A DNA stretch of 64,000 nt from NCBI GenBank assembly GCA_019650355.1, contig BOWX01000001.1, positions 302,127 to 366,126 on the forward strand, in the 5' to 3' direction. Made by a program: the position numbers and the translations under genes. This document shows, one piece after another, positions 1 to 64,000 of the stretch (position 1 is its first letter; each line of letters begins with the position of its first letter). The DNA is from Fidelibacterota bacterium. GTDB lineage: Bacteria > Fidelibacterota > Marinisomatia > Marinisomatales > Marinisomataceae. The notes beneath the pieces were generated by a model. That model had not been told where the DNA came from, searched no databases, and was given only the letters and a program-made list of their open reading frames with translations.

Positions 1-716
1 TAGGGCTTGCTGAATTGACAGATCAAATTCAAGCTTTCACGCTTCCAATGGGTTTTCAAAATTATAATGAAATTGATAAAGTAAAGTCTGCGATGTTTCG
101 ATGATATATCAAAAGGATTATCTCAAAGTGGATTCAAATTACTTTTTCTAGTTGATATTGGTTGGGTATATTGGTTTTCTGCAGAAAAAATATCAGTACC
201 TAAAGACTTAATGGATGCAAAAATTTATACTACAGCGAGGTGATTATATACAGTCGAACTTTTTAAAAAATTTGGATTTAATGCTGTACCAGTATCAGAA
301 ACTGATATTCTAACATCTTTACAAACTGGAATGATAAATAGTATGCAGACGTACCAATTTTATCTCTTAGTTCAGGTTGGTCTGCTTTAATGCCTAATAT
401 GCTTGATTTAAAATGGGAGCATTTGTTTGGAGCAGTGATTATCGATGAAAGAGTTTGGAGAAAAATAAGTCCAGAGCACCAAAAAATAATGATGGATATA
501 GCAAATGATATTGGACAAAAGTATCAAAAAAGTGGAAGAGAAATGGAGAAAAAAGCTATTGAAGTTATGCAAGACTACGGTTTGAAGATAAAAAAACCTT
601 CAGATGAAGAAATTGCTGTTTGGAATGATTTCAAAGATGAAATTACTCCTGATGTCGTAGAAACATTCTTGTCGACTGACATATATGAAAAAGTGATTTC
701 TGCTATAAATGAATAA
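1..716 (+). CDS. TRAP transporter solute-binding protein, DctP type (5'-truncated, frameshifted)
   Basis: This is the C-terminal part of a periplasmic binding protein that would capture a carboxylate-type substrate and deliver it to the TRAP permease encoded directly downstream. Stretches recognisable in shifting frames include IYTTAR, FNAVPVSETDILTSLQTGM and, from about 390, an intact tail with WEHLFGAVIIDERVW and SPEHQKIMMDIA, all typical of DctP. In-frame stops near 105 and 240 and a shift near 360 break it. The stop overlaps the next start by 8 bases. The 5' end lies outside the window. The substrate cannot be told from the sequence. Confidence 0.8.
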
Positions 717-2505
717 TTATTTAAATAGAGCAATAGATTGGCTTTGTTTATTTTTATTTTTGATTCTTATATCTTTTCCAATATTTCAGATTCTTGGAAG
801 ATATATCAGTTTTTTTTCAATTCCAGCGTCGCAAGAAATTGTTCAGCACATGACATTATGGATTGGTTTTATTGGTGCAGTAATTGCAGCAAGATCTAAT
901 AAATTATTATCTGTCGTAAGAGAACCTGTTTTTGATTCTTCTACAAAAGTGAATTGGCCTAAATTTTTTGTTCATGTTTTTTCGCTATCTATTGTATTTG
1001 TTTTATCAATATCATACTTAAAAATGATACAGATTGGTTTTCAGTATCCAGATTATATAGCACCATATATTCCAACATGGTTTGCTCAGGCAATAATTCC
1101 AGTAGGACTAATTTTAATCTGGTATCAAATGATAATGACTTGTAGTACAGATTTAAAATATAGAGTTTTGTTAACAGTAATTTCAATTATACCAACTATA
1201 ATTCTTTATTTCTGGCAGTTTCCACTAGCAAATCCTTTACTACTATGGACCAAAGTGTTATTTGCGATTTCATTAGTAGCTTTTGGACTTCCAATTTTTA
1301 TTCTATTAGCTTCATTATCAATTTTCTTTTTTTTGTCAGAGCCTTCAGAATGGGCAACAAACTATGATTTAATTTCTACTATAAGTGATAGCGCATATAG
1401 AATAGTTGTTTCTCCAACATTAGCAGCAATACCAATATTTACTCTTGCTGGATATATTTTAGCTGAGAGTAATATTTCAGAAAGATTAATTAGATTTTTT
1501 AAGGCTAGTCTAGGATGGCTTCCAGGATCAACTGTTCTTATAGTTGTGCTTTTGTGCGCTTTTTTCACTGCTTTGACAGGGGGTTCAGGAGTTACAATTC
1601 TTGCTTTAGGAGCAATACTTTATCCAATTTTAATTCATGATGGGTATTCAAAACAATTTTCATTAGGAATAATCACTACTGCAGGATCATTAGGATTGCT
1701 TTTTCCTCCAAGTCTTCCAGCAATAATTTATTCAGTTACTGCTGGAATAAATCCATTAGAATTATTTAAACAAGCATTAATTCCAGCAATTTTTTTAATG
1801 AGCATAATGTTTTTTTATGGTCTTTATAAAAGACCAAAAAGTAAAACGGTTGAAATATTTGTATTTAAAGATGCTTTTGAAACTGCAAAAATAGCTAAAT
1901 GGGAAATTGCAATACCTTTGCTTATAATATTAAGCCTTTTTTCAGGTTTTGCTACTCTTGAAGAAAGCGCTGCACTATTAGTTTTATATGTGTTAACGGT
2001 TGAATTATATATTTTTAAAGACATATCATTCAAAAATTTACCTAAAATTATAATTGATTGTTCTACTCTAGTAGGTGGAGTATTGATTATTCTTGGCTTT
2101 GCTATGGGATTTACTGGCTATTTAGTGGATGCACAAATTCCTTTAAAAATACTCAATTTTGTCCAAAGTACAATTTCTTCAAAAATAATATTTCTTTTAG
2201 CTCTTAATATTTTACTTTTAATTGTTGGCTGTTTAATGGACGTTTTTTCAGCTATAATTGTAGTCGTTCCACTAATTGCTCCTCTAGCGACATATTTTGG
2301 AATTGATCCATTTCATTTAGCTATAATATTTATTGCTAATCTTGAACTAGGCTATATTACTCCTCCAGTCGGAATGAATTTATATTTATCATCCTATAGA
2401 TTTAATAAGGATATGCCAACTATTTATAATGCAACTTTACCTTTCTTTTTTATAAGATTAATTGGTGTAATATTAATAACATATATTCCTTTGTTCTTTT
2501 ACTGA
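709..2505 (+). CDS. TRAP transporter permease, fused DctQ-DctM
   Basis: A 598-residue inner-membrane protein that couples uptake of the bound solute to an ion gradient. Roughly residues 1-170 are the small DctQ subunit (four membrane segments, motif QEIVQHMTLWIGFIGA). From about residue 170 to the end is the large DctM subunit, with the characteristic FFTALTGGSGVTILALGAI and GSLGLLFPPSLPAIIYS stretches. In many bacteria these are separate genes; here they are one intact reading frame. It overlaps the end of the binding-protein gene, so the three functions are translationally linked. Confidence 0.88.
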   Translation: MNNYLNRAIDWLCLFLFLILISFPIFQILGRYISFFSIPASQEIVQHMTLWIGFIGAVIAARSNKLLSVVREPVFDSSTKVNWPKFFVHVFSLSIVFVLSISYLKMIQIGFQYPDYIAPYIPTWFAQAIIPVGLILIWYQMIMTCSTDLKYRVLLTVISIIPTIILYFWQFPLANPLLLWTKVLFAISLVAFGLPIFILLASLSIFFFLSEPSEWATNYDLISTISDSAYRIVVSPTLAAIPIFTLAGYILAESNISERLIRFFKASLGWLPGSTVLIVVLLCAFFTALTGGSGVTILALGAILYPILIHDGYSKQFSLGIITTAGSLGLLFPPSLPAIIYSVTAGINPLELFKQALIPAIFLMSIMFFYGLYKRPKSKTVEIFVFKDAFETAKIAKWEIAIPLLIILSLFSGFATLEESAALLVLYVLTVELYIFKDISFKNLPKIIIDCSTLVGGVLIILGFAMGFTGYLVDAQIPLKILNFVQSTISSKIIFLLALNILLLIVGCLMDVFSAIIVVVPLIAPLATYFGIDPFHLAIIFIANLELGYITPPVGMNLYLSSYRFNKDMPTIYNATLPFFFIRLIGVILITYIPLFFY

Positions 2506-2528
2506 TTTATATTTATCTTTATTGTATT

Positions 2529-3465
2529 ATGAGAACAAAACACATTATTTTATCACTGATTTTATTTTCCCAGCTTGCTTTAGCTCAAGGCCAAGCAGGC
2601 TCATTATTTTTAACAATTAATCCAGGTGCCAGATCAAATGCTATGGGAGAGGCTCAGATTGGTGTTGCAAACGACGCATATGCAACATACTACAATCCTG
2701 CAGGATTGACCAATTTGTCTTCAAAAGAATTTTCTTTTATGCATACCAGTTATTTGCCAAACTTGGCTGATGATATGGCTTATGATTTTCTTACCTTTGC
2801 AATGCCATTTAGAGAAGGTGAATCTATAGGTGGACATTTTACATATTTAAATCTTGGTGATCAAATTAGCACAGATGCAAACGGTAATGAACTCGGTTCA
2901 TTTTCTAGTTACATGTATGCACTAAATCTTTCTTATGCAAAGCAAATTGATGATACTTCATCTTGGGGAGTTAATGGAAAATATTTTTATCAAGAATTAG
3001 CTGTTATAAATAGTTTTGATGCTTCAAGTGGAAGTTTTGCAGTTGATGTTGGTTACTTTAAACATAATGCCATGGATAATCCTAATCTTAAACTTGGTGC
3101 AGTATTAACTAATGTTGGACCTGGTGTAAGCTTTGATGATGGAGAAGAAGATCCGCTCCCAACCCGTCTAGGTTTAGGATTATCTTTGTTAACCCTAGAA
3201 GGTCAAGCTACTGTTGCATTTGATTTAAATTATGAGCTTAATGACCAAACTGTTGTAACAAACCTAGGAGCTGAATACTATCTTGTTGAAGATTTTGCCT
3301 TGAGAGCTGGATTTCTTAGTGATCCATCTGGCGATATTAAATTACACTACATTAGGTCTAGGTGCAGACTTAGGCACTATTGCATTTGATGTAAGTTATG
3401 TAATAGGCGGTGAACTTGATCCTCATTCAAATATGGTCAGGTTCTCTTTAAGTGGATCTTTCTAA
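2529..3465 (+). CDS. PorV/PorQ-like outer membrane protein (one frameshift)
   Basis: A signal peptide (residues 1 to about 19, ending LALA) is followed by the motif GARSNAMGEAQIGVANDAYATYYNPAGL, typical of the PorV/PorQ family of FadL-like beta barrels of the FCB group. The frame breaks near 3345. Reading on in another frame gives LGLGADLGTIAFDVSY and ends in SGSF at 3465, a terminal Phe normal for an outer-membrane barrel. Relatives act in type IX secretion or as general barrels; no other type IX component is in this window, so the role is open. Confidence 0.8.
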
Positions 3466-3499
3466 TGTTAAATTCAAAGATAAACGTTAGGGAATCTTC

Positions 3500-4249
3500 A
3501 TGATATTTAGATCAATTCCAGTATTATTTACCTTCTTTATTTTTGGATGTGGAATGTCTAACCCATTTGATGATAATATTGCATACAAAACTAGATTTGA
3601 CGATGGCTTAGCTTTTTTCGAAGAAGAAAATTACGTCAAAGCTTCACAACAATTTAATATTATAGTCGATAGAGCATCACATACAGACTTAGGAGATGAT
3701 GCATTATTTTTCTTGGCTGAATCATATTTTTTAAACAAGGACTATGATCTAGCTCTTGTTGAATTTGAAAAGCTTGTATCAAGAATGGGTTTTAGCCCTT
3801 ATATAGAAAAGTCAAGATGGAGAATATGTGAAACTCTTATGTTGTTATCCCCAAATTTTTATCACGATCAAGAATCGAGTAAAAAGGCTATTTCTCAGAT
3901 CCAAGAGTTTCTTGATGACTTTCCTAATTCTGAATATTCTAAAGATGCAGATAAGCTTATCAATGAATTGCGAACACGTTTAGCCGAAAAAAATATGGAA
4001 ACTGGAAAGTTGTATGTTAAGCTTAAAGCTTATGACTCCGCAATAGTTTCTTATAAAATTGTTGTAAATGAATTTTATGATACTAAGTTTTTTAATGATG
4101 CTAATATGGAAATTATTAGATGTTTAGCACTTCAAAAGAAAAGTGATGAGGCAAAGCAGTTTTTGACTGATCTTGAAATGAATGAAAAATCAGTTGTTAC
4201 AGATTCATTTAAAGAACAAGCTTTGAGCGTTATTAAAGATAACTCTTAA
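3500..4249 (+). CDS. bamD: Outer membrane assembly lipoprotein BamD-like
   Basis: A 249-residue protein with a lipoprotein signal (FFIFGCG, lipidated Cys17) followed by TPR units. The first runs about residues 30-65, the second is FFLAESYFLNKDYDLALVEFEKLV, and more follow to the C terminus. The order and length fit BamD (usually 230-260 residues), the lipoprotein that scaffolds the Bam barrel-insertion complex. A weak Shine-Dalgarno (TAGGGA) stands 10 bases before the ATG. It follows a barrel gene and is just upstream of nadD. Confidence 0.85.
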   Translation: MIFRSIPVLFTFFIFGCGMSNPFDDNIAYKTRFDDGLAFFEEENYVKASQQFNIIVDRASHTDLGDDALFFLAESYFLNKDYDLALVEFEKLVSRMGFSPYIEKSRWRICETLMLLSPNFYHDQESSKKAISQIQEFLDDFPNSEYSKDADKLINELRTRLAEKNMETGKLYVKLKAYDSAIVSYKIVVNEFYDTKFFNDANMEIIRCLALQKKSDEAKQFLTDLEMNEKSVVTDSFKEQALSVIKDNS

Positions 4250-4262
4250 AAAAGGGTATAAT

Positions 4263-4844
4263 ATGAAAACATGTATCTTTGGCGGAACTTTTGACCCTCC
4301 TCATATTGGTCACTTGCTTATTGCTCAAACAATCATTGAATCTGAAAACTTTGATAGATTAATTTTTTTACCAGCATATTTATCTCCAGTAAAGCAAGGC
4401 AGAGAAATGTCTGCACCAGAAAAAAGGCTAAAAATGCTTGATATGGCTTTGCTAAATAATGATAATTTCGAAATATCTGACTTTGAAATTAAAAAAGGAG
4501 ATATTAGTTATACTATAGATTCAATTAAGTATTTTAGAGATGAACTAAATATTGAAAAAAAAGACCTTTACTTCCTTATGGGAAGTGATACTTTAATGGA
4601 TTTTCATAACTGGAAAAATCCAAAAGAAATTTTAGATTTATGTAATATTATTGTTGCTACAAGACCAGGATTTACTCCAAGCAATATTCCTCAGTGGGTT
4701 TTAGATAGAGTGCACTTTGCTAATATCCCTCAATTTGAAATTTCTTCAACAAATATTAGAGCTAGATGGAGAGCTGATAAAACTATTAGATATATGGTAA
4801 CAAAAGAAGTTTGGGATTTTATAAATGAAAATGGACTATACTAA
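4263..4844 (+). CDS. nadD: Nicotinate-nucleotide adenylyltransferase
   Basis: A 193-residue cytoplasmic enzyme that joins nicotinate mononucleotide and ATP to give deamido-NAD, the penultimate NAD step. The nucleotidyltransferase motif GGTFDPPHIGH is at residues 7-17. The second motif ISSTNIRAR lies near residue 160, and MGSDTLMDFHNWK marks the NadD subfamily. Length is normal. The stop codon shares a base with the start of the antiporter gene (TAATG), indicating coupled translation. Confidence 0.95.
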   Translation: MKTCIFGGTFDPPHIGHLLIAQTIIESENFDRLIFLPAYLSPVKQGREMSAPEKRLKMLDMALLNNDNFEISDFEIKKGDISYTIDSIKYFRDELNIEKKDLYFLMGSDTLMDFHNWKNPKEILDLCNIIVATRPGFTPSNIPQWVLDRVHFANIPQFEISSTNIRARWRADKTIRYMVTKEVWDFINENGLY

Positions 4845-5773
4845 TGTTATCTAGTTTATTTTTTTTAATCTTGGGATCTTTAGGTTTATATTTTGGCTCT
4901 GAATTTTTAATTGATGGCGCTAAAAGTTTAGCTAAAAAATTAAAAGTTTCTGACCTTGTTATTGGTTTAACCATAGTTTCTATAGGAACTTCCTTTCCTG
5001 AGCTTGTAGTAGGCCTAATTAGTGCGTTTCAAGGCTATACTGATTTTGTTATAGGTAATGTATTAGGCTCAAATATTGCAAATATTGGCCTTGCTATTGG
5101 TTTGCCAGCATTATTTTTTAAAATAGATTTTGATTTAAAAAACTCAATTGCACCATTTATTTATAATCTTTTAGCATGTTTGATGTTATATATTTTTCTT
5201 CAGGACAACTTAATTAATTCTAAAGAGGCTCAGGGCCTTCTCTTAGTATTTTTTGTTTATATCATAGCTAGTTTTTTAAGACCTAATATTACATCATGTA
5301 ATGGAGAGCTTGAAAATGAAAATGTCTGTCCAGCATATCAATCAATTCTGAGAATAATTGCTGGATCAACTATACTTTATTATGGGTCAGTATTATTTGT
5401 AGATAATGGGGCAATTCCTTTAGTCGAACAATTTGGTTTTTCTGAAAAGGCAGTTGGAATGACAGTTGTTGCAATAGGAACATCCTTACCTGAGTTATTT
5501 GTTACATTAATGGCGCTTTCAAAAAGAGAGGTTGGTATATCATTAGGAAATATTATCGGATCAAATATTTTTAATATTTTATTTGTTTTATCAACCATTG
5601 CTTTGGTGACTCCAATTGAAACTACTAATGTAAATTTTGAATTATTTTTAGGCGTAGGATTTTTACTTTCTTTAATGTTTTTTATTTATCTCCACAAGGG
5701 ATTAAATAAAATAACAGCTTCAGTATTATTTATTGGATACATAACGTTTTTATATTTGCAGTTTTATGGTTGA
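4844..5773 (+). CDS. Calcium/sodium antiporter, CaxA/YrbG family
   Basis: A 309-residue polytopic membrane protein with two Na/Ca exchanger repeats. The first contains IGLTIVSIGTSFPELVVGLISA with GNVLGSNIANIGLAIG. The second contains GMTVVAIGTSLPELFVTLMA with GNIIGSNIFNILFV. The acidic residues in the two GTS(F/L)PEL alpha-repeat motifs are the ion ligands. This matches the K+-independent CaCA family closely in length and layout. It shares one base with nadD and overlaps ftsE by 8 bases. Confidence 0.92.
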   Translation: MLSSLFFLILGSLGLYFGSEFLIDGAKSLAKKLKVSDLVIGLTIVSIGTSFPELVVGLISAFQGYTDFVIGNVLGSNIANIGLAIGLPALFFKIDFDLKNSIAPFIYNLLACLMLYIFLQDNLINSKEAQGLLLVFFVYIIASFLRPNITSCNGELENENVCPAYQSILRIIAGSTILYYGSVLFVDNGAIPLVEQFGFSEKAVGMTVVAIGTSLPELFVTLMALSKREVGISLGNIIGSNIFNILFVLSTIALVTPIETTNVNFELFLGVGFLLSLMFFIYLHKGLNKITASVLFIGYITFLYLQFYG

Positions 5774-6419
5774 GTTTAAAAATATTTCTTTTAGCTATTC
5801 AAAAGATTCTGGCGTTTACGATATAGATTTAAAAGTAGATGATAGCGAATTTTGTTTTCTAGTTGGTCCAACCGGCTCTGGTAAATCTAGTCTTTTAAAA
5901 ATGATTTATTTTGATATTCTTCCTTCTGAGGGTGAAATAGATGTTTTAGGCTATAATTCTCAAAAAACAAAAAAAAATAGCATTCATAAGCTTAGAAAAA
6001 AAATTGGTGTAATTTTTCAAGACTATAAGCTCTTAAAACAGAGAACAGTTTATGAGAACATTGCATTGCCGCTTCATATCAATGGAGTTGGTAGAAAAAA
6101 AATCAAATATAATGTCGAAGAGGCTTTGGAATTGACTGATTTATTAGATTATCAAGATAAGTATCCTGATCAGCTTTCTGGCGGGGAACAGCAAAGAGTA
6201 TGTATTGCTAGAGCAATTGTTAAAAATCCTGAACTAATTTTGGCAGATGAACCTACAGGTAATCTTGACCCAGCTGCAGCTCACAAGATTTTAAAAATTT
6301 TAGAGCAAATAAATAAAGAAGGAACTACTATTATAATGGCAACTCATAATTATAAACTTATATCAGATAGAGATTATAGAATAATTGAGCTTAAGGCAGG
6401 GAGTTTGGTAAGTTCATGA
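5766..6419 (+). CDS. ftsE: Cell division ABC ATPase FtsE
   Basis: A 217-residue cytoplasmic ATPase that with FtsX controls septal peptidoglycan hydrolases. Walker A GPTGSGKS is at residues 34-41. The Q-loop FQDYKLL, the ABC signature LSGGEQQR and Walker [14 protein letters not shown] follow in order, and the H-loop is ATHN. These are the specific FtsE spellings. The gene overlaps the upstream antiporter and overlaps ftsX by 4 bases (ATGA), as is usual for ftsEX. Confidence 0.95.
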
Positions 6420-7276
6420 TTGATCAATTCGCTTTTTTAATTGCTGAAGGATTTAAAAGTTTTTATCGAAATAAGCTTGCTAGCTTTTTATGTGTGATTA
6501 CAATCTTTATTAATTTTTCAATATTAGGTTCTCTTTTTGTAGTTGGTTATAATACAAACTCCCTAGTTGATTTTTTTAGATCAAAATATTCTTTTGAAAT
6601 TTTCCTTCAAAATGATGTTGATCAAGATGTCTATACTGACTTTATAGATGAATTATCTAAAAATAACATAATTGCAAGCACAGAACTTATTGATAAAGAA
6701 AAATCTGCAGCTATTTTTAAAGAAGAATTTGGAGAAGACGTTGTTGATATGTTGGGCTACAACCCTTTACCTTTATCAATCAAGGTTTTTATAAATGAGG
6801 AAAGCTTTGAATTTGATCAAGTTGATTTATTGATTGAGTCAATCAATACATATGATTTTGTTGACGAAATTGAGTACAGAGGAAGATATATTGATGACAT
6901 AGAAGATCGGATTAACCTAGCTATTTTCTTGTTTTTAGTATTTGTAATAGCAATCATATTTCTATCATATCAAATCATTTCAAATACTGTTAATCTTTCA
7001 ATGACAAATAGGAGAGATTTTATTGATATTTTAAAGTACAATGGAGCTTCCGGAATATTCATTAAAATTCCTTTTTATATTGAATCAATTTTATACTCTG
7101 TTTTTGGTAGTGTTTTTTCATTTTTATTTGTTAAATACTTTTTTATTTCGTTTAACACATATTTTGGAGTAAACGTGAAATTGGATGATTATTTATGGTT
7201 GTGGATTATTGGATTTTCAATATTTATTGGATTATATTCGTCCAATCAATCAATGAAGAGAAACATGAATGAATAA
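6416..7276 (+). CDS. ftsX: Cell division permease-like protein FtsX
   Basis: A 286-residue membrane protein with one N-terminal membrane segment (about 22-44), a large extracytoplasmic loop (about 50-165) and three more segments in the C-terminal half. The tail motif NRRDFIDILKYNGAS corresponds to the conserved cytoplasmic loop of FtsX. It pairs with FtsE, which overlaps it upstream. Its end overlaps the start of grpE by 8 bases. Confidence 0.93.
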   Translation: MIDQFAFLIAEGFKSFYRNKLASFLCVITIFINFSILGSLFVVGYNTNSLVDFFRSKYSFEIFLQNDVDQDVYTDFIDELSKNNIIASTELIDKEKSAAIFKEEFGEDVVDMLGYNPLPLSIKVFINEESFEFDQVDLLIESINTYDFVDEIEYRGRYIDDIEDRINLAIFLFLVFVIAIIFLSYQIISNTVNLSMTNRRDFIDILKYNGASGIFIKIPFYIESILYSVFGSVFSFLFVKYFFISFNTYFGVNVKLDDYLWLWIIGFSIFIGLYSSNQSMKRNMNE

Positions 7277-7766
7277 AAAGAATAAAAATGGTGTTGATTC
7301 ACCAAAAAAAACTAGTTCAACAAAAAAGCCTACAAAAAAGGATTTAGAGCTAATTATATCTTCCTTAGAGGACAAACAGCTTCGTCTTAAGGCTGAGTTT
7401 GACAATTTTCGTAAAAGAAAAGAGTCTGAAATATCATCATTGTTAAGATATGAAGGTAAAAGTTTTATTTTAGATTTTCTTAATGTGCTAGATAATCTTT
7501 CCAGAGGCATCGATTCTTACAAACAAGAAGAAGTAAAAAAAGCTCTATTAATGGTAAAAGAAGATTTTAATAAAAAACTAGAATCTAAAGGTGTTAAACC
7601 ATTTGGTAAGGTTGGAGATAATTTTGATCCAGAATTACATGAGGCTTTAACAACAACAAATGATTCAAAAATTGATGATGATATCATAGTTGAAATATAT
7701 GAATCAGGATACAAGTATAAAGATTTAATCATTAGACATGCTAAAGTGGTGGTAAATAAAAAATGA
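7269..7766 (+). CDS. grpE: Nucleotide exchange factor GrpE
   Basis: A 165-residue co-chaperone that releases ADP from DnaK. The N-terminal third is lysine-rich and then helical (LEDKQLRLKAEFDNFRKRKESE, the GrpE hallmark). The C-terminal beta domain carries KPFGKVGDNFDPELHEAL and VVEIYESGYKYKDLIIRHAKVVV-type signature residues (read from position 7686 on). Four bases overlap dnaJ. There is no dnaK or hrcA next to it in this window. Confidence 0.95.
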   Translation: MNKKNKNGVDSPKKTSSTKKPTKKDLELIISSLEDKQLRLKAEFDNFRKRKESEISSLLRYEGKSFILDFLNVLDNLSRGIDSYKQEEVKKALLMVKEDFNKKLESKGVKPFGKVGDNFDPELHEALTTTNDSKIDDDIIVEIYESGYKYKDLIIRHAKVVVNKK

Positions 7767-8842
7767 GCAATTTCTATGATATTTTAGGCGTTTCCAAATC
7801 TGCAAATGCAAATGAGATAAAAAGAGCTTACAGAAAGATTGCTATGAAGTATCACCCAGATAGAAATCCAGATAACAAAGAAGCTGAAAAAAAGTTTAAA
7901 GAAGCTGCAGAAGCTTATTCAGTATTAAGTGACGAAGGAAAAAGAAGACAGTATGACCAATTTGGCCATTCTGCATTTAATGGAATGGGTGGTCAATCTG
8001 GATTTAATTCAATGAATATGGATGATATTTTCAGTCAATTTGGTGATATTTTTGGCGGCAATAATCCTTTTGAATCATTTTTTGGTGGGGGCAGAACTTC
8101 ATCCAGGCCTAGAGCAGGAGCTGATTTAAAGGTAAAAATTATAGTTTCTTATAAAGATATTGTTAATGGTGGAGAGAAAAAACTTAAAATTAAAAGATTA
8201 AAGCGCGCTGAAGGACTAACTTTGACTACATGTCCCATGTGTGGTGGTAGTGGTCAAGTAACAAAAGTCACGAATTCATTTCTTGGTCAAATGAGATCAA
8301 CAAGTATTTGTCCTCAATGTAAGGGATATGGTAAGGTGGTAGATAACATTCCCTCTGGAGCTAACAAGGATGGCATGAAACCTGTTGAAGAAACTATCAA
8401 AATTAAAATTCCCACAGGAGTTGAAGATGGAAATTATATGACCTTAGATGGGCAGGGAAATGAAGACATTAATGGTCAAGCTGGAGATTTATATGTTTTT
8501 TTTGAAGAGGAAAATCACGAATTCTTTTCGAGATATGGAAATGATGTTTTATTGCAAGTTGTTTTAGGATATTCACAAGCTGTATTTGGTGATAAAATTG
8601 ATATACCAACAATAAATGGAACTGCTAAGCTTAAAATACCAACTGGTATTCAGCCAGGACAAATTTTAAGAGTTAAGGGCAAAGGTTTTCCATTAATAGG
8701 AAAGTCTAGAAGAGGTGATCAGTTGGTGAAAATTCAGATTGAAGTTCCTTCAAAATTAGGTAGTGATGAAAAAAAATCAATTGAAGATCTTTTGAAGATT
8801 CAAAGGAATAAAAAAATTAAATTTCAAAGATTTGAGGATTAA
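7763..8842 (+). CDS. dnaJ: Chaperone DnaJ with a reduced zinc finger
   Basis: A 359-residue co-chaperone. The J domain (residues 1 to about 70) has the HPD motif at residues 31-33. A G/F-rich linker containing FGGGNNPF-like repeats follows, then the central domain and two C-terminal substrate-binding domains. Classical DnaJ has four CxxCxGxG repeats. Here only two are visible (CPMCGGSG and CPQCKGYG, about 8229-8335), corresponding to repeats 2 and 3. Repeats 1 and 4 are replaced by KRLKRAEGL and NIPSGANK. The reading frame is intact across the region, so this does not look like a frameshift. Confidence 0.93.
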   Translation: MSNFYDILGVSKSANANEIKRAYRKIAMKYHPDRNPDNKEAEKKFKEAAEAYSVLSDEGKRRQYDQFGHSAFNGMGGQSGFNSMNMDDIFSQFGDIFGGNNPFESFFGGGRTSSRPRAGADLKVKIIVSYKDIVNGGEKKLKIKRLKRAEGLTLTTCPMCGGSGQVTKVTNSFLGQMRSTSICPQCKGYGKVVDNIPSGANKDGMKPVEETIKIKIPTGVEDGNYMTLDGQGNEDINGQAGDLYVFFEEENHEFFSRYGNDVLLQVVLGYSQAVFGDKIDIPTINGTAKLKIPTGIQPGQILRVKGKGFPLIGKSRRGDQLVKIQIEVPSKLGSDEKKSIEDLLKIQRNKKIKFQRFED

Positions 8843-8888
8843 TATATTGCTATGTTTGTGAATTATTGTAAATTCGGTGGAGCCAAAA

Positions 8889-9674
8889 ATGGATAAAGCA
8901 AAACAAAAATTTTTTAACGACTACCTTGAAGTAATAACCTTCTTTATTTTTATTTTAATTTTACTGGTGATTTACATTCCTAGTTTAATTTGGAAAGAAG
9001 AAGATATGTATAAAGAAGAAAGTCGTTTTCGAATGCAGACTGTCTACAATGTTGAAAATTTTCATAATATCCTAACTGGAGCTTATGAAACAGATGGAAA
9101 GAAGGCAGTTACTTTGGTAAATGCTGTGAGGGATTCAGTAATGGCCGATTCAACTTTTTTAGGAGAACAGATTGTTAAACTAAATGGCGAAGAATTTTTA
9201 GTTGACGTTCCTAAAGGTTTTGATGTTGAATACGACACAACTTTTGGGTTAAGAAGAATTTCTAAAGAAACTATTGTTGACACCACCGTTACAGTACTAA
9301 TGATGTCCGAGGAAACCGGAATGGAAGATACAGTTTATGTTCAAAAGAAAAATTTATTTGACGTTCAACAAGATCCAATGTTTTTGGGGATAGTTGAAGA
9401 AACAACTTTTGAAAGAGTAGAAACTGTTTCTTATTTTGATAGAAGATTTAGAAAAGAAACTGATCCATACAATTTTGCATTTTTACCAGATGATACGCAG
9501 TTTTTCTGTCCTTTGACAGGTGAACCATACATTATTGAAATAAATGATGAAGGAAATTCTGTTAGAGTTTCTAGTCCTATACGTTCATATCGTGATAATA
9601 GATATGGTTTTTTTGCACTTAAAACAAGAAGTCATGGTTATATCATTGACGGATCACGTAGTTGGGATAATTAG
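8889..9674 (+). CDS. Single-pass inner-membrane protein with CPLTGEPY motif, unknown function
   Basis: About 261 residues. The ATG at 8889 is preferred over a GTG at 8877 because GGTGGAG stands 6-7 bases upstream of it. A single membrane segment near the N terminus (ITFFIFILILLVIYIPSL) leaves a long extracytoplasmic part. This is rich in acidic and Thr/Val residues and carries a conserved-looking FFCPLTGEPY patch near the C terminus. I do not recognise the family. It is followed after 4 bases by a GspL/PilM-like gene, so a role in a pilus- or secretion-like envelope machine is possible, but that is inference from position only. Confidence 0.7.
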   Translation: MDKAKQKFFNDYLEVITFFIFILILLVIYIPSLIWKEEDMYKEESRFRMQTVYNVENFHNILTGAYETDGKKAVTLVNAVRDSVMADSTFLGEQIVKLNGEEFLVDVPKGFDVEYDTTFGLRRISKETIVDTTVTVLMMSEETGMEDTVYVQKKNLFDVQQDPMFLGIVEETTFERVETVSYFDRRFRKETDPYNFAFLPDDTQFFCPLTGEPYIIEINDEGNSVRVSSPIRSYRDNRYGFFALKTRSHGYIIDGSRSWDN

Positions 9675-9678
9675 TTGA

Positions 9679-11069
9679 TTGATTTACTTTCTATTAGATA
9701 ATAAATCTCTATCTGTATTTACAGAATCATCCACTAAACAGAATCTATCACTCGCATCTAAAGCTAAGTTACATTTAAGTATTTCAAATACATTAAATGA
9801 TTCAAAAAAACTCAATTCTATCATTGCCAGAGCATTAGATGAAATCAGCGAAGAAATTAATTTAACAAATAATTTAGCTTCTATTATTATTGATGATTCT
9901 ATTCTTTCTCACTCCATAGTTATTAGATCAAAAAAATATGATAATATTGATCACCAAATCAAAGAAGAAAGCGAGTTGAAATGGGGAGATAATACTACCA
10001 ATTACTTTTTTGTTTCTGAAGAAAAAAAGACCCCAAAAAATATATTTCATTCAGTTGCAATACATCATTTATTGAGGGAAAAAATAAAACTAAATTTTAA
10101 CAATTTTGGTTTAAGTGTAAAATACATGGTTCCCTTATCATCAATTTTAACTGTCGGCTTAAAGCCTTCGCAATTTTCTGTAATAAAAAAAGGTAATAAA
10201 TATCAATTTTTTGGAAATACAAGAAAAGGTTTTATGTTTTTTAAATAAATTTTTCTGGAACAAAAAAAGTAGAAGAGAAAATTATTGGCTTATTGGATAT
10301 ACCAAAAATAAAAAAGTCAGATTTAGTTAACCAAAATTTAAAGTTTATATTTTTTAACAAAACAAAAATTTTTGAGTATTTAGCAAATTATATTTTTAAT
10401 AAAACTCCATTATTGAACTTTGCTGAGACCAATAATGCACAAATTGTATCTGGTCAATTCAATATTAAAACCCCTTCTTATTCTCCTTTACATAAAGAAT
10501 TTAAATTTGATAATATAATTAAAAATTTATCATCTGGTTTTCTATCATTCTTGTTTCTTTTATTGATAGTTTCAATGTTTTCAAACTTTGATTTTTTAAG
10601 GATTGAAACTTCTTCAAATTTCAATGAATCAAATATAGTATTTGAAGATATGGTTGAAGAAAAGTTATCACCCAATAACTCAATTTTAATGATTAAAAAT
10701 TTATTATTTTTAAAAGATAGATTTTCAGAAATAAATAGTTTTTTATTAACTGAGTCTGAATTTATTGTCAACGGCGATAGCGTTGAATTTGAGCAAATTA
10801 ATTCATATCCAGCTTTTTCAAAAAATAATATTAGTTTTAATGAACTACTAATTGTCTTATTCGAAGTTGAAAAGAACCTAAAATTTAAAGTCTTTGAATC
10901 GGAAGTTGATAAAAAACAAATCCAAAATGTAGTTTTAAAGTTCAACAGCTTTGAAAATTCCATAAATGCACTATCTATTATGATTGAGTATGAAAACCTA
11001 TCTTTAAGAAAAGCATTTCTTGAAAATAATTCTAAAAGTATTCATCTATATATTTCAATAATAAAATGA
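9679..11069 (+). CDS. GspL/PilM-like bitopic protein (one frameshift near 10245)
   Basis: Two open frames (9679-10248 and 10245-11069) read as one protein of about 460 residues if a single base is inserted or lost near 10245. The first has a TTG start, and the codons between 10245 and 10293 are open in the second frame. The N-terminal 260 residues look like a divergent actin-fold cytoplasmic domain. A single membrane segment follows (FLSFLFLLLIVSMF, near 10540), then a periplasmic part. This layout resembles GspL of type II secretion or a PilM-PilN fusion. Similarity is structural only, with no strong motif, so the assignment is tentative. Its end overlaps rsmD by 4 bases. Confidence 0.5.
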
Positions 11070-11575
11070 TGAAAATAAACTCTGGAATATTTAGAAATTC
11101 TAGTATTGAAACCTTAAAAAACTCCTCTTTTAGACCAACTACTTCAATATGTCGAAAAAGTTTTTTTGATACTATAGGCCCCTTAGAAAAAAAATCGTTT
11201 CTTGATATATTTGCTGGTTCTGGAATAATGGGCTTTGAAGCTGCTAGTAGAGGCGCTAAAAATGTCACTTTTGTAGAATTGAACAAAAAATACTTAAATC
11301 AAATCATTTCAAATTCTAAAAAATTTAAATATAATCAATTTTATTTTATGGCAAGAGATGCTCATAGATTCATTAAAAAATCAGAAAATTTTGATATAAT
11401 TTTTGCTGATCCACCTTATGAACTTTATGAGTTAAATTTATTTGTCAAAAATGCTGTGAAAAAGCTTAATAAGGGGGGCATATTAGTTATTGAATGCTCT
11501 TCAAAGGAAACGCTTGAAGGATTCGATAAAATTGCTAAATTCGGGGATACAAACTTACTATATTGGAAAGTATGA
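11066..11575 (+). CDS. rsmD: 16S rRNA (guanine966-N2)-methyltransferase RsmD
   Basis: A 169-residue SAM-dependent methyltransferase. Visible are the RsmD start region (INSGIFRN, FRPTTSICRKSFFDTIG), the SAM-binding motif FLDIFAGSGIMGFEAASRGA and the catalytic motif ADPPYE. It methylates G966 in 16S rRNA. The stop overlaps the coaD start (ATGA). rsmD-coaD is a frequent gene pair in bacteria, which supports both calls. Confidence 0.93.
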   Translation: MMKINSGIFRNSSIETLKNSSFRPTTSICRKSFFDTIGPLEKKSFLDIFAGSGIMGFEAASRGAKNVTFVELNKKYLNQIISNSKKFKYNQFYFMARDAHRFIKKSENFDIIFADPPYELYELNLFVKNAVKKLNKGGILVIECSSKETLEGFDKIAKFGDTNLLYWKV

Positions 11576-12057
11576 AAAGGATAATATATCCAGGAACATT
11601 TGACCCGATTCATTATGGTCACATCGACATAGCTAGAAGAGCATCAAAGTTGTTTGATGAGGTATACATGTGCGTGTCAGATAATCAACATAAAAATCCA
11701 CTCTTTTCACATGATGAAAGAGTTGAAATGATTGAAGAATGTACAAGTGATCTTGATAATGTATCAGCATATTCAAATCCAAATAATCTGGTTGTGAAGT
11801 TTGCACAAGATAAAGGAGCTATTGCTATAATTCGAGGTTTGAGGCATGTAAGTGACTTTGAGTTAGAGTTTCAAATGGCAAATGTTAATCATGGAATAAA
11901 TTCTGAAGTTTCTACAATATTAATGGTTTCAAATGAAAAATTTCTACATTTAAATTCCAGTATTATTAGAGAATTAGCAGAATACAACACAGATTTATCA
12001 AAATTTGTGCCAAAAAATGTTGAAGAAAGGCTAATGGAAAAGCTAAAAGGTTTATAA
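11572..12057 (+). CDS. coaD: Phosphopantetheine adenylyltransferase
   Basis: Makes dephospho-CoA from 4'-phosphopantetheine and ATP. The start is set at the ATG at 11572 ([17 protein letters not shown]) rather than an in-frame TTG three codons upstream. This gives the normal N terminus and the ATGA overlap with rsmD. Motifs: [10 protein letters not shown] at residues 8-17, the family motif [19 protein letters not shown] and the second nucleotidyl motif [10 protein letters not shown]. Its 161 residues are the usual length. The stop shares a base with the icd start. Confidence 0.95.
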
Positions 12058-13314
12058 TGGCAGATAAAATTCAAATTAAAGATGGAAAGTTAATTGTTCC
12101 TGATCAACCAATTATACCATTTATTGAAGGAGATGGTATTGGACCTGATATTTGGGCAGCAGCTCAACGAGTAATTGATGCAGCAGTTGAACATACTTAT
12201 CACGGGGCTAGAAAAATTGAGTGGTTAGAAGTTCTTTGCGGTGAAAAATCCTACGATAAAAATGGTGAATGGCTTCCTGAAGAAACATTAGAAACTTTAC
12301 GATCACACTTAGTTGGAATTAAAGGTCCATTAACAACTCCAATTGGTGGAGGAATTCGTTCTTTAAATGTTGCATTGAGGAAAGAATTAGACTTATATGC
12401 ATGTGTAAGACCTGTCAGATGGTTTAGAGGAACGCCTGCAGCTATTTTAAATCCTCAAAGAGTAGATTTTGTATTATTTAGAGAAAATACGGAAGATGTG
12501 TATGCTGGTATTGAATTTGAAAATGGTTCAGATGAAGCAGGAAAAATAATTGAATTAATGACTGAATTTGGTCAAAAAAAATTAGATTCCCTGAATCAAG
12601 CTCTTTTGGACTAAAACCTATTTCAAAGAAGGCTCTATTAGGTTATTTGATGCAGCTCTTAATTATGCTATTGATAATAACAGAAAATCAGTTACTATAG
12701 TTCATAAAGGCAATATTATGAAGTTTACGGAAGGTTATTTTAAAAAGTGGACGTATGCTCATGCAGAAGAACATTATGGAGATAAAGTGTTTACATGGGC
12801 ACAATATGATAGAATTCAAGAAGAAAAAGGAACTGAAGCAGCAAACACTGCTCAAAAAAAAGCTATTTTAGATGGAAAAATTATTATAAAAGATGTTATT
12901 GCTGATGCATTTCTTCAACAAATTTTACTACGACCAAATGAATATGACGTTATTGCAACTATGAATCTTAATGGTGATTATTTATCTGATTCTGCAGCAG
13001 CAGCAGTTGGGGGTATTGGAATAGCTCCAGGAGCAAATATTAATTACAAAACAGGACACGCCATTTTTGAAGCAACTCATGGAACTGCACCAAAATATGC
13101 TGGTTTAGACAAAGTAAATCCATCTTCAGTAATTCTTTCAGCTGTTATGATGCTGAACTATATGGGATGGAAAGAAGCTGCTAATTCCATTGAATATGCT
13201 TTAGAGAAAGCAATTTTTAATAAAAAAGTAACTTATGATTTTCATCGCTTAATGGATAATGCTACTTTATTAAAATGCTCTGAGTTTGGCGATGAAATTA
13301 TCAGCAAATTCTAA
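12057..13314 (+). CDS. icd: Isocitrate dehydrogenase (NADP type), one frameshift
   Basis: TCA-cycle enzyme making 2-oxoglutarate. The N-terminal part has [13 protein letters not shown] and the substrate-binding [14 protein letters not shown]. The C-terminal part has [31 protein letters not shown] and [14 protein letters not shown] shift between about 12595 and 12620 splits them; the intervening bases translate in the third frame to [19 protein letters not shown], so nothing is missing. The total of about 418 residues is normal for the family. The break is most likely a sequencing error. Confidence 0.93.
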
Positions 13315-13320
13315 TAAGTC

Positions 13321-14295
13321 ATGTTTATCGATAATGCAAAAATTGAGCTGCAAGCAGGCAATGGTGGTGATGGCGCAGTAGCGTTTCGAAGAGAAAAATA
13401 CATTGATAAAGGCGGTCCCAACGGCGGAGACGGCGGTAGAGGTGGTAACATTATTTTTGAAACCAATCCCAACCTTCACACTTTACAGGATATTCGATAC
13501 AAAAAAATGTATAAGGCCAAAAATGGTCAAGCAGGTGGATCTAATAATCAAACCGGTAAATCAGGAGAGGACTTAATTATTCAAGTTCCTTGTGGAACTA
13601 TTATAAAAAACATTGAAAACCAAACCATTATCAAAGACTTAATTAAAGAAAATGAATCATACATTATTTGTAATGGAGGAATTGGCGGAAAAGGAAATGT
13701 TCATTTTAAATCTGCAACTCAACAAACTCCAAGATTTTCTCAAGAAGGAACAAAAGGCGAATTTTTATCTGTCGAGCTTGAATTAAAAGTTTTAGCTGAT
13801 GTTGGATTGGTTGGATTACCAAATGCTGGAAAATCAACACTTTTGTCGGTGTTGACGACGGCAAAACCAAAAATAGCAGATTATCCATTTACAACATTGC
13901 AACCTCATTTAGGAATAGTTAAATATGGAGAATATCAGTCTTTTGTGATGGCTGATATACCAGGATTAATTGAAGGTGCTAGTAAGGGAAAAGGATTAGG
14001 ACATCAATTTTTAAAACACATTGAAAGAAATAAAATTTTACTTTTCATGATTGATGTTGAAGAAAATAACCCCATTGATGTTTATAATCAATTGATGGAT
14101 GAGCTTGTAGGGTTTAACAAGGACCTTCTTGAAAAAGATCGGTTAATTGTTAGAACAAAGATAGATACTGCATCAGAAGATGTTGTTGAAAGATGGAGTT
14201 CATTTCCAGAAGAATTCATCGATATTTCATCAGTTTCAAACAAAGGGTTAAATGTATTAAAAGATAAGCTTGTATCTTTTCTATCGGCTTCATAG
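13321..14295 (+). CDS. obgE: GTPase ObgE/CgtA
   Basis: A 324-residue ribosome-associated GTPase of 50S assembly. The glycine-rich Obg fold (residues 1 to about 155) has GNGGDGAVAFRREKY and GGPNGGDGGRGGN. The G domain has G1 GLPNAGKST, G3 DIPGLIEGAS with GKGLGHQFLKHIER, and a tail with G5-like ISSVSNKGL. The G4 motif appears as RTKID rather than NKxD. It ends just after the G domain, so the variable C-terminal OCT domain is absent, as in many species. Confidence 0.95.
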   Translation: MFIDNAKIELQAGNGGDGAVAFRREKYIDKGGPNGGDGGRGGNIIFETNPNLHTLQDIRYKKMYKAKNGQAGGSNNQTGKSGEDLIIQVPCGTIIKNIENQTIIKDLIKENESYIICNGGIGGKGNVHFKSATQQTPRFSQEGTKGEFLSVELELKVLADVGLVGLPNAGKSTLLSVLTTAKPKIADYPFTTLQPHLGIVKYGEYQSFVMADIPGLIEGASKGKGLGHQFLKHIERNKILLFMIDVEENNPIDVYNQLMDELVGFNKDLLEKDRLIVRTKIDTASEDVVERWSSFPEEFIDISSVSNKGLNVLKDKLVSFLSAS

Positions 14296-14321
14296 TATTC
14301 CTAATGTAAATTTAAAGACTT

Positions 14322-14408
14322 GGAGAGGTGGCTGAGTGGCTGAAAGCGGCACCCTGCTAAGGTGTTATACTCGTAAGGGTATCGAGGGTTCGAATCCCTC
14401 TCTCTCCG
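14322..14408 (+). tRNA. tRNA-Ser (anticodon GCT)
   Basis: An 87-base cloverleaf. The acceptor stem is GGAGAGG pairing with TCTCTCC, with discriminator G. The anticodon stem is GCACC/GGTGT with loop CTGCTAA, giving anticodon GCT (reads AGC/AGT). A long type II variable arm (TACTCGTAAGGGTA) and a T arm AGGGTTCGAATCCCT complete it. The long variable arm is diagnostic of tRNA-Ser here. CCA is not encoded. Confidence 0.95.
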
Positions 14409-14411
14409 CAT

Positions 14412-14666
14412 ATGAATTTTTCTTTTAAAAAAATTTTAATTTTTATATTGTCGTTTCCATTTCTGCTTTTAGTTTTAATAATTGGAGCACCATTTAGAAT
14501 ATTTAGTAAACTGCCTCCAGTTACAAGATCTATAATTCATAGTCCATACAGTTTTTGTGTTGAAACATTAAGTCTTATCGAAAATAAAATTGATTTAATT
14601 TTTAACATCATTGCAATCATATTTATTTCTGTCTCAGTCTTTTATATTTTTCATCTCATTTTTTAA
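14412..14666 (+). CDS. Small two-segment membrane protein, unknown
   Basis: An 84-residue protein with two hydrophobic segments (about residues 8-27 and 63-83) separated by a short basic, polar loop (FRIFSKLPPVTRSIIHSPYSFC). The ATG lies 3 bases after the tRNA and no clear Shine-Dalgarno is seen, so the start is uncertain. I do not recognise the family. It is followed after 9 bases by the thioredoxin-fold gene. Confidence 0.55.
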   Translation: MNFSFKKILIFILSFPFLLLVLIIGAPFRIFSKLPPVTRSIIHSPYSFCVETLSLIENKIDLIFNIIAIIFISVSVFYIFHLIF

Positions 14667-14675
14667 GGAGTTACT

Positions 14676-15227
14676 ATGGCATTAACATACTCATCAATGC
14701 TTGAATTAGGTTCAAAAATGCCTCATTTTGAGCTTAAAAATGTAATGGACGATAAAATGTATGCTTCAACTTCTTTTTTCAACAAAAAACCTTCATTAAT
14801 TATGGTCATTTGCAATCATTGTCCATATGTCATTCATTATCATGAGGAATTGAAGAAAATGAATAATGATTTTAAGGATAGAATAGATTTTGTGGCAATA
14901 AGCTCAAATGATATCATTAATTATCCACAAGATGGACCAAAGCAAATGAAGCAGCTCTTTAAAGATTTAGGTTTATCTTTTCCATACTTGTTTGATGAAA
15001 CTCAGAATGTTGCTAGAGCTTTAAAAGCAGAATGTACTCCAGAATTTTATCTTTACAATAATAAAAATATGTTAGTTTACAGAGGAAGAATGGATAATTC
15101 ATCTCCTGGAAATGATATTGAAATTACAGGGAATGACTTAAGAAGTGCTTGCACAAACTTGTTAAATGGAAGTACTATTTCTTCAAATCAACACCCTTCA
15201 ATGGGATGTAATATCAAGTGGAAATAA
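14676..15227 (+). CDS. Thioredoxin-fold (redoxin/AhpC-TSA-like) protein
   Basis: A 183-residue thioredoxin-fold protein with no signal peptide, so probably cytoplasmic. The active site is CNHC (Cys46 and Cys49) in the context MVICNHCPYVIHYHEEL, typical of the PRX-like-1 subgroup of redoxins. The region DETQNVARALKAECTPEFYLY carries the usual cis-proline loop (TPEF). A good Shine-Dalgarno (AAGGAG) stands 7 bases before the ATG. Likely a thiol-disulfide or peroxide-handling enzyme; the exact substrate is not evident. Confidence 0.85.
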   Translation: MALTYSSMLELGSKMPHFELKNVMDDKMYASTSFFNKKPSLIMVICNHCPYVIHYHEELKKMNNDFKDRIDFVAISSNDIINYPQDGPKQMKQLFKDLGLSFPYLFDETQNVARALKAECTPEFYLYNNKNMLVYRGRMDNSSPGNDIEITGNDLRSACTNLLNGSTISSNQHPSMGCNIKWK

Positions 15228-15230
15228 TTC

Positions 15231-15344
15231 CTATTTAAATCTGTCTAAGATACCTCTAATGATATCTCTAATAATTATTAGAATAATCGATAGAATGAAC
15301 AGACCAATTATAACAATTAATACTATTTCAAGACTTTCAAACAT
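15231..15344 (-). CDS. 37-residue single-pass membrane protein downstream of amidase
   Basis: Reading on the minus strand, an ATG at 15344 opens a 37-codon frame (start MFESLEIVLIVII, end RGILDRFK) ending at 15231. It is almost entirely one hydrophobic helix with a basic tail. Its start overlaps the stop of the amidase gene by one base (TAATG), the pattern of a translationally coupled operon partner. No family is recognised. A chance ORF cannot be excluded because it is short. Confidence 0.45.
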   Translation of the reverse strand: MFESLEIVLIVIIGLFILSIILIIIRDIIRGILDRFK

Positions 15345-16738
15345 TATAGGTTTGGTGAAGGTTTAAATTGAATTAATTTTTCTGCAGCATAAGCAAACTC
15401 AATTAGTTTCTTATCATCCCATTTTGAACCAATAAAAGACATTCCAATTGGTAGGTTATCAACATATTCAAAAGGAATAGTCACATGAGGATAGCCTGCC
15501 ATTGCTGCATAACTACCATTAACCCAAAATTTATATTCAGCAATTGCTTCATCGTCTCCACCTTCATGGTTGATTGCCCATGCAGGGCTCCAAGAAAGGC
15601 CAACCAAAGCTTCAATATCATATTCTTTAATAAAGCTATCAATTTCATCTCTTGTTTGTAAAACGCGTTCAAGAGCAAGTAAGTATTCTTCTTTTTGTGA
15701 TGTTGTATCATTACTGTCGTAAAAATGACTTTGATCAAAATGTTTTAAAACTTCCTCTTTATTATCTTCATTAAAAGCAATTAGCTCATCAAGTGTTTTA
15801 AATTCTGAATTCGAGCTAGCCAGATATTGTTCTAATCCAACTTTAAACTCATACAATAAAACAAGCAACTCTTCGGGACCAGGATATTCTCTGTTATCAT
15901 CAATATCTATAACTGTTGCACCAGCTTCTTCAAGCATCATTCTAATTTTTTTAAGCATAAGCTTTCCATCAGAATTCATACTACCCGTCGGTAAAAGTCC
16001 AAATCTTTTTCCAGCAAGGCTTGAATCATTTAAGTCAGAGGTAAAATTAAAATTAAAATCATCAGGAATATTAAGTGTCGCCGGATCATTCAAATCAACA
16101 CCAGAAATAATTTCTAAAATTTTTGCTGCTGAACTCACAGAATTCGCCATAGGTCCAGCAGTATCTTGCGTAGAAGATATTGGAATAATTCCAGACCTAC
16201 TTACCAGTCCAACAGTTGGCTTGATTCCAACAATACCATTTACGGAAGAAGGACAACTTACAGATCCGTTTGTTTCAGTACCAATAGCAACATCAACTAA
16301 TCCAGTAGCAACAACAACCCCTGAACCAGAACTTGAGCCACATGGTGTACGCATTTCTCCGTATGGATTTATAGTTTGTCCTCCCATACTAGACCATCCA
16401 CTAGTTGATGTAGAAGAGCGAAAGTTTGCCCATTCTGAAAGATTTGTTTTTCCAATGATAAAGTACCCGTTATCAATAAGTTTTTGAGCCAAAAAAGCAT
16501 TTTTATTTGGAAAATTGTTTTCTAATGCTTTTGAACCAGCAGTATTGGCAAAACCTACAACATCAATGTTATCTTTCACAGCAATAGGTTTTAAGCCTTT
16601 CTTTAAATTTTCTTCAATTTGTTCATTAGATAATTTGCTTATATAAATATTATATTTTTGTTCAATATCTATATTTTCACTTGATTTAGAGCATCCACAG
16701 ATGAAAAGAATTACCAAAATAAATATAAAATTTCTCAT
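15344..16738 (-). CDS. Amidase-signature lipoprotein
   Basis: A 464-residue amidase. I start it at the ATG at 16738 because GGGAG stands upstream and the protein then begins with a lipoprotein signal (FIFILVILFICGC). The amidase signature is clear: catalytic Lys in PIAVKDNIDV, then GSSSGSGVVVATGLVDVAIGTETNG with the Ser-cis-Ser pair, and CPSSVNGIVGIKPTVGLV. It would hydrolyse an amide on the periplasmic or surface side of a membrane. Similar secreted amidases act on diverse amides, so the substrate is unknown. It faces the XRE operon across a shared promoter region. Confidence 0.85.
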   Translation of the reverse strand: MRNFIFILVILFICGCSKSSENIDIEQKYNIYISKLSNEQIEENLKKGLKPIAVKDNIDVVGFANTAGSKALENNFPNKNAFLAQKLIDNGYFIIGKTNLSEWANFRSSTSTSGWSSMGGQTINPYGEMRTPCGSSSGSGVVVATGLVDVAIGTETNGSVSCPSSVNGIVGIKPTVGLVSRSGIIPISSTQDTAGPMANSVSSAAKILEIISGVDLNDPATLNIPDDFNFNFTSDLNDSSLAGKRFGLLPTGSMNSDGKLMLKKIRMMLEEAGATVIDIDDNREYPGPEELLVLLYEFKVGLEQYLASSNSEFKTLDELIAFNEDNKEEVLKHFDQSHFYDSNDTTSQKEEYLLALERVLQTRDEIDSFIKEYDIEALVGLSWSPAWAINHEGGDDEAIAEYKFWVNGSYAAMAGYPHVTIPFEYVDNLPIGMSFIGSKWDDKKLIEFAYAAEKLIQFKPSPNL

Positions 16739-16758
16739 TTTTAAAAAACTCCCTTTTT

Positions 16759-16776
16759 TGTAAAGTGTACTTGACA
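16759..16776. promoter_or_regulatory. Inverted-repeat operator, copy 1
   Basis: TGTAAAGTGTACTTGACA is an imperfect inverted repeat (arms TGTAAAGT and ACTTGACA around GT). It differs at one position from the perfect copy at 49228-49245. It overlaps the -35 box of the promoter described next and lies 21 bases upstream of the amidase start on the other strand. The small XRE regulator encoded at 17273 is the obvious candidate to bind it; that link is inference. Confidence 0.6.
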
Positions 16777-16799
16777 TTTTAATTAGTTTAGTTTAGTAT
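16771..16799 (+). promoter_or_regulatory. Sigma-70-type promoter of the XRE/membrane-protein operon
   Basis: TTGACA (16771-16776), a 17-base spacer and TAGTAT (16794-16799) form a good vegetative promoter about 37 bases before the first ATG of the operon. The -35 box is the right-hand end of the operator, so a bound repressor would block it. Confidence 0.55.
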
Positions 16800-16835
16800 T
16801 ACGTAATTTTTACTTAAAGATATTAAGGAGAAATA

Positions 16836-17289
16836 ATGACTAAAATAACACATAAAGGATTATGGTTTAAATATTCTTCTTAAGCGATGAAGATAAAAAA
16901 CTTCTAAAAAACTTTTTTATCGCTTTGCTTTGTGGATTTTTAGATTGGGCTTTCTTCAGATAAATCATCTCTGACAATGTGGTCAGAGATTTTCATCCTT
17001 CATTATTTTATATAATGCCTTCCTAGCATTAATTCCTGGTTTTTTTACTATAAAATACAATTATGAATTATACAAAAATCAGGACGAGTTATATCAAAAG
17101 TTTCATGATTTCTCATTAATAGCAGGTTTTATAGGTTTTGCAATTTTTGGTTTAATTTTACATTATGTATCTCTTTACACTAATTATCAACCTGTATGGA
17201 TGGATTATGTTTTATGCTCCATTGTTGGAATGGTTATTGGTCAAGTATATTTTTATAAAAAATTTATGAATAATGAAAAACAATATTAA
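16836..17289 (+). CDS. Multi-pass membrane protein partnered with XRE regulator (several frameshifts)
   Basis: Starts at an ATG with AAGGAG seven bases upstream and ends at 17289. Reading across three shifts (near 16882, 16958 and 17018) gives about 150 residues. A soluble start (LSDEDKKLLKNFF) is followed by four likely membrane segments, including IALLCGFLDWAFF, NAFLALIPGFF and AGFIGFAIFGLILHYVSLY, then a basic end. Small membrane proteins of this shape often sit next to short XRE regulators. Its last 17 bases overlap the regulator gene. Conservation across the breaks suggests sequencing errors, not decay. Confidence 0.6.
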
Positions 17290-17470
17290 AAAACTAAGAA
17301 ATGAATTGAAAATCAGTCAGAAGGATTTGGCTGAATCTTTGAACGTAAGTAGACAAACTATCAATGCAATTGAAACTGGTAAGTTTGATCCATCACTTAC
17401 TCTAACAATCAAAATTACACGCTTTTTTAAAAAGAGCTTAGAAGAAATATTTATAATGGAAAAACAGTAA
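17273..17470 (+). CDS. Short XRE-family transcriptional regulator
   Basis: A 65-residue protein that is essentially one helix-turn-helix domain: LRNELKISQKDLAESLNVSRQTINAIETGKFDPSL, with the SQ/SRQTINAIE recognition helix typical of the YozG-like subgroup. These tiny regulators commonly repress their own operon with a neighbouring membrane protein. It overlaps that membrane-protein gene by 17 bases and is followed after 2 bases by a MORN-repeat gene. It is the likely ligand of the inverted-repeat operators at 16759 and 49228 (inference). Confidence 0.9.
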   Translation: MKNNIKKLRNELKISQKDLAESLNVSRQTINAIETGKFDPSLTLTIKITRFFKKSLEEIFIMEKQ

Positions 17471-17472
17471 AA

Positions 17473-17886
17473 ATGAAAAAATTAATTTTCCTTATTTGTA
17501 TGATCGCAATTAGTTATGGACAAACTGTAACAAACGGTGGCTTTGAAACTAATGTTTTCAATAGAAACACTGGCGAAAGAATCTATACAGAGTATTACGA
17601 TGAAAAGCAGGTAAGAATTAAAATGATTCGAACTGTAAAAGGGAGGATGAATCATGGACCCTATAAAGATTTTTATGAAAGTGGAGCATTAAGAACAGAG
17701 GCAAATTATCGTAACGGAAAATTTGATGGTTTATATACTTTTTACCATGAAAATGGACAGATTTATGTACAAGTTGATTATAAGCGAGGGAATTTAAATG
17801 GAGATGTATCGTTTTTTGACGATCAAGGCCAATTAATTGAGATGATTAAATACAAAAATGGTAAACCAATTAACGAAGGAAAATAA
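17473..17886 (+). CDS. Secreted MORN-repeat (YwqK-like) protein
   Basis: A 137-residue protein with a signal peptide (MKKLIFLICMIAISYGQ). At least three MORN-2 repeats follow: HGPYKDFYESGALRTEANYRNGKFDGLYTFYHENGQ and a further GNLNGDVSFFDDQGQ unit. Databases often label this repeat type as a YwqK antitoxin; nothing here supports a toxin-antitoxin role. It is probably an envelope protein. It starts 2 bases after the XRE gene and its stop is 1 base before the CPBP protease start. Confidence 0.8.
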   Translation: MKKLIFLICMIAISYGQTVTNGGFETNVFNRNTGERIYTEYYDEKQVRIKMIRTVKGRMNHGPYKDFYESGALRTEANYRNGKFDGLYTFYHENGQIYVQVDYKRGNLNGDVSFFDDQGQLIEMIKYKNGKPINEGK

Positions 17887-17887
17887 A

Positions 17888-18775
17888 ATGGAACCAAGAA
17901 TACAAAATGGATTTTTAAGAGCAATTATTTTTATGCCAATATGGTTTGTAACACTTGCTTTATTTATGACTTTAACATCAACCTTATTGATGTTTGGGTC
18001 AGGAGTAGATATGGCTGACGAAAATGCAGTTCAAGCATTATTTGAAGTAAGTTTTGACTCGCCTATCATGTTATTCCTAACTGCTTCGCAGGTAGTAGCA
18101 AGTTTTTTAGCTTTATGGCTCGCAACAAAGTTTATTGATAGAAAACCTTTAATGTCTATCGGATTATCTGTAAAAGATAAAGCAAACGAAATGTTAATAG
18201 GTTTAGGTTTCGCTTTAGCATTTATTGGAGGTCTATTTTTTATTTTATGGTTGTTAGGAGCAATAACTATTACAGGGTACGTTGGTTTTAAGCCAGGAGT
18301 GTTCATCGTAAGTATGATGTTATTTTTAGCAGCATTTGATGAAGAGATAATCTTTAGAGGGTACGTATTAAATAATATGATGGATTCATCTAGTAGATGG
18401 GTTGCTCTTGCTGGTTCTTCAGCATTATTTGCTCTGATGCATGCTGGAAATCCAAGTGTTTGGAGTAACTGGGTACCAATGACTGAGTTATTTGCTGCAG
18501 GATTCATTTTAGGAATAAGCTATACTTTTACAAAGAATTTATGGTTTCCAACATTTTTTCACTTTGGATGGAATTTCTTCCAAGGACTTTTTGGTTTTGA
18601 AATCAGTGGAATTAATGTTGATTCATGGAAAATGATTAGTCATGAAAATACAGGTAACGTTCCTGATATTATTTCAGGTGGAGCATTTGGTATTGAAGGC
18701 TCGGTAATTACTTTGTCATGTACCATAATTTGTACTTATTTTATCTATAAGTACTACAATGAACTCGATAAATAA
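17888..18775 (+). CDS. CPBP-family intramembrane metalloprotease (CAAX-type)
   Basis: A 295-residue polytopic membrane protein. The start is placed at 17888 (MEPRIQNGF), not at an in-frame ATG ten codons earlier that lies in the preceding gene. The CPBP motifs are present: FDEEIIFRGYV (the EExxxR motif), FALMHAG and FFHFGWNF, giving the metal-binding glutamates and histidines of an Abi/Rce1-type protease. Members cleave or modify membrane proteins and often accompany signalling or stress operons. It overlaps the next gene by 17 bases. Confidence 0.88.
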   Translation: MEPRIQNGFLRAIIFMPIWFVTLALFMTLTSTLLMFGSGVDMADENAVQALFEVSFDSPIMLFLTASQVVASFLALWLATKFIDRKPLMSIGLSVKDKANEMLIGLGFALAFIGGLFFILWLLGAITITGYVGFKPGVFIVSMMLFLAAFDEEIIFRGYVLNNMMDSSSRWVALAGSSALFALMHAGNPSVWSNWVPMTELFAAGFILGISYTFTKNLWFPTFFHFGWNFFQGLFGFEISGINVDSWKMISHENTGNVPDIISGGAFGIEGSVITLSCTIICTYFIYKYYNELDK

Positions 18776-19328
18776 AATATTCTCACTTTGCATTGCACTA
18801 GCGTGCTTTGTATTAGCATATAAGTTTTATCCTTCTTCAAACATCCCAGAAGGGATGTTTGAAGATCCTAATACTGGAAAGCCAATGTTGCTTGGCGAAG
18901 TCTTAATTGATGAATTAAAACAAGAACCTTTTTCAGAATGGTACAATGATGAATTTGATAATTATGAACTTGATGTTGAGCTTCTAAACGCCATATCAGA
19001 ACCTAATCAATATAATTATGAGCTTTTTTTAGGAACATGGTGCGGTGATAGTAGAAGAGAAGTGCCAAGATTAGAAAAAATTTTCATTGAGCTGGGAATT
19101 GATTTTAATCAAATAACTATCATCACAGTTGATAGAGAAAAAGTTAGTCCTGAGAATGAGCAAGAGGGTAAAGATATTCGATATGTTCCCACTCTCATAG
19201 TTAAAAGTAATGATATTGAAATTGGAAGAATTGTTGAATCTCCTTCATCTGAATCTGCTACACTAGAAAGCGATTTATTTGAAATCTCATTAGGAATTCC
19301 TCCTACGCCAAATTATAGCGAGGAATAA
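18759..19328 (+). CDS. Membrane-anchored thioredoxin-like protein with WCGDS site
   Basis: A 189-residue protein with an N-terminal signal anchor (FSLCIALACFVLAYKF). Its thioredoxin-like domain has the site GTWCGDSRREVPRLEKIF and a later cis-Pro loop (YVPTLIV). The second active-site cysteine is replaced (CGDS), so it would not be a standard disulfide oxidoreductase. A perfect 14-bp hairpin lies within its coding sequence. It overlaps the protease gene upstream. Confidence 0.8.
   Translation: MNSINKIFSLCIALACFVLAYKFYPSSNIPEGMFEDPNTGKPMLLGEVLIDELKQEPFSEWYNDEFDNYELDVELLNAISEPNQYNYELFLGTWCGDSRREVPRLEKIFIELGIDFNQITIITVDREKVSPENEQEGKDIRYVPTLIVKSNDIEIGRIVESPSSESATLESDLFEISLGIPPTPNYSEE
18834..18865 (+). 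other. Perfect 14-bp hairpin inside a coding region
   Basis: The arms TCTTCAAACATCCC (18834-18847) and GGGATGTTTGAAGA (18852-18865) are exact reverse complements around a 4-base AGAA loop. It falls in the linker between the signal anchor and the thioredoxin domain of the surrounding gene, about 75 bases after its start. There is no T-tract, so it is not a standard terminator. Confidence 0.8.
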
Positions 19329-19330
19329 AT

Positions 19331-19632
19331 ATGTGGAATTTTATAAAAATTTTTCTCATTGATAATTGGGATTTTCCATTGTATTTTTATGTAGACAAAT
19401 GAGCTTTTAAAAGAAATTCGTGACGAATTAAAAAGAAATGGATAATATCGGAAATTAGGCTGGTTAGGATCAGCTATTATCCTTTTTTTGGGATGGTTTA
19501 AAAATGAGAATGATAAATGGCTTAGGCGCTGCATTTTGGGTGCTCTATGGAGTTCTTATTGGAAGTGAAAGTTTAATGTTTGTAAACAGTGCAATTATTT
19601 GTATTCACCTTTACAAAGTGTTAATTAAGTAA
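19331..19632 (+). pseudogene. Broken small membrane-protein gene(s)
   Basis: No intact gene is seen, but coding traces are clear. A short frame begins MWNFIKIFLIDNWDF. It is followed in another frame by ELLKEIRDELKRNG and then LGWLGSAIILFLGWFKN, and in a third by MINGLGAAFWVLYGVLIG with SAIICIHLYKVLIK ending at 19632. Two hydrophobic helices with a helical, charged lead suggest one small (about 80-90 residue) membrane protein interrupted by indels. Whether the breaks are real or sequencing errors cannot be judged. Confidence 0.4.
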
Positions 19633-19638
19633 AACTAT

Positions 19639-21118
19639 TTACTTTGTCTTTTCAGAAAGAAAAGTGTTAGATGCATTAAAAATAATTTCTTTTCTTTCAT
19701 CTTTTAATCTTTCTAGAGCTCTTGGCATCACTGCTAGGCGAGGATTAGTTTTAAAATATTCAAGATTATTTTTTATAAATGACCAATAAAGTCCATCAAC
19801 AATATCACACCAAGGACCTTTCTTAAAGTTGCTCATTTTCATTATATAGCTTGATCCACAAATATAAGGTTTTGTTGAGAAAACACCTCCATCAGCGAAT
19901 GTTCCCATACCATAAACGTTTGGTACCATAACCCATTCTGAAGAATCAACAAACATTTCCATAAACCATTTATAGATTTCATCCGGATGAATTCCTGAAA
20001 GATTCATAATATTTGAAATAACCATTAATCTATTAATATGATGGGTGTATCCATGCTCTAAAGTAAGTTTTATGGCATTATCTAACGGATCGATACCAGT
20101 TGTACCATCATACCAGTCCTGAGTCATTTTTCGCTCATTTTTAAAGAAATTAAAGCCAATTTGTTTATGACTTCTTGTTTGATATACTCCTCTGATAAAT
20201 TCTCTCCAACCCATTATTTGTCTTACAAAGCCTTCAACAGAGTTGATAGAGATTTTATTTGATTTGCTAAATGCGACCGCTTTTTCAATAACTTCCATTG
20301 GGGTTAGTAAGCCAATATTTAGTAAGGGGCTAATTGCAGAATGAAATAAAAAACTATGATTATCTAAATTGCATCCTCATAGGGACCAAACAGCTCAAAT
20401 TTTATTTCAAAAATTTATCAAGATATTCAAGAGCCTCTTTTCGATTAAATGGAACCCAAAAATCTTCCGATGTATCTCCAGGATGATCAGTAAAATTTTT
20501 ATCAATGAAGTCATTTATAGTCGATAGATGGCTACTTGAATATTTTTTATTTGACGGGATTTCAAGACCTTTAGGTATTTTTTTTCTATTTAATTCATCA
20601 TAATTCCATTGACCGCCCAACGGTTTTCCTTCTTCCATAAGAATATTTAGCTCTTTTCGTGTTTTTCTATAAAAATTTTCAAGCAATAAGGTTCTTTTTC
20701 CTTCTTGATAATTTTTAAAATAACTCCTGTCATGAATAAACATAGGGGACTGTAGAACTTCAAATTCAATAGTTTGATTTTCTAAAAAACCTAAAAGCGT
20801 AGATTCAAACTCTTTATCCTCAATTTCATAGATAAAGATTTTATTTGGCTCAATGATTGTAATGGTTTCTTGTAGTTTTGAAATAAAGGAGGATTCAAAT
20901 CCGTTATTAAAATCTTTATAATGAAGTTTATATCCAGAATCAGACATTTCATCTCTGTATTCTCTCATAGATGTAAGAAAAAATGAGATTTTCTTTTTAT
21001 GATGTTTTTCATATGTGCATAAATCGAAATCCTCGCACATAAAAATATCGGATATTTCTTGCGGATGATTACTTTTATCAAAAAGTTGATTTCCTAAAAC
21101 AATCAGTAAAGACTTCAT
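19639..21118 (-). CDS. Cryptochrome/photolyase-related protein, FeS-BCP (PhrB) type, one frameshift
   Basis: Two minus-strand frames (21118-20402 and 20298-19639) form one protein of about 490 residues after a single shift near 20370. The bridging bases read KFELFGPYED and then LDNHSFLFHSAISPLLN. The N terminus has the SLLIVLGNQLF start and MREYRDEM of this family. The C-terminal half has INSVEGFVRQIMGWREFIRG, HHINRLMVISN and GTFADGGVFSTKPYICGSSY, with Cys in ICGSS and WCDIVD among the probable iron-sulfur ligands. Members repair (6-4) photoproducts or act as photoreceptors with FAD and a 4Fe-4S cluster. Confidence 0.9.
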
Positions 21119-21406
21119 TTATTTTTGACTGTTCTTGTATTCTTCAGGGGTGAGTGTCTTCATTGTCAGGGCATGAATTTCTCCATGCATATACTCATCG
21201 AGCGCTTTATAAACTAATTGATGCCTTTCAATTAAACTCATGGACTCAAAATCAGGACTCACTAATGTCATACTCAAGTGATAATTCCCTTCAAACGTAG
21301 CATGATTTTCATGCTGAGCAGTGTAGTCATAGACATTAATGTAGTCTACAGAAATTTCATCTGAAATTTTTTTAGAAATTATGTTCTGTAATTCTTCAAG
21401 CTTCAT
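21119..21406 (-). CDS. BolA family protein
   Basis: A 95-residue BolA-like protein with the family core SMSLIERHQLVYKAL and the conserved invariant His in EIHALTMKTLTPEEY. BolA proteins work with monothiol glutaredoxins in iron-sulfur cluster handling or act in morphology and stress control. It ends directly against the photolyase gene on the same strand and starts only about 15 bases from the divergent TPR lipoprotein gene. Confidence 0.88.
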   Translation of the reverse strand: MKLEELQNIISKKISDEISVDYINVYDYTAQHENHATFEGNYHLSMTLVSPDFESMSLIERHQLVYKALDEYMHGEIHALTMKTLTPEEYKNSQK

Positions 21407-21423
21407 TGTAAATTCGTTACGTG

Positions 21424-23037
21424 ATGTCTGAATTTAATTCAAAATTCATAAAATACTTATGTCTTTTACTCTTTTTAAAAGGGTGTGCTTACTTTAATAC
21501 ATTCTACAACGCAGAAGAGCACTTTGATCTTGCTGAAAGAATTAGAATCGAAAACTTAGGAAATCAGATTCCTTCTAGAGCAATTCAAGAGTATGGAAGA
21601 GCAATAGATAAATCAGAAAAAGTTCTTAGGGAGTATTCTGATAGTAGGTATGTTCAAGATGCTAAGTTATTAAAAGGAAAATCTCATTATTTTAGACGAG
21701 AGTATGATAGTGCAGTGCTCATTTTCAATCAACTGATTCAAGAAGAGGGGTTTGATCAGGAAGCAAGATATTGGTTAGCACTATGTAAATGGAGAGATTT
21801 AAAGCCTCAGCCTGCAATTAATGATTTAAAGAACTTAATTAAGAAGTAGATTCAGAAGAATTTATATCAAGAATATTTTCTTTCACTTGGTGAAATTTAT
21901 TTAAGTATTGATAACTCGGAAGATGCTTACAATAATTTCAATAAGGGAGCAAATCTTAGCAAAAATCGACTATTAAGAGAGCAAGTATATTTTCAAATTG
22001 CGAAATTTCATTTGAAACAAAGATTTTGACAACGCATTGGAAAGTTATCAAAAAGTATTAAGTAACACAGTTTCAATTACCAGAATTCAAGACTCAAACT
22101 TAAAAATTGTTCAAATCTATCGTTTAAGAGGGGAGCTTGAAAAGTCAGCTAACAGAATTCAGGAATTGATTATTGATGAAGATTTTAGCTCTATCAAATC
22201 TGATTTAGATTTAGAGCTTACAAAAATCGAGTTTGACAGAGGAAAAGTAGATTTTGCTATCCAAAATTATGATCGAATAGGAAAAGATTATCCAAACACT
22301 CAAACTGCTATTGAATCATATTATCTATTATCAGAGATTTATCTTAGAGCTCCAAATGTTGATTTTGAAAAAGTACAATTTTTTATGAATGAATCAATGA
22401 GACAGAATACAAACTCTCCCATAAAACAAATCATAGATAAGAGGAGAAATGAAGTTGAAAAGTTGATCAAGCTTGATGCTGAATTAACACAACTTAAAGA
22501 TTCTGAAAGAGTAGAAAGTTTATTTCTTGCTGGACAGATATTGGCTTTTAATCTTTCAAAATATGAAGAATCAAAAATGTATTTTGAAGAAGTTGTAATA
22601 AAACATCAATCTAGCGATTATTTTCCTCGATCACTTTTTGCTTTATATACGATTAACTTGAAGATTGGCAGTGAGGAATATTTAACTTATAGAGATAAGA
22701 TCTAAACAGATTATCCAAACTCTGATTTTGCTAAATATATTATCAATTCTGAAGGTATTGATATAGAGCATTTACCTCAAAAACTTTATCACAAGCAGAG
22801 CAACTAAAAGACAAAGATTTAAATAAATCGTTAATGCTCTATAGAAAAGTTATGAATATTGATAAATCTTCTGATTCGTCAAAGATTGCAGCTTATTTTT
22901 TAGGTATGCATTTTGACTATGAAGTATCGCTTATAGACAGTGCTAAATATTATTATGAATTTTTATCAGAAAATTTTCCAAGTTCATCTCAAGCTGAAAA
23001 TGCAATCAAAAGATTAGAGGTGTTAAATGCTGAATAA
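21424..23037 (+). CDS. TPR-repeat outer-membrane lipoprotein (multiple frameshifts)
   Basis: The start is ATG 21424 (a GTG lies directly before). A lipoprotein signal ends LLLFLKGC and the mature protein begins CAYFNTFYNAEEHFDLAER, a start I associate with large TPR lipoproteins of the FCB group. TPR-like helices then run through at least four frames (shifts near 21848, 22030, 22704 and 22780) to KRLEVLNAE at 23037, about 535 residues in all. Repeats such as FPSSSQAENAIKRLE and YPNTQTAIESYYLLSEIY support BamD-like helical hairpins. Probable envelope scaffold; partner unknown. Confidence 0.75.
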
Positions 23038-24088
23038 TCTTAGGGCAAGACTACTTTCTTTGAAGTTTCGAGCTATTCGAAGAGCAGTTATAATTTTAAT
23101 AGCTAAAATTCCTAAAGATCTGGAGAGGGCAATTACTTTTGGAGATGCTTTAAATCATTTTCTAATGATTTCTCCTTTTAGGCCGTTATTCAAATTTTCT
23201 ATACCAAAAAATATTAAAGTGAATGTTCATGATTTAACTTTCGATTCACCAATAATATCTGCTTCATTCAAGGATGATGTTAGTTCACTGTTTCAATGGC
23301 AATTAATTGGTATTGGCGGTATAACTTATAAAACAGTGTTAAAAATGCCATCTAAGGGCAATTTAAGGCCAAGAATACAGGAGGTAAGCCATGATGGTAA
23401 TTATGCAATATTAAACTCTTTAGGTTTGCCTACAAAAGGAGTTGTGAAATTCCTTCCTCAAATTAACAATAAAAAATTAACAAAATTTAATAGACCTATA
23501 GGAATCAGCATTGGAGGAAATTCATTCGAAGAATATCTTTCGGTATTTAGCGAGATAGATCATCACCTAAATACTATAGATTTTTCTCAATTTTTTTACG
23601 AAATAAACATAAGCTGTCCAAACACTGACGATGGTAAATGTCTAAGTGATGATTTAGAAAGTTTAAAAAATTTAATCATTAAATTTAGAGACATTTCGTC
23701 AAGAATGATTGTTGTAAAAGTGTCTCCAGATAGTACGAATGAAGAAGTGTTAAAAGTTTGTGAAATTTTATCTAATTTTTCCAAGACTGCTATTAATATT
23801 GGAAATACTAAATATGTAAAAGCTAGCGATGTAGGCTTATCATCAAAAACCTTTTCAAAAGAGGGAGGAGGATTGAGCGGAAAAAGTCTGTATGCCAATA
23901 CATTAAGAATGGTAAAGTTGGTTGCATCAAATTATGATTTACCAATTATAGCTACCGGCGGTGTATCATCATATGACAATGTTAGAGAGTTGCTTGATAA
24001 TGGTGCATCTTTGACAGGAATGGCTACATTGCTAGTGAGTGATCCATTTCAAATTCCTCTTATAAACTATAGGCTTTCAAATGATTAA
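23027..24088 (+). CDS. pyrD: Dihydroorotate dehydrogenase (class 2-like)
   Basis: A 353-residue flavoprotein of pyrimidine synthesis. Recognisable are GIGGITYKTV, the FMN and catalytic region NISCPNTDDGKCL, VVKVSPD, and the phosphate-binding end GGGLSGKSLYANTLRMV and IIATGGVSSYDNV. An N-terminal helix rich in hydrophobic and basic residues (residues 1-50) fits the membrane-associating extension of class 2 enzymes that use quinone. The start overlaps the preceding gene by 11 bases and the end overlaps rlpA by 8 bases. Confidence 0.88.
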   Translation: MLNNLRARLLSLKFRAIRRAVIILIAKIPKDLERAITFGDALNHFLMISPFRPLFKFSIPKNIKVNVHDLTFDSPIISASFKDDVSSLFQWQLIGIGGITYKTVLKMPSKGNLRPRIQEVSHDGNYAILNSLGLPTKGVVKFLPQINNKKLTKFNRPIGISIGGNSFEEYLSVFSEIDHHLNTIDFSQFFYEINISCPNTDDGKCLSDDLESLKNLIIKFRDISSRMIVVKVSPDSTNEEVLKVCEILSNFSKTAINIGNTKYVKASDVGLSSKTFSKEGGGLSGKSLYANTLRMVKLVASNYDLPIIATGGVSSYDNVRELLDNGASLTGMATLLVSDPFQIPLINYRLSND

Positions 24089-24521
24089 AATTCTATTAAT
24101 TTCCCTAGTTTTTATCACTGCTTGTGGATCAAATATTGCATATGGTGATTATGTCGACACAACCGGTTGGTCAAGAAAGCAAATTGAATCAATTAAAAAT
24201 CACCCTAAAACTCAAATTGGCATAGCATCTTACTATGGAAAGAAGTTCCATAAAAAACGTACTGCTAATGGAGAAATTTTCAATATGTATAAAGTAAGCG
24301 CTGCTCATAAATCATATCCGCTTGGAACAAAAGTTAGGGTTACAAACCTTGAAAATGGCAAATCAATTAAGCTTGTAATTAATGACAGAGGACCATTTGT
24401 TAGGGGTAGAATAATTGATCTTTCATATAAAGCTGCAAGAAAATTAGACTTTGTAAATCAAGGAACTGTTAAAGTTCGAATTGATGTAATTCGCTTAGGT
24501 GATAACAAGTATTATAAATGA
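24081..24521 (+). CDS. rlpA: RlpA-like lipoprotein (double-psi beta-barrel)
   Basis: A 146-residue lipoprotein: signal ending LVFITAC, then the RlpA core QIGIASYYGKKFHKKRTANGE, YPLGTKVRVTNLENGKS and VINDRGPFVRGRIIDLSYKAA. RlpA proteins bind or cleave denuded peptidoglycan glycans at division sites. No C-terminal SPOR domain is present, so this is the short form. It overlaps pyrD upstream and the lipid-kinase gene downstream by 4 bases. Confidence 0.92.
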   Translation: MIKILLISLVFITACGSNIAYGDYVDTTGWSRKQIESIKNHPKTQIGIASYYGKKFHKKRTANGEIFNMYKVSAAHKSYPLGTKVRVTNLENGKSIKLVINDRGPFVRGRIIDLSYKAARKLDFVNQGTVKVRIDVIRLGDNKYYK

Positions 24522-25408
24522 GAAAAATTTGCTGTATAGTTAATCCAGTAAGTGGTTTAAAGAAATCACTTAAAGTATATTATGAAGCAAAAAATCATTT
24601 TGAAAAATCTAACTTTAATACATCATTATTTGTTTCAGAATATCCAAATCACATAAAAGATTATGTATCAAAAATTGATAAAAATAGTTTTGACAGATTA
24701 ATAGTTTTTGGTGGAGATGGAACGATTAATGAAGTTGTAAATGGATTACAAGATTCAAATAATCTTCTCAGTTTTAAGCTTGGAATTGTTCCAACCGGTT
24801 CTGGTAATTCAGTAGCCCATGATACTGATTTATTGGATGTGAAAGATGCGATTAATAAATGCGCAGGTGAGAATACAATAAAAATGGATGTTAATCAGGT
24901 TGATTTTGATTCCTTTTCACAGCTAAGTGTAAGCGTTTTAGGATGGGGTATGTTTTCTTTTGGTAACATAAGAGCAGAAAAATTGAGATTCCTTGGTCCA
25001 ATAAGGTATGATGTAGCGTCAATAATTACGCTTATAGAAAAGAAAATCCATAAAGCTGAAATTCAAGTAGATGGAGAACAAAAAATGCTAGAATGCGCTT
25101 TTATTGTTGGTTGCAACAGTAAGCATACAGGTAAAGGGATGATTGTTGCTCCTAACGGTGGTTTTTCTGATAAAAAAATCGATCTTATAACAGTAGGTAA
25201 AAATGTTAATAGGTTTCAAGTTTTTGAGGTTTTTCAAAAAGTTTATAAAGGTACTCATGTAAATTTACCATTTGTTGAGAATATAAAAGTTGATTCCTTT
25301 TCAATTGATCCTGGAGAAATGAGTTTTTACAATATTGATGGAGATATTGTCGAGAGTCAAAAAGCCTCTGTAAGAGTAGTTCCAGAAGCAATTAATCTTT
25401 TGATATAA
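24518..25408 (+). CDS. Diacylglycerol/sphingosine kinase-family lipid kinase
   Basis: A 296-residue kinase of the DAGK catalytic family. The N-terminal CCIVNPVSGLKK and the nucleotide motif RLIVFGGDGTINEVVNGL are diagnostic. GIVPTGSGNSVAHD is the second conserved block, and the C-terminal lobe ends FYNIDGDIVESQ. It would phosphorylate diacylglycerol or a related membrane lipid, consistent with cdsA following 24 bases later. Confidence 0.88.
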   Translation: MRKICCIVNPVSGLKKSLKVYYEAKNHFEKSNFNTSLFVSEYPNHIKDYVSKIDKNSFDRLIVFGGDGTINEVVNGLQDSNNLLSFKLGIVPTGSGNSVAHDTDLLDVKDAINKCAGENTIKMDVNQVDFDSFSQLSVSVLGWGMFSFGNIRAEKLRFLGPIRYDVASIITLIEKKIHKAEIQVDGEQKMLECAFIVGCNSKHTGKGMIVAPNGGFSDKKIDLITVGKNVNRFQVFEVFQKVYKGTHVNLPFVENIKVDSFSIDPGEMSFYNIDGDIVESQKASVRVVPEAINLLI

Positions 25409-25431
25409 ACAAAAAATAATTATTTTGATAA

Positions 25432-26094
25432 ATGTCATCGCTACAGTCTAGAATTTTAATTGGATTAGTTGGTTTCCCTTCAGTTATTTATGTCATACTG
25501 AATCATATTCTAGTTTTCAATATGATTGTTGTGTTCTGCTTTGCATTAGCATTTAGAGAGTTTATTAAGATTGTCAGTAATTTTAATAATCGTACTTATT
25601 GGTTGTTTTTCGGAACGATTTACATCTTTGGGAGTATGATGTCTTTGATTTATTTGAGAAGTATTGATAGTCTTTTAAGTTCTCCATTTACTTTTCTGTT
25701 GTTTGCTGGAGTCATGATTAATGATTCAATGGCCTTTATTGTTGGTAAGACATTTGGAGGACCAAAAATTCTTCCAACTATAAGTCCTAAAAAAACGTAT
25801 TCAGGTTTATTTGGAGGGTTGATAGGATCTATAGTCTTCATATATTTGTGTGAGCTTTATTTTTTAAGCGGATTTGAATTTACTTTAACGGAAAGAGATC
25901 AATATTTCCTTGTTTTTGTGTTCAATATTATTGGATTTATTGGCGATAGTTTTGAATCGTTTATTAAAAGAAAAGCTAATGTAAAAGATTCTTCAGGCTT
26001 GCTTTTGGGTCACGGAGGAATGTTAGATCGATTAGACTCTTTAATATTGACAACACCAGTAACAATGTTTTATGTTATTGCGTATTATTTATGA
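25432..26094 (+). CDS. cdsA: Phosphatidate cytidylyltransferase
   Basis: A 220-residue multi-pass membrane enzyme making CDP-diacylglycerol. The C-terminal signature is clear: INDSMAFIVGKTFGGPKILPTISPKKTYSG, then IIGFIGDSFESFIKRKANVKDSSGLLLGHGGMLDRLDSL with the catalytic aspartates. It is shorter than E. coli CdsA (285), lacking some N-terminal membrane segments, as often seen outside Proteobacteria. The stop overlaps the next start (ATGA). Confidence 0.92.
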   Translation: MSSLQSRILIGLVGFPSVIYVILNHILVFNMIVVFCFALAFREFIKIVSNFNNRTYWLFFGTIYIFGSMMSLIYLRSIDSLLSSPFTFLLFAGVMINDSMAFIVGKTFGGPKILPTISPKKTYSGLFGGLIGSIVFIYLCELYFLSGFEFTLTERDQYFLVFVFNIIGFIGDSFESFIKRKANVKDSSGLLLGHGGMLDRLDSLILTTPVTMFYVIAYYL

Positions 26095-27917
26095 GTAAAA
26101 AAATTAAATCAATTTTAGCTACCGATTGTGGTAGTACTACAACTAAAGCTGTCTTAATTGAGTGGAAAGAAGACAGATACCGCCTTACTTTCAGAGGAGA
26201 AGCTCCAACTACAGTAGAAGCACCATTTGAAGACGTTACCAAAGGTGTTTTGAATGCTGTTATGGAAGTTGAAGAGCTTTCTGGGAGAACAATATTAGAT
26301 GGAGATAAAATTATCACTCCTGATGACGGATCAAAAGGTGTGGATATTTATGTATCAACCAGTTCAGCTGGTGGAGGTCTTCAAATGATGGTAGCAGGTG
26401 TTGTTAAGTCTATGTCAGGAGAAAGTGCTGAAAGAGCTGCTTTAGGAGCAGGGTCAATTGTTATGGATGTACTTGCTTCAAACGATGGAAGACTTCCTCA
26501 CGAAAAGATTACAAGAATTAGGCAACTAAGACCTGATATGATTCTCTTATCTGGAGGAACAGATGGCGGTACGACTACTCATGTCATGGAATTAGCAGAA
26601 ATATTAGCTGCTGCAAATCCACGTCCTCGTCTTGGACAAAATTATAAACTACCAGTTATTTATGCTGGAAACAATAAAGCACAAGACTCTATAAGAGAAA
26701 CTCTTGGTGAGATTTCTGATTTGGATATTGTAGATAATATTCGACCAGTTTTAGAGCAAGAAAATCTTGAACCATCTCGAGATAAAATTCATGACTTGTT
26801 TATGGAACATGTTATGGCGCAAGCACCAGGATATAAAAAACTTATGTCATGGACGGATGCTCCTATTATGCCAACACCTGGAGCTGTAGGTTCATTGATT
26901 GAGATGATAGCTAAAAAAGAAAATATTTCTGTTGTTGGTGTTGATATTGGTGGAGCTACCACTGATATTTTTTCAGTTTTTGAAGGTAAATTTAACAGAA
27001 CTGTAAGTGCTAATCTTGGAATGAGTTATTCTATATGCAATGTTTTAGCTGAGTCAGGATTAGATAATGTTTTACGTTGGGTTCCTTTTGATATTGATCG
27101 AAGTGAATTAACAAACCGAATTGGTAATAAAATGATTAGACCTACAACAGTTCCTCAATCTCTTGAAGAACTAGTTATTGAACAAGCAATTGCCCGAGAG
27201 GCGCTTCGTTTGTCATTCATTCAACATAAAGAATTTGCAACCAGCTTAAAAGGAGTACAATCAGAAAGAACTATTTCTGATGCATTTGAACAATCCTCAA
27301 GTGGTCAATCATTGGTTAATATGATGGACTTAGATTTGCTTGTAGGTTCTGGAGGTGTATTATCTCATGCTCCAAGAAGACAACAGTCAGCAAGAATGTT
27401 AATTGATGCATTTATGCCTGAAGGTATCACTCAGTTGGCAGTTGACTCAATATTTATGATGCCTCAATTAGGTGTTTTAGCAAATATCGATAAAGATGAA
27501 TTGAAAGAAGATGCATCTCAAGCCGCTTTGGAAGTATTTGATAATGATTGTTTGATACGTTTAGGAACATGTGTAACTCCTGTAGGAAATGCTAAGCCAA
27601 ACTCTAAAATGGCTGATGTCACTTTAACTTTTGGTGATGGTTCTGTAAAAGAAATTGAGATAAATGAAGGTTCTCTTGAAATGATGGAACATCCTTATGA
27701 GGAAGTTAAGGTGCATATTAAGCCTGCAAGAGGTATTGACGTAGGAGCTGGAAAAGGTGAAGAATTAGAATCTGTAATCTATGGTGGAGTTGTTGGGCTA
27801 ATTTTTGATGGAAGAAATAGACCTATTACCTTATCTAAAGAATCAGATCAAAGAATTGATAGTTTATTAAACTGGTCAAAAGCTGTAGATGAATATCCTA
27901 AAGGAGAAATGTTTTAA
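26091..27917 (+). CDS. MutL/GlmL-family ASKHA ATPase, first gene of membrane operon
   Basis: A 608-residue protein of the family usually named glutamate mutase L, an actin-like (ASKHA) fold unrelated to mismatch-repair MutL. The phosphate-1 motif ILATDCGSTTTKAV is at the N terminus. ILLSGGTDGGTTTHVMELAE, VVGVDIGGATTDIFSVF (phosphate-2 type) and VGSGGVLSHAP (adenosine-type) follow. No glutamate mutase S or E subunit or other B12 enzyme is encoded nearby; the gene heads a run of membrane proteins instead. It probably uses ATP to act on that membrane assembly (inference). It abuts the next gene with a 1-base overlap. Confidence 0.85.
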   Translation: MSKKIKSILATDCGSTTTKAVLIEWKEDRYRLTFRGEAPTTVEAPFEDVTKGVLNAVMEVEELSGRTILDGDKIITPDDGSKGVDIYVSTSSAGGGLQMMVAGVVKSMSGESAERAALGAGSIVMDVLASNDGRLPHEKITRIRQLRPDMILLSGGTDGGTTTHVMELAEILAAANPRPRLGQNYKLPVIYAGNNKAQDSIRETLGEISDLDIVDNIRPVLEQENLEPSRDKIHDLFMEHVMAQAPGYKKLMSWTDAPIMPTPGAVGSLIEMIAKKENISVVGVDIGGATTDIFSVFEGKFNRTVSANLGMSYSICNVLAESGLDNVLRWVPFDIDRSELTNRIGNKMIRPTTVPQSLEELVIEQAIAREALRLSFIQHKEFATSLKGVQSERTISDAFEQSSSGQSLVNMMDLDLLVGSGGVLSHAPRRQQSARMLIDAFMPEGITQLAVDSIFMMPQLGVLANIDKDELKEDASQAALEVFDNDCLIRLGTCVTPVGNAKPNSKMADVTLTFGDGSVKEIEINEGSLEMMEHPYEEVKVHIKPARGIDVGAGKGEELESVIYGGVVGLIFDGRNRPITLSKESDQRIDSLLNWSKAVDEYPKGEMF

Positions 27918-29041
27918 TGGCTCATTCATATACTCCCGGTCTTAAAGTTTTAAAGAAAACAATTTTTAAAAAAGAGAGAATTTTACCTCTTAAAGGTGAT
28001 GTGCTTGTGAAAAGTGGAGACCAATTAACTCCTGATACAATTGTTGCATCTACAAACCTTCCAGGAAATGTTCAAATGCTTAAAGTAAGTAATATATTGA
28101 ATATTGATCCTAAAGATGTTGTGGAGGCTCTTCAGGTAAAAGAAGGGCAGGAAGTTAAAAAAGGCGATATTATTGCTGAAACATCTGGCATTTTTGGAAT
28201 GTTTAAATCATCTGTCGAAAGTCCAGTTGATGGTACTATTGAATCTATTTCTCAAAGCACTGGAAGGGTTGTTGTTAGAGAAGCTCCTATACCTGTTGAG
28301 GTTGATGCCTATGTGAGCGGTGTTGTTGATGAGGTTGTTGAAAATGAAGGAATAGTATTAAAGTCTAATGCCGCATTTATTCAAGGAATTTTTGGAATTG
28401 CAGGAGAAAAAAGAGGCGATTTATTACTAGTTTCATCTGGTCCTGGCGAAGAACTCACTGCAGATCAAATTACAGGCGATATGAAAGGAAAAATTTTAAT
28501 AGGAGGATCTTTTCTTAGTCTAGATGCTTACAAGAAAGCTTTAAGTGTTCAAGTTGCTGGAATTGTAGTTGGAGGCTTTAATTATTATGATTTGAAAGCT
28601 GTTCTTGGATATAATTTGGGTGTTGCAATTACTGGTACAGAAAAATTAAATACAGCTCTTATTGTAACAGAAGGTTACGGTTCTATTCCAATGAGTGAAG
28701 CTACTTTTTCATTACTGAAAGAAAATGATGGCAAAGCTGCTTCAATAAATGGTGCGACACAAATCAGAGCTGGAGTTATAAGGCCAGAGATAGTTATCCC
28801 AATTGATGCTGGAAATACAGATGATGATTCAAGCTCAAAAATGCCTGAAGGCATTCAAGAAGGCAGTACTGTGAGAGTTATTAGAAGTCCTAATTTTGGA
28901 AAAATTGGAAAAGTAATTTCATTACCAGCTGAGTTGAATAAGATGGAGTCAGAGACAATGGTTCGTGTTGCAGAAATTAACATAGATGGAAAAAATATTT
29001 TGATTCCAAGAGCTAATTTGGAGATGGTAGAAACCGAATGA
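27917..29041 (+). CDS. Soluble protein with lipoyl-like and KOW-like segments, operon gene 2
   Basis: A 374-residue protein without signal or membrane segments. The N-terminal half has hairpin repeats of the barrel-sandwich type (VLVKSGDQLTPDTIVAS, EGQEVKKGDIIAE, SPVDGTIESISQSTGRVVV), like lipoyl/biotinyl domains but without a biotinylated MKM lysine. A middle alpha/beta part (KGKILIGGSFLSLDAYKKAL, IAGIVVGGFNYYDL) follows. The end has a KOW-like loop (STVRVIRSPNFGKIGKVI). I know no defined function for this arrangement. It overlaps both neighbours by 1-4 bases. Confidence 0.75.
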   Translation: MAHSYTPGLKVLKKTIFKKERILPLKGDVLVKSGDQLTPDTIVASTNLPGNVQMLKVSNILNIDPKDVVEALQVKEGQEVKKGDIIAETSGIFGMFKSSVESPVDGTIESISQSTGRVVVREAPIPVEVDAYVSGVVDEVVENEGIVLKSNAAFIQGIFGIAGEKRGDLLLVSSGPGEELTADQITGDMKGKILIGGSFLSLDAYKKALSVQVAGIVVGGFNYYDLKAVLGYNLGVAITGTEKLNTALIVTEGYGSIPMSEATFSLLKENDGKAASINGATQIRAGVIRPEIVIPIDAGNTDDDSSSKMPEGIQEGSTVRVIRSPNFGKIGKVISLPAELNKMESETMVRVAEINIDGKNILIPRANLEMVETE

Positions 29042-29310
29042 ACGGCTCATTAAAGTTAGAAGATAAAGCATTTCTAACTAAGCTTGCCGAGGAAGTCAAG
29101 GCAAGAAGAATGACAACTCCTGCTATATTTTTTTTAGAAATGATGAGACCTTTGAACTTTGTTGGAAGTCAAGCTATGATTTTTTTTGGGCCAATAATTA
29201 GTGCATTTGTCAAAACAGATGGTTATTATAAGGCTGCTGAAATTTTTGAAAATCATAACAGCGTAGAATTTTTAATTCAAGAAATTGAGAGATTAGACAA
29301 AAATGAATAA
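29038..29310 (+). CDS. 90-residue conserved operon protein 3
   Basis: A small, probably helical protein, start MNGSLKLEDKAFLTKLAEEV, with a moderately hydrophobic centre (FVGSQAMIFFGPIISAFV) and an acidic C-terminal helix. It could be peripheral to, or a single-pass part of, the membrane complex encoded around it. It overlaps the gene before by 4 bases and the next by 8, so it is translated in step with them. Family not recognised. Confidence 0.65.
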   Translation: MNGSLKLEDKAFLTKLAEEVKARRMTTPAIFFLEMMRPLNFVGSQAMIFFGPIISAFVKTDGYYKAAEIFENHNSVEFLIQEIERLDKNE

Positions 29311-30178
29311 TAAGTTCACAGTATATGCAGGAGGAATAGTTGGTATCATTTTACTTACTTTTCTGCTATCTGTGATTCCTGATTCATTTAATTTTTTCAG
29401 AGAAGAAAAATCAGCAATGTTCGTTTTTACCTTAATTGTAATAATGATTATGCTATATGAGGTAAAGCTCGCAAAATCTTCATCAGAACCAACTTTCTTA
29501 AGAACCATTCCAGGACTTAAAGCTGTAGAAGAAGCTGTTGGTAGATCTACGGAAATGGGTAGACCAATTCTTTACGTTCCAGGAATTATGGATATGAATG
29601 AGGTAGAAACTGTTGCAGGTGTAGTTGTGCTTGGTCACGTTGCAAATATGACAGCTCAATATGAAACCGATTTAGATGTACCTGTTGCTAGAGCTATTGT
29701 GATGCAATCTGCTAGACAAGTAACTAAAGAAGCTTATTTGACTCAGGGTAGACCAGAAATGTATAATGAAGATATGGTCCACTATATTACTGATGATCAA
29801 TTTGCTTATGCTGCGGCAGTAAATGGAATAATGCAAAGAGATGAGCCAGCAGCATGTTTATATATGGGTAAATTCTTCGCTGAATCATTATTGTTTGCTG
29901 AAACAGGTAATAGTATTGGTGCTATTCAAATTGCCGGTACAGGCTCACAAACTCAAATACCGTTCTTTGTTACTGCTTGCGACTACACATTAATGGGTGA
30001 AGAGTTTTTTGCTGCAAGTGCTTATTTATCTAAAGAGCCAGAATTAATTGCTGGTATTACTGCTCAAGATATTATTAAAGTTATTCTAGTAGGATTTATT
30101 TTACTATCAATCGTTTCAAGAGCATTTTTTGATTTAGGTGTTACTGATTTTAATCTTATAACATGGCTGGGATTATAA
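29303..30178 (+). CDS. Membrane protein resembling DUF6754, operon gene 4
   Basis: A 291-residue protein with two N-terminal membrane segments (about residues 9-26 and 38-53) and one near the C terminus (IIKVILVGFILLSIVSRAF). Between them is a soluble region with ILYVPGIMDMNEVETVAGVVVLGHVA and QIAGTGSQTQIPFFVTACDYTLMGEEFFAASAYLS. From memory this matches the family listed as DUF6754, which has no described function; the name should be checked. The next gene starts 1 base after its stop. Confidence 0.7.
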   Translation: MNNKFTVYAGGIVGIILLTFLLSVIPDSFNFFREEKSAMFVFTLIVIMIMLYEVKLAKSSSEPTFLRTIPGLKAVEEAVGRSTEMGRPILYVPGIMDMNEVETVAGVVVLGHVANMTAQYETDLDVPVARAIVMQSARQVTKEAYLTQGRPEMYNEDMVHYITDDQFAYAAAVNGIMQRDEPAACLYMGKFFAESLLFAETGNSIGAIQIAGTGSQTQIPFFVTACDYTLMGEEFFAASAYLSKEPELIAGITAQDIIKVILVGFILLSIVSRAFFDLGVTDFNLITWLGL

Positions 30179-30179
30179 T

Positions 30180-31080
30180 ATGTTGTTGAAGAGATATATC
30201 CCAATAGCTATTGTTGCTTTTTTTGGAGCTCTAACTTTAAGCGCATGGTTTATCGACAATGAAACAATCGAAACATTTGCCAATGATGATGCCACTCAAT
30301 TCTTTGATATTATCGCAGCATTTGCTGTTTTCCTTGGTGCTTTAAATTCTATTAAAGTTACAGTTTATAAAAGTGTTAAAACAGCAATCAGGTTGGATAT
30401 ATAGTGCTATTGCTATTGCCTCCTTCTTTTTTGCATTTATTATTGGTTTCTTTATTAGAGGTGCGTATTTCGTTGGCGAAGATGTATACTTTAGTCAAAA
30501 AGCTGCTGAAGCTGCAATTTTGAGCTCAGGATCATCTGAGGTCGTTGTTCCTGTTGATTGGGGAGCACACGTTCAAACGGACGGTAGTTTATTCCAATGG
30601 ATGTTTAAATACATCTTTTCACCGCTATCAGCAACTATGTTTGCTTTACTAGCTTTTTTTGTTGCGTCTGCATCATTTAGAGCATTTAGAGCAAGAAATT
30701 TTGAAGCATCATTATTATTAGTAGCTGGTATAATAATCATGCTAGGAAGAGTGCCAGTTGGAAGTTTGATTTCTAGTTGGACAATTATGTACATTTTAGC
30801 TTTTAGCATTGGTATTGGCATTAATACTTACGTGAAAAACCGAAATATGGTTTTTGGATGGATCCTTGGTAGCTGTGGTTTAATTACTGGATTTGGAATG
30901 ACTATGGGTTGGCCAATTGATCAGCCGGCAATTTTCTTTTTACCTGCTTTACAAGAATGGATTTATCTTGTGCCTAATCTAGCTGGTTCAAGAGCAATTT
31001 TAATTGGTATAGGACTTGGAATCGTCGCAACAAGTCTTAGATATATTTTTGGTTTAGAAAAATCATATTTAGGTGAATAA
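30180..31080 (+). CDS. Multi-pass membrane protein, operon gene 5 (one frameshift)
   Basis: Two overlapping frames (30180-30404 and 30373-31080) give one protein of about 300 residues if one base is corrected near 30380-30400. Six or more membrane segments are visible, including PIAIVAFFGALTLSAW, IIAAFAVFLGALNSI, IASFFFAFIIGFFIRGAYF, SATMFALLAFFVASASF and AILIGIGLGIVATSL. An extracytoplasmic loop (YFSQKAAEAAILSSG) lies between. Function is unknown. It shares one base with the next gene. Confidence 0.65.
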
Positions 31081-31946
31081 TGAAATTTTTAGAAGATATA
31101 ATATTAAGGCTTGGTGCAGTAGATAGAAGAGTAATCTTTGTTTTAATTGGTTTGGCTGTTCTCATTCCGTTATTAACGCCAATAAGCTTACCAGTTAGAG
31201 AAACACCTACTACTGTAAAGTTTTATGATGGAATTGATAATATACCAAAGAATTCAAAAGTATTAGTTTCGTTTGATTACGGTCCAAGTACTCGTCCTGA
31301 AATTCATCCAATGAATGTTGGAGTGTTACGTCACATGCTACGCAATGGTCATCAGATTTACATATCATGTTTATGGCCGGATGGAATTTACATGGCTTTA
31401 GATGCTTTAGAAGAAATTACCGATGAAGTTAATCCAGATAATGTATCTACATTTGATATCAAAGAATATGAAGACTATATCTTATTAGGTTATAGACCTG
31501 GAGCTGAAGCAGTGATTAAAGGATTGGCAAGCGATTTAAGAAAAGTATATACTGTCGACGCAAATGGAAACTTCATAGATGACATTGAAATGATGGATGG
31601 CATAAAAAACTTGAACGATTTTGCATACATATATAGTGGATCTGCTGGCTATCCTGGTACATTTGAATGGGTCAAGTATGGTGGAGATCCAACTGGAGTT
31701 CCTATGTCTTCAGGTACCACATCAGTTCAGGTAAATGAAGTTATTCCTTATGTTCAAACAGGGCAGTTAATAGGATTGTTAGCTGGTATGCCTGGTGCTG
31801 CAGAATATGAAAAATTAATCAATGTACCTGGAATCGCAATTCAAGGTATGGCTGCACAGTCATTTGCTCACATTGTTATAGTATTTTTTATTGTTTTTGG
31901 TAATTTGGCATTCTTTTTAAAGCAGAGAAGAGATAGGAAGTATTAA
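31080..31946 (+). CDS. Bitopic protein with large extracytoplasmic domain, operon gene 6
   Basis: A 288-residue protein anchored at both ends: segment about residues 18-36 (VIFVLIGLAVLIPLLTPI) and a last one near 262-282 (FAHIVIVFFIVFGNLAFFL). The region between has an alpha/beta pattern (NSKVLVSFDYGPSTRPEIHPMN, YEDYILLGYRPGAEAVIKGLA, YIYSGSAGYPGTFEWV, LIGLLAGMPGAAEYEKL). It looks like a sensing or binding domain outside the membrane. No family is recognised. It is followed one base later by another membrane protein. Confidence 0.7.
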   Translation: MKFLEDIILRLGAVDRRVIFVLIGLAVLIPLLTPISLPVRETPTTVKFYDGIDNIPKNSKVLVSFDYGPSTRPEIHPMNVGVLRHMLRNGHQIYISCLWPDGIYMALDALEEITDEVNPDNVSTFDIKEYEDYILLGYRPGAEAVIKGLASDLRKVYTVDANGNFIDDIEMMDGIKNLNDFAYIYSGSAGYPGTFEWVKYGGDPTGVPMSSGTTSVQVNEVIPYVQTGQLIGLLAGMPGAAEYEKLINVPGIAIQGMAAQSFAHIVIVFFIVFGNLAFFLKQRRDRKY

Positions 31947-31947
31947 T

Positions 31948-32724
31948 ATGAGTTTTTCAGCAATATTAGGAGCATGGATTGCCGCGTTTTTAACGCTTGG
32001 TATTTTTTCTTATCTTTATAGGGACAATCCATTTTATAAGATTGCTGAGCACGTATTTGTTGGTGTATCTGCTGCATATGTAGCGGCAATTAGTTTTTGG
32101 ACACAAATTTATCCAAATCTTTTTGGACGACTATTTCCAAAAGATGGTCCGCTAGCTTTTACTGGTTTAGAGTTTGATTTTAATCATGAATTTAATATTC
32201 TTTATTTATTCCCAATGTTATTGGGTATAATGATGTTGATAAGCGTCTTCCAACAATTTAATTGGATGGCACGTTGGGGAATTGCTTATACAGTTGCTAT
32301 TGCTGCAGGATTGAAAGCATTTGGTTATTTAAATTCAAATGTTCTTAATCAGGTTAAAGCTAGTTCTGTGGACATATTTAGTGGTTCTTTACCACTTTTT
32401 AGCTTAAATGGAGATAGTGTTTTTAATAACATTGTCCTTGTTGTTGGTACTTTAAGTGCATTGATGTACTTTTATTTTTCTAAAGAGCAAACAGGAAACT
32501 TTGGAAGATTTACAAGATTAGGTATTTATTTCCTTATGGTAAGCTTTGGAGCATCGTTTGGATTCGCAGTCATGGGAAGAATTTCATTACTAGTTGGAAG
32601 ATTTAACGATTTAATTGAATATTCATCTGCTGATTATAATTATGCAACTCTTGGCGTCTTGGTATTCATTATTGTTACTTTAGGATTCTGGTCATTCCAA
32701 AATCCTGAACGAAAGGAGAACTAG
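31948..32724 (+). CDS. Polytopic membrane protein, operon gene 7
   Basis: A 258-residue protein with about six membrane segments (AILGAWIAAFLTLGIFSYLY, FPMLLGIMMLISVF, GIAYTVAIAAGLKAFGYL, IVLVVGTLSALMYFYF, FLMVSFGASFGFAVMG and YATLGVLVFIIVTLGFWSF). It is the last of the seven-gene block headed by the MutL-like ATPase; the next gene is an unrelated metabolic enzyme 3 bases further. Unknown function. Confidence 0.7.
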   Translation: MSFSAILGAWIAAFLTLGIFSYLYRDNPFYKIAEHVFVGVSAAYVAAISFWTQIYPNLFGRLFPKDGPLAFTGLEFDFNHEFNILYLFPMLLGIMMLISVFQQFNWMARWGIAYTVAIAAGLKAFGYLNSNVLNQVKASSVDIFSGSLPLFSLNGDSVFNNIVLVVGTLSALMYFYFSKEQTGNFGRFTRLGIYFLMVSFGASFGFAVMGRISLLVGRFNDLIEYSSADYNYATLGVLVFIIVTLGFWSFQNPERKEN

Positions 32725-32727
32725 TAA

Positions 32728-34077
32728 ATGAACAAATCTGATATTAGAAAAGTTATCAGCGAAAGTATATTAGCTGATGGGATGTCACCTGTTATAGATC
32801 TTAAAAAATCTCACGGATCATGGCTTGTTGATAAGGTTACTGGAAAAGAATATTTAGATTTATTCTCAATGTTTGCTTCTTTATCAGTTGGTTATAATCA
32901 TCCATATGTCGTAGAACAATCAGAAAGATTAAAAGTTGCTGCAATAAATAAGCCTACAAATTCTGACGTTTATTCTCAAGAAATGGCTGAGTTTGTTCAT
33001 ACATTTAAAAGAGTTGCTCAACCAGATTATTTACCTTTAACATTTTTTATTGAAGGCGGAGGTTTAGCTGTAGAAAATGCTTTAAAAGCAGCATTTGATT
33101 GGAAGAGAAGAAAAAATTTAGCTAAGGGAAGTTCTGCCAAAGGTGAAAAGGTTATTCATTTTCAACAATGTTTTCATGGTAGAACAGGTTATACAATGTC
33201 TTTAACTGACTCTCCAGATAAACGTAAAACAATGTATTTCCCAAAGTTTGATTGGCCTAGAATTACCAATCCAAAAATAACTTTCCTATTGAAGATAATT
33301 TAGATAACATATGAGCTTGAAAATAAAGCAATTGCAGAGATTAAAAAATGCGATTAATGCAAATCCTGATAATATTGCCTCTATCATATTGAGCCAATTC
33401 AAGGTGAAGGTGGTGATAACCATTTTAGATGTGAGTTTATGCAAGGATTAAGACAGATTGCAGATGAAAACGATATTATTTTAATTTATGATGAAGTTCA
33501 AACAGGTGTGGGAGTAACTGGAAAAATGTGGGCTCATCAGCATTTTTCCAATGGAGACTGTTCAACTAGCGAATGTCAATGTGGAGATGGTTTGTTAGCT
33601 AAGCCTGATATCATATCTTTTGGTAAAAAAACTCAGGTTTGTGGTGTTGCTGCAAGTACTAGATTTGATGAAGTTGAGGACAACGTTTTTCGTGAGTCAT
33701 CTCGAATAAATTCTACATGGGGTGGAAGTTTAGTTGATATGGTAAGATTAACAATTTACCTAGAGCTTATTGAAAAAGAAAATCTTGTAGAAAAAGCTGC
33801 GCAAACAGGATTATTTTTACAGGAAAGCTTACATAATCTTCAAAATGAATTTCCTACTTTAGTTTCAAATGCAAGAGGTAAAGGATTATATTGTGCTTTT
33901 GATTTACCTTCAAGTGAAGATAGAGATAAGCTAGCTAATTTATTACTTGATGAAGGATCTATTTTATTAGGTTCAGGAAATTATTCTATTAGATTTAGGC
34001 CTCATTTAAATGTTACTGAAGATGATATCAACTTCGGTATGGATTGTTTTAGAAAAGCTCTTAACAAATTATCATAA
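32728..34077 (+). CDS. lat: L-lysine 6-transaminase (frameshifts near 33295-33420)
   Basis: PLP-dependent enzyme moving the epsilon amino group of lysine to 2-oxoglutarate. An excellent Shine-Dalgarno (AAGGAG) precedes the ATG. The N-terminal half has LFSMFASLSVGYNHP and FIEGGGLAVENALKAAFDWKRRKN. The C-terminal half has LIYDEVQTGVGVTGKMWAHQHF, the PLP-lysine motif DIISFGKKTQVCG and STWGGSLVDMVR; these spellings are specific to Lat. The gap between the halves reads EPIQGEGGDNHFR in a third frame, so two indels are likely. The reassembled length of about 450 is normal. Confidence 0.9.
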
Positions 34078-34768
34078 TGTCTGATAAAGGTCAGTTATTT
34101 GTCATTGGTACTCCAATAGGCAATTTAGAAGATATAACACTCAGAGCAATATCCACTCTTAAAAATGTTGATGTTATCCTTGCGGAAGATACTCGAAACT
34201 CAAAAAAAATATTAGATGCTCATAATATAGATACTAAAATGATGAGCTATCATGATCATAGCAGTGAAAAAGAAATAAAAAAAATCGTTGATTTGTTGCT
34301 TGATGGTAAACAATTAGCACTTATTTCAGATGCTGGCACACCAACAATCAGTGATCCAGGATATGGATTAATTAGAGATTGTATTAAAATGATATCGGCA
34401 TTGTTCCAATTCCAGGTGTATCATCAATTACAGCTGCTATGAGCATATCTGGATTACCATCAGATTCATTCACTTTTGTTGGTTTTTTACCACAAAAAAA
34501 AGGTAGATTGAAAAAGATTAAAGATTTAAAAAAATTAGATAATACAATCATACTTTTTGAAAGTCCCTTTAGATTGGAAAAAACATTAAATCAATTGTTA
34601 GAACATCTCGGTGATAGAACTGCAGTAGTTGGAAGAGAATTAACTAAGTTGTATGAAGAAGTTATTAGAGGTAATTTAAGTGATATAATTATGCATTTTT
34701 CTAAATCAAAAGTAAAAGGTGAGATAGTAATAATGATAGGTAAAGATGATGACAGAATCAATTTCTAG
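34077..34768 (+). CDS. rsmI: 16S rRNA (cytidine1402-2'-O)-methyltransferase RsmI, one frameshift
   Basis: Tetrapyrrole-methylase-fold enzyme. LFVIGTPIGNLEDITLRAI, the signature AEDTRNSKKIL and ALISDAGTPTISDPGY identify RsmI. After a shift near 34395 the chain continues as IPGVSSITAAMSISGLPSDSF, FVGFLPQKKGRL and LFESPFRLEKTL. Total about 230 residues. It overlaps lat by 1 base and tmk by about 20 bases. Confidence 0.92.
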
Positions 34769-35377
34769 CGGAAAGTTTATTACAGTTGAGGGAATTGATG
34801 GTTGTGGTAAAACAACTCAAGCAGAATTTATAGTTGATGGATTAGTAGATGCAGGTCTTTCAGCAAAGCTTGTAAGAGAGCCAGGCGGAGATCCAATATC
34901 TGAATCTATAAGAAAGTTATTACTTCATGCTGAAGAATCTATGTCAGATAGAGCTGAGGCCTTGCTTATGATTGCTAGTAGAGCTCAATTAACAGATAAA
35001 GTAATTCTGCCGCAAGTAATTAATGGAACATGGGTTGTTGCGATAGGTACGCAGATTCAACTTTAGCATATCAAGGTGGAGGTAGAGGCTTAAGTGTTCA
35101 GTCTTTAGATAGTATAAATGAATTTGGTACATATACTCTCAAACCTGACTTGACATTTTTTATTGATATTTCAGTTGATGTAGCAAATACTCGAATGAGA
35201 GTTGAAAGAGATAGGATTGAGAAAGAAGGGGACGGATTTCAGCAAAGAGTAAGAGAACAATATTTAAAATTGCATGAAAATGAGCCTGAAAGAGTAATCT
35301 TAATTAACGGTGAACAATCAATTGAAGATGTTCGAACTGAAATCTGGAACCATGTAAAAGAAAAACTTGAATTATGA
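34746..35377 (+). CDS. tmk: Thymidylate kinase, one frameshift
   Basis: Phosphorylates dTMP to dTDP. P-loop FITVEGIDGCGKTTQ, the DR(E/Y)-type motif VREPGGDPISESIR and the lid-region RDRIEKEGDGFQQRV are present. A shift near 35045 separates NGTWVV from CDRYADSTLAYQGGGRGL, which should be contiguous. Two adjacent ATGs (34746, 34749) are possible starts. The 5' end lies within the end of rsmI, and the stop overlaps the protease start. Confidence 0.92.
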
Positions 35378-37047
35378 AATCATTTAAATCTTATTTTTAC
35401 GCGCTGTTAGTTCTAACAGTTATTTCCTTTAGTTATGTTAGGACGCAGCAAATGGATATTTACAGAGAAATTGCTCGTTCTCAGCAGCAAATAATGACTG
35501 TTTATAAATATCTTCTTACGGAATACATTCACGAGCTTGATGTAACCGAACTTACAACAAGAATTATCGATTCAATGCTTTCAAATTTTGATCCATATAC
35601 GGAATATTATCAAGAAAAAGATCTCGAAGATTTATCATTAAAAACAGAAGGTGAGTTTAGTGGTGTTGGGCTTGAAATTTATATGTACGAAGATCAGTTA
35701 ACTGTTGTAAGCCCAATTGAAGGATCTCCTGCATCAAGGTCTGGAATTTATACTGGAGATGCAATTATGAATATTGATGGTGAACCAACTGCCGGTCTAG
35801 AATTAAAAGATGCAACCAGCAAGATTAGAGGTAGGGCTGGAACTGAAGTAATATTAACTATCAAAAAACCTAAAACAGGCGAAGTGCAGGATTATTCGAT
35901 TATTAGAGATGTTATAACAATTAAAGATATTCCTTTTTATGGTATGGTGAATAATGACGTTGGATACCTACGAATTACTAATTTTTCAGTCAATACTGCT
36001 AATGAAACTAAAGATGCTATAATAAGCCTAATGCAAGACGGAGCGAGTAATGTTATTATTGATTTAAGAGATAATCCTGGAGGACTACTGTCTTCGTCAT
36101 TAGACTTATTAGATTTAATTCTTCCAAAAAATCTAGAGCTAGTTTCAACAAAAGGAAGGGCTGGTAAGAGTATTAAAAATTATAAAACACTAAATAATGC
36201 GCTTATCCCAGAAACGATTAACATGGCAGTTTTAATTAATGGCGCAAGTGCTTCTGCGAGCGAAATTGTTGCAGGGGTTCTTCAGGATTATGACCGAGCT
36301 ATTGTTTTAGGTAGTCAATCATTTGGAAAAGGTTTAGTGCAAACTGTGATTGGAATCAATCAAGAAACTGCTCTTAAAATCACCAATTCTAAATACTATA
36401 TTCCAAGCGGAAGATCACTTCAAAAAAGAGAATTTATTGATGATGATTTGATTGCTGATTCCTCAACTGTCACAGATTCGTTATTTCAAACCAAAGCAGG
36501 AAGATCAGTAGTTGGCGGGGGCGGTATAGCTCCTGATATTATTGTAAAAGACGAAGGATCATATCCACTTGCTGCTTCCATTTTAAGAAGTGGTGCTTAT
36601 TTTAAATTTGTTCAGGAGAATAATGATCAATATGCTTCAATTGATGAAGTTTTAGCTGACAATGAATTGATGACAAAATTCAAAGTATTTATTGAGGAAA
36701 ATGATATTAGTGGATATGTTGATGGTCAAGAAGATTTAAAGCTAGCAAAAGAAAAACTTTCCAAAAAAGAAGAAAAAAATTTATTTATCAATAATGCTTT
36801 TAGTGTTATAGAAAAACAAATTGAAAAAACTCAATCTGCAATGTTTGAAGATGAAAAAGAAATTATACAACGTATGATTCATGGAGAATTTGCATTCTAC
36901 TATAACGGCTATGAAGGTAGATACAATCTTTACTTAAAAGATGATATGGTTGTTTTAAAAGCGCTTGAAATTTTTGCTGATGAGTCTCAATATTTATCCA
37001 TTTTATCAAATACAGAATCCACTGAAGTGGCATCTGTTAATAATTAA
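35374..37047 (+). CDS. Carboxy-terminal processing protease (S41)
   Basis: A 557-residue exported serine protease. A signal anchor (YALLVLTVISFSYV) is followed by the CTP helical region with SNFDPYTEYYQEKDL. Next comes the PDZ domain (GVGLEIYMYEDQLTVVSPIEGSPASRSG) and the catalytic core with LRDNPGGLLSSSLDLLDL. The nucleophile Ser lies in NGASASASEIVAGVL and the base Lys in SQSFGKGLVQT. A C-terminal extension of about 150 residues follows. Such proteases trim or degrade envelope proteins. The reading frame is intact. Confidence 0.93.
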   Translation: MKSFKSYFYALLVLTVISFSYVRTQQMDIYREIARSQQQIMTVYKYLLTEYIHELDVTELTTRIIDSMLSNFDPYTEYYQEKDLEDLSLKTEGEFSGVGLEIYMYEDQLTVVSPIEGSPASRSGIYTGDAIMNIDGEPTAGLELKDATSKIRGRAGTEVILTIKKPKTGEVQDYSIIRDVITIKDIPFYGMVNNDVGYLRITNFSVNTANETKDAIISLMQDGASNVIIDLRDNPGGLLSSSLDLLDLILPKNLELVSTKGRAGKSIKNYKTLNNALIPETINMAVLINGASASASEIVAGVLQDYDRAIVLGSQSFGKGLVQTVIGINQETALKITNSKYYIPSGRSLQKREFIDDDLIADSSTVTDSLFQTKAGRSVVGGGGIAPDIIVKDEGSYPLAASILRSGAYFKFVQENNDQYASIDEVLADNELMTKFKVFIEENDISGYVDGQEDLKLAKEKLSKKEEKNLFINNAFSVIEKQIEKTQSAMFEDEKEIIQRMIHGEFAFYYNGYEGRYNLYLKDDMVVLKALEIFADESQYLSILSNTESTEVASVNN

Positions 37048-37049
37048 TA

Positions 37050-38781
37050 ATGAGCTCAGATCTGCAACATATCGGACTCGATATTGGATCTTTTTTTAAG
37101 CAAAAAAATATATCCTCAGTGTTTACACTCTGTGGCGGTCACATCTCTCCGATACTAGTCGGATGTGAAAAAGAAAATATTGATATTATTCAAGTTCGTG
37201 ATGAAGTATCTGCTGTATTTGCTGCTGATGCGGTTTCAAGATTAACTGATTCTGTAGGAGTAGCAATTGTTACAGCAGGGCCCGGAGTTACTAATACAAT
37301 TACAGCAATAAAAAATGCTCAAATGGCTCAATCTCCTGTTTTGCTTATTGGTGGTGCAGCAGCAACATTATTAAAGGGAAGAGGCTCTCTTCAAGATATC
37401 GATCAAATTTCCTTATTAAAAACATATGTAAAATCGGCTGTAAGCGTCAAAAAAACTAGAGATGTCATACCAACACTAGCAAATGCCTTAAATATAGCCA
37501 CTTCAGGGGTACCAGGACCCGTATTTGTTGAATTACCTATTGATTTATTTTATCCAGAAAAAGATATAAGAAAAGAATTTATAAATCAGCTTCCTAAAAG
37601 TGGATTTTTTGGAAAAATTGCTCATTGGTATGTAAACAGACACCTTAATGATTTATTTTCATCAAAAAAATCATCTATAAAGGTTAAAACCTGTAAAAGA
37701 ATTTAAATTAGATCAACGAAAAATTGATAAAGCTGCACTTGCTATTGTAAAAGCTAAAAAACCTGTTTTTCTTTTAGGAAATCAAGTAACACAAAATAAA
37801 GAGTTTTTACCAATGTGTTTAAAGAGTATAGATAAGCTTTCAGTACCAACATTTACCTCAGGAATGGCTAGAGGTTGTTTTGGATCTTCAGATAAGTACT
37901 TTTTTAGACATAATAGAAAACATGCTTTAAAAAATGCTGATGTGGTTCTTACTTTAGGTATTCCGCTAGATTTTAGATTGGGATATGGATTTTCAATCAA
38001 TAAGGATGCAACTTTAATCTCTATAAATAAATCAAAAGAAGACTTAAATAAAAATAGAAAACCTGATATTGGAATGAATGCAGACCCGTCAAGAATTATG
38101 CATGAAATAGGAAAAATTATAAATCCACCTTCTTGTCAACCATGGTTAGAAGAATTAACCAAACTTGAAGAAAGTAGAGAAAATGAAATTCAGCAATTTT
38201 CAGAACATAAAACTGATTTTGTTAATCCTGTTTATTTGTGTAAGACTGTAGATCAATTGATAGATGATCAGAGTATCTTGATTGCAGATGGTGGAGATTT
38301 TGTAGGAACTGCATCATATACAATTAGGCCAAGAAATCCGTTAGGATGGTTAGACCCAGGACCATTTGGAACCTTGGGAGTGGGTGGTGGATTTGCAATT
38401 GGAGCCAAATCCTCATTTCCAGAAAAAGAAGTATGGGTTTTCTATGGGGATGGAGCTAGTGCGTATAGTTTAGCAGAATTTGATACATTATGCAGACACA
38501 AATTGCCCGTGATAGCAATTATTGGTAACGATGCATCTTGGCAGCAAATTGCTCGAGAGCAAAAACAAATGTTAGGAAGTAACATTGGTACTGAATTATC
38601 TTTTAGCGCTTACGAAAAGGTAGCTGAAGGCTATGGTGGAAAAGGGTATTATGTAGATAATCATGAGTCTTTATATGAAACTTTAAAACAAGCTAAAGAG
38701 GATGCTAAGTTGGGACATCCAGTGTTAGTAAATGTGAAGCTTTCAAAATCCGACTTTAGAAAAGGTTCAATATCAGTATGA
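37050..38781 (+). CDS. Thiamine-diphosphate enzyme, acetolactate synthase/ILVBL-like (one frameshift)
   Basis: Two frames (37050-37706 and about 37690-38781) form one protein of about 577 residues with the classic three-domain layout. The N-terminal Pyr domain has the catalytic Glu in [16 protein letters not shown] and [19 protein letters not shown] central domain follows, then the C-terminal PP domain with [15 protein letters not shown] and the ThDP/Mg motif [35 protein letters not shown]. The DGG- and GND-type loops resemble ILVBL/2-hydroxyacyl-CoA lyase relatives more than true IlvB. No small IlvN subunit is adjacent. The reaction remains uncertain. Confidence 0.82.
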
Positions 38782-39147
38782 GGATGAATTTCAAATTTAT
38801 AACAATTATAATTATGTCATGCTTTTATATGAATGTGGGAGTAAACATTTTATTGAACCAGAATGGTTTTTACAGATAATGCCTCCAAACTTTCCTCATC
38901 ACTATGAAGCAGTATATTGGAGCGGTTTTTTTGAGCTTCTTTTTGGATTTTTACTTATAAATCCAATGACAAGACAGCTTGCTGGGTGGGGAATAATTTT
39001 TGTCATGATTACAGTTTTTCCTGCAAATTTATATCTTGCTGTAACGGACGGGCAGCGATGAATATTTCCAAAGAACTTGCTTGGGGCAGGTTACCATTTC
39101 AATATGTGTTTATAGGACTAGCGTTTTGGCATGCAAAGGATAATTGA
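38778..39147 (+). CDS. DoxX-like small membrane protein (frameshifted)
   Basis: The ATG overlaps the previous stop (ATGA). Frames join as ITIIIMSCFYMNVGVNHF, EPEWFLQIMPPNFPHHYEAVYWSGFFELLFGFLL, GWGIIFVMITVFPANLYLAV and, after a further shift at 39060, LPFQYVFIGLAFWHAKDN. Four membrane helices and the GFFELLFGF pattern fit the DoxX-like family. Role unknown; it may be linked to the thiamine-diphosphate enzyme by operon only. Confidence 0.65.
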
Positions 39148-39220
39148 AAAAATTTTTAATAAAATCATGCAATTTTTTGCTTGGTTTATAATTAATTCAA
39201 AAGATAAATAGGAGAAAAAA

Positions 39221-40083
39221 ATGTTTAACAGAATTGTTTTAATATTAATTATTACAGGGTTTATTTATGCTCAAGATGAACAAAAAGTGGTTTTAATTAC
39301 GGGTACTGCATATGGTATTGGCAAATCAACTGCTGAACTTTTAATTGAAAAAGGTCATATTGTTTATGGGGGTGATATTCTTGTTGAAGAAAACTTATAC
39401 TTAAATGATATTGGGGGTACCGCACTTGAAATGGATGTTACAAACCAAGAACATATAGATAAGGCAATAAACCAGATAATTTCAGAGCAAGGTAGAGTAG
39501 ATGTGCTTGTCAATAATGCAGGTTTAGGTGTTTATGGTGCAATTGAAGATGTATCAATGGAAGATATATATTATCAATATGATGTGAACCTTTTTGGTTT
39601 GGCAAGAGTTACAAAAGCAGTTTTACCTTATATGAGAGAAAAAGAAAGTGGATTAATAATAAATATAAGCTCTGTATTAGGTGAAACATATGGACCATTA
39701 GCTGGTTGGTATTTATCTACAAAACATGCTTTAGAAGGATGGTCAGATGCACTAAGAGTTGGAACTGAAAGAGTTTGATATCGACGTTGTTGTTGTACAA
39801 CCAGGTGCTATTAATACCAATTTTTCAAATGTTACAAAAACATATATTGATAAGTATAGAGAAAACTCAGCTTACAACATCTTTATGGAGAACCTATAAC
39901 AGATACTGGAAATGAGGTTTTATCAAACCAATCAGATCAATTGTTATTGCTAAGGTAATTAATAAGGCAATGAATGCAAGAAATCCTAAAACAAGGTATG
40001 CTGCTGGAGCATATAGTAAAATTGGTATATTTTTGCGTAAAATTATGACAGATAAGATGTTTGATCGTTTATACTTTTATTAG
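39221..40083 (+). CDS. Short-chain dehydrogenase with N-terminal signal peptide (frameshifted)
   Basis: AGGAG precedes the ATG. The chain starts with a clear signal-peptide-like stretch (RIVLILIITGFIYAQ), then the Rossmann motif VVLITGTAYGIGKSTAE, NNAG in VLVNNAGLGVYGA, the catalytic Ser in IINISSVLGETYGP and YxxxK in WYLSTKHALEGW. After shifts near 39765 and 39900 the end reads VVVVQPGAINTNFSN, then a basic tail. NAD(P) enzymes are rarely exported, so the leader may be a membrane anchor. Substrate unknown. Confidence 0.75.
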
Positions 40084-40130
40084 GATTAGAAAGTGTATTA
40101 TATATTGTTATCCTAAAATTTTAATATTTA

Positions 40131-40204
40131 GGGCGATTAGCTCAGTTGGTTAGAGTATCTGCTCGACACGCAGAGGGTCACTGGTTCGAATCCAGTATCG
40201 CCCA
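40131..40204 (+). tRNA. tRNA-Val (anticodon GAC)
   Basis: A 74-base cloverleaf: acceptor GGGCGAT/ATCGCCC with discriminator A, D arm GCTC-AGTTGGTTA-GAGT, anticodon stem TCTGC/GCAGA, T arm ACTGG-TTCGAAT-CCAGT. The anticodon loop is TCGACAC, giving GAC (Val, reads GTC/GTT). Position 33 is C instead of the near-universal T, either a base-call error or a real oddity. Confidence 0.9.
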
Positions 40205-40207
40205 CAT

Positions 40208-41155
40208 ATGGTAAAAAATATTTTTATAATGCTATTTTTTTTTTTAGCGTGTGAAGATAATATCACAAGTGAACAAGAAGATGGTCATAACCATGACGAC
40301 CACGATCATTCAAGCGATACAATTTTTACTCCACTTGCTCCTCCTGAAAATGGTTTTCAATTAAGATTTGGACCGATGGAAATACCCCCAATTCAGAACG
40401 AGAGGTTTTTCAATATACTGATATTGGACATTCGGAAGATATTTATGTAAATCGTGTTGAATTTGAAATGAGACCTGGAAGTCATCATTTTATACTTTAT
40501 TCATTTAATCCTGGGACAACAAATCTACCAAATCTTAATGAAGTTAGAGATTTGTATGACGAAAGTGGTCAATATAATCAAAGCACTTTTCAATCCATGG
40601 AGGAGCATATTGCTCTTTTTGGTACGCAATGGTCTAGACTAAATTACCAACTACCTGCTGGTATTGCAGTACGTTTACCAGCTGAATTTGGATTAGATCA
40701 AAACAGTCACTATGTTAATCAGTCCGATACAACATTAATTGGAGAAGTAATTACTAATATCCATACGTTAGATTATAGTGAGGTAGAACATATTGCAGAG
40801 CTTTTTCTTTATCAAATGAACAAATTTATTTACCTGCAAATCAATCAACTACAATCACAAGAACATTTTACTTTGACAGTGAAAATAATATTGGTCAACT
40901 TTTTTCACATGCACATCAGTTGATGACAAATTTTGTGGTAGAAATTGATGGTGGTTCAAGAAATGGTGAAGTGGTGTACCAAATGATGATTGGTCCCATC
41001 CTCCAATAGTAAATTACGATCCAGCAATCAAGTTAAATGCAGGTGAAGGTTTAAAAATGATTGCAACTTACAACAATCCACATTCTTATCCTGTCATTTA
41101 TGGTCTAAAATCTACTGATGAAATGATGATGATTTTCGGATGGAGATTTCAATAA
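40208..41155 (+). CDS. Copper type II monooxygenase-like lipoprotein with His-rich leader (frameshifted)
   Basis: A lipoprotein signal (IFIMLFFFLAC) is followed by a His/Asp-rich stretch (EDGHNHDDHDHSSD) suggesting metal binding. Across three frames the body reads DIGHSEDIYVNRVEFEMRPGSHHFILYSFNPGT, then further beta strands. Near the end come HPPIVNYDPAIKLNAGEGLKMIATYNNPHSYPVIYGLKSTDEMMMIFGW. The SHHF pair and the TDEMMMIFGW methionine block resemble the copper sites of the PHM/ascorbate-dependent monooxygenase fold. Shifts lie near 40395, 40810 and 40985. Oxidising activity is inferred, not shown. Confidence 0.65.
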
Positions 41156-41165
41156 AAATCTTATC

Positions 41166-42036
41166 GTGAATAATGATATTCCAAGTTGGTTACTAAAGCA
41201 ACTACCCTACGAACATTCATGGATAAACGTTGGCAAAAAAATGCATATTATGAAGAAAGGTACTGGTAAACCTATAGTAATGGTGCATGGAAATCCTATG
41301 TGGGGATATTTATATAAAAAAGTCTTAGATGGGCTTGATGATAGTCATAGATATATCATTCCTGATTTAATTGGTTTTGGATTTTCTGAAAAGGTGAGTA
41401 TTAATGAACACTCACTTGAGGCTCATAGTATGTGGATGGCAAAATTTTTTAGTACTATTGAAGAAGAGAAAATTGGTCTTGTTGTTCATGATTGGGGGGG
41501 AATGATTGGAATAGAAAGGTGCAATGAAAGCAGGAAAAAAAATTGATGGCTTGGTAGTAATGAATACAGCAATAACTGCTCCAAAAGATGGGTTTAAGCC
41601 TACTTGGTTTCACAGTCTTTCACAAGTACCGCTTATTAGTAGTTTTTTGTTTAGAGGTTTAAATTTTCCCCTATCATTCTTAAATCGTTTTGCAAGTGTT
41701 CCAGGATCATTTGATTCAGAAGCAATGAAAGCATATAAATATCCTTTAAGAAAATTTAAAAACAATTGTGCTCCATTAGCATTAGCAAGAATGGTACCCA
41801 ACAGCATGCATCATCCAAGTGTGTCTCTTGAACAAGAGATTGAGACATATCTTGGTTCATATGATGGTCCTGCACAAATTGTTTGGGGTATGAATGATCC
41901 TGTAATGTGGAAGTTAAGAAGAAGAACTTCTAGATTATTACCTCAAGCAAAGGTAGTAAAAACACAAGCAGGACATTTTGTTCAAGAAGAAACTCCCGAA
42001 GAAGTAATTACAGCAATTAAAGAAATTTTTAAATAA
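41166..42036 (+). CDS. Haloalkane dehalogenase-like alpha/beta hydrolase (one frameshift)
   Basis: GTG start at 41166. The oxyanion-hole motif VMVHGNPMWGYLY and the nucleophile elbow VVHDWGGMIG (Asp nucleophile) are those of the haloalkane dehalogenase/epoxide hydrolase group. After a shift at about 41515 the cap and C-terminal part follow (IVWGMNDPVMWKL, with Asp as acid, and QAGHFVQEETPEEV, with the catalytic His). Total about 290 residues. Whether it removes halogen or opens epoxides cannot be told. Confidence 0.8.
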
Positions 42037-42075
42037 ACGCTTTACAAAATCTTTAGAATTAAATATTATAATCAC

Positions 42076-42531
42076 GTGAAAAACACTTTAAATATTAATT
42101 TTGATAACATTGCAATCAGCTTTTCGGTATTATGTGCATTACACTGTCTTATTATTACCTATTGCTGTAATTTTTTTTCCTGCAATATCCGCTACTTTTT
42201 TAGGATCAGAAGATTTTCATAAAACACTACTTTACTTTGTTATTCCCTCAAGTATTATAGCATTATCACTTGGATGTAAGATGCATGGAAAATATAATGT
42301 TTACCTTTATGGAATCTTTGGAATAGCTACCCTTTTAATCGCAGCCTTTTTTGGACATGATTATTTTGGTGAAAATGGAGAGGACTATCCTTACACTTTT
42401 AGGAGCAGGAATTATTGTTTCATTATGGACATTTTAAAAATCAAAAATTATGCGCTGAATGCTGTAACTTAATTATTTTTAAGACTATTTATTCCATTTT
42501 CATTTTTTATCAAATCAAAAGAATCAAATAA
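42076..42531 (+). CDS. MerC-family membrane protein (frameshifted)
   Basis: Begins at a GTG. DNIAISFSVLCALHCL is followed after a one-base shift (about 42150) by LLLPIAVIFFPAI, VIPSSIIALSLGCKMHGKYNVYLYGIFGIATLLIAAFFGHDYFGE, and after another shift (about 42400) by LGAGIIVSLWTF. It ends in a CAECC motif. The paired cysteines CALHC and CAECC and four helices match MerC-type proteins, which move mercury or another soft metal. The exact stop is uncertain because the last frame is unclear; it may end right after CAECCN. Confidence 0.65.
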
Positions 42532-43822
42532 ATCACCAATAGCAGTATAAGACCTATAGGAGAGTTTTATTTCCATCAATTGATATGACCTTTAAATAAC
42601 TGTTTTTTTTTTCACCAGCCTTATGTCGAGTAACTTTATATTGATCCCAGGTGGGGTTTTTTTCATATTGTTTTGGTCCACTTGGATACAACATAAACTG
42701 TACCTGTAGCATCTTTAATATTGGTACCGGTTTAAAAAATTCTTTTTTTATATAAGCTTTCAGATCCTCTAGCATAAGTATGATCATGTCCTTGAAGTGC
42801 TAAATCTACACCATATTTATCAAAAAGCGGCTTCCAGCGTTTACGTCTTTCTGGATAATCTCTTTTGGTTGTTGCGGAGTATAATGGATGATGAAAAAAA
42901 GCAATTGTCCATTTATGAGGATTATTTTTTAAAACATTCTCTAACCATTCCATTTGTTCATCAATTTTTACATTACTGTTCAAAGCAATAAATCGAACAC
43001 CCTTATTTAAACTAAAAAGTAATTGGTTTCAAGAAGATCGGAAACGCCATTATTTGGTAATGTAAATTGATGATTCCATTGAATAGATAATGTTTTCTTT
43101 CTTGTAGGAATATCTTTTTGGTATAGTGGTCTATATTCATGGTTACCAGGAACTGCTAAAGAAGGAAGGGTTCTATGAATCCATCCACCAGCAGCAAACC
43201 ATTCATGCCATTCTTCTTCATTATGAGCATCATCAATTAAATCTCCAGCATGTAAAATAAAACTAGCTTCAGGAGCTTTTTTATAACCTTCTCTAATTAA
43301 TCTTGACCACAAATCATAAATGTAATTTTGGGCATCTCCAACATAAAGAAATGAGAACGGTTCATTGGTCTTGTGCGCGGTGGTAAATTGTATCCATTCA
43401 CTCCAATGTTTGCCATCGCCTACACGATATGCATAGGTTGTGTTGGGTTCTAAGCCAGTAAAAGTAACTGAATGATAGTTATGATTTAAAGTGTTAAAAG
43501 ATTTTTTTGAATTCAAATAGTGATTTACAACATTTGAATATTTCAGATTTGAAGTTTTAGCAATAAACCTATCTGATTTTAGTACAAATTTTGGATCTGC
43601 CTTTGCAACAGCAATTTCCCCAAAACCTTTATTAATTTCTCTGCTAGTTCTCCAAGTTACACTGACAGTAGTGGCTGGATCATCTGAATAATTCAATAAA
43701 ATATGATCAGGAAATTTTTTTGGGTTACTCCAATTTTTATCAAATTCTGTTTTCTTTGGAAAAGACTGAGCAAATATCATTGTGCTCAATAATAATGTCA
43801 TTAAAGTTAGTTTTTTATGCAT
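42469..43822 (-). CDS. Purple acid phosphatase-like metallophosphoesterase (frameshifted)
   Basis: Minus-strand gene with a signal peptide (LTLMTLLLSTMIFAQ) and an N-terminal fibronectin-like domain (TTVSVTWRTS, TFTGLEPNTTYAYRVGDG). The metallophosphatase core has FSFLYVGDAQNY, ILHAGDLIDDA, AVPGNHEYRP and, in the next frame, IAFFHHPLYSAT and LALQGHDHTYARG, which are the metal ligands of the family. Shifts occur near 43005, 42760 and 42570. The C terminus reads YTAIGDLFDSFDLI in a fourth frame and ends at 42469. Likely secreted, releasing phosphate. Confidence 0.8.
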
Positions 43823-43899
43823 CGCTTATAATAACAAATATTTCCTTCATTGCGTAATTAAAAAAAAAAGATTTAATTTTTTTTTTAAAACAAGGATAT

Positions 43900-44918
43900 A
43901 AAAAGAAACAAATAATTTTTATAGCACTTTTTCTACTCATTTTATGCGAAAAAAACCAACCAATTGAAAACTTAAAAATCCCAATGTGTATAGTATTGGA
44001 TTTGGTTCATGCTTAACTCAAGAGCGTTCAATGCCAATTTTCAATACCATTAAAGCAGAAAACTATGATTTATTTCTCATGTTAGGCGATAATGTTTACG
44101 GAGACTCAGAGCGTGAAGATTTGCTTGAATTAAGAGAAGCATATGACAAACAGCGTCAAAATTTTGATAGTTTCAATTTTAATTTTCCATTTGAAGCTAT
44201 TTGGGATGATCATGATTATGGTTTAAATGACGCCGGAAAAGAATATGCATATAAAGAAGATGCTGAACAATTATTCTTAGATTTTTGGAACATACCAGAA
44301 GATGATATAAGAAGAACAAGACCTGGTTTATATTTTGAATGGATTGAAAGTATAGATGGAGTTACTGTTCAAATGTTATTTTTAGATACAAGATTTTTTA
44401 GAGATGGATTGCTTCCAACCGATGAAAGAGGTGCACCAGGAAAAGAACGCTATCTTCCACAAACAGATACTTCTACAAGTATGCTGGGAGATGTTCAATG
44501 GAATTGGCTAGAGCAAAAAATGGCTTCAGAAGTAGACCATCGAATTATTGTCTCATCTATTCAGTTTTTAGCCATGGGTCATGGTTGGGAAGCATGGAAA
44601 ACGATGCCTCATGAACGACAAAGATTAATTGATTTAATTGATCAATCTTCTTCTGATTCTGTTTTATTTATTTCAGGAGATAGACATAGAGGCGGATTAT
44701 ATCAATTAACTTCTGCTTCAGGAAAAAATATTGTTGAAATGACATCATCTAGTTTGAATTTATCATTCACAAATGATGAAGAAGCTGGTCCTTTAAGAGT
44801 TGGCCCTACATTCGTTCAAGAAAACTACGGTGAAATTCTATTAGACAAGTTATCAAATGAACTAACAGTGAACCTTAAAGATAATCAAGGAAGAATTATC
44901 CAGTCTGTTGATATTTAA
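43900..44918 (+). CDS. PhoD-like phosphatase lipoprotein (frameshift near 43985)
   Basis: From 43986 an intact frame encodes the PhoD core: GFGSCLTQERSM, LMLGDNVYGDSER, the metal motif AIWDDHDYGLNDAG, FLDTRFFRDG and VLFISGDRHRGGLY. Just upstream, in another frame, is a lipoprotein-type leader (IIFIALFLLILCEKN), so the true gene starts near 43900. AAGGA precedes an ATA where ATG would be expected, so the start codon may be miscalled. PhoD-type enzymes hydrolyse phosphodiesters or monoesters outside the cytoplasm. It is divergent to the purple acid phosphatase-like gene. Confidence 0.82.
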
Positions 44919-45704
44919 TGCTGTCAATCTATTACGTTCTTAACCTATTATTTCTATTAATTTGTTATCCGATTATAAGTGCGCAGTTAAAGGATATTAG
45001 AAAAAAATGTTCCTGTGCTTGAACCTCCTACTGATTTTCAAGGCGAAGAACATGTTGGCAGTGAAAAAAATAAGCATATAGTTTTTATTGGCGAAAGCAC
45101 GATGGTAGCTTTGGGAATGCCTTCACACAAAAAAGCATTTGCAGGAACCCTTGCAAGAAACATTGCCGAAACTACTAACACCAATATTTCATGGAAGGTG
45201 TATGCCAAAAATGGAATTACTGCTGAAAGAGTTCATTCAAAGCTTTTAAAGCAAATAAATGATGAGCAGGTGGATTTATTTGTAGTTGGTTTAGGAGGAA
45301 ACGATTCATTTCGCTTTACACCACCATGGAGGTGGAAAAAAGAAATGGAAAATATTATCAACTACTTAAAGAGTAATTTTCCATCCTCAAAAATAGTTAT
45401 CATTAACATGCCGCCAACAAGAGAATTTCCTATTTTTTCAAAGTTGATGCGTTTTTTTGTTGGAAATATGACAGATATTTTAAGAATAAAGTTGAAAGGA
45501 ATTGAAGGCAATAACGTCCTTTATTTAGACGATAAAATTACCTTTAATCAATTTTTATCCATTGCAAATGATACGAAGTTAACTATAGATGATTTCTTTG
45601 AAACAGATCGGTTGCACCCATCACTATATACTTATCAGCTTTGGGCAAAAAGTAGTGCAAATGATATTTTAGAAAAAGGATTCATAAAGAAAGAGGGACT
45701 ATAA
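44918..45704 (+). CDS. SGNH/GDSL-type hydrolase, membrane-anchored (one frameshift)
   Basis: The ATG shares a base with the previous stop. A hydrophobic start (YYVLNLLFLLICYPIISAQ) is followed, after a shift near 45008, by the hydrolase domain. Block I is VFIGESTMVALGM (catalytic Ser), block III is VVGLGGNDSFRF, and block V is ETDRLHPS (Asp/His). The family includes esterases, lipases and acyl-glycan deacetylases. A hairpin terminator overlaps its last codons. Confidence 0.8.
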
Positions 45705-45719
45705 AGTCCCTCAATTTTG
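45693..45719 (+). terminator. Rho-independent-like terminator
   Basis: GAGGGACT (45693-45700), a TATA-like loop ATAA and AGTCCCTC (45705-45712) form a perfect 8-bp stem followed by AATTTTG. The stop codon of the hydrolase gene lies in the loop. The T-run is short, so efficiency may be modest. Confidence 0.7.
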
Positions 45720-45781
45720 TTTACATTGAATTAATGTATATTGAACTGAAATACGTTTCAATTATATATTTTAATACTATT

Positions 45782-46560
45782 ATGCCTGAAATATCTGAAG
45801 TTAGACTTACAGCTCAATTTGTTACTGAAGCAAATATAAATCATACTATTCAAGATGTCATTTACCTCAAAACTAACAAGTTGAAATTGGTTGAAAATAT
45901 AGACGTTGTTGGAAAAAAATAAGTGCAGTAAGTAGAGGAAAAGAGCTCAAGTTGTTTTTTGATAGCGAGCCAGTTGTTATTTCACTGGGAATGACCGGAT
46001 GTTTTAAAAACTTTCAAAAAAGAGGGTAAAAAATAACATTGGAAGCATGGCATATTCGTTTTCGAATGAGTGATAATTCTTGGTTTTGTTGGAGCGATGT
46101 TAGAAGATTTGGAAAAAGTATTGCTAAAGATTGGAATCCAAATAGAGGACCTGATGTATTTGACGAAGAAAAAGCTTTCCGTGAACACATTATGGATAAC
46201 TTAAATCATCGAGATTTTTTGAAGCCAGCTCATACTGCAATTATGAATCAGAAATGGTTTAATGGAATGGGAAATTATCTTAGAGCTGAGATCTTAGGTA
46301 AGTGGGATAAGAATCCTTTTCAGCCTCTAAAAAAGCTTATCAATAAGTCTTTTTTAGATCATGTTATTGAACAGATACATGATACGTATAGATTAGGAGG
46401 TGGGGAGCTATATTCTTGGATGAATGAAAACAAATCTCATCAAGATCAGGCATTCCATAATTGGATGCAGTTTTATGGAAAAACACAAAAAATGACAGAT
46501 GCTCAAGGTAGGACATTTTGGTACGCAAAAAAATGGCATAAGGCTTTAAAACTGTTATAA
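45782..46560 (+). CDS. Fpg/Nei-family DNA glycosylase with zincless finger (frameshifts)
   Basis: The start is ATG 45782, because the mature protein must begin PE (MPEISEV), the catalytic proline and glutamate of the family. After shifts near 45918 and 46025 come VISLGMTGCF, IRFRMSDNSWFCWSDVRRFG, the H2TH region FNGMGNYLRAEIL and the C-terminal hairpin FYGKTQKMTDAQGRTFWYAKKW. That last stretch occupies the place of the zinc finger but has no cysteines, a zincless finger as known in some NEIL1-type enzymes. The intercalating or catalytic Arg (GRT) is kept. Removes oxidised bases. Confidence 0.85.
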
Positions 46561-46568
46561 ATTATACC

Positions 46569-47804
46569 ATGGATTCATCAATCATCATTACATTTGCTAT
46601 TCCATTATTTTTTGGACTAATTCTTATTGAGTTTTTTTATGGTGTTATAACCAAACAAAACAACTATCGAATCAATGACGCAATTACAAGCATGTCCTTA
46701 GGATTGATTAGTCGTTTTGTACCCATTTTAGGTCTAGGATTTCAGTATGTTGTTTATAAGGCTGTTGCAGAGCACTATAATTTCAACCTATTAAACGGTG
46801 AAGAAATTTGGGTATGGGTTACTGCTTTTGTGTTGTATGATGTTTGCTATTATTGGATGCATAGAATTCATCATGAAATTAAGGTATTTTGGGCAACTCA
46901 CGTTGTGCATCATCATGGCGAAGAATTCAACTTGTCAACTGCACTGAGACAAACCAGTACTGGTTTTCTATGGAAATGGGTTTTCTTTCTTCCAATGTTT
47001 ATTATTGGAATTCCTCCTCATATTTATGTATCGGTTGCAGGATTAAATTTGGTATATCAATTTTGGGTACACACAGAACATATTGGAAGATTAGGATTTT
47101 TAGAGTACATATTTGTTACTCCATCAAATCACAGAGTTCATCATGCACAAAATGAAGATTATCTTGATGCAAATTATGGAGGAGTGTTCATTCTTTGGGA
47201 TAGATTGTTTGGTACCTTTATTGATGAAAGAACAGATTTAAAACCTGTCTACGGAACAGTAAAACCTTTAAAGTCATTCAATCCATTTTGGGCCAATATT
47301 GAAGTTTTTTATCAAATGATTTTTGACTCGTATCATACTGCGAAATGGTCTGATAAAATTAAAGTATGGTTTTCGCCTCCTAGTTGGAGACCGGACGATG
47401 TTTCTTCATTATATCCAATTCAAAAGAACGATTTATCAAGTTTTGAAAAATATGATCCTGAAATAACTTTGAGAGAAAAAATCTTTGCGGGTACGCAGTT
47501 TGCAGTAATAAATATCATGACAGTTATTATGCTATTTAACGTTCAGAATTATCTATATGCAGAAATTATTGCTATTGTTTTGCTAGTGGTATCCTCATCT
47601 ATTACTAATTCATTTATATTGGACGGTAAACGATTTGGATACAAGGCTGAATTATTTAAATCCATTGCAGTATTGGCTTGTTTAAATCTAGGATACTTCT
47701 CATCCTCAATGAGCTTTTTTGTGATGTGTTATGCTCTATTTACTTTGCTAGTTTCAACATTCATTCTTTTATCGAGAGATAAAAATATTATTTCGCCAGT
47801 TTAG
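46569..47804 (+). CDS. Sterol desaturase/fatty acid hydroxylase-family membrane oxygenase
   Basis: A 411-residue intact protein with about eight membrane segments. The di-iron histidine clusters are present: WMHRIHHEIKVFWATHVVHHHGEEFN and HTEHIG, then TPSNHRVHHAQNEDYLDANYGG. The length and the extra C-terminal membrane helices resemble alkylglycerol monooxygenase (TMEM195)-like members more than short desaturases. It would hydroxylate a membrane lipid with O2. The flavin monooxygenase gene follows after one base. Confidence 0.88.
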   Translation: MDSSIIITFAIPLFFGLILIEFFYGVITKQNNYRINDAITSMSLGLISRFVPILGLGFQYVVYKAVAEHYNFNLLNGEEIWVWVTAFVLYDVCYYWMHRIHHEIKVFWATHVVHHHGEEFNLSTALRQTSTGFLWKWVFFLPMFIIGIPPHIYVSVAGLNLVYQFWVHTEHIGRLGFLEYIFVTPSNHRVHHAQNEDYLDANYGGVFILWDRLFGTFIDERTDLKPVYGTVKPLKSFNPFWANIEVFYQMIFDSYHTAKWSDKIKVWFSPPSWRPDDVSSLYPIQKNDLSSFEKYDPEITLREKIFAGTQFAVINIMTVIMLFNVQNYLYAEIIAIVLLVVSSSITNSFILDGKRFGYKAELFKSIAVLACLNLGYFSSSMSFFVMCYALFTLLVSTFILLSRDKNIISPV

Positions 47805-47805
47805 T

Positions 47806-49071
47806 ATGTCTGAAAATCCAAAAATTGCTATTATTGGAGCTGGTCCATCAGGAATTACGGCACTTAAAAACCTAGCTACTAATGGGTTTGATGTAACATG
47901 CTTTGAAATGAATGATCAGATTGGAGGAAATTGGGTTTATAAAGACAAGACAGGTCATTCAAGTGTATTTAAGACTACACATATTATAAGTTCAAAAAAA
48001 TTCTCAGAGTACACTGATTTTCCAATGCCTGATGATTATCCAGATTATCCATCTGGAGCTGAGCTGCTAGCTTATTTTAATAGTTATGTTAACAAGTTTG
48101 ATTTAAAACAGCATATAAAATTTAATACCAAAGTTGTTAAGGCTATACCGCTTGAAAATAAATGGAAGTTATTTTTTGAAGATTCAAGTGAAGATTTTGA
48201 TTATTTGATAGTTGCAAACGGCCATCATTGGAGTCCAAGAATTCCTACTTTTGAAGGAGAGTTTAGTGGAGAGCTGATGCATTCTCATCAGTTTAAAAAC
48301 AATGAATATTTTAAAGACAAATCTGTGTTGGTTGTTGGAGGCGGAAATTCTGCATGTGATATTGCTGTTGAAGTAAGTAGGGTAGCTAAAAAAACATCTA
48401 TTAGTATGAGAAGAGGATATCATTTTATTCCAAAGTTTATGATGGGAATTCCTTCGGATGCTTATTACGCTAAAACCTTATGGATTCCACAACGAATAAG
48501 ACTATTTTTTCAAAAATTAGCTCTCAGAATTGTTCAAGGTACTTATGAAAATTATGGATTACAAAAACCCGATCATGACATATTGCAATCTCATGCAACT
48601 GTAAATTCAGAACTACTATATTTTATTAAGCACGGTAAAATAAGTCCTAAAAAAAATATAAGTCGTTTTTCAGGAAATAATGTGGAGTTTATTGATGGAG
48701 AAAAAGAAGATTATGATATAGTTCTTTTTGCTACAGGGTACAAAATAAGTTTTCCATTTTTTAGCACTTCAAATATTGATTATGAAAATAATGACATTGA
48801 TTTATATAACTTTTGTTTTCATCCCAAGCATTCCAATTTGATGTTTGTTGGATTATTACAACCGCTAGGATGTATCTGGCCTTTATCTGATCTTCAGTCA
48901 CAGCAAATAGTGAAATATTTAAGAAATGAATGGAATGTGCCAAAAGATTTTGAACAAGCTGTTATAAATCAGCAGAACAGTATGCCATATGACTTTATAG
49001 ATACACCAAGACATAAGTTAGAAGTTGATTTTCACGAATTCAGAAAGCATCTTCAGAATGAAATTAATTAA
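47806..49071 (+). CDS. Flavin-containing monooxygenase
   Basis: A 421-residue cytoplasmic enzyme. FAD motif IAIIGAGPSGITALKNL at the N terminus, NADPH motif VLVVGGGNSACDIAVEVSR, and between them the FMO fingerprint FSGELMHSHQF (FxGxxxHxxxF type). The ATGY motif appears as LFATGYKISFPF. Relatives oxidise amines or sulfides, including trimethylamine in marine bacteria, or carry out Baeyer-Villiger reactions; the sequence alone does not choose. No frameshift. Confidence 0.9.
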   Translation: MSENPKIAIIGAGPSGITALKNLATNGFDVTCFEMNDQIGGNWVYKDKTGHSSVFKTTHIISSKKFSEYTDFPMPDDYPDYPSGAELLAYFNSYVNKFDLKQHIKFNTKVVKAIPLENKWKLFFEDSSEDFDYLIVANGHHWSPRIPTFEGEFSGELMHSHQFKNNEYFKDKSVLVVGGGNSACDIAVEVSRVAKKTSISMRRGYHFIPKFMMGIPSDAYYAKTLWIPQRIRLFFQKLALRIVQGTYENYGLQKPDHDILQSHATVNSELLYFIKHGKISPKKNISRFSGNNVEFIDGEKEDYDIVLFATGYKISFPFFSTSNIDYENNDIDLYNFCFHPKHSNLMFVGLLQPLGCIWPLSDLQSQQIVKYLRNEWNVPKDFEQAVINQQNSMPYDFIDTPRHKLEVDFHEFRKHLQNEIN

Positions 49072-49081
49072 GGATAGGTAA

Positions 49082-49180
49082 TTGAAGAATGAACCATCAT
49101 ACAAAATAATCATTTTTTTGGTTGCTGCTTGGATTATTATTTTTTTATCACTTTTAATTTCATTTCAGATTGGATATTAA
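49082..49180 (+). CDS. Possible 32-residue single-pass membrane protein
   Basis: A TTG-initiated frame (start LKNEPSYKIII, end SFQIGY) with AAGGATAGG about 5 bases upstream and one long hydrophobic helix. It lies 10 bases after the flavin monooxygenase stop. No family is recognised. The good ribosome site supports it; its size makes chance possible. Confidence 0.4.
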   Translation: MKNEPSYKIIIFLVAAWIIIFLSLLISFQIGY

Positions 49181-49213
49181 TAAATATCAAAGTTTTATCA
49201 TTCAAAATTAATT

Positions 49214-49245
49214 TTGACATTAAATAATGTAAAGTGTACTTTACA
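49214..49245 (+). promoter_or_regulatory. Operator copy 2 with overlapping promoter, upstream of DUF2207 gene
   Basis: TGTAAAGTGTACTTTACA (49228-49245) has perfect 8-bp arms TGTAAAGT/ACTTTACA around GT. It matches the site at 16759 in 17 of 18 bases. A consensus TTGACA (49214-49219) lies upstream; 17 bases further is TACTTT inside the operator, a weak -10. The operator ends 2 bases before the downstream ATG, so a bound repressor would cover both promoter and ribosome entry. Confidence 0.65.
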
Positions 49246-49247
49246 AT

Positions 49248-50960
49248 ATGAAAAAGTTTATCAAAAAGTTCATTAATAACAAAACAATATTCACTTTAAT
49301 TATTTTTTTTAGCATTTCAATTGCAGCAGATAAATCTTATAAAATTTTATCTACTGACATTCAAACTACCATAAACAATGATGGTACAATTAATTTTATT
49401 GAAACTAGGGAATTTAGTTTTAAAGGAGATTTTACCTTTGTTTATCAGGATATTCCAAAAAGAGGATTTGATAAAATATATGATATTCAAGTATCTGAAA
49501 ATGGTATAGCATACTTTAATAAAGACACAAAAGAGGATGGTACATTTATTATAGATGAAAGAAAAAACTCTTATAGAATTTATCTTTATCATAATTCTTC
49601 AAATGAAAATAAAAAATTTACTGTAAAGTATACTTTGGAAAATCCATTTACCGTTGGAGAAAAAGATAGCCAATTTTACTGGATTTATTTATCTGACAGG
49701 TGGGATAAAAGACCAGGCGATCTATATATAACACAGAAATTTTCCTCAAGACATTCAGGATAATGATATTATTTACGATATAGAATATCCATCTAATTCT
49801 GATAAATATGAATTTAATACTGACAACTCTTCATTATCATTTTTCTCTTCAGATTTTTCAAGCAACACTGAAATGAAGCTTCGAACTATTTTTCCATCAT
49901 CATATTTTGTAAATGTTGAGATAAATAATGAAAATTTTTCATTAGCAGCATTAGAAGAGAAAAAAAGAAATAAAGAGTTGGTCCAATACTTTATTGGATT
50001 TCTTGCACTATTTTCCATTGTTTCATTTATCAGTTATTATAGAAGAAACTTAAAAAAATTCAAGCTAGACATTGATGAGAATCAGCAATTTACATCATTC
50101 CCATCAGACCACCATCCTGTTGTTATTAATGGACTGATCTATCGTGAATTGACGCTTGGACCTACTGGGTATGGAATATTATCAACATTATTTGAACTTG
50201 CCTCATTAAAAAAATTATCAATTGAGGTAATCGAAAAAGGAAAATGGTTTTTTAAATCAAAACGTTTGAAGGTTACTGTTCACAATACGGATATGGATGA
50301 GGTGCAAAGTAGTTTTGCAAAACTATTATTAACACGTTTAAGAAAGTTTGGCAAGAATACAACTTTTAAAGATGTCTTTAGTGAATTTCAGATGCGTTCG
50401 TATAAATGGAAGAAATTAAAAACAGAGGAGCTTTCAAGAAATGGTTGGGTAGATACCTCTGGTGCTGATGAAAAATATAGACTAGCAATAATACAATTTC
50501 TAATTATGGGTGTAATTATTGCATTTTCAATAATATTTAAAACCTTTATTGGTTTCTTATCTATCTTACCCTTGATTTTCTTTTTATCAACAATCATTGG
50601 AAGCAGATTAACTAAAGAAGGGCAATTGCTTTTCAATCAATGGGGGCTGTTTATTCATCAACTTTCAGAAAATAAAATAGATGTAAAACATTTTGATCCT
50701 GAATTACTCTTCAATATTGTTTAGCATTAGGAGTTCAGCCTGACAGTTTAAAAAAAGTGATTGAAAATGTTGAGCATCAGAATGATAGTTCATATATGTG
50801 GATGTATTATGGTTCTAGCTCAGATATTGGCTCTGTTGCATCAATTGTTAGCGATATAGCAACAACCGGTACTACAGTTTCTGCTGCCTACGGAGGTGAC
50901 GGTGGCGGTGGTGGCGGTGGCGGTGGTGCTGGCGGTGGCGGTGGCGGTGGTGCTGGATAA
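49248..50960 (+). CDS. DUF2207-family membrane protein with Gly-rich tail (frameshifted)
   Basis: A signal peptide (IFTLIIFFSISIAA) precedes an extracytoplasmic beta domain (ILSTDIQTTINNDGTINFIETREFSF, VYQDIPKRG), then a membrane segment (YFIGFLALFSIVSFISYY). A cytoplasmic region (GLIYRELTLGPTGYGILSTLFELASLKKL) and two more membrane segments follow, ending in a tail of Gly runs. This order is that of DUF2207/YciQ-type proteins. Shifts near 49745 and 50722 divide it. Function is unknown; the operator upstream ties it to the small XRE regulator. Confidence 0.78.
50893..50957 (+). repeat. Low-complexity glycine-codon repeat
   Basis: GGT/GGC codons alternate with two GCT codons (GGTGGCGGTGG units), encoding the Gly-rich C-terminal tail of the DUF2207 protein. 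It is strikingly GC-rich within a 30% GC region, but such tails are normal in this family. Confidence 0.85.
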
Positions 50961-51043
50961 ACTGCTAGTCACATTTAACTACCTACTTGTCTTAAAATTT
51001 TTTATTTACTAAAATTGTTTATTAAACAATTGGAGCTGTAATA

Positions 51044-51463
51044 ATGAAAAATTTATTATTAATCTTTTTTCTTTTAAGTCTTGGATTTTCTCAATCTAAA
51101 GTTTCAATTCAGGATAAAGAAATTGAGATAAATGAAAACGAGGCAGTTGTAGAAGTTTTAGGAATGGTTTGTTCAATGTGCGCTTTTGGAATTGGTGAAG
51201 GTTTTGCAAAAACTGATTTCATCGACAAGTCTAAATTTACAGATGGTGTTTCTGTTGATATTGATGCTCAATATGTACAGCTTGGTCTATTAGAATCAAC
51301 AAATATAAATCCTGAAAAAATTGTACAGGTTATTGAAGATGCTGGATATGATGTAAACCTACTTTTTATTCTCCAGAATGAAAAATTAACCAAGTTTAGC
51401 ACGGACAAGCTAGGCATTTTACAGCCAATAGCATTTAATCTTACTTCTGACATTGATAGCTAA
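51044..51463 (+). CDS. Exported heavy-metal-associated (HMA)-like domain protein
   Basis: A 139-residue protein with a signal peptide (LLLIFFLLSLGFSQ). Its domain begins VVEVLGMVCSMCAFGIGEGF, matching the HMA metal-binding motif GMxCxxC, and continues with IVQVIEDAGYDV, the conserved C-terminal part of the fold. It would bind Cu, Hg or a similar ion outside the cytoplasm. A Shine-Dalgarno TTGGAG is upstream. Its end is 10 bases before the next gene. Confidence 0.75.
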   Translation: MKNLLLIFFLLSLGFSQSKVSIQDKEIEINENEAVVEVLGMVCSMCAFGIGEGFAKTDFIDKSKFTDGVSVDIDAQYVQLGLLESTNINPEKIVQVIEDAGYDVNLLFILQNEKLTKFSTDKLGILQPIAFNLTSDIDS

Positions 51464-51473
51464 AAAATCATTT

Positions 51474-52076
51474 ATGTTGAGAAAATTTTTTGCTTTAATC
51501 ATTCTTTTTAGTGCTATATCTGCTCATCCAGTAATATTTAAAAACGGAAAGGTGTTTTGGATAACACAAAATCCTAGTTTCAATGATATAAGGTTTGGTG
51601 TTTCTAAGACAAGCAATTGGTTAATTGGTGGAAGATTTCTTGAGGACAGAAAGTCAAATGAAACCTTTGCATTAATTAATAATAATTATTTAGCCAAGAG
51701 GTGGAATAACAGAAATTCTCAAGCAAATCTTTACTTGCTTTCAAGCGTTGGACTCAATACTAAAAATTCTAAAAGTATGGGTACTGTTGGAATACATGGC
51801 GACTGGGAAGATAGACGATTTATGGTTATGCAAATGCTTGAATATTATTCTCATAGCAGCGCTTTAGTTTCAAATACTCGTCTTGCATATAGTCCTTATA
51901 CAGTAGACTATTCAAAAACCTCAACCTGGCTTATAGCACATTACAGAATTGAGTATTCTGATAACAAATATTCTTATATGTTTTTTCCAGTAGTTCGATT
52001 ATTCAAAAAGAATTATCTTGTTGAAATTGGATCTAATGGAGATAATACATTTTTTTCTTTCATGACACATTTTTAG
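51474..52076 (+). CDS. Probable small outer-membrane beta-barrel protein
   Basis: About 200 residues. I start at ATG 51474 (MLRKFFALIILFSAISA, a signal peptide) rather than the in-frame TTG at 51453. The mature part is rich in alternating polar and aromatic strands (SNWLIGGRFLEDRKS, NLYLLSSVGL, STWLIAHYRIEYSD) and ends in Phe (FFSFMTHF), as barrels do. Co-transcribed with the HMA-like gene, it may be part of a metal-handling pair. Family not recognised. Confidence 0.6.
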   Translation: MLRKFFALIILFSAISAHPVIFKNGKVFWITQNPSFNDIRFGVSKTSNWLIGGRFLEDRKSNETFALINNNYLAKRWNNRNSQANLYLLSSVGLNTKNSKSMGTVGIHGDWEDRRFMVMQMLEYYSHSSALVSNTRLAYSPYTVDYSKTSTWLIAHYRIEYSDNKYSYMFFPVVRLFKKNYLVEIGSNGDNTFFSFMTHF

Positions 52077-52123
52077 CTGGTTCTATTTGTTTTTTTAACT
52101 CCAAAGCCTTATTTTCTTCGCGA

Positions 52124-52258
52124 ATGCTAAAACAATTAAATAATCTATCAAATAGTCTTATTTCAATTTTAGATACAAAGGTAGGATTCTATCTATCTTT
52201 AATATTTACTGTTGGTGTAGCATCATTAATTTTTATACAGGTGCTTACAAATGGATGA
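52124..52258 (+). CDS. 44-residue membrane protein
   Basis: Open frame from ATG 52124 (MLKQLNNLSNSLISILDTKV) with one hydrophobic helix (GFYLSLIFTVGVASLIFI). The stop overlaps the next small ORF's start (ATGGATGA). No clear Shine-Dalgarno. Unknown; listed because it overlaps a second similar ORF. Confidence 0.4.
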   Translation: MLKQLNNLSNSLISILDTKVGFYLSLIFTVGVASLIFIQVLTNG

Positions 52259-52355
52259 AATGATAGCAAAAATTGTTCATATTTGCTTAGATAGCAAATT
52301 AGTTTTAGTATTGATTTTTATCGCATTTGTACTAAAATTATTTAGTGTTTATTAA
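52251..52355 (+). CDS. 34-residue membrane protein
   Basis: ATG 52251 lies within the end of the previous ORF (8-base overlap). It encodes MDEMIAKIVHICLD and a single hydrophobic helix (LVLVLIFIAFVLKLF). It could be translated by coupling. Unknown function; chance cannot be excluded. Confidence 0.38.
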   Translation: MDEMIAKIVHICLDSKLVLVLIFIAFVLKLFSVY

Positions 52356-52376
52356 ACTTAACTTACAGAGGGAAAA

Positions 52377-52556
52377 ATGAACTCAAATTCATGGTATCTT
52401 TTAATGATTCTTTCAATTCTGATGGCTGTATTACTATTCCTGAATGTTCCAGGATATGAAAATGCTGCATCAGCAAGACAAGTAGGAGTTTTTGTAGGAT
52501 TATGGGCTCCAACTTTTGGAATCTTAGGAGTAAGAGCACAATTAAATGAGAAATAA
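52377..52556 (+). CDS. 59-residue membrane protein
   Basis: ATG 52377 with AGAGGGA seven bases upstream. It encodes two hydrophobic stretches (WYLLMILSILMAVLLFL and VGVFVGLWAPTFGILGV) joined by NVPGYENAASARQ, and ends RAQLNEK. It is followed within 20 bases by a strong terminator, which supports a real transcription unit. Family not recognised. Confidence 0.6.
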   Translation: MNSNSWYLLMILSILMAVLLFLNVPGYENAASARQVGVFVGLWAPTFGILGVRAQLNEK

Positions 52557-52573
52557 TCCTTTTCATTTGGTTT

Positions 52574-52604
52574 AAAAGAGGGGCTTTTTAGCCCCTTTTT
52601 TTTT
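52574..52604 (+). terminator. Strong rho-independent terminator
   Basis: AGGGGCT (52579-52585), a T-rich loop and AGCCCCT (52590-52596) followed by nine T. A-rich sequence before the stem pairs with the T-tract, so it may work in both directions. Confidence 0.9.
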
Positions 52605-52615
52605 ATATTTCATCC

Positions 52616-52732
52616 ATGATAGAATGGGGACCATTTACATTTCAGCATCCAATAGAGCTTCCAATGTTCTTTTTGTGCATTATTTTCGTTGTATTTATGG
52701 TATTCAACTTAGCTATGAATGAAGACGATTAA
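52616..52732 (+). CDS. 38-residue single-pass membrane protein
   Basis: ATG 52616 opens MIEWGPFTFQHPIELP, then one helix (MFFLCIIFVVFMVFNL) and an acidic end (MNEDD). The stop is immediately followed by the acetyltransferase ATG (TAAATG), so it probably leads that operon. No Shine-Dalgarno is evident; the terminator is just upstream. Unknown function. Confidence 0.5.
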   Translation: MIEWGPFTFQHPIELPMFFLCIIFVVFMVFNLAMNEDD

Positions 52733-53194
52733 ATGCTTTCAATTAGAGAATATGTCCATCAGTTAGATTGGAACAATATTTGCAGAATCCATGACAATGC
52801 TAGAATTATTGAGCTTGACGGATCTGTATCTGAAAAAGCTTTTATACCATTAGCTGATTGTTATAAAGAAGAAGAGCTGTTTGATTCATCTATTTTTATT
52901 GGTGAGCAAAATAACGAAACAATAGGTTTTGTAGCTTTCAATGAACACGAGATTACATGGCTATATGTTGATCCTAAGTTTTTCCGAAATGGATATGGAA
53001 GAAGATTGCTAAATTTTGCATTAGAAAAAACCTCTAAGCCTGTAAAAGTAACGGTGTTAAACAATAATTTTAGAGCAATATCATTATATAAATCATGTGG
53101 TTTTAAAGTTATATCTGAAAGCAAGGGAAAGATTCCTTTGACGGATTTTGAAGCAACTGGCTTAAAAATGGAAAAAGCTGATGAAATCGTTTAA
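52733..53194 (+). CDS. GNAT-family N-acetyltransferase
   Basis: A 153-residue cytoplasmic enzyme. The acetyl-CoA motif is seen as ITWLYVDPKFFRNGYGRRLLNFAL (V-x-P...RxxGxGxxL), followed by VTVLNNNFRAISLYKSCGFKVI, the C-terminal GNAT pattern. The acceptor is unknown. It overlaps the next small membrane-protein gene by 14 bases. Confidence 0.88.
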   Translation: MLSIREYVHQLDWNNICRIHDNARIIELDGSVSEKAFIPLADCYKEEELFDSSIFIGEQNNETIGFVAFNEHEITWLYVDPKFFRNGYGRRLLNFALEKTSKPVKVTVLNNNFRAISLYKSCGFKVISESKGKIPLTDFEATGLKMEKADEIV

Positions 53195-53378
53195 CTTTTT
53201 TCTGCTATGGATTTTTGGATTCTTTGCTCTTCTTGCATTTGATTTGTTTGTAGAAGCATTTATTTTTGAGTGGTTAGACTGGAATGGAACAAATAAAAAT
53301 GATTGGTTTTTTGCTTTGTGGTGGGGGGTTGTTGCAGTTTGGGTTTTTTTGGGTTTAAAAAACTTTTTTTGTTTTTAA
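53181..53378 (+). CDS. Small membrane protein, 3' end unreliable
   Basis: At least 65 residues: two hydrophobic segments (FFLLWIFGFFALLAFDLFV and WFFALWWGVVAVWVFLGL) around an acidic loop (EWLDWNGTNKND). The sequence enters an indel-rich stretch at about 53360, so the true C terminus cannot be read; traces run on as FKKTNFF. Unknown family. Confidence 0.5.
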   Translation: MKSFNFFLLWIFGFFALLAFDLFVEAFIFEWLDWNGTNKNDWFFALWWGVVAVWVFLGLKNFFCF

Positions 53379-54296
53379 AAAAACAAATTTTTTTTTCCCT
53401 TAAAAAAGGAAAACCCCCCTTTCCCAAAAATTTTTGTCCTTGTTTGTGGATTCTTTTTTAATTGAAAAAAAAGGGAAAAAAAACATGGGAAGAAGAAAAT
53501 CTATTGCAGGAAAGGGGAGAAGAAATAAAAAAAAAATTTGAGAAATAATATGAAAAAAAAAAAAATTTATATGCTTTGTTCTAATGAGTTTCCCTTTTTT
53601 TTCCCTTGGGGCAAGACGGTAATGAACTACTGGGGAAGGCAGAACATTTTTTAAACCCAAAAAAAAAGATTGAAATTCAGGGAAAAAATTTTAAGACCCT
53701 TCACTTGCTACGAAGTACTTTGGGCTGATGAAAAGCGATCAAACCAGATTTTGAAAGTAAACCCCCCCCATTAGCAAAAAATGCCATTAAGTTTAAAAAT
53801 ATGCGAATTCAAAAATTTCAAAAGGAGATATTGTTCAAAACAAACAAGCTTTCAAAACCAAGTTTGGGAAAAACAATAATGTTTCAATTTAAAGGAAAAA
53901 ACATTTTATTTTTAAATATTTGGTACATTTAATAGGTAAAATACATTTTAACCATTAACGTTGGTAGAGGTGAAGAAGAGGAGGAAAGATATTAAAGAAA
54001 AAAGGTTTGGTGACGATTCAAATTTACACCCAGTTTGGGAACAAATATGATTGATAATTACCAAATGAGTTATACTGAATTTCTTCACATTTATTACGAA
54101 ATTTTTTTTGAAAATATTGAGCTTTTTTTCGGGGAATGAATGGGTAGATAATTCAAAAAAAAGTTAAAATAATTTACAAATGTTAAAAACTTATTACCTT
54201 GGATAGATTATATCTTTTGAAAATTTTGATATAAAAAAAAACGCAGTTTTTTACAGCAGGATATCGGGCTGGGTGGTACTTTGAACGAGATTTTTG
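53379..54296 (+). other. Indel-ridden stretch, probably one or two broken genes
   Basis: Homopolymers are greatly expanded (runs of 7-13 A, T, C or G) and no frame stays open. Near 53550 there is a signal-peptide-like start in pieces (ICFVLMSFPFF, then QDGNELLGKAEHFLN), and further on EVLWADEKRSNQILK and KTIMFQFKGKNILFLN. These suggest an exported protein on the plus strand, but I cannot name it. Nothing clear is seen from about 53950 to 54296. Confidence 0.4.
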
Positions 54297-55694
54297 ATGA
54301 ATAAATTAGCAATCCATTGGTTCAGAAGAGATTTTAAGGTTATCAGATAACCCATCCTTGCATTTTGCAGCTCAAAATGGCCCTGTAACGCCTATATTTA
54401 TCCTTGATACAAATAACACTCCAAAAAGAGTTTAACCTCGGAGAAGCGAGTTCCTGGTAGCTTCATCATTCTCTTTAATTTCGAACAATTCATTAGCAGA
54501 TAAAATAAATTCTGTTTTTCAGGAGATCCCAGAAAATTATTAAAGAACTAATTAGCAGTCATGACATTGAATCATTTTCATGGAACCGATGTTATAGTCC
54601 TTGGGAAATTGAAAGAGATACAAAAATTAAATCTCTGTTAAAAGATAATGATATTGAAGTGAAGACATTTAATGCTTCGCTATTATGGGAGCCTTGGGAG
54701 ATTTTAAAAGATGACAATACTCCTTATAAAGTCTTTCACCACTCCTACTAGAAAAGGCCGTTTAAAAACATGTCATTCCAAGAGAGGTTGTTGAAAAAAT
54801 GATTATAGTTTTTCTGATAAGCTTACCTCTTCGAGAGATATAGATTCTTAAACCCTTCCAAAACATCATTGGAAGGATAAGTTTAATAGGCATTGAAAAT
54901 TGGAGAGGAGTCTGCACGGAAAAATATATTCATTTCAGAGACAATGGTTTAACTGGTTATAAAGAAGGTAGAAATTTTCCTGCTCAAGAAAACGTATCGG
55001 TTTTATCTCCTCATCTGCATTTTGGTGAAATCTCACCCCATCAAATATGGTTTGATAATAAGAGTTCTGCCCACAGAAAAGACGTTGCTCATTTTCATAG
55101 CGAGTTAGGATGGAGAGAATTTTCATATTATTTGATATATCATTTTCCATTTATGTGTACAGAGAATAAGCGATTTGATAAATTTCTTGGTCAGAAAATC
55201 AAGATTTTCATTGGCATGGCAAAAGGGAAAACAGGCTATCCAATTGTAGATGCTGGTATGAGACAGTTGTGGGAAACAGGGTATATGTGCATAATCGTGA
55301 ATGATTGTTGTGATCTTTTTTTTAGTAAAATCTGTTAGATTGATTGGAGGGTCGGAATGGAATGGTTAATGATTGCTTATGATGCAGATTTAGCAAATAA
55401 TACTGCTAGCTGGCAATGGACTGCAGGAAGCGGAGCTGATGCTGCGCCGTATTTTAGAATATTTAATCCTATATTACAGGAAAGAAATTGATCCAGAAGG
55501 TGAGTATACTAAGCATTTGTACCAGAGTTAAAAAAATCTTCCTTCAAAATTTTTATTTGCTCCATGGGAAGCAGATGATTCTGTTTTTGAAGAGGCAGGT
55601 ATTAATTATGGTGAAGATTATCCAAACCGATAGTTTCTATAGAAGAATCTCGAGATATTGTTTTTAAAAGCATATGATAAAAATTAAAGGATAA
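54297..55694 (+). CDS. Class I deoxyribodipyrimidine photolyase/cryptochrome (many frameshifts)
   Basis: Pieced together from several frames: start [12 protein letters not shown], then [26 protein letters not shown] and [16 protein letters not shown]. Next come [36 protein letters not shown] and [19 protein letters not shown], then [26 protein letters not shown] and a C-terminal [14 protein letters not shown]. These are the FAD-binding landmarks of class I CPD photolyases and cryptochromes, with the light-driven repair Trp region. About ten indels break it; all parts are in order. Distinct from the FeS-type gene at 19639. Confidence 0.82.
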
Positions 55695-55755
55695 ATTGAA
55701 TTATTAAATTTAATATATAGATTAATTTTGGTAGCCAACTAAACTAGAGTAAAAT

Positions 55756-56419
55756 ATGTATCTAGAAAACTAAATAAACAATTAGACGAATTTCATTTAT
55801 TGAAACATCCATTTTATGTTGCATGGAATAATGGAGAGTTGAACCAAGAAATATTAAAAGATTACGCTGAACAATACTATCAGCACATTAAGGCGTTTCC
55901 TCACATCAGTGCTACACATTCAATTTGTGAAGACATTGAAAACAGAAAATTTTACTTGATAATCTTAGCGATGAAGAAGATTTCAATAAAGCATTCACTC
56001 CAATGCTTTGGAAACAGTTTGCACTAGCGGTTGAGCGGATAAAAATTCTGTTGAAACAGTTGAACATGAACATTTCACCTCAAAGAAATGATTGATAATT
56101 TTTTCAGACTTTCAGATCAACGTATGCAGAAGGATTAGGTGCTTTATATGCATATGAAAAAGACAGGTTCCTGAAATTGCAGACACCAAAATAAAAGGGA
56201 TCAGTGGGGATTATTACGATGTATCATCTGATGAAGGCTTAGAATATTTTGTTGTTCATAAAGATGTTGATGTTGAACATAGAGAACAAAGCGCCGGAAT
56301 AATGAATAAGCTTTCAGGATGAAGAAAAAGCTATTAGCCAAAGAAGCTGGCTTGTCTGTGCAAAAGTGCTATGGGGTTTTCTATCTGGCCTGTGTGAAAA
56401 GCATAATATTCAAGCTTAA
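55756..56419 (+). CDS. TenA/PqqC-like (CADD-type) protein (frameshifted)
   Basis: Helical heme-oxygenase-fold protein of about 220 residues. In pieces: KQLDEFHLLKHPFYVAWNNGELNQEILKDYAEQYYQHIKAFP, then PMLWKQFALAV, VETVEHEHFTSKEMIDNFF, LGALYAYEKQVPEIADTKIKG, HKDVDVEHREQSAGI and SWLVCAKVLWGFLSGL. The HxxFyxxW start and the acidic/His positions resemble the CADD/PqqC-like branch linked to para-aminobenzoate or folate supply. The exact reaction is unproven. At least five indels. Confidence 0.65.
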
Positions 56420-56427
56420 AAAAAGAA

Positions 56428-56861
56428 TTAAATAATTTTAGCAAGCCTTAGGTCTTGCACAGACTTTATTCCAATTACGGAATCATCAATTGGTGCACCT
56501 TCATCTTGCACAGGCCTGACACCAGATTTTGATAAACTCATCATCTGGAAATAAGTATTTTTCTTTTATCAATACCACATTGAGCATATTGAAAATATCC
56601 TTTTTAAATCCTAGTGATATAAAATTCACTATAGATGATTTTGAACCGTATTGAGGACTTAATTCTGCATAAACATCTGATGCTGTAAAATGTTTACCAT
56701 TAAAAAAGTTTGACATAATGTAAAGAACAGTTACAGATAGTAGTAGATTGTAAAAGAATCTGCGAGCTCTCTCATGTTCTGAGGAGGCATATTTTGGGGA
56801 TTGTATCATATATTGAATTAGTTTTCTCCTCAAAATCTTTTCTTGTCTTAAGTTTTTTCAT
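56428..56861 (-). CDS. Winged-helix-like protein, minus strand (frameshifted)
   Basis: Start MKKLKTRKDF at 56861 and end DDSVIGIKSVQDLRLAKII at 56428, with shifts near 56815, 56560 and 56525. The middle frame reads SSEHERARRFFYNLLLSVTVL, then FNGKHFTASDVYAEL and GSKSSIVNFISLGFKKDIF. The FTASDVYAEL/SKSSIVNFI pattern looks like a winged helix-turn-helix of the MarR/PadR shape, but identity is low and I am unsure. Convergent with the TenA-like gene (8 bases apart). Confidence 0.45.
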
Positions 56862-56979
56862 TATTTAAGAAAAACAAAAATATACTAAAATATTGGTAGA
56901 TCAAAGTAATATAAAATTTACTATTATAATTAATTTTTTTGAATTCATCGTATAAATCCGTATTATGCGCGCAATAAAA

Positions 56980-57504
56980 ATGAATATTGAACAAATAAAA
57001 GAAACAATAACAATCGTTAAAGATTATCCTATAAGGGTATAGTATTTAAAGATATTACTACACTTTTAGAAAATCCTGAGGCATTCAAATCTACTGTTGA
57101 TATTATGGTAGATAAGGTGAAACACTTAGATTTTAATAGAGTGTAGGAGTTGAAGTCTAGAGGATTTTTCTGGTCTGGACCAATTGCTTATGCTTTATCA
57201 AAATCATTTGTATTAGCTAGAAAGCCTGGAAAATTGCCAAGAAAAGCAGCTGAAAAGTTCTTTTCTTTAGAGTATGGAACTAATACTGTACATATTCATG
57301 AAGATGCAATTTCAAAAGGAGATAAAGTATTAGTAGTAGATGATTTAATTGCAACCGGTGGTACTGCAATGGCCACTGCTGAACTTTGTCAGGAATTAGG
57401 TGCCTCTGAAGTGCATATAATTGCGTTAATTGACCTACCTAAGTTAGGTGGATCAAAAATTAGCTGATAAATTCGGTGAAGTAATAACTCTTATAGATTA
57501 TTAA
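56980..57504 (+). CDS. apt: Adenine phosphoribosyltransferase (frameshifted)
   Basis: Salvages adenine to AMP. Start at ATG 56980 (MNIEQIKETITIVKDYP); another ATG is at 56965. KGIVFKDITTLLENPEAF, ESRGFFWSGPIAYAL, VLARKPGKLPRK, and the PRPP motif VLVVDDLIATGGTAMATAEL with LGASEVHIIALIDLPKLGG are all diagnostic. Three shifts (near 57035, 57145 and 57460). Length about 174, normal. Its stop touches that of the convergent sulfatase-like gene. Confidence 0.92.
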
Positions 57505-59123
57505 TCATTAACGAATAATGAGGAGAATTGAAGAAATTTTATTGATTCTCCATCAATTCTAAGTTTGCCTGACGCAATAGCTCGGGCAGCACTTTCTGTT
57601 TTTAAAATAATTCCTTTCCAAGTATCAGAATCAACAGAAACAATTACATCATAATCATCATTGTAAGAATTTGATATTCAGCAATTTGGTTTCGATACAC
57701 TCCATATGTTTCATTTAAGTCAGTAATATTAAAACCCACTTTAATCAATTTACCTTTTGCTTTAATTGGATCAAGTCTTGGTCCCATAGCATCAAAAAAA
57801 GTGGATAGAGGAATATTTTTTGCTTGTTCTGCAGATATAGAATATTCTAACGATGGAGTTATTTTACCTGATAATTCATATGCTTCAGATAAATAGTAGT
57901 TTCTAGCTATAGGTTTTTCTCAATCTGTGATAGATTTTCAAGTGATTCACTATAAGTTTTTGATATCTTTTATCATTTGGAAAATTTAATAATCCTATAT
58001 CGCTCAATTCTGCAGCCCATTGGTAATTTGAAGAATTATTAGCTTTGTTAATTTGTTCTATTAATTGCTCTTTAGAGCCAATCAATTCAAAAAATATGTC
58101 TTGCTCTTTTTTCTTAGATAATGGCTCTAAGTTTACCGCTCTTCCGTCGAAAAATCCTAAATATCCATTATAAACATTTCTAATGCTCCAAGATACTTTT
58201 CCATATTTTTCTTCTAAATCATAACTTTTCTAAGAAAAAGGGAGGGTATTCAAATTCTTCAACCAGTTCATCTGGTGTTTTGCCAGCATTCACCTCTAAG
58301 CATAATCTGAATAAATTGAATGGCACCCCTTAAATCGATAATCTTCTTCTTTTCTCTTCCCAAGAAAAGGGGCCAGGGAAACTAATCAAGTATTCGGTTA
58401 TATGATCGAAGCTCAAGGATTTATACCAACTTTTTAATTTTGAAGAATTTCCTCATAGTATAAGTTAAAAAATTCATATAATATTATCAATAATAACTAC
58501 CTTTTGGGGAATAAATATATTTGACACTTTTCACCGGGTATGTTGAATTTCAAGTCAAACCCCCAAGAAAGTTTTTTGTTTGAATTTAAAAAAAATTTTT
58601 GATAAATTACTGGGGTTGTTAAAAATAAAAATTTAGGTAAACCCAAAGCCGTGCCCTTTTTTTAAGCTTCGGAAAAAATGACCAAATTGTTTCATCCTCT
58701 TCAGAAATTTTTCGAAGTAATTGTTTTGGTCAAAAATCCTTTTGAAATGTAGATGGAAAAAAACCTTTTATTGCCCTCAAAAAACCGGGAGCCCCTCTCC
58801 AATGACCCCACATGTAAATGGTATAAATAAAGCTTCTTTTGGTAGATTAGAGATTTTTTAAACTCATATTAATTTGTTTTCCAATTCAGGATCTTCTTTT
58901 ATCATGATATATAGGTTCCAACAATAAGTATTGAATTGGCAAAACCATAAAATAAAATAAACATTTCTACACTTGTAGATTCCTTTTTCAAAATAAAAAT
59001 CATCATCTAATGAATATTTCAGAAAATGGAGCTGAATTATCAGTATTGCTTCCATTATCATTAAGAAATAATTAGAGCCAAAAGTAGATAAAATAAATTC
59101 TCATATTTTAAAATATAAGTCAT
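57501..59123 (-). CDS. Metallo-beta-lactamase-fold alkyl sulfatase (heavily frameshifted)
   Basis: Reassembled on the minus strand. A signal-like start (LKYENLFYLLLALIIS) near 59123, then FEKGIYK and FILFYGFANSILIVGTY. A metal motif near 58810 reads HLHV..HWRGAP after correcting one base. Then come ELVEEFEYPPFL, KVSWSIRNVYNGYLGFFDGRAVNLEPL and SNYQWAAELSDIGLLNFPND (the dimerisation domain). The SCP2-like end contains MGPRLDPIKAKGKLIKVGFNI and RAIASGKLRIDGESIKF. This is the domain order of BDS1/SdsA-type alkyl sulfatases, which cleave sulfate esters. The N-terminal half is poorly readable. Confidence 0.65.
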
Positions 59124-59233
59124 ATTCGGTATATTTTAAATAAATTAGATTGTTATAATAATCGGGAAAAAAAAAAAAAAATACATACATAAAAAGAGTT
59201 TATATCATTTTCAAGAGAAAATTTATTCCTCCG

Positions 59234-60009
59234 ATGAGTAAATCTTTCGTAAGGGGAAAATTTTTTAAAAATCGGGTTATCAGGTTTTCACATTTTTTTA
59301 AAAATCTAAAAATGGAACCTGTTTTTCTTGATGATCACTTGATAGAATTGTAGGAAAAGCTCAGGGAATGAAAATGAATTTATCTTTTTCAAAACAGGAT
59401 ATTAAAATTTGGGTTTATCAAACATTAGAAAAAAAAGATTTTTCAAAGGTGAGGTAATGTGATGATATTTTTTCGGTAAAGCCCAGATGATATTTCAGGG
59501 TTTTGTTTCATCCAAGAAGTTGATTTTTTATTGTTAATTCCAATTAAAAAAAAATCCTAAGGGAAACTTATCAAAATGGAATTTCATTAGGTCTGTATGA
59601 ATTTGAAAGGATTGATGCTGAAATTAAGACACCTATACATATTACGGGGAATGAAAGCCAAGGCTCTGTGCATGAAAGGGGGTTTTTATGAAGGTGTAAC
59701 AAGCAAAGATGAAATTTAGAAGGAACTACTTTTCATTTTTTTTGTTAAAAAGACTGTAATAAACCCCAAAACTTGATGGAAGAATTTTAGGAAGGTTAAA
59801 GAAAAAATTTTTTAAGAATTATGGATCCAAAAATTAACATTGAATCTTAATTTAATTGAGGGTTTAAAACAGCGAAGCATTTATAGTTCGAAAAAGAGAT
59901 TTAAAACCTGTAGTTTCATAATGGGAATAAAAAAGGTGAGGAAAATTGGACCAGGTTTTTAAAAATTGATGAGCTTTATCAACAGGAGTTTTTAAAAATT
60001 AATATATAA
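59234..60009 (+). CDS. Class IV (D-amino acid/branched-chain-type) aminotransferase (heavily frameshifted)
   Basis: Start MSKSFVRGKF, then FLDDHLIEL, MNLSFSKQDIKIWVYQTLEKKDFSKG, ISLGLYEFERIDAEIKT, and across three frames KALCMKGGFYEGVTSKDEI, EGTTFHFFFVK and PKLDGRILGGL. It ends FIMGIKKG with IDELYQQEFLKIN. The EGTT(F/N).FF and TP..DGRIL(P/G)G positions are those of class IV PLP aminotransferases (D-alanine aminotransferase, BCAT). The catalytic lysine is expected in IKT. Which substrate cannot be judged. Confidence 0.68.
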
Positions 60010-60010
60010 A

Positions 60011-60030
60011 ATAAGCAATTAATTGCTTAT
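60011..60030. promoter_or_regulatory. Perfect 20-bp palindrome
   Basis: ATAAGCAATTAATTGCTTAT reads the same on both strands. It lies just after the aminotransferase and 61 bases before the BamE-like gene. With no T-tract following, it looks more like an operator than a terminator. Confidence 0.5.
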
Positions 60031-60090
60031 ACTGGGAACAAGATGATTATTTTTAATGTATAAATTAAAATAACAAAATAGAGAGGAAAA

Positions 60091-60494
60091 AATGAAAAAT
60101 CTAACTTTTGTATTATTTTTATCATTCATTTTAACTGGATGTGCTATGCAAGCTCTACAGCTCCTGCAGAATCAAATGACTTTACTTTAGGTAAAGTTCA
60201 ATCACAGTTAAAAGAGGGAATGAGTTCATCTCAAGTGGTGTCTTTACTTGGTTCACCAAATTTAGTTACAAGCACGAAAGATGGTGGAGAAGCATGGACC
60301 TATGATAAAATTTCACAAGAATCTGAATCATCAAGCGTTTCTGGAGCTGGAGCAGGTTCAAGTGGTAATTTTTTGGTATTTTTGGTGGCGGTCGTTCAAA
60401 ATCGTCAAATTCTAGTAAAAACCTTACTTTAATTGTAAAATTAAATGCAGAAGGTCTTGTTACAGACTTTAAATACCAAAGCATCAAATACTAG
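60091..60494 (+). CDS. BamE/SmpA-like lipoprotein (frameshifted)
   Basis: GAGAGGA precedes the ATG. The lipoprotein signal NLTFVLFLSFILTGC is followed after a shift (about 60150) by SNDFTLGKVQSQLKEGMSSSQVVSLLGSPNLV and WTYDK, the SmpA/OmlA/BamE fold pattern (GM...V...LG.P). A further shift at about 60375 leads to a Gly/Ser-rich linker and SKNLTLIVKLNAEGLVTDFKYQ. Likely attached to the outer membrane; a Bam role is not certain. Confidence 0.7.
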
Positions 60495-60498
60495 AAGA

Positions 60499-60994
60499 AT
60501 GAACAAAAATTTTCTCTTAGCCTTATCATTGGGCGTTGTACTTAGCGGATGTGCATCTATGATGCCAGAACGTACAACAGCTGTAAAAGAGCAACTGAAA
60601 CTAAAGAGTACGAAGTTTCCACCAAAGAGCTAATAACTGCTTCTATCGGAACATTCCAAGATCTTGGATATACTATTGATGTTCTTAATGCTGAGTTTGG
60701 TTTAATTACTGCAAGTAAGAAACAAGGAACAACTGCAACTAGAACTAATCTTGAAGAAGATCCTTTGAAGCTTTCTGGCGCGCATTAACTGGAATTGAAA
60801 ATAAAGATGATGTTATAATAGCTCCATTGACTTTATCTGCTACAATTACTGTTAAAGAAATTTCAACCGAACCGACATTATCATCTTTGAGAGTAAACTT
60901 TGAAGGTGGAGATCGTAAATTCTCTGATTTATTTTTCAAAAGTTTCTTTGCCGCTCTTGATAAATCATTATTTTTAGATCAAGCAATTAATTAA
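60499..60994 (+). CDS. Lipoprotein, paralogue 1 of tandem pair (frameshifted)
   Basis: Signal NFLLALSLGVVLSGC (lipobox LSGC). After a shift near 60580: RATETKEYEVSTKELITASIGTFQDLGYTIDVLNAEFGLITASK. After another near 60770: ALTGIENKDDVIIAPLTLSATITVKEIS and LSSLRVNFEGGDRKFSDLFFKSFFAALDKSLFLDQAIN. About 160 residues. The next gene repeats this pattern. Function unknown; the domain resembles small envelope lipoproteins. Confidence 0.65.
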
Positions 60995-60995
60995 A

Positions 60996-61561
60996 ATGTT
61001 TAAAAAATTGCAATACACTCTTTTCTTTTAACCTTTTTGTTAATGAGTTGCGCCTCGTCAGGTGGCTCATCAAAAAATCTACCGCTGCTCAAAGAGCTGT
61101 AGAAACAAGAGAGTACGACGTAAGCTCTAAAGACTTAATGCAGTCTACAATTGGAGCTTTCCAAGACTTGGGGTTTACAATTGATACATTAAATGAAGAG
61201 TTTGGACTAATTACAGCTAGCAAAATTGAAAAACCTAAAAAGAAGAACCTTCAGATGCTCAAAAAGCTCTAGGAGCTATTGTTGCTATTGCAGCTATTGC
61301 ATGGTTAATAGCCTCTGACTGGGATGGTGATTCAAATGGTGGTGGAGGAAGAAGTGATGGAGAAACTGTAGTCGTAAAAGACTATAAGCTCTCTGCAACA
61401 GTTACGGTGAAAGCCATAAATGACTCGAGCCTTATTTATCATCCTTGAGAGTTAATTTTGGTGGTTCAGAAAGAAAAAAGATCCATGCAATTTTTAGAGA
61501 ATTTTTTACTTCATCGACAAATCATTATTTCTTGATGAAAACAATAGAAGATTTATCTTAA
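60996..61561 (+). CDS. Lipoprotein, paralogue 2 of tandem pair (frameshifted)
   Basis: Start MFKKLQYTLFF, shift, then FLLMSCASSGGSS (lipobox MSC). The body TAAQRAVETREYDVSSKDLMQSTIGAFQDLGFTIDTLNEEFGLITASK parallels paralogue 1 closely. An insert with a hydrophobic helix (ALGAIVAIAAIAWLIASDW) and a Gly-rich stretch follows, then YKLSATVTVKAIND and LSSLRVNFGGSERKK in other frames. The stop lies near 61561. Duplication followed by an insertion is the simplest reading. Confidence 0.62.
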
Positions 61562-61608
61562 AAATAAATTCTAATTTCTACTTTTTATTCTTATACTTTA
61601 TCTCTGAG

Positions 61609-64000
61609 ATGATAATAAAATATCTATATAAATTATTTTTAATAGCAATTATATCTTCACAAATTTTGGTGGATCATTTGGAAAAAGTCATTCCGCAGAA
61701 CTTTTGAGTAGAGGAAGATCTGTTCCTATTGCGATGTTTGATGATACTCTTGTAGCAGCCAAAACATTTTCATCTCTGACCTCAAGAATTTTAGATGTGT
61801 ATTCTTATGATGTAGCAGCAAATCAACTTGTAAAAGAATCTGAGATGATTTCTCCAAATCCTATGCCTGGAGATGATTTTGGTTTTAGCATCGCTTTAAC
61901 ATCTGACTATATGATTGTTGGGGCACCAGGTTATAAAAATGGACATGGAATTGCTTATTTATATAAAAAAATAACGGAAAAGGGGAGTTAAACAATACTT
62001 TTGAGAATCCAGTACCTTCAAACGTAACTGGAACACCTCATAAGTTTGGTTATAATGTTACATTAAGTGATGAGTATGTATCTATTTCATCTCCATTTTA
62101 CAATGATGGGCTTGTATATGTTTATAGCTTAGATAGCATTGATAGCAGTAGAATATCAAGCAAACCTTTTCACACAATAGATGTGAGGAAACTAGGAGAT
62201 GTTGAAGGGTGTTATGCTATTGGTCCCAATAAGTTTGGATTTGGTATTTCAACTTCTTTTAACAATAATAAATTACTTATCGGATCGTTGAAAGAATTTG
62301 TTTACATGATTGAATATAAAGACGGGATTCCATTTGGAATTGACATTCCAAGTCCAAGTAGTGTAAAAAGTGAAGAATCTAAAATTAAATTCGGTGAGTC
62401 AGTCTATGTAGGAAAAAGAAATTTGTATATATCTGCACTTGAAGATGACGGTGGTAAGGGTCGTGTTTTTGTATATCCCTATTTGCAATCAACTAGAACT
62501 GATGACGATCAAAATCCTTGGACAAATCCTTATGAAGTTCAACCCGTTTTATTAGAAGAAAATTCACATTTTGGATATAAGATTGTTGAACGTGATGATA
62601 AAGTTTCCATATCAACTTTTAATGAAGGTAAGATTTTTAATTATATTATTAATAATTCTGATCGTCTTGAGTTAATAGACGACATTGAAAGCACATCTGA
62701 TGAGTATTTTGGTAGAAATATAGTATTAAGTGATAATCTTTTGGTTACTGGGGCATATTATGCGGATAAGCTTTATGCTTTTGACTTCAACACATCAAAC
62801 AAAGGTATTGTATCAACTTTTTCAACTGGTATTGGTAGTACATCGATTAAAAATAAAATTGAGTGTACAAATGGGTTTGCTGGATCTTATCCTTGTAATG
62901 AAATTGACTTAATGTCATTTACTGTCTAAGACAGAAATTGGTGGTTCAAATTCAACATCTTTAAATGATATTTGGGGATGGACAGATCCGCAAACCGGTA
63001 AAGAATATGCATTTGTTGGTATGAGCAATGGAACTTCTTTTGTTGATATTTCAAATTCCGAAAATCCAGTATATTTGGGGAGATTGCCAACTCAAACTTC
63101 GAATTCTACTTGGAGAGATATAAAAGTTTATCAAGACCATGCGTTCATTGTATCAGAAGCAAGCGGACATGGAATGCAGGTTTTTGATTTAACCCAACTT
63201 CGAAATGTCAACGGAAATCCAACTACATTTTCTAATACAGCATATTATAGTGGTTTTGGAAATGCTCACAATATTTTTTTTAATGAAGATACTGGTTTTG
63301 CCTATGCAGTAGGTACTGGAACCTGTGGACCAGGAGGATTACATATTATTGATATTTCTACTCCTAGTTCACCAACAAAATCTGCCTGTGTATCAGACCC
63401 AAATACTGGGAGATCAAACACTGGATATTCTCATGATGTTCAGTGTGTTGTTTATGATGGTCCTGATTCAGCGTATGTAGGAAAAGAGATTTGTTTTGGC
63501 TCAAACGAAACCAGAGTGTGGATTTCAGATGTTAGCACTAAGTCAGATGATAATAGTGGTGCTAAGACTATTGGTCTTGGTAGTTATGACAACTATTATA
63601 CTCACCAAGGCTGGTTAACCGAAGATCACAGATATTTTATTGTTAATGACGAGTTAGATGAGTCTAATAATGCTTATAATAATACCAGAACCTTTAATTT
63701 GGAATGTAGAAGATTTAAATAATCCAGTAGTACATAAAACGTACTTTGGCCCAACACCAGCTATTGATCATAATAATTATATTATTGGAAATAATGTATA
63801 CATGTCCATTATACAGCTGGATTAGAGTGATGGACATTTCAGATATTTCTAATCCAACTGAATCAGCCTTTTTTGACGTTTATCCAGCAAGTAATAATAC
63901 ATCTTTTGATGGTACTTGGAGTAACTTTCCATATTATGGCAGTGGAAATATTGTTGTAACGGTATAGATGAAGGATTTTTGTTGTTAGTCCTAGGGAAGT
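61609..64000 (+). CDS. Secreted beta-propeller/choice-of-anchor-B family protein (3' truncated, frameshifted)
   Basis: A signal-like start (IIKYLYKLFLIAIISSQ) is followed by FG-GAP-like repeats (DDFGFSIALTSDYMIVGAPGYKNGHGIAYLY; HKFGYNVTLSDEYVSISSPFYNDGLVYVYS). From about 62930 come LVIVD-type repeats of the choice-of-anchor B family (IWGWTDPQTGKEYAFVGMSNGTSFVDIS, GFGNAHNIFFNEDTGFAYAVGT, GYSHDVQCVVYDGPD, THQGWLTEDHRYFIVNDELDE, LRVMDISDISNPTES). Shifts lie near 61650, 61985, 62925, 63690 and 63805. At least 790 residues, continuing past the window. Probably a surface protein. Confidence 0.75.

Follow-up and report, generated by a model that had tools for sequence, protein, structure and literature searches.

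Gene content of the locus

The 64,000-nucleotide stretch of DNA analysed here (the window) derives from a member of the Fidelibacterota (formerly Candidatus Marinimicrobia) and carries eight open reading frames (ORFs) on its forward strand at positions 26091-32724. An original prediction had described seven consecutive genes in this interval; the features are found where it placed them, with the correction that one of the genes is split. ORFs 30180-30404 and 30373-31080 form a single gene in relatives, and comparison with two such relatives (81% and 78% DNA identity) locates one extra base in the window near 30347-30349. On this alignment, we take the true gene number of the unit to be seven, with the eighth ORF arising from an extra base that splits the gene designated g5+g6. 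The extra base looks like an assembly error, because small indels also disrupt nearby genes that we take to be those for an aminotransferase, rsmI and tmk.

The intergenic gaps within the seven-gene set range from -8 to +1 bases. Such tight packing is weak evidence here, because all 14 junctions across the 15 genes of the region are similarly close (between -23 and +23 bases), and the feature that stands above chance is the recurrence of the gene set rather than its packing. Upstream, on the same strand, lie cdsA (25432-26094), which overlaps the first gene of the unit by 4 bases, and a gene for a YegS/DAGK-type lipid kinase (24518-25408), which among the loci examined is a neighbour of the unit in part of the Fidelibacterota only.

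The first gene, g1 (26091-27917), encodes a 608 amino acid protein that matches the Pfam MutL family (PF13941) over residues 8-470 with a score of 417 bits, against a gathering cut-off of 27, and has a C-terminal extension of ~140 residues beyond this match. The phosphate motifs DCGSTTTK and DIGGATTD are both present, and each exact motif is found in 77 of 78 g1-relative ORFs of at least 560 aa (72 of 73 when only distinct ORFs are counted); a third motif, GSGG, was tried as well and is present in only 71 of the 78. Judged from its sequence, g1 is thus a member of the ASKHA ATPase family, and its description as a MutL/GlmL-like ATPase carrying these motifs is confirmed. More specific identities were rejected: g1 scores below the curated cut-offs for GlmL (NF040745, 223 versus 475 bits; TIGR01319, 161 versus 204 bits) and for the Or-4 ornithine degradation protein (NF040744, 210.5 versus 600 bits). 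Seven open frames of 977-1031 aa, additional to the g1-g2 fusion mentioned below, may be further fusions of this kind.

Two soluble proteins follow. The g2 protein (27917-29041) passes the biotin/lipoyl threshold of PF00364 marginally (23.1 versus 22.1 bits), its N-terminal domain being of the barrel-sandwich, biotin/lipoyl-like type; a weak KOW-like match in the C-terminus falls below cut-off. Its residues ~44-121 also weakly match the barrel-sandwich domains of RnfC/NqrA and of efflux adaptors, all below curated cut-offs, and identification as RnfC (17 versus 245.95 bits) or NqrA (15.7 versus 450 bits) was rejected. The 90 amino acid g3 protein (29038-29310) has no Pfam family, and no consistent family was found when Pfam was searched for g3, g6, g7 and g8.

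The remaining genes encode membrane proteins. DUF6754 defines g4 (29303-30178; PF20539, 362 bits), for which the AlphaFold2 model (pLDDT 81.3) predicts a Rossmann domain at residues ~65-244, between transmembrane (TM) helices. In several relatives of g4 from other phyla the N-terminal part is extended and includes a signal-like segment; that part is FN3-like in three of the seven tested. The split gene g5+g6 (30180-31080) corresponds to one polytopic protein of ~300 aa, with 8 predicted TM helices in a relative (locus L034). A second Rossmann domain is predicted in the two-TM protein g7 (31080-31946; pLDDT 92.8, residues ~41-255), and g8 (31948-32724) is polytopic with 6 predicted TM helices. 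Charge bias (the positive-inside pattern), a weak test of topology, predicts that the Rossmann domain of g4 is cytosolic and that of g7 extracytoplasmic. Sequence profiles give no support for homology between g4 and g7.

Recurrence of the gene set and its neighbours

The original prediction proposed searching for co-occurrence of all seven genes elsewhere. This was done, and the genes do co-occur across phyla. In 22 loci of the Fidelibacterota type with 7 kb available on both sides of g4, g3, g6, g7 and g8 are present in all 22 and g1 and g2 in 21. Within 7 kb of g4 at 16 loci outside this type, g6 and g7 are each found in 15 and g8 in 14, with g1, g2 and g3 in 8 each; that g1 and g2 lie so close in only half of these loci argues against a single machine. 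DUF6754 itself occurs in 121 of 199 Fidelibacterota genomes (it is missing from 32 of 93 of good quality), in 80 of 80 genomes of a Zixibacteria-type sample and in 31 of the 119 Planctomycetota-type genomes sampled. In the window's own genus, 21 genomes of 0.7-1.0 Mb were sampled and 17 of them have it; a single-contig 2.79 Mb Fidelibacterota genome carries the full set.

Co-occurrence extends to cases where the genes are unlinked. Both g1 and g4 are found in 119 of the 199 Fidelibacterota genomes, with g4 only in 2 (2/121 of those with g4), g1 only in 8 and neither in 70 (Fisher p 8e-42); the corresponding figures for the Planctomycetota-type sample are 27 of 119, 4 (4/31), 6 and 82 (p 7e-17), these p values ignoring shared ancestry. 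Of 20 further genomes chosen from g4 loci, 19 have a MutL match over cut-off, and g7 and g2 were present in 12 of 12 genomes with g4, in three of which g7 is distant from g2 and g4. One multi-module genome (G199), whose assembly is gapped, lacks g1.

The membrane genes evolve as a block. Trees of g4, g6, g7 and g8 agree over 115 modules (Mantel r 0.69-0.90, against a shuffled maximum of 0.14). Paralogues also pair block by block, doing so in 611-645 of 756 comparisons, where 352 are expected by chance. Between one and five copies of g7 are found per genome, against a single copy of g2 in each of the 12 genomes tested. Natural fusions join g7 to g8 (L126) and g1 to g2 (L107). The proposal of one system is supported by this synteny across phyla, the co-occurrence when unlinked, the block duplication and the fusions.

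Two kinds of neighbouring gene bear on function. Of 43 Fidelibacterota regions, 16 have genes for Opp/Dpp-type oligopeptide importers no more than four ORFs away from the unit; in a first set of 41 regions, which overlaps this one, 9 have them. The same holds for two of three Riflebacteria loci, and for none of 84 loci of other phyla. The unit was rejected as being such an importer itself: the ABC importer families are seen only in neighbouring genes of relatives, and SBP_bac_5, BPD_transp_1 and ABC_tran gave no match at E 1 to those of the window's proteins that were scanned. The second neighbour, cdsA, precedes g1 by no more than about 300 bp in 28 of 32 loci of the Fidelibacterota type. It is found no further than 7 kb from g4 in 18 of 22 such loci versus 0 of 16 outside. 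Where oppA-oppB-oppC precede the unit, cdsA stands further off, ahead of the opp genes, in 10 of 11 loci (L060 and L192 being on one contig, and cdsA not being seen in L202). Among the loci examined the cdsA link is confined to the Fidelibacterota, and within that phylum the position of the importer genes may likewise reflect inherited gene order. Of the jobs first guessed for the unit (transport, lipid handling or membrane organisation), transport gains most, from the importer neighbours. The link to cdsA and the lipid kinase is not supported as a clue of wider validity.

A possible membrane machine and its alternatives

The explanation that we favour, at a confidence a little short of even, is that the seven genes, a unit which recurs in many phyla, together encode one machine of the inner membrane, likely driven by g1. 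The ATP-driven membrane complex of the original prediction is supported as regards a predicted membrane complex; that ATP drives it, we infer. In such a machine g1, a cytosolic actin-fold ATPase, would act via the soluble adaptor g2, together with g3, on the membrane module g4/g6/g7/g8. ATP binding and hydrolysis in g1 could alter the shape of g1/g2, g2 could dock onto g4 at its inner Rossmann domain, and the motion could pass through the TM bundle to the domain that g7 has outside. Where a lineage has several modules, a single common ATPase and adaptor would serve them all. The physical complex, the hydrolysis of ATP and the substrate are all predictions from sequence. As a first guess, the cargo might be peptides or cell-wall fragments handled at the membrane, because in some lineages the unit lies inside or beside an Opp/Dpp-type importer operon. 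The peptide idea could be tested in the cultured Fidelibacter multiformis IA91, since this organism, according to the abstract describing it, lives on muropeptides.

Several other readings must be weighed against this one. It is conceivable, if rather unlikely, that the unit is a transporter in its own right, with g6 and g8 forming a pore through which a solute or ion passes, g7 acting as an outside receiver and g1 and g2 energising or gating it; several modules would then mean several substrates, and the Opp-type genes a partner for the same substrate. The two conserved polytopic proteins, the copy numbers of g2 and g7, the nearness of importer genes in two phyla and a weak match of 3 of 37 g6 members to the ABC TMD0 model (best E 2e-6) all fit this idea. 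None of the four membrane proteins, however, falls into a consistent transporter family, the 84 loci of other phyla have no adjoining importer genes, and the neighbouring importer carries its own ATPase genes. We consider it improbable that the unit is akin to SPFH/NfeD/S49 protease systems and serves membrane proteostasis or microdomains, with the ATPase remodelling membrane proteins: a natural DUF6754-S49 peptidase fusion (L109/L124) and a locus at which two modules are separated by NfeD, Band 7 and one other gene (L100/L135) point that way, but each case is known from one genome only and single-sequence seeds gave no second case among the loci fetched to that point.

That the unit joins cdsA and the YegS-like kinase in a complex for making phospholipids or handling lipids is suggested by the closeness of cdsA to g1 in Fidelibacterota-type loci, yet neither gene is within 7 kb at the 16 outside loci and importer genes, where they precede the unit, separate cdsA from it; this we regard as a poor prospect. 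Least probable, and very much so, is that g1 serves a B12-dependent enzyme as its reactivating chaperone, the membrane genes being incidental or involved in cobalamin handling. The MutL/GlmL family name of g1 invites this view, as does a B12-binding protein over cut-off in 19 of 24 genomes of the genus, mostly of 137-148 aa; those at the two loci read resemble what we take to be the methylmalonyl-CoA mutase small subunit. Against it, the B12-binding match is absent from the window's own, incomplete genome, and a strong MeaB-type match is found in 19 of the 24 genus genomes, the window's included (20 over cut-off, one of them weak). The glutamate mutase E subunit (PF06368) is over cut-off in none of 199 genomes of the phylum, again including the window's, with 21 weak partial matches below, and g1 falls under all three curated GlmL-type cut-offs and tracks the membrane proteins instead. 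The ASKHA gene does not go together with a B12 mutase, and the original prediction is supported in separating it from glutamate mutase.

Returning to the single machine, a bolder version of it can be offered more tentatively: an unrecognised class of ATP-driven envelope machine in which one ASKHA ATPase and a barrel-sandwich adaptor power up to five four-protein modules, with Rossmann domains on both membrane faces, and which in some lineages supplies an oligopeptide importer with peptides or cell-wall fragments. No described function was found for the seven-part system. Should the seven parts make up a single machine, then an envelope process central to many uncultured bacteria has been overlooked, perhaps because well-studied species do not have it (DUF6754 is in none of 14 well-known control genomes).

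Comparison with known systems

With GlmL/MutL and Or-4 proteins (NF040745, NF040744, TIGR01319) g1 has in common its Pfam family and the ASKHA phosphate motifs. It is longer, however (median 608 aa, whereas two short members, both from one genome that holds long and short kinds, have open frames of 452 and 478 aa), and stands with membrane proteins rather than a mutase. Opp/Dpp importers are linked to the unit through genes that flank it in part of the Fidelibacterota and at two Riflebacteria loci, but differ in that no ABC importer family is consistent among the seven proteins. ECF-type carriers have a shared energy unit, to which the single copy of g2 beside one to five copies of g7 can be likened if the unit is itself a transporter. 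The links to stomatin/SPFH-NfeD-S49 systems are a single fusion of DUF6754 with S49 and a single insertion of NfeD/Band 7 between modules; no SPFH, NfeD or S49 gene is part of the conserved unit.

A further comparison is with inner-membrane platforms, those of the type IV pilus and the type II secretion system. No Pfam or NCBIfam match to PilM or GspL was found in g1 at E 1 or better, and no pilin, secretin or traffic ATPase is seen among the subset of neighbours that were annotated. We know of no Rossmann domains of the g4/g7 kind in PilM/GspL platforms. The likeness is one of working: in the PilM-PilN-PilO-PilP and GspL-GspM platforms, a cytosolic protein or domain with the actin fold is seated on TM proteins that bear extracytoplasmic domains, with GspF as a multispanning component (PMC4471445, PMC3815138), an arrangement that the predicted unit, with its actin-fold part on TM proteins, would resemble.

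Gene set, protein families and predicted topology

Eight ORFs are predicted at 26091–32724 of the window, whose source genome is 786 kb in size and 73% complete. Two of these ORFs (30180–30404 and 30373–31080) correspond to a single gene of ~300 amino acids in relatives, and alignment with two relatives reveals one extra base at ~30347–30349. The split frame and the neighbouring broken genes probably reflect assembly error, since the aminotransferase, rsmI and tmk genes are also broken by small indels. The true gene set is seven—a MutL-like ASKHA ATPase (g1), a barrel-sandwich protein (g2), a 90 amino acid protein (g3), a DUF6754 membrane protein (g4) and three further membrane proteins (g5/6, hereafter g6, g7 and g8)—as the original prediction held, although the window itself reads as eight ORFs with g5/g6 split by the extra base. 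Indels relative to relatives are seen at 22002, 22777, 30347, 33278–33387, 34388 and 35042, disrupting a TPR-like gene, g5/g6, the aminotransferase gene (33278 onward), rsmI (34388) and tmk (35042).

The g1 protein matches Pfam MutL (417 bits) and falls below the NCBIfam cut-offs for GlmL, Or-4 and the glmL family. Among 78 relative ORFs of at least 560 amino acids (median length 608), both phosphate motifs are intact in 77 and GSGG is found in 71. The g4 protein matches DUF6754 (362 bits), whilst for g2 the biotin/lipoyl match is marginal and the KOW match does not reach its cut-off. No Pfam family was found above cut-off for g3, g7, g8 or the split g5/g6 ORFs of the window, and scans of relatives of g3, g6, g7 and g8 (24 to 55 per gene) gave only sporadic matches, each confined to between one and three proteins, the strongest being to the ABC TMD0 model in 3 of 37 g6 relatives (E 2e-6). 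One Riflebacteria genome (G213, locus L112) encodes a 618 amino acid MutL protein and two short ones of 452 and 478 amino acids, the gene for the 452 amino acid protein adjoining an alanine-racemase-like gene.

Structural models of g7 (pLDDT 92.8) and g4 (pLDDT 81.3) each predict a Rossmann-like domain followed by a transmembrane (TM) helix. Topology was judged from mean lysine plus arginine counts flanking the TM helices. For g7 (131 proteins) these are 3.1 before the first TM helix and 4.1 after the last, versus domain-side values of 1.4 and 1.8, favouring a domain that would lie outside; for g4 (the 92 of 151 proteins that carry the start motif) the count is 4.2 between helix and domain versus 1.5 before the same helix, favouring a domain inside. 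The g4 proteins of four relatives in other phyla begin with a signal-like segment, and three of seven long g4 proteins have a weak FN3 match slightly below the Pfam cut-off, in an N-terminal region that the g4 of the window lacks.

Conservation, duplication and co-retention

Scanning genome contigs with a DUF6754 alignment identified at least 587 matched stretches, 581 of them encoding relatives, and the best 80 of these were used. By record title these loci belong to Fidelibacterota (labelled Candidatus Marinimicrobia or Neomarinimicrobiota on the relatives' records), Zixibacteria, Latescibacteria, Eisenbacteria, Gemmatimonadetes, Acidobacteria, Planctomycetes, WOR-3/Stahlbacteria, Calditrichota, Riflebacteria, Coatesbacteria and Electryoneota. 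Linkage was counted in the loci that extend 7 kb to either side of g4, which excluded 42 of the 80 as too short. In 22 Fidelibacterota-type loci, g3, g6, g7 and g8 are present in all and g1 and g2 in 21; in 16 loci of other types, g6 and g7 are each present in 15, g8 in 14, and g1, g2 and g3 in 8 each. Synteny is conserved across phyla, though outside Fidelibacterota g1, g2 and g3 are each nearby in only 8 of the 16 loci. In the single-contig Fidelibacterota genome G017 (2,788,509 bases), all seven genes occur in order; cdsA lies immediately upstream, and one additional ORF separates g2 from g3. Nine Zixibacteria-type loci (L116:275-1099, L120, L121, L129, L130, L132, L134, L168 and L180) encode a protein of ~255–275 amino acids between g1 and g2. 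Its start is signal-like, and the two copies scanned gave no match in Pfam.

In Zixibacteria, up to three g4-g6-g7-g8 modules occur in tandem. The triplication looks old, as the copies group by position in the g4 tree: the first, second and third copies of L092, L098 and L103 fall in separate groups, with uneven support (100/98, 80/42 and 98/52) and some long branches. The g4, g6, g7 and g8 trees agree (Mantel r 0.69–0.90, 115 distinct modules), and paralogous modules pair as blocks in 611, 630 and 645 of 756 cases versus 352 by chance. Fusions join g1 to g2 in L107 and g7 to g8 in L126; seven other open frames of 977–1031 amino acids are perhaps g1–g2 fusions, judged on length only. A DUF6754 copy at L109:9506-11890 (= L124, same genome) forms an in-frame fusion with an S49-type peptidase and has no g6–g8 beside it. 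At L100:13263-15130 / L135, two g4–g8 modules are separated by an insertion of three genes, two of them being NfeD and Band 7 (SPFH).

DUF6754 is found in 121 of 199 Fidelibacterota genomes (61 of 93 of good quality) and MutL above cut-off in 127; g1 and g4 occur together in 119, g4 alone in 2, g1 alone in 8 and neither in 70. A Planctomycetota-type sample (n = 119) gave g4 in 31, g1 in 33 and both in 27, and in a sample from the phylum to which a genome titled Candidatus Zixiibacteriota belongs, all 80 genomes carry DUF6754, in one to six copies. Of 20 genomes chosen from among the best 80 loci, 19 have MutL above cut-off, even where g1 is not adjacent to g4 (the match is fragmented in one); the exception, G199, has gaps in its assembly. 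Each of 12 selected g4 genomes carries a single g2 and between one and five copies of g7; in G398, G380 and G317, g7 is distant from g2/g4 or on a separate contig. Retention of the genes together even when unlinked argues for one functional unit, in co-occurrence tests uncorrected for ancestry. Several good-quality genomes of one Fidelibacterota genus (family f3, genus g6 in the sample code) have neither DUF6754 nor MutL, which looks like clade-level loss.

Oligopeptide importer genes beside the unit

Clustering of neighbours revealed one family that follows g8 in some Fidelibacterota and precedes g4 in Riflebacteria. By Pfam, in seven of eight loci scanned it comprises ABC_tran plus the oligopeptide C-terminal region (OppD/F type); the eighth, L041, has a DrrA-like ABC protein instead. 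In L041 and L060, SBP_bac_5 and then two BPD_transp_1 permeases (OppB, OppC) lie between cdsA and g1. Importer genes were then sought by similarity in 43 Fidelibacterota regions (40 chosen for spread over genera, plus L183–L185): 16 regions, covering seven families of the phylum, have at least one no more than four ORFs from the unit, with oppA-oppB-oppC before the unit in 9 and the OppD/F type after it in 11. In L060, L184, L186, L189 and L202 both are present, so that the unit lies between the permease and ATPase genes. Spacing is 36–224 bases before g1 where a permease directly adjoins it, and 48–498 bases after g8. In the first locus set, which shares some contigs with the 43 regions, importer genes are near the unit in 9 of 41; in Riflebacteria, genes for a binding protein, OppD and OppF precede g4 in two of three loci, the third locus starting at g4. 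The remaining 84 loci (some genomes counted twice) have no importer gene close to the unit, and a similarity search of the neighbouring ORFs in G017 gave none either. The importer link is real in part of Fidelibacterota, is repeated in Riflebacteria and is not seen elsewhere; its Fidelibacterota part could be explained as inherited gene order.

In six loci (L041, L187, L188, L215, L216 and L217), proteins of ~308 and ~252–259 amino acids are encoded after g8, as if an exporter-type pair had been substituted for OppD; the larger was scanned in L041 only, where Pfam identifies it as a DrrA-like ABC ATPase.

Possible function and relation to known systems

MutL/GlmL proteins of glutamate mutase are already known. 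No glutamate mutase E subunit was found above cut-off in 199 Fidelibacterota genomes, in keeping with the original prediction that no mutase subunit lies near the ATPase, and g1 is on this basis unlikely to be a glutamate mutase partner. A B12-binding protein is above cut-off in 19 of 24 genomes of the window's genus and, judged from two loci, looks like the small subunit of methylmalonyl-CoA mutase; a strong MeaB-type match is likewise present in 19 of 24, including the window's own. B12 chemistry thus exists in the genus, but apart from the operon and with a partner of its own. The adjacent cdsA and lipid kinase genes had been taken as a tentative clue to lipid work, a suggestion weakened by the restriction of this neighbourhood to Fidelibacterota among the loci examined.

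The most economical reading is of one or more membrane modules on which a common ATPase and adaptor in the cytosol (g1, g2 and g3) would act. The presence and linkage of the genes, their motifs, copy numbers, co-evolution and fusions, and the importer neighbours are observed, whereas folds and topology are computational predictions. The gene products would form a physical complex in which ATP-driven motion is relayed across the membrane, peptides or cell-wall fragments being possible cargo.

DUF6754 is named in no paper found, and nor are PF13941, TIGR01319 or 'GlmL family protein', in a literature search that excludes most subscription papers and bioRxiv preprints. The PilM/PilNOP and GspL/GspM platforms, as described in two papers (PMC4471445, PMC3815138), work in a way comparable to the proposed machine. 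As g1 has no match to any of their families, the unit is not classed with them.
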